Source: Leucosporidium creatinivorum
Lineage: Eukaryota > Basidiomycota > Microbotryomycetes > Leucosporidiales > Leucosporidiaceae
Assembly: GCA_001600635.1 (NCBI GenBank)
Contig: BCKL01000041.1
Coordinates: 65,637-129,636, forward strand
Reading direction: 5' to 3'
Length of the DNA stretch: 64,000 bases
In this document: positions 1 to 64,000 of the stretch, one piece after another
How positions within the stretch are numbered: the stretch's first letter is position 1
Layout: each line of letters opens with the position of its first letter
Program-made: the position numbers and the translations under genes
Notes under the pieces: generated by a model
What the model was told of the DNA's origin: nothing
The model's database searches: none
The model's input: only the letters and a program-made list of their open reading frames with translations

Positions 1-619
1 AGCTTGGTTCTGAGGTCCCTGATACTACCGGCGGTGATCTTCTGCAAGTCGAGCACCTGCGTGCAGTGCTTCATGTCGGTGGTCTCGTCGCTGGAGTACT
101 CCTGGAAGCGCGAACGGACCATCAGCTCGACTTCCCGAGCGCCGACGGCCTCTCCAGCTCACCGTATTAAAGACGAAGATGCCGACGAGGTCTTTGGGAT
201 TGCTGATAACCTTGCGCTTCATCATGGCGAGCGCCGCCCTCAGCGCCAGCTCCATCTTGCTCTGAGCGTTCTTGGGCGGCTCGTCGCCCCTCCCTTTCCA
301 TCCGAGCTGGGCCGACTGGCTCAAAGCACCTGTAGAAGATTTAAGGCTATCACGTTGCGAGGTGTCGAGCATGTTGGGAGTCGCCTCGATGAGAAAGAGG
401 AACGCCTCCGTCGTGTGTTGGTACTGTTTAACGTCAGGCGCTCAGCTCGTGCTGTAGCGGACAGGTACAAAGATACAGCAGGGGACTCACGTAGTCGGCG
501 AGATCATCCTCGTCGTCGTCTTGCTGACCTGGCCTCCATTCGTCTGCAAGCAAGGCGAGGCTGTGAGCTCGACGCGTACGTTGTTGGGCAGCAGGATAAA
601 GCTTACCGAAACCGCTCAT
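1..619 (-). CDS. KU70: KU70 DNA end-binding protein, N-terminal part (runs off the left edge)
   Basis: Ku70 is the large subunit of the Ku70/Ku80 ring that binds broken DNA ends in non-homologous end joining and at telomeres. Three exons are visible on the minus strand: 491-619, 163-423 and 1-101, all joining in phase 0. Exon 1 codes an acidic N-terminus (DDDEDDLADY). Exon 2 starts the vWA-like domain with AFLFLIEATPNML, then KRKVISNPKDLVGIFVFNT, which matches the conserved 'KRKVI..P.D.VGI..FNT' stretch of fungal Ku70. Exon 3 carries VLDLQKITAGSIRDLR, matching the 'L.DL..P.A..I..LR' segment. The start ATG at 619 is the only one that gives this reading. The central ring, linker and SAP domain lie outside the window. 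The exon 2 loop before KNAQSKMELAL is longer than usual, so one more small intron there is possible. Confidence 0.8.
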
Positions 620-1100
620 AGCTTCTATAGCTTGCTGTAGTGCTTTCGGAGCTGCAGGCGAGTTGCGGAGACCGAGATGTGAGCAGTCGCTGGGAGAGAG
701 GTGAGCGAGCGCACCGAGCGCGGTTGACCTTCTGCTGAGAGTGTAAGTCAGGCTGTTGCCATCGCTGGTCGACTGTTCGCTGCTTTCTACTAGCGGGCGC
801 TGATTGTCCTTTCGCCGTCTCGCTTCATTGGGCAGGCGACCAAGGGCCCGGCTGCTCGGCGTTGACGAGTCGCTTCGCCAGCCTGAGCTTCGTTCAGCGT
901 TGCACGACCGACGAGAGCACGAGCGCAGCTCAAAAAATGACAAACAGGCTTTGTAGGAGTCTGCTGCACGCGACGAAACGGCGGATAACGCAGACGAGCG
1001 GGACTTCGGCGCTCACTTTCACCTCGCAGGCCCCGAGATCTGCACTGATGACTGCTTTTGACTCCGTTAAGACTCCTCCGGCTCTTCTGTACTACTACTA
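620..1100. other. intergenic stretch: KU70 promoter / FDH 3' flank
   Basis: About 480 bases between the KU70 start codon and the FDH stop, both genes on the minus strand. It holds the presumed KU70 promoter and 5' UTR. A short run of TAC/CTA repeats sits at 1089-1104 next to the FDH stop. I see no conserved reading frame and no RNA gene. Confidence 0.5.
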
Positions 1101-2930
1101 CTACCTCTTACCGTAAGACTTGGTAGCGTACTCTCCATCGGCGACGATGATGTCGCTCGGGGTTTGCGCCGAGCCGGTGCGCCAGTTGTCGAGGATCTTC
1201 CTGGTGCCGGCGGCGTAGCGCTGTTGGGCGTCGAGCGTGGTTCCGGAGTAGTGAGCGACCCTGGAGAGCGGTGAGAAGTCGAGCCAAGGCGAGAGAGGGG
1301 GAGGAAGGAAGCAAGGAGAGGCGAGGTCAGCTAGAAGCTCAGAGCACGAGGAGAGATGAGATAGCTCACATTCCGTTCCCGTTGCCGTGGGGACCGCGCA
1401 TCGAGCGCCAAGGGTGGTCACCCGGCGCAGGCTGCTGGGCCCAGACATCTCCGGCGCTGGTGAGCAAGGCAGAAGGTCAGCTTCGGCGAGGCGAAGAGAG
1501 GCAGAGGAAGGCTCACTATCCAGCAATGTGACCCGACTCGAGAGCAGCAGCAATATCCTCGGCAACACAGAGAGCACCACGAGCCTGCGGAACGAGTGGG
1601 GAAGGTCAGCGAGTATGCTTCGGCGAAGGCAAGGAGCTGAAGACGAACAGTGTTTACGATCCAGGCTCCCTTCTTGAGGTAGCTCAGAGTCTCCTTGTTG
1701 ATGATACCGCGAGTAGACTCGTGCAGCGGGCAGTTGATGGTGAGGACGTCGAGTTGACCGAGGAACTCCTTGAGGTCCTCGACTCGGCGAGCGCTCACGG
1801 CCTTCTCGGCCTCGGCGGGGAGGGACTGGTAGTCATCTATGTGCGGAGGTCGATTCAGTGAGGCTCGGTGATCTTTCCTGATCGAAGACAAACAGTAGAG
1901 GAGCTCCTTGGGCTCGAACGGGAGGAGACGTTGAAGAACTCGGTAGCCGATGCGACCAGCGCCGAGGGTTCCGATGACCTTGGCCTCGAGGTCGTACGCG
2001 TCCTTGGCAATAGCAGCGACCTTGAAAGGAGGACTCGGGTCAGCCGGAGTCTCTCATAACGCAAGCGAGAGGCAACTCACATCCCAGTCGCCGGCCATGA
2101 TCTGCTCGTGAGCGGGGACAAAGTTGCGGACGAGCAAGAGGATGGACATGACGACGTGCTCAGCGACTGAGACTACGTTGGATCCAGTGACCTGTAGAGG
2201 CGGGGAGAGGTCAGCTTCGGATCGGAGCAGGCGAGCCAGCGCTGACTTTACCTCGAGCACCGAGATCTTCTTCTCGTTGGCAGCGTTGAGGTCGATGTGG
2301 TCGGATCCAACACCAGCAGTGATGCAGAGCTGTAGAAGTGGTAGAGATTAGCTCTGAGCCCATCACAGCTACACAGAACCGAGCCGGCTCACCTTGAGGT
2401 TCGGCGCCGTCTTGATCAAATCGGCGGTGAGGTATCCAGGGTGGAAGGGAGTGGTGATGAGGACATCGGCGTCCTTGATGTGCTTTTGGAAGTCGGAATC
2501 GGGACCCTCCTGCAGAATCGAACAAGCGGTTAGCGCTCTCGGTCGTGTAGGCGAAGGCAAGTCGGCCGTAACACACCTTGCTCGAGCTGACTACATACTC
2601 CCATCCTTGCTCCTCGCAGTAGGGCTTGAGTCCAAGCGAGTTCTCGGTCGTTCCGAGCAGCTTGGGCTGTTGGCTGTCGCGTCGAGAGCGGTCAGCTGCT
2701 GTCCTTTCTGCGCCTCCGGAGCAGCTCCGGCTGTACTAGAGCAGTAGTAGATGGTAGAATACTAGAGCAGTAGTAGATGGTAGAACACTCACACAGCATG
2801 CTCTCCTCCGTCGTAAAGAATAGCGAGAACCTGTGCAAGAACAGCGGCAGCGAGTAGGCGCGGCAGAGAGAACGAGAGGGTCAGCTTCGTTGTTCTGCTG
2901 TAGCCTAGTAGACGAGCTCACCTTGACCAT
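1101..2930 (-). CDS. FDH1: NAD-dependent formate dehydrogenase
   Basis: Oxidises formate to CO2 with reduction of NAD+, in the cytosol; a D-2-hydroxyacid dehydrogenase family member. Eleven exons: 2922-2930, 2793-2830, 2577-2673, 2393-2509, 2252-2329, 2081-2191, 1894-2020, 1649-1836, 1517-1584, 1370-1456, 1101-1260. They give 359 residues, the usual length for fungal FDH. Visible landmarks are [57 protein letters not shown], the Rossmann loop [14 protein letters not shown], the catalytic region [13 protein letters not shown], and the C-terminal [10 protein letters not shown]. Exon 1 is only nine bases (Met-Val-Lys), which explains why the start is easily missed. There is no mitochondrial leader. 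Intron 2 holds a 26-base tandem duplication. FDH in a non-methylotrophic yeast usually serves formate detoxification, which is my inference here. Confidence 0.95.
2735..2786. repeat. 26-bp tandem duplication inside FDH intron 2
   Basis: Two adjacent copies (2735-2760 and 2761-2786) begin ACTAGAGCAGTAGTAGATGG and differ only at the last base. They lie within the second FDH intron (2674-2792) and lengthen it to 119 bases, against 60-80 for most neighbours. The splice sites are unaffected. Confidence 0.9.
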
Positions 2931-3687
2931 GTTTGCTGCGTGTGAAGGTGTGTGTTGTGCGAGTGAAGTGAAGTGTAGGAAGGCAAGCCTGGTCGCCCGC
3001 TCATGCAACCCAAGTGGGGCTCAGCCGCTTTCCCCTCAATCGCACGCCTCCTCTTTTCTCGGCCTCTGTTCAACCACCGAACTTGTGGCGGGTCGCGGCG
3101 TTAGCCAGCATCGGCCGCGGGATTCGCGGTACCAAAGAGGATTGATGGTGACGAGAAGCTCGGTGCTGCAGAGGTGAAGCGAGACGATGGGGAGGAAGAC
3201 CGAGGAGAGGAGGAAGGGTGCAGGAGAGCAGAGGGGCGAGTTGCTGAGCTGTAGGGTGACTGGAATTGCCACTCGAAGGTCCTGGTTCGTCCTCCCGAAG
3301 CATCATGGCCCTCTGAGCCCGCGCAGAGGCAGCCGAAGCGAACGCCGAGCTACCTTGCTTGCCGAAATCGGCGGGCTTCCTTGCAGGTAAGACATCGCGA
3401 GCTTGCAGCAGATACTGTAGTAGCATAGCACATCTCCCTTCTCGCTGATGACGAGAATGCTGAGAGGCAGCTCGGCGAAAGCGTGAACACGAGCCAGCCA
3501 GCTTGGGCGGCGACTCGAAGCATCGCCGAGCTCTCCTCAACTCTTCTCGCTTCTCCTCTCCTCATCTGCTATAAATCAATGCAAAAACGAGTGTGATTGT
3601 CCATGCACATCCCTCCCACCCGTCTCCCTTCCTATATGCGAGTTCGGAGCAGCAAAGCTAGTGTCTATCCTCCTCCTGCCCTCCCTT
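2931..3687. promoter_or_regulatory. long intergenic stretch: FDH promoter region
   Basis: About 757 bases between the FDH start and the stop of the cupredoxin-like gene, both on the minus strand. This is one of the longest gaps in the window, so it probably holds the FDH promoter and 5' UTR. Open frames exist on both strands but show no family resemblance and no splice support, so I do not call a gene. Confidence 0.4.
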
Positions 3688-4708
3688 CTAGAGCAGCGCC
3701 ACCGCTCCCAACACAATCGCTCCCACCGCTCCTGCACCGACGACCATCTTTTCGGCTCCACTAGCAGGCGTAGAAGTAGCGGAAGGAGCGACTGATCCCG
3801 AGGCGCTGGACGAGATCGGCGCCGAGGAGGAGGATTGCGCCGAGGTTGGGCGAGCGGAGGTAGCGTTGGCGGCAGAGGAGGGGGAAGATGAAGCAGAAGA
3901 TCCTGGGACGGAAGCGGAGGTGGTCACTCCTCCACCGAGGGCGATGGCGGCGGCTTTGAAGGCGGCGCAGGATTCGGGGCCCGCTTCGTCGGTGTTGACG
4001 CAGCTGTTCGGATCGAGGGGTCAGCGTTGTGAGAGAGGGAAGGCGGAGAATAGCGCACAAGATCCCTCCTTGTTGGCAGTTGTTGAGGCCGATGTCGGAG
4101 AAGCTGCAAAGGGGGGAGAGAGTTCAGCTCGGCTCGGCGTTCCCGCTTGAGGCTGGCCAAACTGACTAGAGCGGGGTCGTGTAATCGGTGATATTGAAAT
4201 TGAAGGTCTCTCCCCCTTCCTCAGTTCCAGCAGGAGCGACGACCTCTTGCGTATCGAATCCGGGTGCTCCGCCAGCAGCGCAAGGAGCGCCGAAGGTCGA
4301 TTGGACGACGCGATGGGTGCCCGAGAGCATCTCGAAGACGATGTGGTCGCCAGCGGGATCTTGAGTGACGGAGATGCGCTGTAGGTGAGTGGAGGAGCGA
4401 GTTAGTGACTGCATGCAGGCGAGCCTGAGCGCGTTCCATGACCGGGAGCTCTTGGCGCGAGATGGAGGGAGCTGAGGTGCAGCAGGGTAGGCCAAAGCAG
4501 CGGCAGCTCACGGAAGGATCAAATCCCCATCCTACGACGTTACCAGTTGTCTCGTCCTGTAGGTGTAGAAGCGTCAGCTCGAGCTGGGAGCCTGCAGCGG
4601 TGAGCGCCGCTGCTGTAAGACAGTACGTACCTTCCCCGCTGCTACATGGTACTCGTAAGCAAGTACAGGAGCGATGAGAGCCGCCGAGACGATAAGAGCG
4701 GCGCGCAT
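3688..4708 (-). CDS. secreted, serine-rich, GPI-anchored cupredoxin-like protein
   Basis: Five exons: 4631-4708, 4512-4556, 4167-4378, 4059-4103, 3688-4003, giving 231 residues. It begins with a clear signal peptide (MRAALIVSAALIAPVLA, then YEYHVA). A single cupredoxin fold follows, with VVGWGFDPS, RISVTQDPAGDHIVFEM and SGTHRVVQSTFGAPC, the typical pattern of fungal extracellular serine-rich cupredoxins. The second half carries YFSDIGLNNCQQGGIF. A Ser/Ala/Pro-rich stalk and a hydrophobic tail (GAVGAIVLGAVALL) after a small-residue site predict GPI attachment to plasma membrane or wall. The usual Cys-x-His-Cys...Met copper region reads FSDIGLNNCQQGGI, so two of the expected type 1 copper ligands look replaced. 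Copper binding is therefore doubtful; a structural or adhesion role is as likely. Substrate and partner are unknown. Confidence 0.8.
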
Positions 4709-4963
4709 GATGAGTAGTGAATGGCAGGAGCGAGAGAAGCGAAACGAGCCCCGAGCAGCAGTACTAGCAGTTGAGCGACAGAGGCTCGAGCTGCAGGGGC
4801 GGATGGACATTCTGATGAGCTGCACAGTGTATCAGAGTAGCTGAGACCTCCGGCTGCTCTGCCACAGCTCCAAGACTGAAGCCCCTTGACGCCCCCTTCA
4901 GCTCGCGCGCTCGCGCCTCGCCGGCACGGCTCTCCCTCCGCCTCATCGCCGAGTTTCCTCGCC
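4709..4963. promoter_or_regulatory. divergent promoter region, cupredoxin-like gene / muskelin
   Basis: The 255 bases between two start codons pointing apart must hold both core promoters and 5' UTRs. No individual element can be assigned by eye. Confidence 0.5.
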
Positions 4964-7900
4964 ATGGCTTCGAACGACCATTCGGTGGCTCTACCAGCAC
5001 CCAGTCTACTTCCCTACACGTCCGTCTGTAGCCCTGTACTCTCCAACAGCTCGCGCTGACGCACCGCTCGCTCAGAATCCACTCCTCGTCGGGCCACACG
5101 GCTTCCTTCCGCCCTCACAACATCCTGCAGGACAATCCATCAGACCAATCCTCTCGCTGGACAGGCGCTACCAACAAGGCCTCCGATGAGCGCGAATTGG
5201 CTCGTCAAGCAGCGAGCTCAGCGGCAGCTCCCAGCAGCGCACCAGCCGATGGCAGCTCTACGCCGAGGGAAGGCCAGCCGAAGCAGAAGCGGGAGACTCA
5301 GTACATCATCATGGAGCTCGAGAACCCGGCGGTCGTCACTGGCATCGGTTTCGGCAAGTACTGCAAGTGAGTTCCAGAGCCCCACCTCGTCGTCTCAGCG
5401 CGCTCAGCTCCCTAGCTCGGTGCATTGCTCCTGTAGCTTGGTAGCGATGTCCAGGATGCTGAACTGACTCAATGCTAACCTCCCCTGCTCTCCCGCGCAG
5501 AACACACCCCTGCAACCTCTTCGAATTCTCCCTCTACGGCGGCCTGTCGCCTCAGAAGCGGTACATGGAGCCGATTCTCCACGGCGGGCTCCGAAACGAT
5601 CCGCACAAGGAGCTCTTCAAGCTGAGGTCCGAGACGGGTCGGAAAGGTCGAGAAGTGGTCAGTCCGAGCTGCTCGGCGCGGGACCCAAGCTCGATCGACG
5701 GCTAACACACTCATTTGGCACAGCTCTTCCCCGTCAAGTACGTTCGGATCGAAGCGCACTCGGCGCATACGCAGAACTACAACGTCTCGATTTGGCACAT
5801 CTGGCTCGAAGGCGTCGCCTCGGCCGAGCATGTCCAGCAGGCGTTGAAGGGCTACGAAGCTGTGAGTCGTCTTGCACTCGATCCGAGAGCTCAACGTTGA
5901 CTGAGACTGTCCACTCTGCGCCTGCCTCACTTCCCCATCGCAGTACCGCCTGACATTCACCAACCACCTCATGCTCTCCCACCTCCGCCGCACCTCCCCC
6001 TTCTACCTCACCGCCTTTTCCACCCTCCTCAACACCTCCCCACCGCACACCTCTTCGACATTTGAGCACCCCCTCCTGTCCCACCTACATTCTACCCTCG
6101 TCGTCCGCGGTCAATTTGACCAAACCGAGGCGCTGTTGGAGGAGTCGAAGGAGACGGGACTGTTCAGGGAGTGGTGCAGCGGTGGTGGCAAGGGGACGAA
6201 TATCGGACGGTGGGACCAGATCACTGGGAACGCAGGCGTGGCGGGAGCAGGAGTAGGAGCGCCGAATTGGCCGACGGGGAGGGGAGGGCATCAGATGGTT
6301 CGCGTTGGGAGGAAGATCCTCCTCTTCGGCGGGTGGGACGGCGAGCGGGATTTAGGCGATCTGTGGGAGTACGAGCTACCTCTCACTTCCACTTCGTCTA
6401 CCTCCTCCTCGGCCGGCTGGCGCTGTCTCCACCCTGGATCCCCTCCTCCTCCTACACCGCTCTCACACCCTCCATCTTCGTCGACCGAGTCCGACACCGA
6501 TCCTCGCCCTCGCGGTCGTTCATGCCATCAAATGGCCGTCGACGAACGGACAGGATGGGTATACCTCCTCGGCGCTAAACTCGGGCCAGAAGAGGAGGAT
6601 GAATGGGCTGCTGAGGTTCAGGAGAGGGAGGGGAGCACTGTAGAGGGGAGTAGGAGACCTCCGCCGCCATCGACGTCGATGACCAACCCTCTCGGACCGA
6701 CGATGGCAGGCGCCGTTCCCATCCCTCCTCCGACGGGCGAACCTCGCTCTCGCACCGGCACTCCAGCACCTACCTCGAACGGCGCGCCTACTACCACTAG
6801 CAACGGCGACGGCGGCGGTAGAGGAGGGGACGCCATGGGGGTGGAGCAGGAGGCTGAGGTGCCAGCACCGAGGGTCGAGAAGCGGAATCCTTATAAGGCG
6901 GACTTTTGGAGGTATAAGGCTGTGGGGCCGGGGAGAGGGAAGTGGGAGCTGTTGTGTGAGGATACGGGGGCGGTCAGCGGACCGAAGCTGCTGTGAGTTG
7001 AAGGTTCGAGTTGGCTCAGCTCGAGAGGTCGAGCCAAGCGCTGACCTGCTCTCTCCACCCCGCGTCTCCGCTCGCTATACATCTCGACCGACGTCACAGC
7101 TTCGACCACCAAATGTTCGTCCACTCGCCGACGCAGCGGCTCTTCGTCTTTGGCGGCAAGAACCAGCATCTCCCCGGCGGCGCAAGCGACGATCCCGACG
7201 ACCGACACTCGGGCATGTTCTGCTACGACATTGAGAAGGGCGTTTGGAGTCATCTGTTGTGAGTGATTCTGCTACAGGCGAGGAGCGGGGGTCGTGACAA
7301 GCCGCTAAACTATTGAAGCTGACTCCCGTCTCGATTCGGCTCACAGCGGCGACCCCAAATCCACGGACACATTCCGCGCCGAGCGTCTGCTCTCGCGTTT
7401 CGGCCACTCGATGCTCTACGACGAGCGCGCCTCGACCATCTACGTCTTCTCGGGGCAGAGGGGCGATACCTACCTCTCCGACATGTGGGCCATCAAGATT
7501 TCGAGCGTCTCTCCCGACGCCGACGACGACGAGGAAGAAGAGACTGAGGATACGGACATGCTAGGAGGACGGCAGACGAGGCTTTGGCGAGCAGGAGCCG
7601 TACTCGACGCTCTCCATCCCTCGCCGGCTCCTTCCTCCGACGCCATCCCCAACGCCAATCCAGCACTCACCACCGCCCCACCTCGGCAACCTACCATCCT
7701 CTCCATCTCGCAACTTTCACCCGACTACTCGCTCGAAGGCCCAGCAGCCGCTTTCACTCAGCGCGCTTCCCTCGATCCGGAGACGAGGGAATGGACGCTG
7801 CTGAGTGGGTTGGTCAAGGATCGGAAGTCTGCGAGAGAGATAGCGAGTGAGGAGGTGTGGACTAGGACGAAGGAGGGCGAGTGGGAGGAGGTGGAGGTGA

Positions 7901-8676
7901 GGAGACCGAGGCCAGTCGGGAGGTTCGCGGCGCAGGTAAGCTCCGACGAGTCTAACGAGCGACAAGGAATCTGATGCTCTGCTTAACCAGGTCGTCTACG
8001 ATCCGCTGAGGAAGGAGCACTACATGCTCGGTGGTAACCCTTCGTCGACGGGCGCCGCTGCGACGAGGCTGGACGACTTTTGGCGGTTGAGGGTCATTGT
8101 GTGAGTTCTCGCTGAGGTCAAGAGACAGGTAGATTGCTGATTCTCTGTTCGACCAGCCCTTCGCCCGAAGAAGCTCTTCGCAAGGCCAAGTTCCTCGTCC
8201 GAAAGCAACGGTTCGTTGTCTCTCGGCGCTCACTCTTCGCTCGAGCCTTCGCTGATCGTCCTTCCCCCCACTGCAGCTTCACCGAGATGTGTCAAACCCG
8301 ACCCACCCTCGTCGCCCTACACTACCTCCAAAACACCCTCGCCGAGGTGGTGGACCACACGGACCTCGCCGAAGCCTCCTCCTTCCGCCTCTGCATGACC
8401 GCCCTTCTCTCGGCTCCCGCTTCCAACAATTGCGAGGTCCCGATGATGGAGGATGGCTCGCCCCTCGGCGGTGGAGAGGACGTGGATGGCTCGACGAGCT
8501 CGTTGGAAGGCGAGGGAGGAGGAGGAGGAGGGCAGAGCGCCGAGAAGGACGAGGAGCTGTATCGGGCGAGGATGCGGCTGTTTGAGGAGCTGTTGGAGTT
8601 TGTCCCCGAGGAGGAGAGGCAGCCGAGGGAGGATCTGAGGGACTTGAGCATGCATCAGGATATGGTGTGCAATTGA
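4964..8676 (+). CDS. MKLN1: muskelin homologue (discoidin, LisH/CTLH, kelch repeats)
   Basis: Muskelin is a substrate-adaptor-like subunit of the CTLH/GID ubiquitin ligase in animals and many fungi. Ten exons: 4964-5019, 5076-5366, 5501-5657, 5724-5861, 5944-6992, 7100-7258, 7347-7935, 7991-8100, 8157-8210, 8277-8676; 1000 residues against about 735 in humans. The N-terminal discoidin-like domain shows LLPYT-IHSSSGHTASFRPHNIL, NPSDQSSRWTG, GFGKYCKTHPCNLFEFSLYGG and NVSIWHIWLEG. A LisH/CTLH stretch (HPLLSHL...LVVRGQFDQTEALLEES) follows, then kelch blades such as GGHQMVRVGRKILLFGGWDG, LLFDHQMFVHSPTQRLFVFG, and YVFSGQRGDTYLSDMW. The end RKAKFLVRKQRF...ALHYLQNTLAEVVDHTD matches the muskelin C-terminus. 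Extra length comes from low-complexity Pro/Ser/Thr insertions between blades. The short first intron (5020-5075) was placed because it restores the LLPY-IH junction of the family. Confidence 0.93.
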
Positions 8677-9287
8677 GCTGAGCAGAGCTCGGCGTTGCCC
8701 TCCTCGAAGGCCGAGGTGCTCGACTCGTCGGCGAGCTGCAGCTGTTGGAGCGATCCTTTAGATTCGTACTTACGCCGGCCTTACTGCACTGCAGAACCCC
8801 CACTCTCGACCACACTTGATTACTCACGCCGTTGTGGGGTTCTGCTGATGCAGCAAGCGAGCCGCCGGCATCTCCAGGCGAAGCGCCGAGGTTGGTCTTC
8901 TGGAGTTCGATACAGGCTTCAGAACCCTCGCTACAAGGCTACAGCACCCCGGCACAACCTCCTGCACCCCTTCAGCACTCGCGCGCGCCTTGCCGACTCG
9001 CGAGATTCGAAATCTACGGCTCTTGCTCCGCCCACCTCCTCGTCAGCTCGTCGTCGCCCGCCTATCGCCCAGCAGGACTCGATTCTGTAGCACAGCTGGA
9101 CTCGCCCGCCCCCACGCTCACTCGCAGCAGATCCTGTTGGCCAACAGCCTCGACCAAGCACGCCTTCGCCTCCCTCCGCGCTCTCAACTCCGAGACTTTC
9201 GCTCGACAGACTCGGCGCTTTTCGGCAGCTGTAGCATCGACGATACAAAGCTCCCTCTACTACTAGGCAGCAGCAGCAGGAAGCAAG
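8677..9287. promoter_or_regulatory. intergenic stretch: GSH1 promoter region
   Basis: About 610 bases between the muskelin stop and the GSH1 start on the same strand. It is rich in CTCGC and CAGCAGCAGCAG-like runs just before the ATG (9268-9280). Open frames here have no conserved content. Presumed GSH1 promoter and 5' UTR. Confidence 0.4.
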
Positions 9288-12090
9288 ATGGGACTGCTCG
9301 CAATCGGCTCGCCTCTCGACTGGGCGGAAGCCAAGCAGCACGCGGACCATGTTCGGGAGCACGGGATTGAGCAATTCCTGCACATCTGGCACCGTCTGAA
9401 GGACCGTACAGGCGACGTCCTGCTGTGGGGCGACGAGGTGAGCTTCACATATCTCTAACGGCGGCTCGCTTGCTCAGCAAGGCGGGCCTCGGCGAAATCG
9501 AGCTGATCGCAACTTGGCCTCTTCGCGCCGCCTCGCTCGCGATGTCCTACAGATCGAGTACATGGTCATCTCCTACGACGACAAGGGCAAGAATGCGCGA
9601 CTCTCCTTGCGCCAGACCGAGATCCTCGACGACTTGCAGCAGGATGCTTCGGAGCGCAAGAAGACGAGCCCCGGGAGGGAGTGCGTCTTCACTTGCTGCT
9701 GCAGTACAGGCGCCAATCGTTAACGCTCTTGCATTTGCAGGGAATGTATCCCCGTCTTCCATCCCGAGTACGGTCGCTACATGCTCGAGAGCACGCCCGG
9801 AGCGCCGTACGGAGCCAACCTCGAGGCTCTTCTCACCGTCGAGGGCAACATGAAGTTCCGGTAAGCTTCCCTGGCCAACTCGCCAGGTACAGGATTATTC
9901 ACTGACCTATGATCCTTATCGTCCTGCTCAGCCGAAAGCTGGCGCAGTCTCGGATGCACTCGAACGAGGTGCCCCTCACCCTCACCTCCTTCCCTCGAAT
10001 GGGCGCCCCTGGAGTCTTTACCGATCCTTACTACCCGCCAGGCGGCGGCGTGGCACGTTCCCTTTTTCTTCCCGACGAGATCACCAACCCTCACGTCCGC
10101 TTCCCGTGCGTTGATGAGCCCTCTTCGGTGAATTCGCAAGGCGCTGACCTTCCCTTTCGCTTCGCAGGACTTTGACGGCCAACATTAGGCGCCGACGAGG
10201 AGCCAAGGTGGCGATGAACATGCCTTTGTACATCGACACCAACACCCCTCGGCCCTTCATCGACCCCAACATCGTCGATCGCAACAAGTGGCCCGAGGAT
10301 GCCAGTGAGTCGGCTTCCGCTTCACTTCGAGAGCTTCAAAACAGCTAGCTGATACTGTACATTCGATCTCTAGACGCTCGAGATGGCGCCGCCCTCCCCG
10401 ATCACATCTACATGGACGCGATGGGCTTCGGCATGGGCTGCTGCTGCCTCCAAATCACCTTCCAGGCCTGCAGCGTCAACGAAGCAAGGAGGATGTACGA
10501 CGCCTTTGTTCCCGTCGGACCCATCATGGTAAGTTTGACCTTGCCACCCAAGTTGGCGACCGCTGACCGATTCCTCTTCCCCAGCTCGCCCTCACCGCCG
10601 CATCGCCCATCTTCCGCGGTCTGCTCGCTGATGTCGACTGTCGGTGGAACGTTATTGCTGGAAGTGTCGATGACCGGACGGAAGAGGAGCGTGGGGTCAA
10701 GGTGAGCTGTTTTCTCCCCCGCTTTCTTACGCCGAAGCTGACCCTGAGTCCCTTCGCAGCCACTCCAAAACGACCGCTTCGTCATCCCCAAGTCTCGCTA
10801 CGACAGCGTCGACTGCTACATCTACGACTGCGACTCGAACAGGCCGGAGTACAACGATAACGACATGCCCATCGACCCCCTCATCAAGGAGCGGCTCATG
10901 CAGGACGGCGTCGACGAGCTTCTCGCTACCCATTTCGCACACCTCTTCATCCGCGATCCGATCGTCATCTTCGAGGAGACGATGAACCAGGACGACTCAA
11001 AGAGCTCGGATCACTTTGAGGTGGGTTCCGTCGCTTCGGGCAGATGAGACCAGTATGCTGACCTCGCTGATCGTACAGAACATCCAATCGACCAACTGGC
11101 AAACTGTCCGCTTCAAGCCACCACCACCAGACTCGCCCATCGGCTGGCGCGTCGAGTTCCGGTCGATGGAGGTCCAGCTCACCGATTATGAGAACGCCGC
11201 CTTCGCCGTCTTCATCGTCCTCCTCACTCGCGCCATCATGAACCTCGGCCTCAACTTCTACATTCCCATCTCCAAGGTGCGTTGCTGCCTCCTCCTCGTC
11301 TCGGTCGAGAGCCTTCGCTGACTCGGCACTCCCTTTCACAGGTCGACGAGAACATGCACCGTGCCCACCAACGCGACGCCGTCCATTCGCAAAAGTTCTA
11401 CTTCCGCAAGAACCTTTTCTCCCCCGCACCAGGCCACGCCTGCTCTCCCCTCCCTTCCGCCGGCCACGCCCTTAACGGTCTTCCCACTCACATCAACGGC
11501 CGCGCGAACGGCGACGACCTCGAGACCTCGACATGCTCCTCGCACACCACCAGCCCTCGGAGTCATTCGCCAACGTGCGAGAAGAAGGAGTTTGGCCCCG
11601 TCGAGGACGAGTACGAGGAGTTTACCATCAACGAGATCATCAATGGCGATGGCAAGGAGTTCCCGGGACTGCTGGGGGTTGTGAGGAAGTACTTGGACAC
11701 GCTGAATGTGGAGCCGGGTACGAGGGAGCAGCTGGACAAGAGCTTGGAGCTGGTTCGGAGAAGGGCAGATGGTGAGTTCGCTTCGGTTCCTCTCTCTTCG
11801 TCTCGCTGACCTCTTGTCGTTCATCAGGATCCCTCGTCACCACCGCAACATGGATGCGCAACTTTGTGCACTCGCACCCGGCCTACAAGCACGACTCTGT
11901 CATCACCGAGGAGATCAACTACGACCTCATCCGCGCCGTTGACGAGATTGAGCGAGGCATTCGCAAGGAGCCGACACTCCTTCCCGAATCCTACGTTGGC
12001 AGTAGTCAGGCCAAGGACGGTGATCTGTTTAGTGCGGCGTGCGGTGATATCGAGGCAGGCGCCAAGGTGGAGAAGGCGCTGGGCGAGTAG
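9288..12090 (+). CDS. GSH1: glutamate-cysteine ligase (gamma-glutamylcysteine synthetase)
   Basis: Joins glutamate and cysteine with ATP in the first, rate-limiting step of glutathione synthesis, in the cytosol. Eleven exons: 9288-9437, 9553-9680, 9741-9860, 9932-10105, 10168-10304, 10374-10528, 10585-10701, 10760-11020, 11079-11276, 11342-11771, 11828-12090; 710 residues. It is a clear eukaryotic GCLC-type enzyme: it opens [20 protein letters not shown], then [24 protein letters not shown], the metal/ATP region [34 protein letters not shown], and [22 protein letters not shown] low-complexity insertion of about 60 residues follows [10 protein letters not shown] (exon 10), a place where fungal enzymes vary. 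Yeast Gsh1 is 678 residues, so the size fits. Redox and metal control is known in yeast but cannot be read from this promoter. Confidence 0.97.
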
Positions 12091-12130
12091 GGGAGGGGAT
12101 GACTTGTAGCGTTAGAGGGATCAGGAATAC

Positions 12131-12700
12131 GTTAGACCGGATAGCATAGCTGCCTTGTAAGACGGTTCGCATACAACGGGTGTCCTCACCGGCCCGAGAA
12201 TTGGCTGTTCGAACTTGGCTTTCAGCCTTCGAGTCCTTCGGCGCTGGTTCATTCACATTCTGCTCGCCTCGCTCTACGTCGATGTATCGAGAAAGCCTAT
12301 CGAGAGTCCATTGCGTATACAGTAAGGAAGCCGGACTTACGAGGAAGCCACATCGCAGTGATTCCCATGTCACCGAGGGAAGCGACCTTCTCTTTCATCT
12401 CCTTCCAGTAGACTCCTCCGCCCTTGGAGTGCCATTCGAAACCTGCGAGATGTGACAGAGCGTATTGAGCGGAGGTCATAAAAGCGCGAAACAACGGTGG
12501 TAGCTCGCCTTGCAACATCGTGTAATTGTCCTGGATTCTGCCCCGAGTGGCAGCCATAGAGATCGCTGGCGAAGACCTAAAATATCGGCGGAAGTAAGAT
12601 TAGCGACGGCGGGAGATGGGCCAGAGAGAGACGTACGAGGGTGGCCATCCAACCGCAGAGAGTTAAAGCGGAGGTGAGGGGTATGGATGTCATCAGCGCC
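12131..12700 (-). pseudogene. scrambled partial copy of the neighbouring alpha-amylase gene
   Basis: Three pieces of the amylase locus sit side by side in the wrong order. Read on the minus strand: 12700-12541 resembles the end of exon 11, intron 11 and start of exon 12 of the intact gene (13760-13618), including a block close to CTCTACGGCTGCAACTC; 12536-12331 is about 98% identical to 15526-15321 (exon 2 end, GC-AG intron, exon 3 and its donor); and 12320-12131 is a diverged match to the amylase 3' flank 12985-12790, with a shared GAGAGTCCATTGCGT-like end. The outer pieces are clearly older (roughly 70-75% by eye) than the middle block. No reading frame runs through. The likely history is an old tandem duplication that decayed and later received a fresh copy of the exon 2-3 block by gene conversion or a second duplication. 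Confidence 0.85.
12331..12536 (+). repeat. recent direct repeat, copy 1 (amylase exon 2-3 block)
   Basis: A 206-base segment that matches 15321-15526 at a fixed offset of 2990 bases with four differences that I count by eye (at 12334, 12393, 12446 and 12469) and no gaps. Both copies have the same orientation. It carries the GC-AG intron of the gene unchanged. Confidence 0.93.
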
Positions 12701-13087
12701 ATCAACGGCACACGACTCGAGAAGGGCTCGGCGAATAGGCCTGGATGCGAAGGGGGAAGGGTCCACTGTTATCGCAGAGGGCTCAGAAACGCATGATACA
12801 CTAGCATAGCTACACTTATAAGACATCTCACATCCCACAGCTGTTTTCGGCTGCTCAAATGTCGGCTTTCTCGGCGTTCGACTCCTTCGGCGTTCGCTCG
12901 TTCTCTCCTCGAGCTTGACGCCGCTCGACACTCAACGCTTGAAAGTACCAAGAGAGTCCATTTAGAGTCCATTGCGTGTCTAGTAGTAGTTGTCGTGTGT
13001 GTTTGAAAAGCAAGCCAATCTCAAGATCTCGGTGTGTGCGAGTCTCGAGCCAATCTCCTCCCTTGAAGCGATCTTGAGCAATCCGAT

Positions 13088-15707
<2,620 letters not shown>

Positions 15708-16184
15708 TGCTGAGAGATTCAAGACGAGTGAGGTGTAGAAAGTCAAAGAGCGATTCCGCTGAAAGCAGGTCGGCATTCACGGGTGACGTCTCGGACTTGA
15801 TAAATTGATCGACAGTGACCGCGGATGCCAACGTTGTTTTACACGTGTCGCCAGGAATGACCTGCTTCTCTCCTCCTCGGTAAGCTTGACGAGAAAGACG
15901 AAGCCCCCTCTCCGAGACCCAGCGCCGACCTCTCCCTCTGCGACTGCTCCCTCCCTCCGTGGCAAGCCCGTCAGACTTCGTGGAACCTTCAAGCGCATCA
16001 CAAAAGGCAGCCATACCGTTGATCGGCGGGCCCCCAGTCCCTCGCTGAAACCCGGCTCGGCGACGGATAAGGGTTCTCTCGGCTCGACGTGCTGCTCTCG
16101 GGCGCGTACAGAAGCCAGTAAAATCGTACAAGATACATCTTTAAACATTTTGGGTGGTTCTACAGCTTTACAGCGCTACAGCGG
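15708..16184. promoter_or_regulatory. intergenic stretch: amylase promoter region
   Basis: About 477 bases between the amylase start and the stop of the mitochondrial carrier gene, both on the minus strand. No conserved reading frame. A T-rich stretch near 16140-16160 is probably the carrier 3' UTR; the rest is presumed amylase promoter. Confidence 0.4.
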
Positions 16185-17476
16185 CTAAGTGATAAGCCTC
16201 ATCGTCGTCTCGAACACGGCGAAGGTCACTCCGTTCACGACGGGCGACCTAATCATGGTGGGGGTGAGTCCACGGAAAAAGCCCTTGACTCCAGCCTCCT
16301 TCCAAAGCTGCCTCGCGCAGTCCATAGCGCCGGTGTACTTCTTGGCCGCCGTGCCGGCCTCAGAAGGAAGTCCGTCGGTCTGCAGTCGGCTCTTGATCAC
16401 GTCGAGGGGGTACATCCTGTGCACCAGAAGAGGGTCAGCGATAGGATTTACTGAGATGTAAGATGCACGGCTCACGTCAGCCACATGGCGTATCCTGAAG
16501 CAGCTCCGTACATGATGGCGCTCGAGACAGGCAGCTCTTTGCGAGTGATACCCTTGTCCCTCAGCTCACGAGCGACCAGCGCCTCGTAAGCAGCAAAGTA
16601 GACTCCATAGCCGTGGACCTCACGAGCGAGGGTCGTTGCTTGGCCTTGGTAGACACCTCGAAGACCATCGGTTCGGTGGATCTTGCGAAGGGCGTCCGCA
16701 GGGCCATGGTATTGTGCCGTAGGGCCAGAGCCAGTCTGGGTCTGGAGGCCTGTCAATAAAGAGAGGTAGAGGAAGAAGAGGTCAGCTCATGCGCTCGTCA
16801 GCGGAAGAATGGCGAGGACGAGACGAACGGATCCTGATGTGCTCGACGGGACCAGCGACGACCGAGCTTCCGAGTCCAGCGTAAGCTCCCGAAAGGTAGA
16901 GCTGCCCCGACGTGAGAGCGGCGCCATTGTTCTGCTTCCTGCACTCAGGGGATTAGCGAAGGCTCGCTCGGCGCAAAGTCGGCGAAAGCCAACTCACTCA
17001 AAGTAGCGCTTCCCCGACTGCAGGAAGGCGAACTGGAGGGCCACGCATGCTCCCACGCAGCAGAAGGGCATCAGGGTACCTTTGTAGAACGCCGACATGC
17101 CTTCCTCCTTGACGATACGAGTAGCGCAATCGCCCATCCCGCTGTAGGCGTTGGAGCTCTGCAGGCGGACCTTGACGATATCGAACTGCAGCGGTACATG
17201 GTCAGCATCTTGATTAAGCTTTCCCAGCTGCTTTGGGTCCTCGTGACCCTCAGCAAGCGTTGCCGCTAGCATCCGCCGGCTTCGCAACGGCGCGCCTTAA
17301 CTTGCTCCTCTGGAGAGCTAGGAAGGACTTACAGGCTGACCGGAGAGCACCTGAGCCATTCCCGAGACTGTACCAGCAAACAGCTCCTTGAAGATCAAGG
17401 AAGCGCCCGCATCGGCGGGAGCTACTGCCTTGTGATCCAAGACGAGGGTGCTGCTCTCGATGGAGTCGCTGGACAT
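16185..17476 (-). CDS. YMC1: mitochondrial carrier, YMC1/YMC2-like
   Basis: A mitochondrial inner-membrane solute carrier with three repeats of about 100 residues. Five exons: 17333-17476, 16998-17185, 16829-16938, 16476-16749, 16185-16416; 315 residues, close to yeast Ymc1 (307). Each repeat shows the signature P-x-[DE]-x-x-[KR]: QPFDIVKVRLQ, GPVEHIRIRLQTQ and YPLDVIKSRLQTD. The second-repeat motif PVEHIRIRLQTQ is typical of the YMC1/YMC2 branch, linked in yeast to glutamate or glycine-related transport. Other SLC25 branches of the carnitine/ornithine group are possible, so the substrate is uncertain. The N-terminus (MSSDSIESSTLVLDHK) has no cleavable presequence, as is usual in the family. 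The last exon ends FAVFETTMRLIT. Confidence 0.85.
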
Positions 17477-18249
17477 GGCGAGCGAGAGGGCGAAGAGGGA
17501 GCAAGTAGTGGTAGGAAGCCAAGCGAAGATTCTTGTTCCCGTCGAGTTTCCTCACAAAATCCCGTCGCGCAAAAGGCAAGTAACGTCAAGGGGGAAGAGC
17601 CAACGCTCTCGCCGTTTCTAAGTCGACGGCGAGTCAAGTTCGTTGCCTTCTGACCCTCAACCGCTTGCTGCAGACCGCTCGACCGCTCTCGTACAACACC
17701 CAAAAGGACTACAGCAGGATCAATTAGCACCTCGCTGTCCACCATCAGACCCTTCCGCCCATCTCGTAAGTCTCGCTCCTGGCCAGCGCCCAAGTACAAA
17801 GGCCCAGGGTGCGCCGTGCAGGCGATCCTGCCGAGTCGAAGGACAGGTCGTCCGGACTCGATCTATCGCTTGGATGCTTCGGAATATGCTGCATTGCCCT
17901 GCGTCGAGCTGGAGGACGGTACAGGACCACCAGCGCCGAGGGCAGCGCGAAAAGGCTGTTGGCGTCGTGTGGTCGCTTCGGGGGGCGCCGACAGTCTCGG
18001 AGATGGCGAGCAGGGATAGTAGGAGTGACTGAGGACCATTGGGTACAATTGCCGACGTTTGGGAGCCTCTGCAGATGGCAGCTCCGGTCCTCCGAGGGAG
18101 AAGGGCCGTCATCAGCGAGAGCGCGTCTTGGGGTCGATTCGAGGGTCGGAGAAGCGCGCCAGGAGACACTGCAGCACATTCGGACCACTCTGATCCAATT
18201 GCTGACCTTTGCTTTGCTTCACAGTTCCCTCCCCGAACCTCTGCCCAGC
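17477..18249. promoter_or_regulatory. divergent intergenic region, carrier gene / eIF2 beta
   Basis: About 773 bases between two start codons pointing apart. A good branch site and acceptor (GCTGAC at 18201, CACAG ending at 18224) lie 25 bases before the eIF2 beta ATG, so a 5' UTR intron is likely. The reading frame of eIF2 beta is open upstream to about 17809, but that part shows no conservation, so I treat it as untranslated. Confidence 0.45.
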
Positions 18250-19707
18250 ATGGATCCCATTTCCAACACCACCGACGACCTCTTCGCCGGCATGAAGAAG
18301 AAGAGCAAGAAGAGCAAGAAGGTCGACTTTGGAGAGCTCGAGGGAGCTGCCGCCCCCGCCGCTGAGCCTACCCCCGCCCCTGCCGCCGAGGCTTCCCCTT
18401 CCACTGACGCGCCCGCCGCCGACGATGGAGAGCTCGACTTCTCGGACCTCAAGAAAAAGAAGAAGAAGAAGACGGTCCGCATCGCTTCGGATGACGAGCT
18501 CGAGGACGACGAGCCCAAGGCCCCCGCTGGACGCAAGACCGACGCCTTCGGAAACGAGATTGTCGAGGAGGCGCCTCTGCCGAGTGCTCTCGCTTCGACT
18601 GCCAGTGGAGAGGGAGCGGACGAGTTCGCCGACCTCAAGAAAAAGAAGAAGAAGGGAGGCAAGAAGGCCAACTTTGACTTGGAGGCGTTCGAGAAGGAGC
18701 TTGCCGAGCAGGAGAGCGCCGAGGTGACGGAGAAGGCGGGCGGCAAGAGTGCCACCCCCGCTGGAAGTGATGGAGAGGATGATGGAGAGGGAGATGAGCC
18801 TGTCGAGGGTGAGGATCCCTTTGATGGAGAGGCTGAGGAGGGTACCCTTAGCAAGGCCGAGGCTGCCGCCGAGGCAAAGGCGTGGCTGAAGGAGGATCGT
18901 GATTACCACTACACCGAGGTAAGCCCTCGCTCTGTTTCTAATGTCGCGCATGGCTAACTCCGATTCTCCCTACAGCTTCTCGGCCGCTTCTTCGGACTCC
19001 TCTACGCCTCCCACCCTTCCCTCTCCGGCGCCGCCAGCAAGAAGAAGTATACCATCCCTCCTCCCCAGCTCTTCCGCGAGGGCAACAAGCGTTCCATCTT
19101 TGCCAACGTCGCCGACATCTGCAAGCGCATGCACCGTCAGCCCGAGCACGTCATTCAGTTCCTCTTCGCCGAGTTGGGAACCAGTGGATCCGTCGATGGA
19201 AGTGGGCGGTTGGTCATTAAGGGTCGTTACGTTCAGAGTGAGTTCAGAGTGTCGATTGAGGTCTCAGTTGGGGTTTGGGTCGAGAACCGACGCTGACCTC
19301 TTCCGCTTCTCCTTCCTCCGCTTCCTTCACCGACCCTTCCCATCACACCTCATTACACACGCAGAGCAAATCGAGAACGTCCTCCGTCGCTACATTGTGG
19401 AATACGTCACGTGCAAGACGTGCAAGTCGCCCGACACGATCCTCACCAAGGACAACCGTCTCTTCTTCATGACCTGCGAGTCTTGCGGGTCGACTCGCTC
19501 GGTGCAGGCCATCAAGAGTGGTTTCCAAGCGGTGNGCTATCATCTCCGTAGAAGGAGGCTGTTGCTTCGGCAATTTAGGACTCGGCTGACCCTCTCTTCT
19601 CCTGCCCTCTCCCTCCCTCTCGGCGCTCCTTCCCCTTTCCCCTTTTCGCTCTTCTTCGCCTTCCGCAGCAAACCGGCAAGCGTCGTGCTATGCGTGCTGC
19701 TCAGTAA
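18250..19707 (+). CDS. SUI3: translation initiation factor eIF2, beta subunit
   Basis: Part of the eIF2 ternary complex that brings initiator tRNA to the 40S subunit. Four exons: 18250-18918, 18976-19237, 19365-19531, 19669-19707; 378 residues. The N-terminal half has three lysine runs (around residues 15-22, 73-79 and 134-140), the known eIF5/eIF2B-binding K-boxes, within acidic low-complexity sequence. The C-terminal half has the conserved core [65 protein letters not shown], and a C4 zinc finger (CKTCKSPDT ... [10 protein letters not shown]) ending [19 protein letters not shown]. The last donor reads GTGNGC: base 19535 is an unresolved N, which is G in the duplicate copy at 22205. The gene 3' end from 19465 on is duplicated 2.67 kb downstream. 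Confidence 0.96.
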
Positions 19708-19746
19708 GAGAGTACAGAGTGCAGGGGAAGGGCGAGGTGATAGCTT
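19465..19746 (+). repeat. direct repeat, copy 1 (3' end of the eIF2 beta gene)
   Basis: Covers the end of exon 3 from ATGACCTGCGAG, the last intron, exon 4, the stop and about 40 bases of 3' flank. It matches 22135-22400 with about four substitutions and a gap of about 16 bases in the pyrimidine tract of the intron. The N at 19535 lies in this copy. Confidence 0.95.
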
Positions 19747-20627
19747 TGATATGCCACAGCTGTGTTCGTGCAGGCGCCCTGCGAGAAGGAAAGGGAGATG
19801 GCGAGCGCCGAGCTTTGCCACGAAAGTCTCACATGTGCTGGCAGGCTTCTCAGGAGCAGCTGTTTGGTCTCTGATTCCACTGTGACCCTAGCTGTAGCTG
19901 ACGAGTCAGCTCGACCCCTAAGACAAAGCCAACTCGCGCCAAACTCGAGCTCGCCCAGCTTGCCTTCCTCCATCTCTCTTCGCTCTCGCTTCTCGACTCG
20001 CTTCGACTCGGCTACAGCTCTCGGGAATCTAGGAAAGCTATCCTCGTCCTCGCTACAGCTTTCACCTCTCGTCTCTCGACTGTGCACAGCCCTCGTCGAC
20101 CTCTCGTCACGGTCAGCTCGCTCGCTCGATCGACCGCTGAGAAGCTCGCAGGGACGTAGGAGAAGCTCGAACGACTCGATCGAAGCTACAGGGTGAGTCT
20201 TGTGCGCTGTGAGCTGGCAGAAAAACACAGAAAGAGCTGCAGAAGGCTGAGGAGGGGAGAGCTGAACGCGCTGAAGGGCAGCGAGGTTGGTGCACGGTAA
20301 ACAGACGCCTGAGCAGAGGCTGTAGGGAGCTGTGATGGAGCTACCTGAGATCTCCAGCACTCGCATGATGCAGCGCAGACGCACAGAGAGCTGACGTGAC
20401 TGCCCCTCTCGCTTTTGCAGACGCTCGGCTCGGCTCGCTCGCTCATCTCTCGCTCAGAAGCTCTTGCGCTTGCTTCGTTCGCCGCTAGTGAGTAGTTCAG
20501 CGCCAGAGGAGCTGCCCCAGTTTGTTCAGACCATGGCTGACTCTGCTTTCCTCTTCCCACAGCCCATCTCGGTCGAAGCTCACCCGAGTCCCGCCACTCC
20601 TCGCTCGCTCGCTCCGCCCTACCCGAC
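19708..20627. promoter_or_regulatory. intergenic stretch: promoter and 5' UTR of the F-box gene
   Basis: About 920 bases, rich in CTCGCTCG-like and AGCT-containing sequence, between eIF2 beta and the F-box gene. A plausible 5' UTR intron runs 20488-20562 (GTGAGT donor, GGCTGAC branch, CCCACAG acceptor). A second possible one has its donor at 20192 and acceptor near 20420. No conserved coding frame is seen. Confidence 0.45.
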
Positions 20628-21923
20628 ATGCCTACCCTCCCACCCGAGCTACTCCTCAAAGTCTTCGAATGCTACTTTGAGCTCCCAACGGTGGAGGCTA
20701 GCACCACAGCCACGCTTTCCCACTGCTGCCTCGTCTCGAAGGCGTGGTTGGAACCCGCCCGCGACACGCTGTACAAAGACATATTCATGAAGTTCGAAGC
20801 AGCACGTCACGAGAAGTCATGGTTCGCCGTTTCCTTGCTCTCTTCCTCGCACAACGACCACGAACGCGGCTGGGGGATCGAGCCTTGGAGCCCGGTCGCC
20901 AGCGTCCTCGCTCACCCTCATCTCGCTGCCCGAGCTCGCTCCATGATCGTGGCTTTCCCAAGGTCGGGAGAGGCGCTAGAGGAGTCGATGAGGCTCATCA
21001 AAAAACGACACGGAGCGCGAAAGATGAGGCGGGCTTTCGGGAAGATGTTCGGCGAGGTGGTAGACGCGTGCCCTGCTCTGCGGCGATGGCAATTTACGAG
21101 CACCCCGGGATGGGCAGTCAGAAGCATCACTTCGAGCTTGGCTAGTCGCAGTGTCAACGTCCAACGACTGAGCCTCGAACCGCACGCCCAGGACGACGAA
21201 GGCTTCGAGGTGTTGGGGCAGCTGTTGGGCTCTCTTTCCGAGCTCCAAGAGCTCGTCATGCAAGGTAAATCCGCGTCCGACATTAAGTGGACAACTGGAC
21301 CCCGCCCTGTCTTCCAACTTCGATCGCTCGGCTTGCTGTACAGCTGCCTCGGCGCCTTCCCTTTCCTCACCTCTTCGTCGTCGACCTCGCTGCGCGACCT
21401 TCGCCTCACAAACATCCCGGATGAAGTCGTCGACCTCTCCCTGTTCCATAACCTCACCAACTTCTCTCTCGTTGGGGGCACTCCGCTGTTCCTCGCGCAA
21501 CGGGAGCAAGTCGAAAAGGAGGAAGCCCGCCCTCGATGGATCCCTCCCGCTTCGTCGATCATACAAAAGCTTTCACTCTCTCCCATCCTCCCCTTCTTCC
21601 CGCTCCCGCCCATCCCCGGTTCTGTCAAAACACTCAAACTTATCGTTCTCGGCGCAACGGCGCAGCAACAGATCTTCCCGGCCGAGCACGATTTCCCCTT
21701 CTTCCAGCACCTCCTCATTCTTATCGATACCCTCCCAGCTCTCCGCACACTTGTGTTAGACTGGGCTGGAGCGAGCTGGAAAGGTAGGAAAGGCTACAGC
21801 TGGCAGATGCACCGCCGCCTTCACAAGCTCTGCGCCGAGCGAGGCGTCGAGCTTGAGGATGGGATCGAGAGGGAGCTTCAGCAAGATACGGAAGCAGCTT
21901 TACAGCGAGGAGGAGGGATCTGA
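20628..21923 (+). CDS. F-box-like protein with a leucine-rich C-terminal part
   Basis: A single-exon frame of 431 residues. It opens with an F-box-like segment, MPTLPPELLLKVFECYFELP, then LSHCCLVSKAWLEPARDTLYKDI, the usual pattern in basidiomycete F-box proteins that bind Skp1. The rest has irregular leucine-rich stretches (VQRLSLEP, LSELQELVM, LRSLGLLYS, LRDLRLTNI, LHNLTNFSLVGG-like, LPALRTLVLDW) that probably form an LRR-like substrate-binding face. The target is unknown. Its coding part lacks introns, in contrast to the 24 other genes, though 5' UTR introns are likely. It lies exactly between the two copies of the eIF2 beta 3'-end repeat, which hints that the segment arrived by an insertion or duplication event. 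Confidence 0.8.
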   Translation: MPTLPPELLLKVFECYFELPTVEASTTATLSHCCLVSKAWLEPARDTLYKDIFMKFEAARHEKSWFAVSLLSSSHNDHERGWGIEPWSPVASVLAHPHLAARARSMIVAFPRSGEALEESMRLIKKRHGARKMRRAFGKMFGEVVDACPALRRWQFTSTPGWAVRSITSSLASRSVNVQRLSLEPHAQDDEGFEVLGQLLGSLSELQELVMQGKSASDIKWTTGPRPVFQLRSLGLLYSCLGAFPFLTSSSSTSLRDLRLTNIPDEVVDLSLFHNLTNFSLVGGTPLFLAQREQVEKEEARPRWIPPASSIIQKLSLSPILPFFPLPPIPGSVKTLKLIVLGATAQQQIFPAEHDFPFFQHLLILIDTLPALRTLVLDWAGASWKGRKGYSWQMHRRLHKLCAERGVELEDGIERELQQDTEAALQRGGGI

Positions 21924-22484
21924 ACAAGCGGCGGAACCCGATAGTTGGAGGAGACAGTGCATAGCAGCCGTTGACGCTCAGTTTCTCGCGTGTGGGAGGT
22001 CAGCTTTTTGCTCATCTATCGCAGAGTGTCCCAGCAAAGAGCGTGGTCGAGGACCATAGAGCTGTTGGTACTCCGCTTGAACCACGGGAGAATGAGAGGC
22101 TTGGCTACGAGACGTGCAGAAGCAGCGCCAAGCTTCGCATGACCTGCGAGTCTTGCGGGTCGACTCGCTCGGTGCAGGCCATCAAGAGTGGTTTCCAAGC
22201 GGTGGGCTATCATCTCCGTAGAAGGAGGCTGTTGCTTCGGCAATTTAGGACTCGGCTGACCCTCTCTTCTCCTGCCCTCTCCCTCCCTCTCGGCGCTCCT
22301 TCCCCTTTTCGCCCTCCCTCAGCAAACCGGCAAGCGTCGTGCCATGCGTGCTGCTCAGTAGGAGAGTACAGAGTGTAGGAGAAGGGCGAGGTGATAGCTT
22401 CCTGTGCCTTCGTACCAGCGCCCTCAAGCGAGTTCTTCGCCTTTCTCGGCCGACAGAATCCAAAGCAAAGCAACTGATCAAGCT
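21924..22484. other. convergent intergenic region with eIF2 beta gene fragment
   Basis: Between the F-box stop (+) and the ERCC1 stop (-). The stretch 22135-22400 is the duplicated eIF2 beta 3' end; the flanking 200 and 80 bases hold nothing recognisable. Confidence 0.7.
22135..22400 (+). pseudogene. truncated duplicate of the eIF2 beta gene 3' end
   Basis: A 266-base copy of 19465-19746 in the same orientation. It starts inside exon 3 (Met-Thr-Cys-Glu-Ser-Cys) and keeps the donor GTGGGC, a CTCAG acceptor, the last exon ([12 protein letters not shown]) and a stop (TAG in place of TAA), then about 40 bases of shared 3' flank. Compared with the parent I see about four base changes and a gap of about 16 bases in the intron. 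It lacks the first 70% of the gene, including the start and the first zinc-finger cysteines, so it cannot make eIF2 beta. Confidence 0.93.
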
Positions 22485-23781
22485 TCAATTCAGCGCCGGT
22501 CCCTTCTCGCCAGCTTTCTCAGCATTACTCTTCTTCTTCTTCTTCCCTACGACAAAGCTGCCTTCGAAAGCATCACGCAAACGCTTGACCTTCTTGTCGC
22601 CGAGCCCGGGCAGCAACGAGAGCGAGTCTCCGGGGGCCGACACGATCTTCTCGAAGGTCTATGAAAGCGGAGCGAGGTCAGCGATCATCACGTAAGATTG
22701 TCGAGGTGCAGACTCGCCCCAAAATTGCTCGCCAAGGTCGTTACGTCCGTCTTGTTCACTCCGCGCACGCTCGTCAGGGCGCTGGTGAGATGCGCCATGT
22801 AGCTGTTGTCGACCCGCTCCTTGATGAGGTCGGGAGGTTTGCGCTCGAACGACTTGTAGATCTCGAGGTAGCGGGCGACTTCTTGAGCGCTGTTGAAAGC
22901 CGAAAAACGATCAGCTCGGCGATCGCTATAACAACCCCTCAAGGAGGAGGTGAGGCTGAAGGTAGGGCATTAGAAAGCGAAGCAGGGCACTCACCTCCAA
23001 GCGACGATCATGGTGTACTCGTTGACGATGCAGACCTTGGTGAGCTCCTTCATCGCCGCTTGATGGTTGTCGACGTCGCAGTGCACGATCATGAGGCGGA
23101 GGGCGTAGGAATGAGCGAGGTTCTTGATGCGGCCATGGATGTACTCGGGGTGAAGGAGGTGGTAGCGGAGCCTATGCGTGTATAGGCGATCAGCGAGACG
23201 ACCAGCGAGGAGCCAGACCGAACGAGCTCACGAGAGGTAGAGAGCGCCCGAAGTCGCGCCGACTTGGTAATCGCACTTGATGTCTCCATACTCCCAAGCG
23301 ACGCTACGAATGTTGGTAATAACCGGGTTGCCCTTCTGCTCGCGAGTAGGTGCGGAGAGCGCGTTGCGAGTCAGCAGCGGTCCGAGCGAGCGCGAACGGG
23401 CACCAGACCCACCTGACAAACGTTGATGAGGATCGTGTTGGGTGTAGATCTCCTCACTACTCCTCCTGGTCCCGCTACAGCTCCTCCTGCGCCCGCCGCT
23501 GCTCCTCCAGGTCCGTTGCTGGCGTTTTGCAGCACTCGTCCGCCGTTCGGCGCTGCAGGAGCAGGAGCGCGAGGTCCAGTAGTAGGCGCTTTCCCCTTGT
23601 CTGCTGCCGACAGACCGCTGGGACCAGGACGACCGGCGTTGCTGTTGGCGTTGGACGCGCCTGCCGATGACGAAGAGTTGCTGGCGTGGACGGCGCGCGC
23701 AGAGTTGAAGGCGGATGCAGCAGGTCGATTTGGTACAGGACCGCTGCCCGAGGCGACTTGCGGCGTGCCCGAGCTGCTCAT
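22485..23781 (-). CDS. RAD10: ERCC1/RAD10 subunit of the structure-specific repair endonuclease
   Basis: Partner of XPF/Rad1 that cuts 5' of DNA lesions in nucleotide excision repair and helps in crosslink repair and single-strand annealing. Five exons: 23413-23781, 23232-23335, 22995-23171, 22718-22889, 22485-22658; 331 residues. After a low-complexity Ser/Pro/Gly N-terminus, the central domain is very well conserved: NTILINVCQKGNPVITNIR, VAWEYGDIKCDYQVG, LYLSLRYHLLHPEYIHGRI, CDVDNHQ, VAWSAQEVARYLEIYKSFE, RKPPDLIKERVD. The tandem helix-hairpin-helix region follows (VNKTDVTTLASNFG, LLPGLGDKKVKRLRDAF). The fourth intron (22659-22717) has a GC donor (GCGAGT); using it is the only way to join SNFG to TFEKIV in frame. 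The gene faces the beta-helix gene divergently. Confidence 0.96.
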
Positions 23782-24122
23782 CGCCGAGAAGTCAAGAGAT
23801 TTGGCAGGAGCAAGAGGAGCGCGAGCAGCTCGGCGCTCGTTCTCTCTCTCGCCGAGGAGCTACTCAGCCTTCGACAGAGCGATGCATTTACAATTGTTCG
23901 ACTGCTGCCGCTCTGCTACAGATACCCACCCCTGTTCCAGCTCATCAACTTGCCCCTTCCGGCCTGCGAAGAGGCGGGCGCTCCGTCACTTGGAATCGCT
24001 CTCGCTGGCTTGGACTCTTGCACTTCACTCGTACAGCAACGCTGTTGCTGTCTCGTCTTCTAGTTACACCAGCTCTCGCTACACTCAGCCTCCGACACAC
24101 CTTTCGCTCGACTTGCCGAGCC
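23782..24122. promoter_or_regulatory. divergent promoter region, ERCC1 / beta-helix gene
   Basis: About 340 bases between two start codons pointing apart. A possible acceptor-like CTACAG occurs at 23917-23922 but no exon can be supported. Presumed bidirectional promoter. Confidence 0.4.
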
Positions 24123-26686
24123 ATGTCGACCCACCTCTTTCACCCGCTGCCTGGATCTCCTTCGCCCGAGAACGACAACGGCGCGGCCATCACCAACATC
24201 TTCAAAGAAGGAGGACCGGGGACTACCGTTCTGCTCGTACCCAAGGCGACCTACGTCCTATTCACCTCCATCGACTTTACGCACGCCCGAACCACGCTCG
24301 CAACCGAGGGCTACCCCACTTTCGAGTCGGGAGAGCAGGCCATCCTCGAGACGCGAGGAGAGAAGGAAGCTGGAGCGGTCAACATGTTCAACAAGGCCGA
24401 GGTGGCGCTCAAGCGGGTGCACTTGCGCGGCTGCCGAGGCTGGGGCAGAACCAAGCCCGAGAGCAAGGAGGAGGAGGAGCGATTGAAGAAGGAGGGCAAG
24501 CTGGGATGGATTGAGGGTGGTGGAGCGCTCGTGTGGATGGGTGGACCTCAGAGTCACGATGCTGTCGTCGAAGGCTGCCGTCTTGAGGATCCCCGAGGTT
24601 GGACCGCCGTGAGCCCTTTCGCCGAGCTGTGGGTTTTTCAGCTTCAATACTGACTGCTAGACACTCCAGGTTCATGTCTGCGACTGGGCGATGCGCAACA
24701 AGGTCCTCAATAACCTCGTCGGGCCTTGCGGTCAAGAGGGTTCGTCACGAGACGATTTCGGCGCTCGACTTTCGCTGACCTCTCACTCTCCTCAGCTGGC
24801 GGTGGACCTTGGGCTGACGGTCTCAGTATCGCCGGAGTCAACAGTCTCATCTCAGGCAACACTGTCATCGACGCTACCGACGTGAGCCTCTTGACGTCGA
24901 CAGTGCGAGCGAGCACAGCTAACCTTTCGATCCTCTCTCAACAGGGCGCCATCGTCGTCTTCTGCGCTCCAGGATCTACCATCGCCAACAACACCATCAT
25001 TGCTCGAGGACGAGATGTACTCGGCGCCATCAACATGGTCGACGACTTTCCCTTCGACCGAGACTTCAAGGACACGCGAGTCGTCGGCAACACCATCCGC
25101 TCCGAGGGGGCCTTCATTCGTCTTGCTATCGGGTGAGCTGCTTGCTGCTTCTCTGTCAAGCTCCGTGCTGACCCTCTCTCGACAGATGCGGACCTACCTG
25201 CTGGTCGCCTTGGTTCGAGGGCCACACTCTCGTTCGTTCTCGTTGCTCGTGTGGCTCTGCTATGTAGCTCACTCGCATCTTCCGTACACAGAACCACGGG
25301 GGAAGCGTCACCAACAATTACTTCGGCCCAGGCCGAATGGGCTACGCCATCGCACTCTCGGGCGTCAAAGACTGGACCGTCCTCGGCAACACGATCCTCC
25401 CGGGCACTCGCTTCACGGGCAACATGGAGCGCTGCCTCGGCAACGCACCTCCCACTCCCTTCCTCAAGCAGTGGGCGGACCGCCAGCGCACCGAGAACAT
25501 GGAGCTGCAAGATGGATTCGTCAACGGCGAGGCGAGTTGGCTCATCGGAGTTGACCCAGGAGCAGGACCGAAGCTCGATTACGAGGGGGGGCAGCTCACA
25601 CTCAACTCGCGTGGAGCTTCGCTTGCTGGGGAGGGAGGAATCGTCCTTCGTGGTGCTCGGTGGGAGGTCAGCCACAAGGGCGACTTCCTTCTTCGCGCGG
25701 CTAAGGACGAGTCGACTGAGGTCGGGCACGGCAAGGTGCTCTGGAGCAGTGGGAGCGGATCGCACGACGCGCAGGATCCGGTACTTGACTTCAAGGAGGA
25801 CGGTATCCTCGCCATTCGCTCGAACGGCGGCTCGGGCTCGACCATCTGGGATCCTACCTCCTACCTCAAACCGCATCTCGACAAGCTTGCCTCTCTCGAG
25901 CCACTCAAGAAGAAGCCCGACCCCTCGAAATGGGCCTCCCACCCCTCTCTCCTCCTCTCCAATGAATCGCCCTTCCTCAAACTCCGAACGGAGGACGGCA
26001 ACCTCGTCTTCGCCACCTCCTACGAGTACTCGCACGCCGACAACTGGAGCATTCAGTCGGGACAGTGGATCGCTATCGCTCCCGCCTCGCTTCGGGGCTT
26101 CCAACCGACCGAGGAGCAGTCTTCGTTTTCGGCCGAGCCTCCTCGCCAGGATGGCCCGCCTCCCATCCCTCCTCGTCAACACCACTTCTCCTCCTTCGTC
26201 AAGGATCTCTCTTCCAACCTCCAGAACTTTGACAAGAGCAATCCTGGCGCCTTCTTCAACAACCTCACCTCCCAGCAATCTCAGCAGCAGCAAGGCGCTC
26301 CTCCCATCCCTCCTCGCCCCGACACCTGCCCCGCTTCCTCCTCCTCCTCCCACAAACCCGTCTTCCTCTTCCTCAACCCCGTAACCCAGCAACTTACTCT
26401 CCACTCCTCGGCCTCCCCCGCGCACCCCGAGCCAGAGCACATCCACTGGATCATGCCCGCCGAGCCCGTCTCTCCCCCCGCCGACAAGTCCTGGTTCGCG
26501 ATGCAGTACGACTCGAACGCGGTGCTTTATTGCCAGAGGGGCGAGGAAGTCTTTGTTCCGTGGGCTAGTCATACGGGTGGAGATCGGGGGTTGAAGTTGG
26601 TGTTGAAGGGAGATGAAGAGGACGGAGGACCGGCGCTGGAGCTGGTTGAGAAGGATGGGAAGGAGGCTTGGAGTAGTAGGGGTTGA
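24123..26686 (+). CDS. right-handed beta-helix protein with C-terminal B-type lectin domain
   Basis: Six exons: 24123-24608, 24670-24739, 24796-24881, 24945-25132, 25186-25231, 25292-26686; 756 residues. The N-terminal 390 residues have the spaced Asn/Gly-rich coils of a parallel beta-helix (pectate-lyase-like fold): VHVCDWAMRNKVLNNLVG, LSIAGVNSLISGNTVIDATD, FCAPGSTIANNTIIARG, TRVVGNTIRSEGAFIRL, HGGSVTNNYFGPGRMGYAIA, WTVLGNTILPGTRFTGN. The C-terminal part resembles bulb-type (B) lectins, e.g. VLWSSGS and PVLDFKEDGILAIRSNG, with a second match around WFAMQYDSNAVLYCQRG; between them lies a Pro-rich linker with two PPIPPR motifs that could bind SH3 domains. No signal peptide or transmembrane helix is visible, so it seems cytosolic or secreted by another route. 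Catalytic residues of known lyases are not recognised. Function unknown; sugar binding is inferred. Confidence 0.75.
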
Positions 26687-27009
26687 GCGTGAGGCAGAGT
26701 ACGCGTTGATCGTATTCTTGAGTGACTTTTATCGTGGCCTATACGTCTCGAACTCTCGCGCGAAGTGGCTTCTCGGCGAAGAGGCTCCGTTGCTGCAGCT
26801 GCGCAGAGCCTCGATGCGTGGCGCTATAGCTCCTCTGTCGGCGAGTGTACGAGGATGCCTTGCGAAGCAGTACCATAGCCGCTCCTCCAGGTCTTGGCGC
26901 TTCAACGCAACTCTCGGCGATACTCAAGCTGGTTACTCTGCACCAGACAAGCCTCAAGGCGGAAAGTGGTACACTACAAGAGACACCAAAACAATCTAAG
27001 CTCCTTCCA
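26687..27009. other. convergent intergenic region
   Basis: About 320 bases between the stops of the beta-helix gene (+) and the JTB-like gene (-). Probably the two 3' UTRs; nothing else seen. Confidence 0.5.
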
Positions 27010-28089
27010 CTATGACACCGACATGCCTATCCGTGCTGCTAGCGTCCCGTATTGCCTTGAGGCGAGGGCTCGATGCCGGTAGATGAGGACGGCGACCGAG
27101 ACGAGCGCGAAGAAGATGTTGCAGAGCTGTTGGTAAGTGAAGGAGTTAGCTCGAGTACCCAGAGGTGGCGAGAAAGGCAATAAAACCCACCACAAACTCG
27201 AAGAAGTCGGCTCGCTCCTTCGTGACAACCCGAGTGCACGCCTCCCAAGTGTAGACCTCTTGAAGCTGTCTCCTCTCCACCGACCTCCCCTGCATCTCTG
27301 CTTCTGCCCTCCTCGTTCTTCTTCGTCTGACCTCCCTCTCGCCCTCGTCGTCGGCCTCCCCTCGCAGCGCATCCTGCAGATCCTCATCATCCAAGCCCTC
27401 TGGGTCCGGGTCCAGCTCCAACGCTTCTTCTACCGTAGCTTCATCCGGCAAGACGGGCTTCCACTCCTCCTCTTGCTGCTGTTGCTGACGGTCGTTCGGG
27501 GAGGCAGGAGGGGTTGGTGAACGATCGCCGGCGGGGGTGTTGTGGAAGGAGGTCGGCGAGTTGGCGCTGGATGGGTTGAGCAGGACGCAGGTGAGTGCTC
27601 GTCTGTTGCCGTATACTTTGCAAACGGGGCTGCCGAGCTGTTGGGAATGAAAGCGAAGGGCGGAGTTAGCCTCGACGTGCGGGAGCGCGTGCCCTTTAGG
27701 CTAGCGGGAGATCCTCCTGCTCTACTACAGAGAGAGGCAAGTGCTCACCTCGTTTGCTGGACAAGGGCTACATTCCCCTGTGCTTCGACATGCGAAATCT
27801 CCTGCTAGCGAGGTGCCGGGAGGGAGCCTCGACGACGAGATGGGGCGCGCTGAGTTGGAGTTGGGCGAAGCGGGCAGCACTGCGCGTTTGAAGAGGCGAG
27901 GGAGGGAGAGAGCTGATGATGGTGAAGTGCAGAGTGCTCTACAAGGGTACAATGCGGGTCAGCGAACAGCGACAAGAAGCGCGAGTCCAAGCCCAAGCGC
28001 GAGGCGTCAAACAGACGGCGAAGAGCTTACAGGAGGAGTAGTAATGGTAGTAATGATCTTGTACAGGATAGTACTGTTGCTGTCCGCAT
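27010..28089 (-). CDS. JTB-like type I membrane protein
   Basis: Four exons: 28031-28089, 27749-27938, 27191-27637, 27010-27126; 270 residues. Exon 1 and the first bases of exon 2 build a strong signal peptide (MRTATVLSCTRS, then LLPLLLLLLALCT). The lumenal part has a Cys cluster, CRSTGECSPCPANE joined to LGSPVCKVYGNRRALTC, then after an acidic linker VYTWEACTRV. A single transmembrane helix (LCNIFFALVSVAVLIYRHR) and a short basic tail end the protein. The order signal peptide, CxxC-type cluster, E-x-C-x-x-C-P, short spacer, helix matches the JTB (jumping translocation breakpoint) family, which in animals is about 146 residues; the extra length is the Gln/Glu/Pro-rich linker. JTB proteins have been tied to the secretory pathway, mitochondria and cytokinesis, without a settled activity. 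Assignment is by pattern only. Confidence 0.65.
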
Positions 28090-28216
28090 CTCGGCCCCGA
28101 TCAAATCCCCTACAGAAGTCGAAGCAGTCACAAACGAAGCGAAGCGAAGCGGAGCCAAGGGGAGAAGCGAGCTCGAAGTCGTCGCTTTGACTGCTACCAT
28201 ATCGTGCTACAGAGAG
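28090..28216. promoter_or_regulatory. short divergent promoter, JTB-like / THO7
   Basis: Only 127 bases separate the two start codons, so both genes share one very compact promoter and both 5' UTRs must be short. Confidence 0.6.
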
Positions 28217-29402
28217 ATGGACACCGAGAGTGAGTCTCTTCTTCCTGTACCTCACTAGCACTGCTCACTCTGTACCTCTTTACAGGCCTGCACGAAGTCG
28301 CCCGTCTGCGCGCTCACCACGATGTCAAGTCGCTCAAGTACGCCGCTCTCACGCTGCCCTCCGTCTCTGCTGCACACTAACAGCTCTGTCGACCTACAGA
28401 AAGGTCATCAAGGACTTTTACGCCCTCGCCGACTCTCAAATCGCCGGGCAAGAGCTGTGCGTTCATCCTCCGCTTGCTCTGCCCTCTCATCAGCTCGACT
28501 GACGCGCTCTGCACCTCACTACAGACAAGCAGCGCACGAAACGTTCATGATGGGCTTGGACCAGCTCGCACAACACCTCTCCAGGACGGCTAGGCTGCAG
28601 CGAGTGACAGAGATGGAGGTAGCGGGTTATAGTGAGGAAGCAGCGGCTACTGGTGAGTTTTGAGCAGGCCTTGCTCTCCCTGAATACGCCTACTGACCCT
28701 TGCTCGCCCCTGATGCTAGAGGCCACCAGCGCCGAGACCTCGGACCGCCTTGTCGACCTCACCGAGCGACTTCGTGAAGCCCAGCAGGAGCGCGCTAGGC
28801 GGATCGAGTACGACACCATCGCCAAGACGATCAGCAAGCTACCAACTCGCGAAAAGGGCAAGGAGTATGTCTCCTGTTCTCGCCCTCGCTTCCCTCCTCC
28901 AAGCTCCCTCTGCCGAGCAGCTGCTGATTCTCAGCTCAATCACGCAGGACCAAGGAGAAGCTGGTGGACGATATCGCAACGCTCAAGGAGGAAGAAGAGA
29001 CCTACGCTGGTACATGGAAGCAGCGACGGGAGGCCTTCGACCAGATTGTCGACTCGCTCGAGCGGATGGGAGAGGCTCTTCGGTGCGGCGTCTTGGCTTC
29101 CTCTGATATTGATGGAGGTGAGCTGACGTTCTCTCATGCACAGAGACGAGAAAGCCGAGCAAGAACGGCGGCGAGCTCTCGACGAAGACGACAACGAAGC
29201 GCCACCGCCGCCGACTGGAGCGGACGGTGCACCTCTCGATCCCAACGCCAAGCCGTTCGAGCCTTCGAGCGGTACAGCTAAGAGTACACCGCAGCCGGGC
29301 GAGGGGGAGCAGTCAATAGCAAGCGGAGAGGGCGGAGAGGCTCAAGCGATGGAAGGCGTCGAGCAGGAGGAAGGCGAGGAGAAGGAGGAGGGAGAGGCAT
29401 GA
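28217..29402 (+). CDS. THOC7: THO complex subunit 7 (THOC7/Mft1-like)
   Basis: Coiled-coil subunit of the nuclear THO/TREX complex that couples transcription to mRNA export. Seven exons: 28217-28229, 28286-28337, 28400-28456, 28525-28652, 28720-28864, 28948-29082, 29144-29402; 262 residues. Exon 1 is 13 bases. Long heptad-rich helices run from residue 20 to about 175. Family landmarks are KVIKDFYALADSQ, the stretch LREAQQERARRIEYDTIAKT followed by ISKLPTRE, and DIATLKEEEETYAGTWKQRREAF, which matches the EYDALAKVI..HP.R and RRKQF regions of THOC7. The last 85 residues are an acidic Glu/Gly-rich tail typical of fungal versions. Shares a 127-base promoter with the JTB-like gene. Confidence 0.88.
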
Positions 29403-29530
29403 CGAGGTACTGTAGCAGCGCGTCTTGTGTGTATAGTTCTTTCTTGTCATTCCCCTAGTTGTCAAACATACACATCCATCTACAGCAGCAGCCTCAACTA
29501 ACGAGCGCGTGAGCCTAACCGATGAGCGCC

Positions 29531-33166
<3,636 letters not shown>

Positions 33167-33307
33167 GGGGCGCAAGATGGAGCGGAGAGTAATGTGCTGT
33201 AGTGAAGTTGTACTGCGAGATATAGCGCCCAGGCGTAGGCTGCGCGAGACGAGTATGGCTGAGTCGCGGTTCGGTCGAGATTGGCGGAGTCGAAGCTTGT
33301 TCGACGT
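33167..33307 (-). other. ALA1: candidate non-AUG (ACG) mitochondrial leader of ALA1
   Basis: The 47 codons just upstream of the ALA1 ATG are in frame, contain no stop and read as a mitochondrial presequence: they begin ACG-TCG-AAC-AAG-CTT-CGA at 33307, contain about eleven Arg/Lys against one Asp and no Glu, and are rich in Ser, Leu and Thr (for example [20 protein letters not shown]). Just upstream of the ACG the same frame turns acidic (several Glu codons). The ACG has G at position -3. In S. cerevisiae the single ALA1 gene starts its mitochondrial isoform at in-frame ACG codons upstream of the ATG, and other yeasts use GUG. Use of this ACG here is inferred, not shown. Confidence 0.6.
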
Positions 33308-33387
33308 CTCGGCGCGAAGGCCAGTTCGACTCTTGTGCTCCTTCGCTTCTCGCTCGTTCTCGGTTTCTGACGGTACAGCTACTTAGG

Positions 33388-35712
33388 ATGCGCTCTGTGG
33401 TACTGCCTCTGCTCTGCTTGGCTCCAACACTCGTTCTCGCTTCCTCCTTCGCCCTCTCGCCTCTCGACAAGCCTCGCTCCGCCTTTCTCGAGGACGTGCT
33501 GGAAAGCAACTCGGCGGATCAAAAGTACTGCAAGGTGAGTGGTCTCTACAGCTTCCGAGAATGCTCTCGCTTACCCTGAATACCACCCTACAGCTCAGCG
33601 GCGAGATTCAGGACGCATGTTGCGATTACGCGACGGTCGAGCAGACCAACAACGACCTCTTTGCGGCCCTGCACGACATTGTAGCAACACCTTACTTTCG
33701 CTACCACAAGGTGAGCTCCGTTGCCCGAGCTTCATCGCCATTCCAGCCCTCTCAATCGCTCCCCTTCGCTGCACTTCGTTCTCCGACGTGTCGGCTCGGC
33801 CTTGGTCATCGCTGACACGACAATTTTCGATTCTCTCAGGTTGATCTATTCCGAGAATGTCCTTTCTGGCAAGAGGACGGTAGCTGCATGAACCGAGCTT
33901 GCAGCGTCGAGACGACCGAGGAGGTGAGTGGCGCTCGCTTAAGTCGCGTTCCCGCGTCATGCCACTGACATCTCACCTCTTATTTCGCGTAGGAGCACAT
34001 CCCCGAAGCATGGCGATCACAAGCTCTCGGCAAGCTGAAGCACACCAAGGCCTCCCTCGTACGTTTGACTGCTTCTCGGAGTCCAGCTCGGCGCTCACGA
34101 CCTTGTCCATTCACAGACCAACGAGCCTTCAGACGATGCCTGCACCATCAGCGATAGCGATTTTTGCGTTCTCGAGGATGAGGCAGATTCAGGTAGGTCT
34201 GCCTACCCCCCTTCCTCGCCAGCTGAGCTCACCTCCTTCCCTCACCTTCGCAGAGGGCGTCTACGTCGACCTCCTCGAAAATCCCGAACGCTTCACCGGC
34301 TACGCAGGCCAATCCTCCTCTCGTGTATGGAAAGCCATCTACGAGGAGAACTGCTTCGCCCCCGTGCCCTACATCGACCCATCTCGCTCGACCTCGGAGG
34401 GAGGAACTGGCTTCGCTCCCCTCAATGGCTTTGGCATGTCGAGCCTGCCTAGCCCACCAGGAGGAAGCGGATGGGGCGATAGTGAGAAGAAGCTCATTGG
34501 GAGCTTGGCGGGACCCAAGGATGGAGGGGATGAGATCTGCCTCGAGAAGCGTGTGTTCTACCGCGTCATCTCTGGTGAGTCTTCTCATACCTAATTCGAA
34601 GCCGTCAGCTCACCTCTTGTGACATTTGTAGGACTCCATGCTTCCATCTCGATCCACATCTGCGACGACTACCTCGACCAGCAGACGGGAGAATGGGTGA
34701 GCTCCTCGCCGAACACTGCTCAGCGATCATAATACTAACTCTGACCCTCTTCGTTAGGCCCCCAACCTCCAATGCTTCATCACTCGCATCGGACAGCACC
34801 CCGAGCGCCTCCAAAACGTCTACTTCACCTACGTCCTCCTCCTGCGCGCCCTCTCCAAATCCGGTCCTCAACTCCTTCGCACCCTTCAAGACACCTCGAG
34901 CGAGGCTGCCACTATCAAGAAGCTCAGCACGCTCGTCGATGTAGCCACTGGCTGCCCTAGCACCTTTGACGAAACGAGCATGTTCTCAGGTCCTTCCGCC
35001 GAGGTTCGTCTTCCAAACTCCTTGCCTCGACGTCGAGTCCGACGCTAACGCTCTCCACCTGTCCCAGATCCTCAAGACCGAGTTCAAGGAGCACTTCCGC
35101 AACGTCTCTCGCATCATGGACTGCGTCGGCTGCGACAAATGCCGCCTCTGGGGCAAGATGCAAGTCACTGGCCTCGGGACGGCGCTCAAGCTTCTCTTCT
35201 CCTACGATGGCGAGTCGGCCCTCCCCCTTCCTTCCTCCGGAGCAGTGGATAAGGATGACCCCTCCGCTATCGTCCTATCCCGGAGCGAGGTCGTCGCCTT
35301 CGTCAATACCCTGCATCGCCTCTCCGAGTCGCTCGCGGCGGTCGACAAGTTCCGCCTTCTGTGGGCGCACAGGAACGATAAGCGGGATCGCGAGAAGCAG
35401 GAGCAGAAGCTGGAGACGACATCAGCTGGAAAGGCCGCCCCGCCGCCGAAGGAGGAGTCTACTAGCGCCGCCAAGTCCAAGCCGAGCAGCGTGAGGCAGG
35501 CAGCAGCCGTCAAGGAGTCGGTGCACGCCGAGTTGGAGGATCGGGGACGCGTCTCAGCTGCTGTGCCGATACCTACGCCAGCAAGCAACAGCTCGCGAGG
35601 CTCGTGGGAGGATGGAAGGAAGGGCGTGCTCGAGCGGTTGGTAGACTATTGCCGAGAGGGGTGGGCGGTTTGTGTAGAAAAGACGGGGAGGTATCTTAAG
35701 ACCGAGTTGTAA
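33388..35712 (+). CDS. ERO1: ERO1 endoplasmic reticulum oxidoreductin
   Basis: FAD-dependent thiol oxidase of the ER lumen that re-oxidises protein disulfide isomerase and hands electrons to oxygen. Nine exons: 33388-33534, 33594-33710, 33840-33923, 33993-34058, 34117-34192, 34254-34574, 34632-34696, 34758-35003, 35068-35712; 588 residues. A signal peptide opens the protein ([20 protein letters not shown]). The shuttle Cys pair region is [21 protein letters not shown]-binding landmarks are [36 protein letters not shown] and the active-site CxxCxxC in [13 protein letters not shown]. The C-terminal extension is low-complexity with a final amphipathic stretch and ends in KTEL, a K/HDEL-like retrieval signal. 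Faces ALA1 divergently with 221 bases between starts. Confidence 0.97.
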
Positions 35713-35896
35713 TCGGGGCGGCCTTTTTGGGTACTTGCGGCCTCGCTGCGATGCGAACTCCGAGACCGACTCGCTCGCGCCGAGCATGCTGAGCCGAGTT
35801 TGACGGCGCTCGCTCTTGACTCTCTCGCTCGGTCCAGTCGAGAGCTATGATATAAGTATATTACTATTTGCATGTCGTCCCCTCCGTCACACTACT

Positions 35897-38212
35897 TTAT
35901 ACAAGCCATGGGCCGACGGTGGGTGCAGCCGCGCTCGAGCTCAGCAGCTTTTGGTGGACGAGGTTGAGCGCCTTGACGGCGTCGCGCCCGTCAATGACGG
36001 AGGAGATGTTGATCTCGGAAGCTCCCTGCGAGATCATCTCGATGTTGATGTTGCCCTCGGCGAGAGTGCTGTAGAGGAAGGAGGGAGGTGAGCTTGCCGG
36101 GCGAAGACGACGAGTAAAATCGAGAGGCTCACCTGAACATCTTGCCGGCGATTCCGACCATATTCTTCATATGCTTGCCGACCAGGGAAAGGATGCACAT
36201 GTCGCGGTTGATGGAGACCTGGAGACGCAGGAGGGTCAGCTTCGACTCGGCGAAGAAGCGCTTCGAAGACTCACCTCTCCGACAATCTGGAGCTCCTTGG
36301 TCATGCGATCCATCACAGGACCGCGAATGTCACCGTTGATGGCCATACTGACGTGAACCTCGGAAGTAGAGATGAGGTCGACGATGACTCCATAACGGTC
36401 GAGGGTGCCAAAGATGCGAGCGAAGAAGCCGTGCGAGATGGTCTTGCGGTTGGAGCGGATGGAGAGGACGAGGATATTATCCTTGATGGTGATGGCCGTG
36501 GGGCCTCGTCGCAGCTGCTGCTCCGAGATGCTGTTGGCGCGCGACGGTGACCGTGAGAGCTCCTCCGCCGAGCCTTGCGCCTCGCTCTCCTCGGTCACAG
36601 GGTCGGGGAAGATGATGGTGCCGACGCCAGAGGGGTTCTCTACGTTCTTGATGCGGATGGGGATGGACGCGCGGATGACTTGCTCCATGGTGAAGGGGTG
36701 GATGACCTCTGAGCCGTAGTAGGTGAGCTCAGCGGCCTCTTCGGGGGTGATGGTCGACAGCAGGCGAGCGGTGGGGACCTTGCGAGGGTCGGCGGTGAAG
36801 ATTCCGTCGACCTCCTTCCAGACCTGCAGCTCCGAGGCTGCGAGGCCGACGGCGCAGAGGGCGGCGCAGAGATCGCTGTAGCCGCGACCGACTTGCGCTA
36901 ACAGCGAGCCGGGAACGACTCCGAAGAAGCCTGAAGGAGTCGAAGTCAGCTTCTTCCCTGATCGGCGGAACAGGTCCGAACTCACCAGTAACGACGGGAA
37001 CTCGGTCATCACACTCGTTTAAGCGCTCGCCGAGTCGCTTCGAGAGACGGTCGTAGAAGGGTTGGCCAAGTTGTCGCTGTCCATCGGCACTCCTCGTCTC
37101 ATCGTCGTCCGCTGCCGACTCGACGATATTCTCCAGCGAGACGAGCTCGGCTTCGACGCCCTGTTGGAGGAAGTCTAGGTCAGCGCGAGCTCTGCAGCGT
37201 CCGAGATCGAAGCTCAAACTCACTCGGTCCTTCAACACTGCTACCACAATGCGGCACGAAAGCCTCTCTCCAACACCGATGATGATGTCCTTTGACCGAG
37301 TCGAGATCTCGTCGATGATCTGAAGGGGAAGCGAGTTGGTTAGCTTGCTGCACGGTGTTACGATGTACTCCTATCAACGCACCTGCGCCGCCAACAGGAA
37401 ACTTCTCAACCGCTCGCAATCATACTCGAGGTCGTCCTCGAGCTCTCGGAGGAGCGCCTCGTCGCGCACAACAGCCCTTGCGGCCTTGAAGTGATCATCC
37501 CGGATCTGATCCACAGTAGCGTTGAACAATTGCGGTCCCTCCTCCGACATTCTCAAGCTGGAAAAGCTTCCCGCCAAACTGCTAGCACCTCGCACGCTCG
37601 GCGTTGAGGCGCCCGACCGACTCGAGCTGCTGGCTGCCTGGGGTTGCGCACCATTCGTGGCGGACTTTTGGAATATCTGGGAGGTGAGAGGGTTGATCCT
37701 CTCGGAGGTGGAAGCGCCGGGGGTGCCAGCTGGGGAAGGAGCGATGCTGGGCATGGAGGAGGAGAGGTCGGGAGCTCGGGGCCGGAGGGCTTCCAAGGCG
37801 GCGCGGAGGAGGAGGTTGGTCGTTCCCGTGGATTTGGACTCGCCTGACCTGGCCGAGCAGACGACGGCGACGCGGTTGCCTGATTCAATGTAGGACCTGC
37901 GAAGCGCCAGAGTACGCAAAGGGCCGCGGTTGTCAGCTCTCGTCTCGAATAGCTCGGGAGCGAGTCCAGCTGGCCCTTTAGCTACTTACGGGATGATCTC
38001 CGATGCGATGGATCCGAGGAACTTGCCCAAACTGGTTCCACCGTACTTTTGGACAATCTATCGCGCGAGAGAAGAGTCAAGGAGATCAGCTCGTCGTTCT
38101 CCCTCGGTTCTGCGGTCCTGCAAGCCTGCAGAACCCGTATCAGCAGCTACAATGAGCTCTTGTTACTCACCCATGGCCGACCTGGCGGGTTGGAGACGAC
38201 GGGAGCTGACAT
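35897..38212 (-). CDS. HOM3: aspartate kinase
   Basis: Phosphorylates aspartate, the first step to threonine and methionine in fungi. Eight exons: 38171-38212, 37990-38057, 37383-37896, 37224-37319, 36986-37160, 36275-36930, 36133-36218, 35897-36068; 602 residues. The kinase domain opens IVQKYGGTSLGKFLGSIASE (KYGGTS motif) and continues NRVAVVCSARSGESKSTGTT, GVGERLSCRIVVAVLKD, GFFGVVPGSLLAQVGRGYSD, VWKEVDGIFTADPRKVP and EEAAELTYYGSEVIHPF. Two C-terminal ACT domains (AITIKDNILVLSIRSNR; MCILSLVGKHMKNMVGIAGK) predict feedback control by threonine, as in yeast Hom3. A Ser/Pro-rich insertion of about 80 residues in exon 3 is unusual compared with yeast (527 residues). The gene ends 185 bases from the convergent ERO1 stop. 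Confidence 0.97.
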
Positions 38213-38542
38213 GACGACCGAGTCGAGGGAAAGTCGAGGAAGCGTTCGAGTTGAGCAGCTGCTGGCGTGGATTGTAGCTGATCAGGCGGAGAGAGGTCCG
38301 AGTAGGTCGATACACGAGTTCCTGTGCTAATTGGGAAGTTGAAAGCGAGCAGACGAAACGGCAAGAGTCAAGAAGGCGCTCAAGGGGTGTCCATCTCCGA
38401 CGACTTCGACTGCGCATCGCGCGATCACGCCTCTGCCCGGCTGAGCAGTGACTGTCAGACAGTGGTACAGGACCTCTCTGTAAGCGCTGGGAGGGGACAA
38501 GACTGTACTGCAACATCAAACACCACCTTTCCGCTCCTCCAT
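38213..38542. promoter_or_regulatory. intergenic stretch: HOM3 promoter region
   Basis: About 330 bases between the HOM3 start and the VPS29 stop, both on the minus strand. A TGACTG-like sequence occurs at 38448-38453, which resembles half of a Gcn4-type site, but this is weak by itself. Confidence 0.35.
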
Positions 38543-39623
38543 TCACGCCTTGCGGTGCTCAATCTTCTCGACGCGCACCTCTCCATCCACCAGCTGATAA
38601 ACGTATCTGTAGACGTGTAGCTAGCATCAGCGACAGCGCTCGACCGAGCGAGGTAGACCAGCATTAACGTACGTGACGACGACGGTCCCCTGAATGTCGA
38701 GAAGAGCGAAAGAGGGGATCGGCGTTGGCGGGTAGGTCGAGAGGGATGCCGGGTCGGCTTTGGAGTCGGCTTTGGGTGCAGGCGTCTCGTTGCTTGCTGG
38801 TGATTTGGTATCGTCCTTCTTCTCGCCGTTCGATGCAGCTGCCTCGTCGGCGCCCTTGCCCTCCGTCCCGTTCGGCACTGCCGCCTCCTCGGCGGACTCT
38901 GCTGGCTCGGCGGTGGGAGCGGGAGGGGTCCACAACGGCGAGAAGGCGCCGGTAGCGGATCCAGGATTGATGAAGAAGCGACCATCGTACTCGAACGCTT
39001 CAAAGCTGAGGGTTGGAAGCGCCGAGAGAAGGTCAGCTCCGAGCCTGCAAGTTGAGCAGAGGGATCCAAACTCACCGATGAGTTCCTCCCGAGATCAAAA
39101 CATCCACATCCATCTTCCTAGCGACCGCGCTGAGCGCCTCGGTATCTCCCAAGGGCACCACTTGATGGCCGTGGAGGACACCTATCCGCAGAGGGCCATG
39201 CTGCAGCACGAGCGACGGCGGAAGAGCGGGGTTCTGTCGTGTAGCATAGTGGGATATCAGCGCTGCTCTCTCCTGTGATACAGAGCCCTGCCCAGCCCGC
39301 CTAGCCCGTCCCCAGCGCTCACCTCGTCGTATTCCCCTCGCACACCTCGTAGATCCGGCGCTACTCCCCTGAGGTACTCCCAAGTCTCGCGATCACACAC
39401 GTTGCCAGTGCTAACAATCTGCTGGATCTTGCCGGGCACCTACAAAGCAGAGCAAACAAGGAGTCAGCTCCGTCATGCTCGCTGGTGTCTGTGCACGAGT
39501 CGATGGCGGCTGTATGAGCTTGTACAGCGCCCGGAGACGTACGAGCAGCTTCTTGAACTTTGCTGGGAGATCGTGAGTGCGAGTGGGGATGAAGATGTCG
39601 CCGAGAACGAGCACGAGGACCAT
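38543..39623 (-). CDS. VPS29: retromer subunit VPS29
   Basis: Metallophosphoesterase-fold scaffold subunit of the retromer, which returns receptors from endosomes to the Golgi. Five exons: 39543-39623, 39323-39439, 39076-39233, 38673-39005, 38543-38606; 250 residues. Conserved parts are MVLVLVLGDIFIPTRTHDLP, KIQQIVSTGNVCDRETWEYL, VRGEYDE, GVLHGHQVVPLGDTEAL, ARKMDVDVLISGGTHRFEA and FFINPGSATGAFS, ending TYVYQLVDGEVRVEKIEHRK. Compared with the 182-residue human protein, an acidic Glu/Ala/Lys-rich insertion of about 65 residues sits after the PGSATGA motif, at the same place as insertions in yeast Vps29. The usual catalytic His/Asp set is not complete, as is normal for this non-enzymatic family. 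Confidence 0.95.
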
Positions 39624-40123
39624 GGCGAGAGGTGGGGGACGGGCGACGTGCGCTGTTGAAGGTTGGGCGAGGGTTGTAGGGGAGTAGGAGCGCTGTCCGA
39701 GTGTGCTGAACGAGTTGCTTGAGGTGCAGGAGTCGAGACGAGATGCGAGCGAGTCGAAGGGGAGAAGGCAGCCCGGCACTCGAGCGACTTGGGCTCATTC
39801 GGCCTGGACCTCCTATCGGTTGGCTGTATCTCTTCGCTGGCCTGTAATTTTGAGGCTCGCTGTTGAGAACCCTTGGCTCATAGCCCTGTCTTCTGTATCG
39901 CTCTCGAGGTCGAGCGAACCGACGACTGGAGCTTCGCCGAGGCGGCCATCCTCAGCTACTTGCTGGACAATAGATGTCCTGAGTGGCTGTAGCGCAAGCT
40001 GTCATGCTCAGTCCAATACTCGAGCGCCCTCCTCAAAGCAAAGCGAGCCACCAGCGCGAGCGCAAGCGCCGAGCAGTAGATGCGAACAGAGTGAATCCTC
40101 ATTCCCTCAGACACAGCTCCAAT
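39624..40123. promoter_or_regulatory. intergenic stretch: VPS29 promoter region
   Basis: About 500 bases between the VPS29 start and the stop of the complex I subunit gene, both on the minus strand. No conserved frame or RNA gene is seen. Confidence 0.4.
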
Positions 40124-41105
40124 CTACACCGACTTGGCAAAGGAGGAGTAGTTGACCATGGGGAAGTCGACGTTGGGGTCTGAAGGGATGACATCCACCG
40201 AGGGGGTCCACCTGCGCGCGGGAGAAGGGAAAGGGTCAGCGCCGGCGTTCTCTCGAAAGCTTCTCAGAGCTCTTCCTGCTGAGGTAGGCGTGTCTACTCA
40301 CGAGAACTTGCGTCCAGGAGGGGTTGGTGGCTTGAACGAAGGGGCGGCGACGGCGGTAGGGGACGAGTAGAGGGAGGAGAGGGAAGGAGCGGGCGACTCG
40401 GCGGTGACGGCGGTGCTCGACTCGGACGAGAGAGCGACGGCGGGGAGGCTGTAGGAGAGACCGAGTGTTAGTCATTGAACAGCGCTACAGCCTTGGCAGC
40501 GGTGCACGCACGAAGTGAAGCCTCCCTGGGCGACGAGGAGGGTAGCGAGCTCCGACTGGGAGATAAACTCGGTCTTGGGGTACTGCCTCCTAAAGTCACG
40601 CTGGTGGTAAGGGTTCTGAGCGACTGTAGAGCGAGCACCCAGGTCAGTCCTAGCCTTCTACAGTTCTGTTCCGCTCCAGCTAGGCCCTCGCCGGAGAAGC
40701 TAAACAAGGCCAGCTGTGGCCCTCAGCTCAGCTCAGCTCTGTAACTCACCATCACTAGCCCTGGAAGCGGGTACGGTGAACTTCTCCTCGCGGGAAGCGG
40801 GCTCGGGCTGGCGGAAGGTGCGGACGAGAGGGTTGCCCGAGGTCGAATCGGGGTTGACGACCAACGCCTTGCGGACCTTGGCCATGAGCGCAGACGTGTC
40901 GCCAGTGTGCGTCTTCCATGGGTCGGCTGAAAGCTTGCGGATGATGGGAGAGCAACGCACTACAGAACGGAGATGCGAGTTAGCTGGGGAGAAACGAGGC
41001 GGGATTGGAAGCGCTCAAGGCGATTGGACGAGTTGGTAGGATGGGAAGTTGGTGGGAGGGTGAAGTGGGATGCTCCAGATAGAAGCTGCAGCTCAGCAGC
41101 TTACT
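40124..41105 (-). CDS. respiratory complex I 21 kDa-type accessory subunit (NUZM/nuo21.3a-like)
   Basis: Exons: 5' exon ending at 41105, then 40750-40959, 40512-40623, 40302-40448, 40124-40211; about 185 residues. The core ALVVNPDSTSGNPLVRTFRQ, then PASRASDVAQNPYHQRDFRR, then QYPKTEFISQSELATLL follows the pattern of the fungal complex I 21 kDa subunit (NP.R..G.PL...FR.P.PGS...Y..P...PA.DIA.NPYW.RD.RR.YP...VV.Q.D...LL), as I recall it. The C-terminal half is Pro/Ser-rich and ends VDFPMVNYSSFAKS. No genomic ATG lies at the N-terminus of the conserved frame: splicing of intron 40960-41104 joins A (41105) to TG (40959) to make ATG, giving Met-Arg-Cys-Ser-Pro-Ile-Ile. The next in-frame ATG is 25 codons further (Met-Ala-Lys-Val-Arg-Lys). 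Complex I presence implies a respiring yeast with a proton-pumping NADH dehydrogenase. Confidence 0.65.
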
Positions 41106-41592
41106 TGTAGACGAGTTGAAGAAGCGAGCGAAAGAGGCGAGGAAGAGAGCTGCCACTGAGCGCGTTTCGAGTCGGACTCGACCCGTTGCCAATTTGCTGT
41201 AGACTTGCAGGAGCGGCTGGTGGTGCCCGCTGTATAGAGCTTGAGTATGCTCTCAAACTGCTATGCTGCAATTCTCGGCTCGAAGCGCTGTAGATCTTTG
41301 ACCTGCCTCGGCGCTCCCTCTCGCCTTCGCAAATCGAATCAAGAGTCGATACTCACTAAAGAACCTTCTGGCAACCGGCAAGCGGGGCTTGCTGTTCATT
41401 ACCTACCCGCTCGGCGTACTGAGAGCTGACAGAGAGCCGCAAGCGCTGATTCGAGCCCTCGGCGGCGAAGTCCCCCTTCTCGGCTCATCCTCGCTTACCA
41501 GCTTCACTGATGACGGATGATATTGACACAGATCAAAGGAGATTACTTCCAAAGAAGGAGCGAGAACAAGCGAGGAAGCGGGGCAGCACACC
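41106..41592. promoter_or_regulatory. 5' UTR and promoter of the complex I subunit gene; 3' flank of LDS
   Basis: About 490 bases between the split start codon of the complex I subunit gene and the stop of the linoleate diol synthase, both minus strand. The part next to 41105 must be the non-coding first exon; its reading frame has no ATG. Nothing else is recognised. Confidence 0.45.
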
Positions 41593-44500
41593 CTACATGT
41601 CATCCCAGACGATGGAGAGGGAAGGGGGAAGAGGGGAGAGGGTGGAGGTAGGGCCGATGTAGACGGGCACTTGCGTCTCGGCGAGCTGTAGAGAGATGAG
41701 TCAGTGTCTGGAAAGGACGAGGGAGGGAAGAGAACAGCTCACAGTCTGCCACACGCGCTTGAGCTGCCCAGCGGGTCCGGGAGCTCGGCGAACGTTCTTG
41801 AGCTTGAAGACCTGTTGTAGGGTTGAGAACGGGGGGGGAGGGTACGAGTCAGCTGTCGAGATTCTACTTGGCGGCTTCCGCTACTCCAACAGCTGGTGCG
41901 AGCACCGACGCACCTCTTTGATCATGGCGACGAGCGAGTAGTGGCAGATCCTCGCGCCGAGGCACTCGTGGATCCCTCCACCAAAACCACGGAACTTGGT
42001 GAAGTCACGAGTGATGTCGACCTTGTGAGGGTTGGGGTAGGCGGCCTCGTCCTGTGGAAGCCGAAGAGAACAGGTCAGCGCCGTAGGAGGGCAGGGGCCG
42101 AGGCGTGACCCGACGACTTACCAGACCACTGTTCTTGATGGAAGGGAAGAGGAAGTCGCCCTTCTTGACCGATACGACGCGATCTAGGACGAGAGCTAGA
42201 TCAGCAAGCTGCACGGCACCGCCGAGAAGGCCTCACTCACCGCCATCCTGGATCTCGGCGTCCTCCTTGACGACACGAGGGATGAAGGGGACTTGAGGGT
42301 CGAGACGAAGCGCTTCAAAGATGTAGGCCTGTAGATGGAGAGTCTCAGCCTTCGATCTCTTGAGCCTCCTTCGCCGAGACGCTCACCCTGATCGTATCAT
42401 CGGCCTCCCTCGAATCCTCCTGCGCCAGACGGCAGAGCTCGAGGTACTCGGCCTTGCGCTCCTCTTGGAGGTAGAAGTTGATAATCTGAGCTGCGGCTGT
42501 ATAGGATCAAAGCCGACGTCAGCGCTGCTCCTCGGTCCATTTCCTCGCCGAACTCCGATCTCGAGAAACTCACTTTGACCCTGGTTCGCGACGGAGGCGG
42601 TCATCGTGCACTGGACGCTGGCGTTGAGCTCGTCGGTCGGTCGAGTGTTGTCCTTGAGCAGACGGCGGTAAAAGGCGGTGGCCTCGCTTCCCATCGTCAA
42701 GCCCTCGACTTCCTTGCCGATGACCAGCTTCTGCAGCTTGGCGGCGAGGTCCATGATGAGCTCCTGTAGTTTTGCAAGCGGGTCAGCAGTGTGAGAGCGG
42801 CTGGTAACGACGAGCTCACCGGAGTGCCGTTCGTCTGCGCAATTCGGGCGTCGATGAGGGCGTGGAGAAGCTTTGCCGGCTTGGCCGCTGCAGTTTTGAG
42901 CTTGAAGCCGCTGACGAGGTCAAAGTTCCTGTAGTTTAAGCCTGTGTCAGTGAGACCCTCTCTGTGAGGAACCGAGAAGGCTCACATGAAGACCGAGATG
43001 AAGAAGGCGGAGAGCATGAGGTAGAGCTCCTTGGGCGTGAAGAGGGCGAGAGGGGTCTCATCGGTCTTGATGGGCATGCCAAACTGCCACGAGACCCAGT
43101 ACACGGGGGCCATGTTCCTGTGGAAGTGGACAAGCTGGAGTCAGCTCGGCCACTCGGTCGAGGCATCGCTCGACAGTGTTGCTCGAAGACGTGGCTGGAG
43201 GGAGTAGCTTACGTGACATCCCGCACGACATCCAGCATCCTTGTCTTTCCGTTGTTGTAGGTGAAGGAGCTTTTGGTGATCAGCTCCGCCGTCTTGGAAG
43301 AGTAGAACTGCGTGAGCTTCCCCTCCCAGCCGACGGGGAAGAGAGCCGACGACATGACCTGGCGGTCGCGCGCGTGAGTCTGGAGGTTATCCGTGTCAAT
43401 GAAATAAGATCGAGCTCCCTTGGTGAGGCGTTGGATCGCAGGGCCGTAGTAGACGCCGAAGCGCTTCGAGTCGGCGAGGACGTTGACGCAGGCGGCGTAG
43501 GTCCTGACCGATTTGATGGGCGGTGCGGTGGATGGGTCGGCAAAGTCGTACTGGTCGAGCTTGCCAAATTTGATGAGGGATGCGCGAGTCGTGGCGGGTG
43601 TCGAGAAGGGGAAGAAGGCATAGATCGAGTTGGCCTTGTAATGGTTCGGGAAGGCGCGCATGAGGAGCTGTTGCAAGGTGGAGGAGGAGATCAGCTTTAT
43701 AGTTCCTCGCCTGAACTCAGGAGAACTCACCTTGCCGAGCACTCCTCCGTAGCTACCGCCGGCCGGGTCCATCGAAACGTCTTGGAAGCCCCAGGAGGTG
43801 AGGGAGCCCGAGTTGTAGTCGGTGGTGAAGAACCTATCACCCCTCGTGAGCGCGGTGGCATCGCTGAGGATGGCGCGCGAGATGGTGTAACCAGTTGCGA
43901 GTCCCGAAGCTTCTTGACTCGGCTTCGCCTGTCGAGTTCGGCGATACAGTCAGCCTCATCGAAGGAGCTGGCACACAACCTGAGAGAGCGACTCACCTGC
44001 TCCGCGTGAAGTCCGACGAAGAGCTCGAGGTTCTCGGGGTGAACGTAAAGCTGCTCGGCGATCTTGGCGATCTTTGGATCCGAGTTCCACTCTGTTGGAC
44101 AGCGTGAGAAAGTCAGCGAAGGGTACAGAGCGATAGAGAAGCTCGAAGCGAAGCTCACCTTCGAACTTGGTGAAGGGCTTGAGGTTGAGGAAGCGACGGA
44201 ACTCGTTGAGCGAGCAGGTGTTCCAGTCGTTACGAGCACATGCGATGCCGAGGACATCGATGATGCGCATGCAGGCAGGAGAGCCCTTAGCACCAAAAGC
44301 TCCAGCGATGTTGTCGGTGGCGGTCTTGAGAATCCTGACGAGGTCGTCGTCGTTGAAGCGACCGGTCTCGGGGTCGCGCTTGAGGTCGCCAAACTCCATC
44401 TTCCTCGGGTCGGGGTCGACGTTCTTCTTCAACTCGCGGAGGGCATGGCCAAAGTCCTTTTTGGTGAGCTCGTCGAGAGGCCTGTCGCCGAAGATCTTCT

Positions 44501-46309
44501 TGAAGACGCCCTCGATCCACTCCTCGTCCTGCTTCGAGATGGCGGCGTGCCAGCGGTAGAGGATGTTGAACTCGACCGAGACGGCTGTAACGGGTCAGGA
44601 TCACCGTCCTGTACGTAGACCTTGAAGAGCAGCTCACCATTGCCAGTTCCTCGGGGCGCCAGGCCGTTGGGCACCTGGCGGACCTCGCTCGTCGGGAGAA
44701 GGCTCCAGAGCGACTCGGTCTGGTTGAGGTTGAGGATGCAGCGGATATAATCGCCCACAATGGTGTTCAAGAAGAATCCCGCGTTAATCTAGTACAGAAA
44801 GCGAGTCAGTCGGGATATTGGGCTCGCCCGAGCACCGAGCGACTCACGAGGCGAGCCGTTTGGAAGATCTCCTCGTCGGTCGCCGCAATCGCCTTGGCCT
44901 CCGCCTCGTGCTTGGGCTTTTCCGTCCATGGAACGAAGCGACCTCGCTCGTTGATGGCGAGGAGCTTGTGGGCGATGAAGTTGTGGTTACGGTTGAAGAC
45001 AAGGAGGAGCGCCATGACGGAGGGAGGCATGAACTGCAGGCGATCGGTCGCCGCAACGTCGGGGTAGAGCTCTCCGTTCTTGAACGAGCGCACGGTCGCG
45101 ATCTCCTTGTCGTTGTTGCCGTAAAGCGGGCTGAGGTCGAGGTAGCTAGAAGCCTCGTTGATCGTAGGGTCCTCGCGGGAGGTTTGGAAGCAGGAATGGA
45201 TGACGAGAGTAGCGAAGCTGAAGAGGAGCGAGCTGGAGGGGAGAGGGTTTAGCGAGCTACAGAACAACGAGCCGAGCGCTGAACGCCGAGTCCCGATCGC
45301 CGAACTGACCTGATGCCGCTCGGATGAGGCTTGAACTCCTCGCGCTTCAAGAGCGCATCAAAGACGACCTGTTGAGAGACGTGTAAGCTTGACGTCGTGC
45401 AAAAGCGCGTAGTGAACGCACGGTAGGGTCCGGCAGGTTGTTCGGAGGAGGGTGAACTTGCGGCACGCTGCGCGCGTAAGCTGTAGACGGGCGGCCGACT
45501 CAGCTTTCGGCAGCATAGTGAAGCAATCTAGCTCACGCGTCTTGGCAGCGCCGAACTGAGGATCCTGCAGGCTGTTGCCCGAGCCGTCGCCGGAGCGGAA
45601 CTTGTGCTTTGCGCCGACGTAGGAGGTCGCAGGGTGGGTGAGGTCGTTCCAGAGGAGCTCGATAAGCCTGTGTGAGAAATGAGGAAGGTCAGCTCCGACT
45701 TGGGAGTCGGACAAGAGGCAGAACTTACGCGCCGGTCGCCTTGCCCTGCGCCGAGGACTCCTGCGAAGGCCGAGAGAGAGACGTTACAGCTCGGAACAGG
45801 GATCGGGAACGTGGCTAGTAGTATCTACAACGTACCGGAGCCATCTTGGAGAGCACATCCTGATGCAAGAGAGGTCAGCCTTCGTTCGAAATAACCGCCG
45901 ACGGGAAGGACTCACGACGATGTTCTCGAGCAGCATCTTGCGGTCGTCGATAGGGCTGGTAGCTTCCGAGATGGCTTGAAGAACCGTCGCAGCGTCTGTG
46001 CAGGCTACAGTTTAGCCGACATCATCGAAACTCGGCCGGCGGGAAGGGCTCACTTTCGTCGACGCTTCCCGTCAAAACGGAGTGCAAGAGGCCCTTGAGC
46101 AGCCCGCTGGAGGGAGCAGCATCGGTAGGAGCTTTGGCCTGAACGTTGGTGAGCCCGTCGGGAGTGGTGGGCAGAGGCGAGGCGGCCTGGTTGACGACAG
46201 CGAAGGCTGCTTGAGCTCCCTGTTTGGCCGTTTGGAGGAAGGAGGAGCCCATGCGAGGTGCAGGAGCAGGGCGCTGAGGCTGTCCGTCGGTGGATGGTGC
46301 CGCTACCAT
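41593..46309 (-). CDS. linoleate diol synthase / psi-factor oxygenase (dioxygenase-P450 fusion)
   Basis: Two-domain fatty acid oxygenase: a haem peroxidase-like dioxygenase makes a hydroperoxide of linoleate or oleate, and a fused P450 isomerises it to a diol or hydroxy product (oxylipins). Twenty-two exons, from 46054-46309 (first) through 45836-45859 (24 bases), 45729-45760, 45537-45667, 44848-45232, 44159-44584, 43213-43667 and 42574-42763 to 41593-41685 (last); 1113 residues, against about 1080 for Aspergillus PpoA. Seen in the dioxygenase: ASSYLDLSPLYGNN, VFNRNHNFIAHKL, and LYRWHAAIS with catalytic Tyr near 402 and proximal His near 405. Seen in the P450: EALRLDP (ExxR near 969) and the haem loop FGGGIHECLGARIC with the thiolate Cys near 1044. 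Both active sites thus look complete. The small exons were placed by phase and by matching SPYARSVP-like and PHPSGIS-like family segments. No signal peptide. Faces membrane protein A divergently. Confidence 0.93.
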
Positions 46310-46769
46310 TTCCGAGCTGTTGTACGAGAGTCGAACGAGCAGAGAGAAACGAGAAGGAAAGAGCGGAAGCCCTCCAAGGAGGCTCGAAAGGGACTCCTCT
46401 CATTTGCCCTTCCCCACTTTTTCGTAACTCCAGCTTGGAGGCCGGCAATCCCTTTCGCGTGATTCGGTCCAAGGCGCCGATCCTTTTCTACGAAGGTTTC
46501 TCGGTCGCCCTCGTGCTCTTGCCCCCTTCGGCGGAGGTGGGGTTCAGCCGTAGCGCCGTACAAGCATCATGAAGTGTACTTAGCACGGCTGAGCTGGCAA
46601 CTTCCTTGAGCTGCTCCGATGCTCAGCTGCAGCAGAGTAGAGCCTGGCCCCTGATATCCCTGCGCCGAACTTGAGAGAGGGAATAGACTCTGTTCCAGGC
46701 CGAGTGCTCGGCAGCACAGCTCTCTCTCTCCCTTCTACCACGTCCAAGAAAGCGCGGCAGCCCAGCGCG
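46310..46769. promoter_or_regulatory. divergent promoter region, LDS / DUF6534-like A
   Basis: About 460 bases between two start codons pointing apart. No conserved frame. Presumed regulatory region for both genes. Confidence 0.4.
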
Positions 46770-48969
46770 ATGCACCAGCTGCACCGCTGGGACGAGCGAG
46801 ACTACGGCGCCAAGTTCGACTCCTGCGAGCCGGGCAGCGACTTTCCCTGCGGCAACCTCGTAAAGCAGTGCAGCTCTTCGAATCGGCTCAGCAGCTGATT
46901 GTCTCTCTAACACAGTACACCCCCGTCCTCCTCGCCGTGCTGCTCTCCAGTATCGCCCTCGGCCACATCCTCACCATCGCCGTCTGTCGGCTCACCCTCT
47001 GGCCTCTCGTCTCGCGCGGCAGGAGAGTGCATTGGAGGCGAGTCATCATCGTTGGAGCTGTGTTGGGACAAGTGCTGCAGACAGGTTTCGACTTGACTCG
47101 AGTGATCAAGGTGAGTAGCGGGCGAGATTCTCGTCATCGCCGAGCAGGGTGCGATTCGGCGTCGGGGAAGGGGCAGAGCTGACCCTCGGGCACAGATCTA
47201 CGCCTTCCACTTTGGCGACCGCAGCTACTGGCTTCGCCCTCGATGGGAGGACTCGGCAGCCTTCGCCGTCGGCAGTTTGCTGCAGAGCCAGACCCAGCTT
47301 TGCTTCACCGAGCGCGCTTTCGTCTACTCGGCGATGCTCAAGGTGTCGAAGCTCGTCAAGTGGATGGCGGCAGTCATCGTGCTGCTCTTCATCGTCGTTT
47401 CGTGCGGGATGGGTCTGGCCGTAGCCGTGCAGATCAAGGTGAGTCGCTCGGCGATTCTGGGTGGAGCGATGTTCTGCGGGGAGGGAGCTCACCACGCGGC
47501 CTGCTACACAGCTCCTCGATTCCCTCAAACACCTCTCCCCGGGCGATACTGCCGCCCCATTCTACGGCATCGCACTAGTCATCTGGGCGCTCACCTCGGC
47601 GGTCGTCGACGTCTTCCTCTGCACCGTCATGACCACCGAGCTGCTCTTAGCTAGGCGGCGGATAGGAGACAGCACCAAGAGCCATCGCCTACTCGCCGTG
47701 CTTCGTCAGATGGCTATTATCATGGTGGAGGCAGGGATCGTGTGAGTTGCTCGCCGACGACCCGGCTAAGACTGAGCAGGGGAAACATTGCTGACCCATC
47801 TATTGCTTGTCCAATAAAGTCTTGCCCTTGTTCAAGTCCTCACCGTCATCGCCTGGCTTGTACTGGCCGCTCAGCATAGCAGGTGAGCTCAAGCTCGTTC
47901 GCCGAGCATCCCCGTCTCGTAGCTAACACACAGCTTATAAGGGATCCTGCTTCAACTTGGATCTACCTTGTGCTCTTATGTCTCTCCAGGGTGTATACCG
48001 TAGGTTTGAGCACGGCTTTGGAGATTCCCCTTCGGCTGACGGCTGCCCTCGGCGCTTTCTAGATCACCTTCCTGCGCTTCTCGGCGACTACGCTTCCCCT
48101 CTCAGCCGAGTTCAGCCTCGGATCGCTCAGAAGCAATCACGTCGAAACGGTCGAGTACGACTGGGGCAAGGCTCGCTCGGAAGGCTCTGCATCGCGAGGG
48201 GCAGGAGTTCGGACCGTCACCGGGCTACCCTTGGACGTCCTCGGCGAGTCCGCACCACCCGCAACGCTCGACGAAGAAGGAGGACTCGCGCCCGAAAGTG
48301 CTCGATATCTTCGACACAAGACGAGCAGCGGTAGCAAGATGTCTCTCTCGCGGAAGCCTTCCCTTTCCACCGTCGACGAGCGCGTGAGCCGCCCCATCGC
48401 CTCTACCAGCCACACCTCCTCGCCAGACGACACGCTTCTCGAAGACAACGTATCGACTTTCCATTCGCCTTCCCGCGCCTACACCAGCCCTCATCACCCC
48501 CCTCGCATCCTCAACAGCTCTCCCAGCTTGAGCAGCTTCACCTTCCCCTTCGCCGGATCTAGCGAGGGTGACCGAGGGTCGCCTTCGGGTCGCGGTCGGA
48601 GGATGGGCAGGCGCTCTCATGAAGCGCTGAGCTACGGCCGAGCCGAGTCAGCCGGCGACGCGCGCTTCGACGAAGTCAGAGGAGTGAGTTCGGCGCTGGT
48701 CCTCAAGTCCTCGATAGCACAGCTAATCGCTTCCTATTCCACAGGGCTCGCTCGACATCTCTTCGCCAACTCCTTCGGAGCACACCGTCCTCGCCTCGAC
48801 TCGCTTCAGTCCACCTGGCTCTCCGAGCAGGCTCGGTCAACCTCGACAACGAATGGAGAACTTGGAGCGTACGGCGACCGAGGGAGCTGTACCGCTCGAG
48901 TCACCCTCCAGAGCCAGATTCAGGAGATCTGGAGGCGACCACGAGGGCATGGCGACGTCCTCGTTGTAG
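46770..48969 (+). CDS. multi-pass membrane protein, DUF6534-like (paralogue A)
   Basis: Eight exons: 46770-46859, 46916-47110, 47196-47438, 47512-47741, 47820-47882, 47942-47999, 48063-48683, 48745-48969; 574 residues. About seven membrane helices: YTPVLLAVLLSSIALGHIL, VIIVGAVLGQVLQTGFDL, the QTQLCFTERAFVYS pass, MAAVIVLLFIVVSCGMGLAVA, FYGIALVIWALTSAVVDVFL, VLALVQVLTVIAWLVLAA, WIYLVLLCLSRVYTITFLRF. The long cytosolic tail is Ser/Pro/Arg-rich with the block NHVETVEYDWGK. The helix pattern (a first helix pair, then an 'aF..GD' stretch, then Q-x-Q-C-F) is like the basidiomycete DUF6534 family, which has no known function; this assignment is tentative. Its closest visible relative is the inverted paralogue B at 52761-55078, with equal exon lengths (230 and 63 bases) in the core. 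Confidence 0.7.
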
Positions 48970-49372
48970 CTGGTGAGCTTCCTTCCTCGTTTCCAGCGAT
49001 CGCCGAGCTCCGAATTCAAGCTGACCAGCGCCTGCAGCTCGCAGATTCGCTTCTTACAACTTCGGCGGCCGTCTAGCACTTAGTCGTAGTCAGTCTTAGC
49101 TCCTTGATACACGAGACCTTGGAGCCTATAGCTAGCTCAACGAGAGAACAGTCCGAGCGAACGAGGTCCGGCTTTCCTTCGCCGAGAGCCAATGCACCGG
49201 CTCGCTGTGTCAATCCAGCTCCATTCTGCTCTGTAAGGCCGATCTCTGGACCTTTGGGTACAGGCTCCGAAGAGCTCGGACCCTCCTCCGAAAGTCGACC
49301 TCCTCCGCCGTTCGCCTCTTCTCCTTCTTGTTCTCCCTTACTTTTTCGTCTTCTGCACCTCGACAGCGCGCT
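48970..49372. promoter_or_regulatory. intergenic stretch: promoter of the ChAPs gene
   Basis: About 400 bases between membrane protein A and the exomer gene, same strand. No conserved frame; presumed 3' UTR followed by promoter. Confidence 0.4.
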
Positions 49373-52300
49373 ATGGAGGGGCTCAAGGACATTCCCGAAT
49401 TCTACGAGGTCGACCTGGGCGAATCGCTCATCTCTCGTACAGAAACTCTTGGTGAGCGTCCTCCCCCTCCTCCTTGACGAGCGATGCGCGTGGGCCTCGC
49501 TGGCCGTGAGACCAAGCTACAGCACGGTCAGCTCGAGCTATCAAGCTACATGCTTCTCTCTAGCTCTGTGCACGCCGCTCTGTAGCTCCCGTTGCCCGAG
49601 CGTCGCTCGACGTGGCCTCCCACCACCACAACACTGACCGCTGATCCCTCGCTGCTCTCCTACAGCTTCCTTCCGCGAGCTGGGACCACCAGATCTTTGT
49701 CACATCATCAAGACGACGGGCAAAGCTGGCAACAAGGATGTATGTATTGGATTCGCTGTTCCCTCTAGGCGCCCAGCCAGCTCACTCCTCTCGTCGCGCA
49801 CAGCTTGGATCCTACCACTACGTCTCTGGAGTGGATGGTGAGTCGAGTGTGCTGTCTTACAAGGATACAGCTGACATATTCGTCCTCAGCCTCATCGTCC
49901 GCTTCGCTCGCCGCCTACCTCAACTCTCTCACCTACACTGTCGAGGAGGCGCCCTCTTGGTTCTTCCAATCCAAGCCCTCCGGCGCATGGAAGATTCGCG
50001 GAGGAGCCTTCTGCTCGTTCAATGCGTTTAGTCGAGTGGACGTTCGCGTAGAGGTCAAGATCCCCGGTGGAGTCGAAGCCTACGTGATTGACGCGCGGGG
50101 CGAGCGGTGAGTGCGGTGTCGGGGCCGAGTGCTTGGGGTGCAGAAAGCTAATATGAGTCTTATTCTATAGTCACGAGGCAACGCCGCAAATGTGGCAGGA
50201 AGTCTACCTCTCGGCGCTTCTTCGAGCGATCCTTTACGCCGACGACGCCAACTACGTGAGTTGGCCTTCCAGTGCTGCTCTTTGGGGCGCAGGCTGACCT
50301 CCCTGTGTACTACAGCGTCTCGCTGGATTCCGCAAGCTCAATCCCATCACCACGCTCGAGGCAGAGCAGCGTTTCGTCGCAGCAGCCGAGGCGGCCTTCT
50401 TCAAGGGTGGGTTGATGCTCCTGTACAGCTTTCGTACCCTTGCTGATCCTCTCATTTCGATAGGATGGCAACTGGGCTCCGAGCCAGAGATCCAGGTCGC
50501 TACCGTCGTCTCCAACCACCTCACCTCAGGCATCATGAAGTACTTCGGCGATGCCTTCCGCTTCGGTCCGGCGGTCAACCTGTTTGAAAAGCTTGTCGTC
50601 AAGGAGGGAGAAGTGGCATGTCTACTAGCGCAGAGCTATCTCGGCATGAGTGAGTTGCTGGATGAGGTGTTGAGCGGAAGGCCGAGCTGATCCTCCTCCC
50701 TTCGCAGACGAGGAGGTCAAGGCTGTTCGCGTGCTGCAGGGCGCCCTTCAAAACCACCCACAATCCTACTCCCTCCTCCACGTCCAGTGCGACTTCCTCC
50801 GAACAAAAGACAAGCACGAGTGGGCGCTCAAGCTCGCCAAGCAGGCTGTCAACTGCGCTCCTTCCGAGTTTGTGACCTGGGCCAAGCTTACCGAGGTCAA
50901 CATGGAACTTGGACGCTTCTCCGATGTGAGTTGTAGCTTTCATCCGCTCGACTCACCTTCTCAGCACCGAAGGGGCTCGATAGCTGACCCGCTCCTCCAC
51001 AGGCTCTCCTCACCCTCAACTCCTGCCCCATGTTCACTTACAACGAGCGCGACCTTCACCGCATGCCCACCCCCGCCCGCTCCCACCTCCCCATGAAGGA
51101 CTTCATCGCCGCCTCGGGCATCCTCGACGACGAAGCCAACTCGGCCCACAACAACGACGCCGATGTCGCCCTCCTCCGCCTCCCTGCCCCGTCTCTTCGC
51201 GGAACATTCGCCAAAGCCTACGCTCTTCTCGCCAAGCTCGTCTCCCAGATCGGCTGGGACGAGCTGCTCAAGTGCCGGAGCCAGGTGTTCGTTATGGAGG
51301 AGGAGTATCGAATGCAGAAGGCCGCCGATCCAGCACCCGACTCGCCTGCTGGACCGTCAAGAAGCAATGGAGTGGATGGAGACGATGAGGAGGAGAAGGA
51401 GGGCTTTGGGCCGCTGGCGATTGAGGAGGACGAGGCCGACGACGATGCTTCGACGAGGGCATTGCACTCGGAGACCCCCGGCAACGCCACCGCTCCCGCC
51501 GATAGGCTTCCTACGCCCCCCAGCCCAGCGATTCCCACCATCAAGGTCTCGACCGAGTCGGATGGGGAGCGCGAGCGGGAGGCCATCATCGCCTTTGAGG
51601 ACAGCGCCGAGGGCAAGGCTTCGGTGTCGGGAGGCGAGGTGCCGGGCGTGGAGAAGCCGCAGACTGTGCATGGTGATCCCGAGGAGGCGCCAGCGACCGC
51701 CGCGACTGGAGCACCAGAGACGAGCGCCAGCGGAGTAAACGCTCCGGGGTCGTTCAGCAACAAGCGCCTCTGCGAGCGTTGGCTCGACAACCTCTTCATG
51801 GTTCTGTACGAGGTACGCACTTCTCTTGCTTGAGTGTAACTCGACCACCGCTGACTCCTCCTTCGACAGGACCTCCGCGTTTACACCATCTGGCGCGCCG
51901 AAGTCGCCCACTTCAAGGCGCAGCACCTCCCCTACCGCAAGACGGGTACCGAGTGGGAGATTCTTGGAGAGCTCGCCCAGCGCCTGCACCATAAGGAGGA
52001 GGCCAAGGATGCGTTCCAGCGCGCCCTCGACGCCAAGTTCTCGGCCAAGGCCTGGCTCAAGCTGCTCGAGTTCTACGCCGACGAGGGAGACGTGCAGCGC
52101 AGTCTCAACGCCGCTATCCGTCTATCCGCCTACCAGCACCGCTGGTACATGGAGAGCGCCGTGAGTTTCTCTACGCGTCGATCTTTGAGGCTCGGCGCTG
52201 ACACCACTTCGCCGATTTTTGCAGTACCCTACGGCGGTCGCTCACCAGCTGTTCAAGCTCATCAAGCGCGATGGCTTGGCCAAGATCTCTTACTCGCTGG

Positions 52301-52549
52301 TCTCGGTGCGTTGCCTTGCGCAGGTCTCTCGCTATTTCGGTGCTGACTCTCTCCTCGCGCTTCCCTTCCTCCTTGCTCTCGCAACTCGCCACCATAACAG
52401 ATGAACGTCCCTCAGGCTGTGCTTAAGGGTGTGATGCAGCCATACTTTGCCCACGCGCAGGCTTTCCGAGGTACGCCCTCTTCGGCGACGACCGTGATTC
52501 TCTCCCGCTGACGTTCATTCCTCTCACAGTCGAGGGATCCGATTTCTAA
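49373..52549 (+). CDS. exomer cargo adaptor, ChAPs family (Bch1/Bud7/Chs6 type)
   Basis: Cargo-binding subunit of exomer, which with Chs5 and Arf1 moves chitin synthase and other cargo from the trans-Golgi to the cell surface. Thirteen exons: 49373-49451, 49666-49739, 49804-49837, 49890-50106, 50171-50255, 50316-50406, 50464-50649, 50708-50925, 51003-51812, 51870-52160, 52225-52305, 52401-52470, 52530-52549; 751 residues, usual for the family. Landmarks are GPPDLCHIIKTTGKAGNKD, GSYHYVSGVDASS, TYTVEEAPSWFFQSKPSG, TPQMWQEVYLSALLRAI, TPR-like helices (YSLLHVQCDFLRTKDKHEWA; EFVTWAKLTEVNMELGRF), the conserved MPTPARSHLPMKDFIAASG, YALLAKLVSQIGWDELLKCR, CERWLDNLFMVLYEDLRVYT, and a tail ending VEGSDF. 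A low-complexity acidic insertion of about 130 residues splits exon 9. Only one ChAPs gene is seen here; yeast has four. Confidence 0.95.
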
Positions 52550-52760
52550 TAAGCTTCGAAGGGTTAACGAGGACGGCCGTAGTGCTGGCTAGTCCTTGCA
52601 GTGGACGTTGTTACATACTTTTCGCCAAACCTCTCCGCGAGCATGCCGAGACGATCTGAACGAGCGAGGTTGCAAAAACGAGTGACTGCAGTCGGCGTTC
52701 GAATACAGAGAAACAGAACAGAGTGTCCGTGCCCTCAAGCGCCACCTCGGATCGCCCAGC

Positions 52761-55078
52761 TCATGGCCTCAAGCCCTTCGCATCGGCGCAAGCCCAGGAG
52801 GCATCCGACTCTTTCCTTCCTGCACTGCTGTCGGTCGACGACGAGAAGGCGGTGGCGTTCGATCCCTTGCGAGAGTAGATGACTTGGCCGCACACGCTGG
52901 ACGGGGGGGAGGGGATGACGGTCGAGCCGAGGTCGATGAAGGAGGACTGACGACGGCAATGAGGGTTAGCGAGCAGAGAAGCAGAAGAGTCAGAGAAAGA
53001 CTCACTCCTCGCTGCTCTGAGCCAAAGTGCTGCTGCGAGCCAAACCTGTAGCTCGCCAACGTCCTCTCATCCTCCTCGTCTTCGAGCAGCTCGAGCAACG
53101 CCGAACCTCCGACGTCTGCAGACTCTCCACCCTCGACGCTCACCTCATTCTCCTCCATGATGTCGTCCGGGACCTCTGCACGAGGTCGGAAGCTTGTACG
53201 AAGGGGCGAGGTCGGTGGCGAACGCGAGCGCGAGGGCGAAGACGATTTGGAGCGAGGGGAGCGAGGAGGGGTTCTCGGCGCTGGGGGGAAGGTTGGGCGA
53301 TCCACGCCGCGAGACATGCGACCGAGGAAGGGTACAGGCGAAGCTGGAGGAGTGGAACGCTCCGAGACGACGGAGAGGGCGCGAGGGATGACCTTGAGCG
53401 AGCGAGGAGGGCTGGGTTCGGGAAAGGGCGGTTGGTAGGTCGAGGCGAGTATGTAGTGAGGTGAGGCGTCGAGAGGCAGTCCGGTGACGGTGATGGTGCC
53501 CTCGTTCGAAGAAGGGTTGGACGTCGACTCCTTCCCCCAATCGTACTCGACCGTCTCGACCACATTGTGGTGGTAGAGGTCGACTTGCGAAGTGGGTGCA
53601 GCGTTGGGAAGGCGGGAGGAGTGACGAGAGGAGAGGGCGGAGGGGGAAGTGAGAAGCATGTTGTAGTAGGTGAAGGTGTAGACCTTGGGGAGAAGGAGCA
53701 GAGCGAGGTAGACCCAAGAGGATTTGTCGCTGCGGGTCAGACGCCGAGGGTCAGCCAAGCACTCTGTTCTCTCCGACGCCAACTTACAGTCCAGCTCTGA
53801 TTGCTTCCACTTGCCAGATGATGGCGGTGGACGTCTGAGCGATGACGAGACTGCATGAGCGACGAGGTGCGGAGCAAGGCTCGTCAGCTTCGGCGGAGAA
53901 GAGACTCAAGAGTCGACCACTCACATAACGCCGGCTTCCACCAAGACTCTGACCATCCTCTTGAGCACCTGGTGAAGCTCCTTGCTCTTGATGCTACCGT
54001 GCGTGGCCTGTTTCGCCTTGAAGAGCTGGTGGGCGACGACAAGGAAGAGGATCGAATCGACTGCTGCGCCGAGGTAGAGCCAGACGAGGACCATGGTGTT
54101 GTACAGCGAGGAAGAAGGGTTTACCGGGGCTAGGCGCACGAACGATCCGAGTAGCTGTTGAGGTGCACGGTGACCGCCGAGGTCAGCTTTGATCCTCTTT
54201 CCTCATCGCCGAGGTCAGCTTTCGCCTCCTGCTCATCCCGTCTACCCTCCCTGCCAAGCGACCGGATCGAGCTTGCGATACAGCGTTCTGTAGCTCACCT
54301 TGATCTCCAGAGCGACTCCACACCCCATCGCAGCGCTTCCGAGGATACAGGCGAGCATGAGGCTGGTGAAGGCCCACTTGAGGATTGGAGGGACGTGGAC
54401 GGCCGAGGCATAGCTGAAAGTTCTTTGGAGGAAGAAGCACTGCGTTTGTAGCTGGATGAACACGCCGACGAAGGGAGCTGCAGCGTCTTCGAGCCTGCGA
54501 ACGACCGAGCCGAGCGGGTCAGCTCGAGCGCCTCGTAGAGCGTCCAAAGGAAGCGGGAGCTCGTTCACCTGGGCGTGATAAAGTAGGAAAGGTCTCCAAA
54601 GTTGAGGGCGAAGATCTATCAACGTGGTAGAAGCGAGCGATGCACAGCAATCAGCTCCCAGCTTTCCCTACCTCGCTGCTGCCTGCCTGTAGTGCGAGAG
54701 ACTCACAGATAGGACTCTACCCATGTCAAATCCAGTCTGTACACACTGCAGCACGAGCACCAACGCCACGAGAGCGCGCTTGCTTCCCCCTCTCGAGTCG
54801 GGGAACGCTTGCCAGCACCTCCCAGCGAGGATGAGCAGGCTGCCGAGAGCCATGCAGGACAGTAGCACCCCGAGCAGGATCGGCAGGAGCTATTGGCGAT
54901 AAGTAGCAAGTGATATCAGCGCACTGCACCACCCGGCGAGCCTCATACAGCGAGCGCGAGGTCGAAGCGGAGGACGTACGATTGCTGTGCAGTCGATGTG
55001 AGCGCAGAGGGCAGAAGGAGGCTGTACTGATGATTGCACTCCTCCTGCAGGCGCTGAGACTCCTGCCGAGCCCGACAT
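52761..55078 (-). CDS. multi-pass membrane protein, DUF6534-like (paralogue B)
   Basis: Eight exons: 54980-55078, 54707-54889, 54569-54615, 54299-54494, 53925-54154, 53788-53850, 53006-53729, 52761-52946; 575 residues. It parallels paralogue A segment by segment: LLPILLGVLLSCMALGSLL, VQTGFDMGRVL, FALNFGDLSYFITPR, QTQCFFLQRTFSYAS, AAMGCGVALEIK, the loop ending VLVEAGVI, LVIAQTSTAIIWQV, SSWVYLALLLLPKVYTFTYY, and in the tail NVVETVEYDWGKES. The exons of 230 and 63 bases are the same length in both. A has one 243-base exon where B has two (47 + 196), and B has one 724-base exon where A has two, so introns were gained or lost after the duplication. Function unknown; an integral membrane sensor-like or transport-like protein is all that can be said. 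Confidence 0.7.
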
Positions 55079-55300
55079 GCCGACGAGAGAAGAGCGAGAG
55101 ATGTGGAAGGAGGGAAAGAGAGATTGGGCGCTCAGTTCGTCGCTTCTCGACGAGCTCCGAAATCACCTCTCGTCTTGCAACCGATGAGGCTGGCAGGTCG
55201 TCCGTATATTCACATTTGACTTCCTACCATGTCTAAACAGCTGTCGAGCGTTGTAGCTTCGGCTGCTCTCTCCTCCCTTCTCCCTTCTCGGCCCTCCCTC

Positions 55301-58161
55301 TCACGACCGGTCCAAGCACTGGCACTTCTCCTTCACATGCACATCATCAGGACACTCGTCGGCGATTTTGGGATCCGAGCAGCCAAAGATGAGCGGCCAG
55401 GAGCGCTCGAGGTGGTGACCGAGCGCAGGGTTCGACTGTCCGCCCGAGCCGTTGGCGCCCCAGAGCTGTTGAGGGTGGGAGGGGAGGGAGAGACGGAGAG
55501 AGCGTAGAGATATAGCGTCGCAAGGAAGGGGTGCGAAGTGAGCGTTGAGCGAGTCGGGAGGTACAAGAGAAGGATCGAAACAGCGAAAGCGAGAGATCAG
55601 CTTCCGTCTCGAGGAAGCTAGAGAGCGAGGGTACTGACCTCATGGATCCAGTGACTATCTTCTGCTTCCATTAACTGGTCGAAAGCTTCGTAGCGGCTAT
55701 GGAGAGGAACAAGCGGTCAGAAGTCGTTTCTCGACGAAGGCTCGAAAGGCGACTCACTGGTACGCGTTGGCGAGAATCCTACTTTTCCGAACCTGGAACT
55801 GAGCCGACCATGCGGACTGTTATTATACGAGGGCGAGGACCGAAGAAGAGCGTCAGTAGCTGCTCGAAGCGGTCGCCGGAGGCTCGTAGCGCCGAACGCT
55901 CGAGAACTCACCAACGTGCCACCTTTGGGGCAAACCTCGCCTCTGAAAATGGCGTACAGATCCCGTACAAAGCCATAGTCTCCCGTTCCACGCCCATCAC
56001 CTCCACACTCCTGCGAAAGCGAGACGGAGAGTCAGCTCAAGCTCCGAGCAGGTGTCGTCTCCTTCTCCTCCAGCCTTAGACCCTCCGACTGACAGCACAG
56101 AAAGAGAAACAGCAGAAGCAGGTAGCACCACTCACATTCCTCATCATCGGCCCAAAGTGCGCAAACCCTGTATCGGGGCCTACGAGATCAATCCTCGGGT
56201 TGGCGATCCAATCCCAAGCCAAGTGGGGCTGGAGGAAGAAGGTGTGGTCGGCGAGGACGCGAGAGCGATGCAGGCCTTCTTTTGTTGAGGCGTCGAGGCC
56301 GCTGGGGAGGGTGAAGGAGGAGGGGTCGAGCGCCGAGGCGAGAGCGGCGATGGAGGAGTTGTAGTGGAGGAGGATATGCTGTGGACGAGGAGAGGGTCAG
56401 CGCAATCGTATAACAGTGAGGATATCCGGTGCCCACCTTGAGGTACGTAGCGCCCTCCCGACCGTAGTTCGGCAACGGGATCACCTCGTCCGAGCCGAGC
56501 AACTCCATCTTCTCCCTCAACTCCGCCTCCGACCTCGGTCCCTTATTATAGATCAGCACCCTAGTCTCCCTTTCCCTAATGAACGGCCGCTCTCGCATCG
56601 CCTGAATGTGATGCTTGGCCGCCGCCAAATCCTCGTCGTAATATGCAATGACCAGGTCGACCGAGCGGGATGTGGGAGCGGTGAAGGTGTGGCAGAGGGT
56701 CGAGCGGACGTTGGTGGGGAGGTAGGAGCAGGCGGCGGCGAGGGAGGTGGTGGTCGAGGGGGATTGAATGAAGTAGAAGAGGAGGGGAAGGAAGGCGAGG
56801 CCGATGAGCTTGCGCGAGGGATGTTTGCGAGGCGCGTCGGAGTAGTCGTGCGCGGAGGGGAGGTGTTCTTTGCTCCATCCTTCTCCCTTGGGAAGACCGA
56901 CCCTGCTGCTGATTTGCTGGACCGACTCGGACAGCTCGTCGTTGGTGGCTACCGTCGCGATTGTTCCGCCGGCGAGGATGACGGCCATTTGAAGCCAGTT
57001 GCTTCTCATCACGAGTCCTCCGCGGCCGAGAGTAGCCCAGGAGAGGAGGAGCAGGTTGCGTGGTAGGAGGGTGATGGCGGCTTGTAGAGGGGAGGAGAGA
57101 TTGTAGAGGGCGACGAGGAGCGAGATCTGTGCGCCGAGGGCCGAGAGGTGGAAGAGGAGGAGGTCGATGTACTCGTGGAAGGGCATCCATCCGAGAGAGT
57201 CGGTGGATCCATGGATGAGGCCGAGTATGAAGACGACGAGAGAGAAGCCGGTGGCCGACTGAAAGCGAGTTCGGCGAGAGGAAGGTCAGCGCTCGTCTTG
57301 CTCAGAGTTGCGGTATATCGAGCTCACAGTCGCACTCCCCATCAGAAATCTTCCCAGGTGTTCTTCTCCCAATCCCTCTTTAAACAACAGCATGCTAAGC
57401 GCCGCGAAGGGCAGCCTTAGGGCAGCGAGCGCCAGTCCAGCGTGTCGAGCGGGTACTCCGAAGAGTGCGAGACCGACGAGGAAAGCACTGGCGAGGCATG
57501 CGAGAGAGAATTTGGGCGCGAGCGGCGAGGGGTGGGAGATGGAGGAGAGGCTGGAGCTGAGAATAGGCGCGAGCGCCAGGAGGGTAGGGAGAAGGAAGAC
57601 CTGGGAGCGCGAGTAAGCATCAGTAGGACGCCGAGCGCGTAACAGAACTAGAGTAAACACCTCTACAGCTTGCCCAAGCTTTCCATCGAGCCACCTAGCC
57701 TGCCACAGGCCAAGGACCATAGCGACGGCGCTCGCGCCTCCCGACAACAACGCGAGTTTCCTAGTACGCTGCTCTTGAGGTCCATCACCTCGGCCGAGGC
57801 TGATCCGGTTGGCTCCACCTCCAAAGATTGACCGTGGTCGCAATACGCCATGGGCGAAGGCGAGAAAAGCGAGGAGCCCGAAATGGACGAAGGGAAGCGA
57901 AACGACGACGACGAGGGATTGGGTTGCGACGTGCGGGGCGAGGTAGGCTGATGTTGCACTACAGATGAAGAGGGAAACGAGCGCGATCAGAGCGGCCTGG
58001 TGGACGCCCGAGTTGCTGCTGCTGCCGGCGTTGGAGAGGCGAGGGTAGCTGGACGAGTCCTGGTCGTCTGCTAGCAAGCGGTCCACGTCCTGTAGCGTAG
58101 GATCATCGTCCACCGAGTACCGTACATGATCGCCCGTGGCGCTCGTCGGCGTTGAACCCAT
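55301..58161 (-). CDS. fusion of a ten-helix transporter-like domain with DUF3431
   Basis: Eight exons: 57661-58161, 57328-57600, 56437-57258, 56136-56378, 55912-56010, 55758-55816, 55639-55696, 55301-55465; 739 residues, all phases consistent. The first 370 residues hold about ten hydrophobic helices; the second half (HLSALGAQISLLVALYNLSS, then the AAITLLPRNLLLLSWATLG helix and WLQMAVILAGGTIATVAT) looks like the second repeat of drug/metabolite and nucleotide-sugar transporters. An eleventh helix (LIGLAFLPLLFYFI) leads to a C-terminal DUF3431 domain: VDLVIAYYDEDLAAAKHHI, RVLIYNKG, PLPNYGREGATYLKHI, HTFFLQPHLAWDWI, VGPDTGFAHFG, SAWSAQFQVRKSRILANAY, ending in HWIHELWGANGSG and several Cys. DUF3431 proteins of fungi are thought to resemble glycosyltransferases, though no activity is established. 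The link between domains is one long exon (56437-57258), so the fusion does not depend on a doubtful splice. Confidence 0.8.
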
Positions 58162-58405
58162 CCGACAAGGAGGGCTAGAAACTGGCGGAGGGAGAGAGGC
58201 GCCCGAGCTGCGAGCCGGGAAGTCAGTTAAATATCACCAACCTCCTTTTTCGCTGGCGACTATAAGCGAGTAGTAGCAGATCAGAAGGCTACTCTGTACA
58301 GCCTAACTCGGTTTCCGCCGAAATCCGCCCCCTTTCCAAAGCTGACCTTGCCCCGAAAGCCGAGCAGGTCTATCTCCCTCCTGCGATTCACTTGGTCTTC
58401 TCGAC
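58162..58405. promoter_or_regulatory. divergent promoter region, DUF3431 fusion / GGT
   Basis: The 244 bases between two start codons pointing apart; presumed shared promoter. No separate element can be assigned. Confidence 0.45.
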
Positions 58406-61040
58406 ATGACGGTTTCGACACGCGATCTCGAGGAAGGGACTTCAACAGAGACTACACACCTGCTCGCACCACCAGCGCTGGCCACTCGAGCATCCTACCG
58501 CAAGCGAGCCCTCTCCTCTGCGTCGGTCGCAGAGTCGCAATCCTCTCGGCGATGGATCAAGGCCATTCTCGCCCTGCTAGCCGCCATCTTGCTGGCAGGG
58601 ATCATCACTCTCATCGTCCTACAGGCTACCGGTCGCGGCGGCAGCGGAGCCAGCCCAGGCAAGGACAACGATACGCCCGACTACTCGAGGCTGCCTCCGC
58701 CTCAGCCGGGTGGGCGCAATCCCAACTACCTCAGCTCGGGCAAGTACGGCGGAGTAGCTACAGAAGTCGGAGTCTGCTCGCAGATTGGTGTAGATGGTAC
58801 GTTGAGTTTGCTGGTCGCCCTCCGGCTGACCAACCAACCCCTGCTCACTACGCTCGTGCTCTGCAGTACTCAAGGAGAACGGCACTGCTACCGACGCAGC
58901 CATCGCATCAGCATTGTGTATCGGAGTCACCAATATGTTCAGCAGCGGCATCGGCGGAGGAGGGTAAGCACCTTCTCTCGACCGCGTGCTCCTCGTCTGA
59001 GCAGGAAAGGCTGACCTTGCGGACCCCCTACAGATTCATGGTCATCCGTCCATCCACCACACACACCAACTTTAACCCCAAATGCACCGAGCCCATCTCT
59101 ATCGACTTCCGCGAGACTGCTCCCTCCGGCTCACACCCCCACATGTTCTCTCCTCGCCCCGACGACCCTTCGTTCGACGCTGCTCGCGCTTCCAAGATTG
59201 GAGGACTCGCCATCGGTGTACCAGGCGAGCTACGAGGGCTCGAGGCGGCGTACGAGGCCTGCGGAGGTGGAGTCCCCTGGGAGCGGCTCTTTCAGCCGAG
59301 CGCTGACCTTGCTAGGGAAAGCAAGGTCGGCAAAGAGTTGGCTCGCAGGTTGAACGCTGCGCCGTTTGGAGCTCCCATGTCGCAGTGGATGCTCGACGAG
59401 GAGGATTGGAAGGCCATGTTCGCGCCCGAGGGCAGGTTGCTCGTCGAGGGGGAGACTCTCAGGCGTGAGGCGTATGCTCAGACGCTGGAGCGGATCGGGA
59501 AGGAAGGAGTGGACGTCTTCTACAAGGGCGACATTGCCAAGTCCCTGCTCAAGACCATCAAGAAGGAAGGAGGCCTCCTCACAGCCGAGGACTTCGCCGA
59601 GTACAAGGCCATCGTCCAACCCGCGTTCCGCTCGACCTACCTCAATCGCACCTACTACACCACGCACTACCCATCGGGGGGACCCATCATCACCAACCTC
59701 CTCAACACGCTTGAAGGCTACGACGACTTTGTCGACGGCGGCAAGACGGGCCTCTCGACTCATCGCTTCATCGAGGCGCTCAAGTGTGAGTTCTGGTGCT
59801 CTTGATAGCTGGTGTCGAAGACTGAATTGTCGCTGTCAGTCGCCTTTGCTGCTCGTACCGAGGTCGGTGACCCTGCGTTCATCGACAACGCCGCCAAGCT
59901 CGCCGAGATTCACACCAAGGCCTACTCTGCCCAGATCCGCGCCAACATTACCGATGTACGTCTCATGCGAGGTCCTTCGTATGACTAAGCTGACTCTTCT
60001 CGCTCACAGGATCGCACTCACAAGATCGGCTACTACCACCCTAAGTTCGACGTCAAGGAGGACCATGGGACGACTCACCTCAGCGTTGTAGACCAGTACG
60101 GCAGTGCCGTCAGTCTCACCTCGACCGTGAACTTGCTGTTCGGCTCGCGCGTCATGGACGAGGAGACGGGCATCATCCTCAACGACGAGATGGTGCGCTT
60201 GCGATCCGTTGTTCGGCGAGCAGTGGCTGACCTGTGTCGTGCTCGTCTCAACAGGACGACTTTGCTACCCCCGGCATCCCAGACGCATTTGGACTCGCTC
60301 GTGAGTCTTCGAGGTGGCTCTAGAGACGTCCTTGCTCTCGTCGCTCGTCGACGGCAGCTCTTCGCACTCGCTGACGCTCCAAGCCCACAGCCTCGCCCTA
60401 CAACTACCCCGCGCCCGGCAAGCGCTCCCTATCCTCAACTGCACCTCTCATCATGGACAGCCCAGATGGCGAAGTCTATGTCGCTCTCGGCGGATCGGGC
60501 GGCTCTCGCATCTTCGGCTCGGTCGCACAGGTGCTGCTCAACCTCGATTGGGGGTTCGATATCAGTAACGCGGTGGAGCAGCCGAGGGTCCATCATCAGC
60601 TTAGCCCGGCTTATGTACGTTCCGCCTGTGGAGACGCGGTGAGACGTGAGCTAACCGCCTTGCTGCTCGGCGCAGGTCTCCATCGAGTCGGGCTTCCGCT
60701 CCGACATTGTGGAAGATCTCACGTCGCGCGGGCACAATGTCACGTATGTTACAAGGCGGCTGAACCCTCCTGGGCGCCTCGCTGATGCCTTCCTTCTCTT
60801 CGTCCCGCTCCATTGCTTTTCGCAGCCTCTTCGACGTCAACCTCGGCATCGCAGAGGTGCAGGCCGTTGTCCGACAGCCATCAGGCAGGATCTTTGCCAC
60901 CAGCGATTCTCGCAAGAATGGGTGAGTTGCAGAGCCAGGCTGAGGCAGACGGAAGCGAGTTCGGCTGTCGCTGCTCGGCGCAGATGCTGATGCTTCTCTT
61001 CTCTTCCTTTCGTTTCTACAGAGTTCCTGCCGCCTACTAG
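58406..61040 (+). CDS. ECM38: gamma-glutamyltransferase (glutathione hydrolase), type II membrane form
   Basis: Removes the gamma-glutamyl group from glutathione and its conjugates, at the vacuole membrane or cell surface. Ten exons: 58406-58796, 58867-58963, 59034-59785, 59840-59955, 60010-60192, 60255-60300, 60391-60614, 60676-60743, 60826-60921, 61022-61040; 663 residues. A cytosolic N-terminus (with a THLLAPP di-leucine-like motif) precedes one transmembrane anchor (AILALLAAILLAGIITLIVL). Conserved parts are GVATEVGVCSQIGVDVLKEN, GTATDAAIASALCIGVTN, SSGIGGGGFMVI, the large-subunit end THKIGYYHPKFDV, and the self-cleavage site KEDHGTTHLSVVD with the catalytic Thr near 473. The small subunit has NLLFGSRVMDEETGIILNDEM, STAPLIM, VALGGSGGSRIFGSVAQVLL and VQAVVRQPSGRIFATSDSRKNG. 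Complete and apparently active. Together with GSH1 it covers synthesis and breakdown of glutathione in one window. Confidence 0.97.
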
Positions 61041-61374
61041 ACGCTAGCACACTGCATCTCTGTAGACGTACATTCCCGCAATCTCACTCCGTCGTTGTAA
61101 AATAGCAGCAATGACTCGGCGAGGAGAAGGAAAGAGGAGGTGCGATTTTTCGGTCTGCACCTCATCGGAAGTCGGCGAAGTGAATCGTTCTGCAAATGCG
61201 TCTCCAAACACCGCAAGCGAGCAGAAAGCGAGAATGAGCAGCGGTGCCTCTCATCGTACGAGCAGGTCGAAGTGGAGAGGCTCGAACGACGCCGCTTCGC
61301 TACTGACAGCATACTCGTCTTTTGCCCTCGACCACATACTCTCGACAGAGCAACAGGACTACACTCAGCTCATC
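61041..61374. promoter_or_regulatory. intergenic stretch: SRE1 promoter / 5' UTR
   Basis: About 330 bases between the GGT stop and the chosen SRE1 start. The SRE1 frame is open upstream to about 61111 and has other ATGs (61111, 61234), so a longer N-terminus is possible, but that part looks basic and unconserved. Confidence 0.4.
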
Positions 61375-61802
61375 ATGGACCACGGCACCTATGCCGCCGA
61401 GGCAGACTACTCTTCTACAGGCGAGAATGACCTCGACGCCCTCTTCCTCGACTCGTTCTCCTCGGCTCACTCGTCAGGCGCCAGCGATGGAGGAATGGGC
61501 GCAACTGCAGGCGATTACTCGTTCGAATCGGACTTGATGGGGTCGTACTTGGCGAGTACTGTACAGCAGGGAGCGGGAGGAGCGGGGTACAACAGCAGCA
61601 GCGGCGGCGGCGCAGGACAGCAGGGCTACACCCCGAGTAGCTCGGCCAGCTCGGCGGCGGCGCTCTCCAACATCAGCTCGCCAGACTACAGCAACTACGG
61701 CGCGCTCTCAGGCAACAACACCAACTTTGAATCGCTCGCCAGCGGTACCAGCCCTCCCTTCTCCTTCGGCGCCACCGTCGACGTTGGCCATTCGAACGAC
61801 CT

Positions 61803-61833
<31 letters not shown>

Positions 61834-64000
61834 GGCATGTTCGACCCGCGATCCCACTCCCTTCAGAGCTCGGGCGAGTCGAATTACTATGGCTCGGCGA
61901 CCTCGGTCCAGCAGCAGGCCGTGCAACAGCAATACCTCCCACACGCTCCTCTTCACCACCAGCCCTCGCCTCCCCAACTCGCACAACAACCTCAGCAAAA
62001 CCACTTCACCCACTACACCCCTCAGCACTCGGCCAATTCGCTCTCCCCTCCCTCCTCGGCTTCGTCCTCGAACGGCGCCTACCAGAACACCTATCCCTCT
62101 GCTGTGCAGCCGGCGACTGGCATGGGTGGAGAGTCACTACTCGCGAGGATGATGGCCGAAGCCGATGCTCAAGGACGCTCCCCGGCCGATGCCAACGCCG
62201 TCTACGCCTCCTCGTACATGGCCAGTCTGGCTCAAGCCCAAGCAGCACCTCGTCAACCCTACTCCAACGCCTCAGATGGCCAGCACATCCCCCTCGCCTA
62301 TCAGGATCCCTCCTCCTTCTCCACCACCTACGCTCAGCAGCCCTACGACGACCGCCAGCTCGGCGGCGCCGAGCAGCTCAAGAAGCGACGAGTCTCGACG
62401 ACGGAGGACTTCTCGGCTCACCAATCGCGCGCTCAGCACAAGACCAGGGGAGCCAGCAACGGCGGCAGGCGCACCGTCTCTGCTTCGACCGCCCCTCCGC
62501 CTCAGTCTCACGCTCAGCAGCCGGTGCACCTCTCTAGCGCTCCCAGTCAGGATGGCTTCCACTTCTCGCTCAACTCTTCCATGGCCAACGGCGGTGGTAG
62601 CATCGCATCGGCCTTGTCGGCGATTCCTAGGCATACAGCGACCGGTCAAGCGGCCAATACCTCGCTCAACCTCATCGCCAACGCCGGCGTGCCCTCCAGC
62701 TCCCATCGAGGTACGTTCAAGTTGCGCACTCTCATTCATCTCGAGCCGAGTTCGAGCGAAGGGTGATCGAAACTGACTCGCTTCTTCCCTCGCAGACGGC
62801 CCATCGCCTAGGACCTACCAGTCCATCGCTCCCGCCGCGGTCCTGCAGGACGTCTCACACCCTCCAGCACCCTCGGCTTCGGCAGTCAGGGCAGGAAAGC
62901 GTGTTGCTGAGAAGGCTGGAGCGAAGAAGCCGGCTGGAGGCGAGAAGCGCAAGAAGGGCGAGAAAGGCCACAGTGAGGCTCACCGCCTCCTTCTTCGACG
63001 ACGCTAGCAGCTCGCTGACTCGTGCTCCCCTTTTTACTAACAACAGACGCCGTCGAGCGAAGATACCGCAACAACATCAACAACCATCTGGCGGCGCTGC
63101 GAGATGCGATTCCCGCGCTCCGACACCTCAAGCCTCTTCCTTCGGTGCGCTCCTCGTTCGCTCTCGAAATGACATGAAAACCAGCGGCTGACCTCTTCTT
63201 GACGAACAGATGCCCGCCTCCCGTCGTCGCGCTTCCCAGTTCACCCTCTCGACCGCCGCCCAAGGCCCAACGCCAGCCGGTCTCGTCGACGGCGTACTCG
63301 CAGCCAAGACGCTCAGCAAGGGCAGCATCCTCGGCAAGAGCATCGAGTACATCCACTACCTACAAGGCGCTCGCGCGGACGGTACGGAGGACATCGAGTT
63401 GCTCAAAGCTGTCGTCCGCGAGATGGTCGGCGGAGGACAGGCGCTCATCGACGTATTCGATCAGAGGAGGGCGGTGAGGGAGGTCGAGCGGTCGAGGATT
63501 CGAGAGGAGGAGCGCAAGGAGCAGGAGAGGATCGACGAGGAGGAAGACGGTAGCGGCGATGAGAACGACGACGACGAGAAGGCGCCGGCCGTCCAGTCTT
63601 TCGTCTCCCAGAGCGGGAGGCTTGCCGCCCACTCCAACTCGCCCCATGGCTTCCCTCCTTCCCCAGCCTCATCCTCGGAGGATCCCACATCCATCTCGCC
63701 TCGCCTCGTTCAGCACCAGCACTACTCTGGCCACGCCGCTGCGCCTCCGAGGGTGCTGCTCGCCACCTTCATGGGTCTCAGCTTCGCCGGAGGTCTCGGA
63801 TACGACTGGACGTACAGCTCGGTGGCCGAGCCTATCGGAGAAGTCGTCGGTGCCCGCGCCTGGGCCAGTCGTCTCGTTCGCCGCGCTGCCGTCGACTCGA
63901 GCTCCTCGGCAATGCCCTCCGCCGTGGTCACTTCGGACATCATCCACCCCTCCCTCCTCAGCGGACTCGTCTTCCTCGGTATCTCCTCCATCCTCTCTGT
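61375..64000 (+). CDS. SRE1: SREBP-type bHLH transcription factor with membrane helices (runs off the right edge)
   Basis: Sterol and low-oxygen response regulator; in the family the bHLH half is released from the ER/Golgi membrane by proteolysis. Exons seen: 61375-62710, 62796-62972, 63047-63144, and 63210 to beyond 64000. The first 445 residues are a Ser/Gln/Tyr-rich activation-type region with a polyglutamine run (61804-61835). A Lys-rich stretch (EKRKKGEKGH) leads into the basic helix NAVERRYRNNINNHLAALRD, which has the SREBP-specific Tyr (near residue 511) in place of the Arg of other bHLH factors. The loop is long (LPSMPASRRRASQF onward) before SILGKSIEYIHYLQ. Two hydrophobic helices follow (RVLLATFMGLSFAGGLGY; HPSLLSGLVFLGISSIL), as expected for the membrane hairpin. 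The C-terminus lies outside the window. The start at 61375 (MDHGTYAAEADYS) is a choice among several in-frame ATGs. Confidence 0.88.

Follow-up and report, generated by a model that had tools for sequence, protein, structure and literature searches.

In Saccharomyces cerevisiae, a single gene for alanyl-tRNA synthetase (AlaRS), ALA1, serves both the cytosol, from an ATG, and the mitochondria, from in-frame ACG codons upstream of it; a previous sequence-only reading of the DNA studied here had pointed to this arrangement, and PMC2909995 bears it out, giving ACG(-25)/ACG(-24) as the mitochondrial starts and putting the activity of ACG, CTG, TTG, and ATT in this yeast at about 50% of that of ATG. 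According to PMC7049704, AlaRS is of the DualNCC type, dual-localized by way of a near-cognate start, in S. pombe, S. cerevisiae, and C. albicans and of the DualAUG type in N. crassa and in the basidiomycete Cryptococcus (CNAG_05722), and weak AUGs and near-cognate codons have been swapped multiple times in the evolution of aminoacyl-tRNA synthetases (aaRSs). The same source describes Cryptococcus aaRSs whose upstream AUGs have U at -3, AlaRS transcripts of which some start between the two start codons, and near-cognate starts for Cryptococcus LeuRS (ACG-AUU) and ArgRS (AUU), with ribosome occupancy from the earliest start. A near-cognate start of a targeting extension is also described in the basidiomycete Ustilago maydis, where initiation of pgd1 takes place at a tandem AGG AUU (PMC7214817). 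A literature search by title and abstract opening, with subscription journals mostly outside its reach, found no near-cognate AlaRS start in a basidiomycete.

Here, we analyze a 64,000-nucleotide stretch of the Leucosporidium creatinivorum genome (the window), which carries ALA1 on its minus strand. A spliced 795-residue part of the protein, assembled from nine exons and part of a tenth, matches the TIGR00344 (alaS) profile with E = 2.3e-263, and the nine introns between the traced exons measure 56–85 nt each, in a genome with short, frequent introns and a GC content of 60%, features that suit a basidiomycete without proving one. The divergent gene on the plus strand, which we take to be ERO1 on the strength of the sequence-only reading, has its ATG at 33388, confirming the 221 bases that had been counted between the two ATGs. 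Elsewhere in the window (36236–37985, minus strand), ORF pieces resembling fungal aspartokinase were recognized by eye.

The reading that prompted this analysis had proposed that the 47 codons in front of the ALA1 ATG form a mitochondrial leader that has as its first codon an ACG preceded by G at -3 and is rich in Arg, Ser, Leu, and Thr and almost free of acidic residues. Its coordinates prove exact (Table 1), and both the ACG context and the composition are as described: the leader contains 10 Lys/Arg and one Asp (net charge +9), as compared with net charges of +2 and +1 when these bases are read in the two alternative sense frames, and its maximal 18-residue amphipathic moment is 0.51. T is found at +4 of the ACG. 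The frame remains open for another 25 codons 5′ of the ACG, as far as the in-frame TAA; this stretch had been called acidic and is in fact mixed, with six Glu and five Lys/Arg. The locus thus resembles S. cerevisiae ALA1 in having one AlaRS gene with an upstream in-frame ACG and an ATG, and differs from it in that the inferred start is one ACG at -47 rather than two at -25/-24 (PMC2909995). It likewise resembles Cryptococcus AlaRS, a single gene with a presequence ahead of the second start, but the Cryptococcus presequence is read from a weak-context AUG (PMC7049704) and there is no ATG in or near the leader studied here.

Table 1. Features of the ALA1 region (positions in the window) and of the four further ATG-lacking aaRS loci (contig positions)
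Feature	Position	Strand	Remarks
ALA1 exon 1 (coding from ATG)	33009..33166	minus	
ALA1 exons 2-5	32923-32808, 32751-32669, 32609-32420, 32355-32246	minus	
ALA1 exons 6-9	32178-31744, 31683-31281, 31215-30926, 30867-30473	minus	
ALA1 exon 10, part traced	begins 30411	minus	
Cytosolic AlaRS ATG	33164..33166	minus	context CGCCCCATGT, C at -3
ALA1 leader, predicted mitochondrial presequence	33167..33307	minus	47 codons, in frame, ATG-free
Proposed mitochondrial start ACG, codon -47	33305..33307	minus	context GCCGAGACGT, G at -3; use inferred
Alternative near-cognate ATA, codon -30	33254..33256	minus	G at -3
Alternative near-cognate CTG, codon -22, within leader	33230..33232	minus	C at -3, G at +4
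In-frame TAA	33383..33385	minus	limits any unspliced ALA1 extension to 72 codons
Region common to ALA1 and divergent ERO1	33167..33387		221 bases
GlyRS (L020)	C1:1650000-1654500	minus	37-codon ATG-free basic leader, ATT-CTG-CTG (-37 to -35), before MAAPISSEVNK
ValRS (L021)	C3:625500-629500	minus	ATG-free leader, ACG-ACG-CTG (-41 to -39)
ArgRS (L044)	C1 about 10.3-13.5 kb	plus	leader begins ACG-ACG-ACG-GTG (-49 to -46)
LeuRS (L054)	C18 about 390.9-394.5 kb	minus	ATT-ACG (-33, -32), two codons past in-frame stop

No ATG is present in any frame on the minus strand between 33167 and 33615, and the weak upstream in-frame ATG that marks the DualAUG type is accordingly absent; the first minus-strand ATG upstream of the leader lies at 33618–33616, within ERO1. 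The number of ATGs upstream is itself uninformative: dinucleotide shuffles lead one to expect 0.69 per 250 nt, and none is present over that length. A conventional presequence could still arise if an upstream ATG were spliced onto the leader, and minus-strand ATGs at 33618 and 33679, together with one donor-like site at 33574 that equals the weakest donor of ALA1 in strength, would provide the parts. Such a transcript would, however, have to start at least 230 bases inside ERO1, the intron skipping the TAA at 33385 would be ∼195 nt or longer as compared with 56–85 nt for the nine ALA1 introns, and there is no CTRAY branch motif between 33450 and 33167, which makes a spliced ATG highly improbable.

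How far the leader departs from chance was gauged with 5000 dinucleotide shuffles, scored for openness, charge, and amphipathic moment. Openness is weak evidence, since both other minus-strand frames across the leader are likewise open and 1863 of the 5000 shuffles (37%) stay open; 123 are open with a charge equal to or better than that of the leader, and 38 (0.76%) match it jointly on openness, charge, and moment. As a genomic control, we used 234 kb of DNA, made up of the window and 17 further 10-kb stretches (1087 N included). Codon use marks 69 of its 177 ORFs of 150 or more codons as gene-like, and 42 of these are preceded by 30 or more open codons that include no ATG. Among these 42, which are mechanical ORF starts rather than curated genes, three equal the last 35 codons of the leader in charge and one does so in both charge and moment. 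The coding codon bias of the leader is nil (-0.03 per codon; 0.06 in the +2 frame), which is uninformative because the four ATG-started aaRS leaders of the same genome also show none (-0.08 to 0.07). For the AlaRS leader alone, the evidence against chance is therefore suggestive, not overwhelming.

The open neighboring frames, the three control ORFs of equal charge, and the lack of coding bias are what one would see if the leader were ordinary untranslated sequence, basic by chance, with mitochondrial AlaRS activity supplied by some other route. Against this stand the low joint shuffle frequency, the lack of a second synthetase gene in our searches, and the finding, described below, of a basic, nearly acid-free extension at all five aaRS loci without a leader ATG, and we regard an untranslated leader as improbable, though less so than a spliced one. 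A genome search for a second AlaRS gene, proposed in the sequence-only reading, was carried out with the PF01411 and TIGR00344 profiles and found none. All seven PF01411 matches and eight of the ten TIGR00344 matches fall within ALA1; the other two are weak (E = 2.7e-6 and 3.0e-5), lie on contig C9 (518088–519078), and cover only late profile positions (655–774 and 489–562 of 847), so that they perhaps represent an AlaX-like trans-editing protein. Both profile searches thus give one synthetase gene as far as the assembly reaches, and the second gene that the earlier reading had named as speaking against it was not seen there.

Searches for a mitochondrial contig bearing tRNA-Ala, with COX1 as marker, gave no COX1 match in the assembly. 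Likewise, no fungal relative in which conservation of the leader frame could be followed was found in viral_contigs (queried with an AlaRS exon) or in genome_contigs (queried with the leader plus exon 1). The latter scan returned three loci, two of them from Bradyrhizobium and matching the AlaRS part only (residues 64–100), not the leader. The third (L058) was rejected as a leader relative, being another protein with which QWGTWPAQK is shared by chance; its matching frame reads like what is presumably a CobA/HemD-type fusion protein.

To place the AlaRS leader among other synthetases of the genome, we inspected AlaRS and eight of the families that, like ProRS and TrpRS, are single-locus in Cryptococcus (PMC7049704); the nine aaRSs named below make up the whole set. 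At all nine loci, a basic leader with zero or one acidic residue lies right before the cytosolic ATG. Four leaders, those of HisRS (MLRALSRPLLSSTRRLYSS), CysRS, LysRS, and ThrRS (L022, L047, L051, and L055), start with an ATG, which in every case has T at -3 and C at +4; T is found at -3 of the ATG in 15 of the 69 gene-like ORFs. The other five (AlaRS, GlyRS, ValRS, ArgRS, and LeuRS) lack a leader ATG and have near-cognate codons 33–49 codons upstream, which lie side by side in every leader except that of AlaRS, with further near-cognates within the leaders. LeuRS and ArgRS, which have near-cognate starts in Cryptococcus, are thus among the enzymes with ATG-lacking leaders here (ATT-ACG and ACG-ACG-ACG-GTG, respectively); the Cryptococcus starts are backed by ribosome profiling and concern enzymes other than AlaRS (PMC7049704). 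The searches behind this set scored 5 of 19 candidates for ValRS and 6 of 9 for LeuRS. Weak extra matches were seen on C1 (ValRS, LeuRS), C22 (HisRS), C6 (ThrRS), and C22, C3, and C8 (LysRS). A bacterial-type LeuRS is not evident in the genome: its profile gives seven weak matches, the best with E = 1.3e-7, of which two belong to the ValRS gene, another two fall on C1, and the remaining three share a 2.3-kb stretch of C4.

The five extensions are not equally well delimited. In-frame stops 73, 55, and 36 codons upstream bound those of AlaRS, ValRS, and LeuRS, respectively, and GlyRS and ArgRS may have an ATG-started long form, since in-frame ATGs occur farther upstream (at -158 and -179 in GlyRS and at -91 and -110 in ArgRS). 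The basic stretch of ValRS extends upstream past the near-cognate cluster to the stop, its edge in GlyRS is not sharp, and a shift of the GlyRS leader by one base gives an equal net charge with one acidic residue. The joint shuffle counts for openness, charge, and moment are 351 (GlyRS), 252 (ValRS), 21 (ArgRS), and 46 (LeuRS) of 5000, and the numbers of the 42 control ORFs that match on charge are one, one, one, and six in the same order. The ATG-lacking leaders are persuasive as a set more than individually.

We also counted runs of near-cognate codons (CTG, GTG, TTG, ACG, ATT, ATA, and ATC). In a comparison made after the data had been seen, three of the five ATG-lacking extensions contain a run of at least three such codons, as compared with none of the 42 controls; a run of at least two is present in all five extensions and in nine controls. 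The sole run in AlaRS, ATC-TTG at -4/-3, is away from the proposed ACG start, and for this reason, as well as the post hoc nature of the comparison, the runs are a lead only. The cytosolic ATGs differ as well: position -3 is C at the first ATGs of AlaRS, ValRS, and LeuRS and A in GlyRS and ArgRS (in ValRS, a second ATG with A at -3 directly follows the first), and it is A or G in all four genes whose leader starts with an ATG. In this small sample, the pattern would be in keeping with the second start having less need to be strong where the first is a near-cognate.

The anatomy of the leader, the absence of a second gene from our searches, and the comparable arrangement of four further aaRS genes together support a non-ATG leader in ALA1. 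It is probably a real, functional mitochondrial leader of the known DualNCC kind, and we consider it likely that mitochondrial AlaRS is made by non-ATG initiation somewhere within it and cytosolic AlaRS from the ATG. A single ALA1 transcript, with its 5′ end presumably upstream of the leader, would be translated from two sites: the majority of scanning ribosomes would bypass an inefficient near-cognate, most likely ACG(-47), and start at the ATG, yielding the cytosolic enzyme, while a minority would start at the near-cognate and make AlaRS with a presequence of up to 47 residues. The extended protein would then be imported into mitochondria, where its presequence would presumably be cleaved and tRNA-Ala charged.

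As the mitochondrial start itself, ACG(-47) is our best guess. That it has T at +4 and is single, as compared with the adjacent near-cognates of the four sister leaders, counts against it, and initiation could instead be real but take place chiefly at ATA(-30), CTG(-22), or ATA(-19), perhaps on a shorter transcript, with the ACG incidental. Several in-frame near-cognates 3′ of the ACG would still give net-positive leaders, and in S. cerevisiae ALA1, TTG(-16) is described as remedial once ACG(-25) is changed (PMC2909995). The interval between the ACG and the ERO1 ATG is just 80 bases long, which makes it quite possible that transcription begins downstream of 33307, and some or all ALA1 transcripts could start within the leader. 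On the other hand, the ACG is the sole in-frame near-cognate upstream of -30 besides AAG, it has a purine at -3 where CTG(-22) has C, it is located where the mixed-charge stretch turns basic, and ACG and CTG reach ∼50% of the activity of ATG in yeast as compared with ∼20% for ATA (PMC2909995). We therefore hold a later start to be fairly unlikely, its share being counted within the likelihood given above to non-ATG initiation at any codon of the leader.

The sequence-only reading had argued that independent use of ACG in a basidiomycete would show non-AUG dual targeting of AlaRS to be either very old or repeatedly evolved. The published distribution, with the DualAUG type of AlaRS in Cryptococcus and N. 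crassa and the DualNCC type in three yeasts of the ascomycetes (PMC7049704), favors repeated switching over great age. The AlaRS case, as we read it, fits the published view of repeated start switching, and the arrangement itself is already known. The predicted mitochondrial destination of the AlaRS leader sets it apart from U. maydis pgd1, whose signal is peroxisomal (PMC7214817).

A more interesting lead than the AlaRS leader is the split within one genome between leader ATGs with T at -3 and clusters of near-cognates. Tentatively, and at somewhat less than even weight, most dual-targeted aaRSs of this lineage may have moved from weak AUGs to near-cognates, often in adjacent runs, with the AlaRS ACG as one case of a device used across the genome; on the same reading, there would be two parallel codes for low-efficiency mitochondrial starts, one consisting of an AUG that has U at -3 and the other of near-cognates in clusters. 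If non-ATG initiation in ALA1 is real, AlaRS would have switched between weak AUG and near-cognate starts inside the basidiomycetes as well as inside the ascomycetes, and the mitochondrial N termini of up to five aaRSs of this genome would be missed by ATG-based annotation. The nine aaRS loci, of which five lack a leader ATG and four have one with T at -3, would then constitute a natural experiment in the encoding of low-level initiation.
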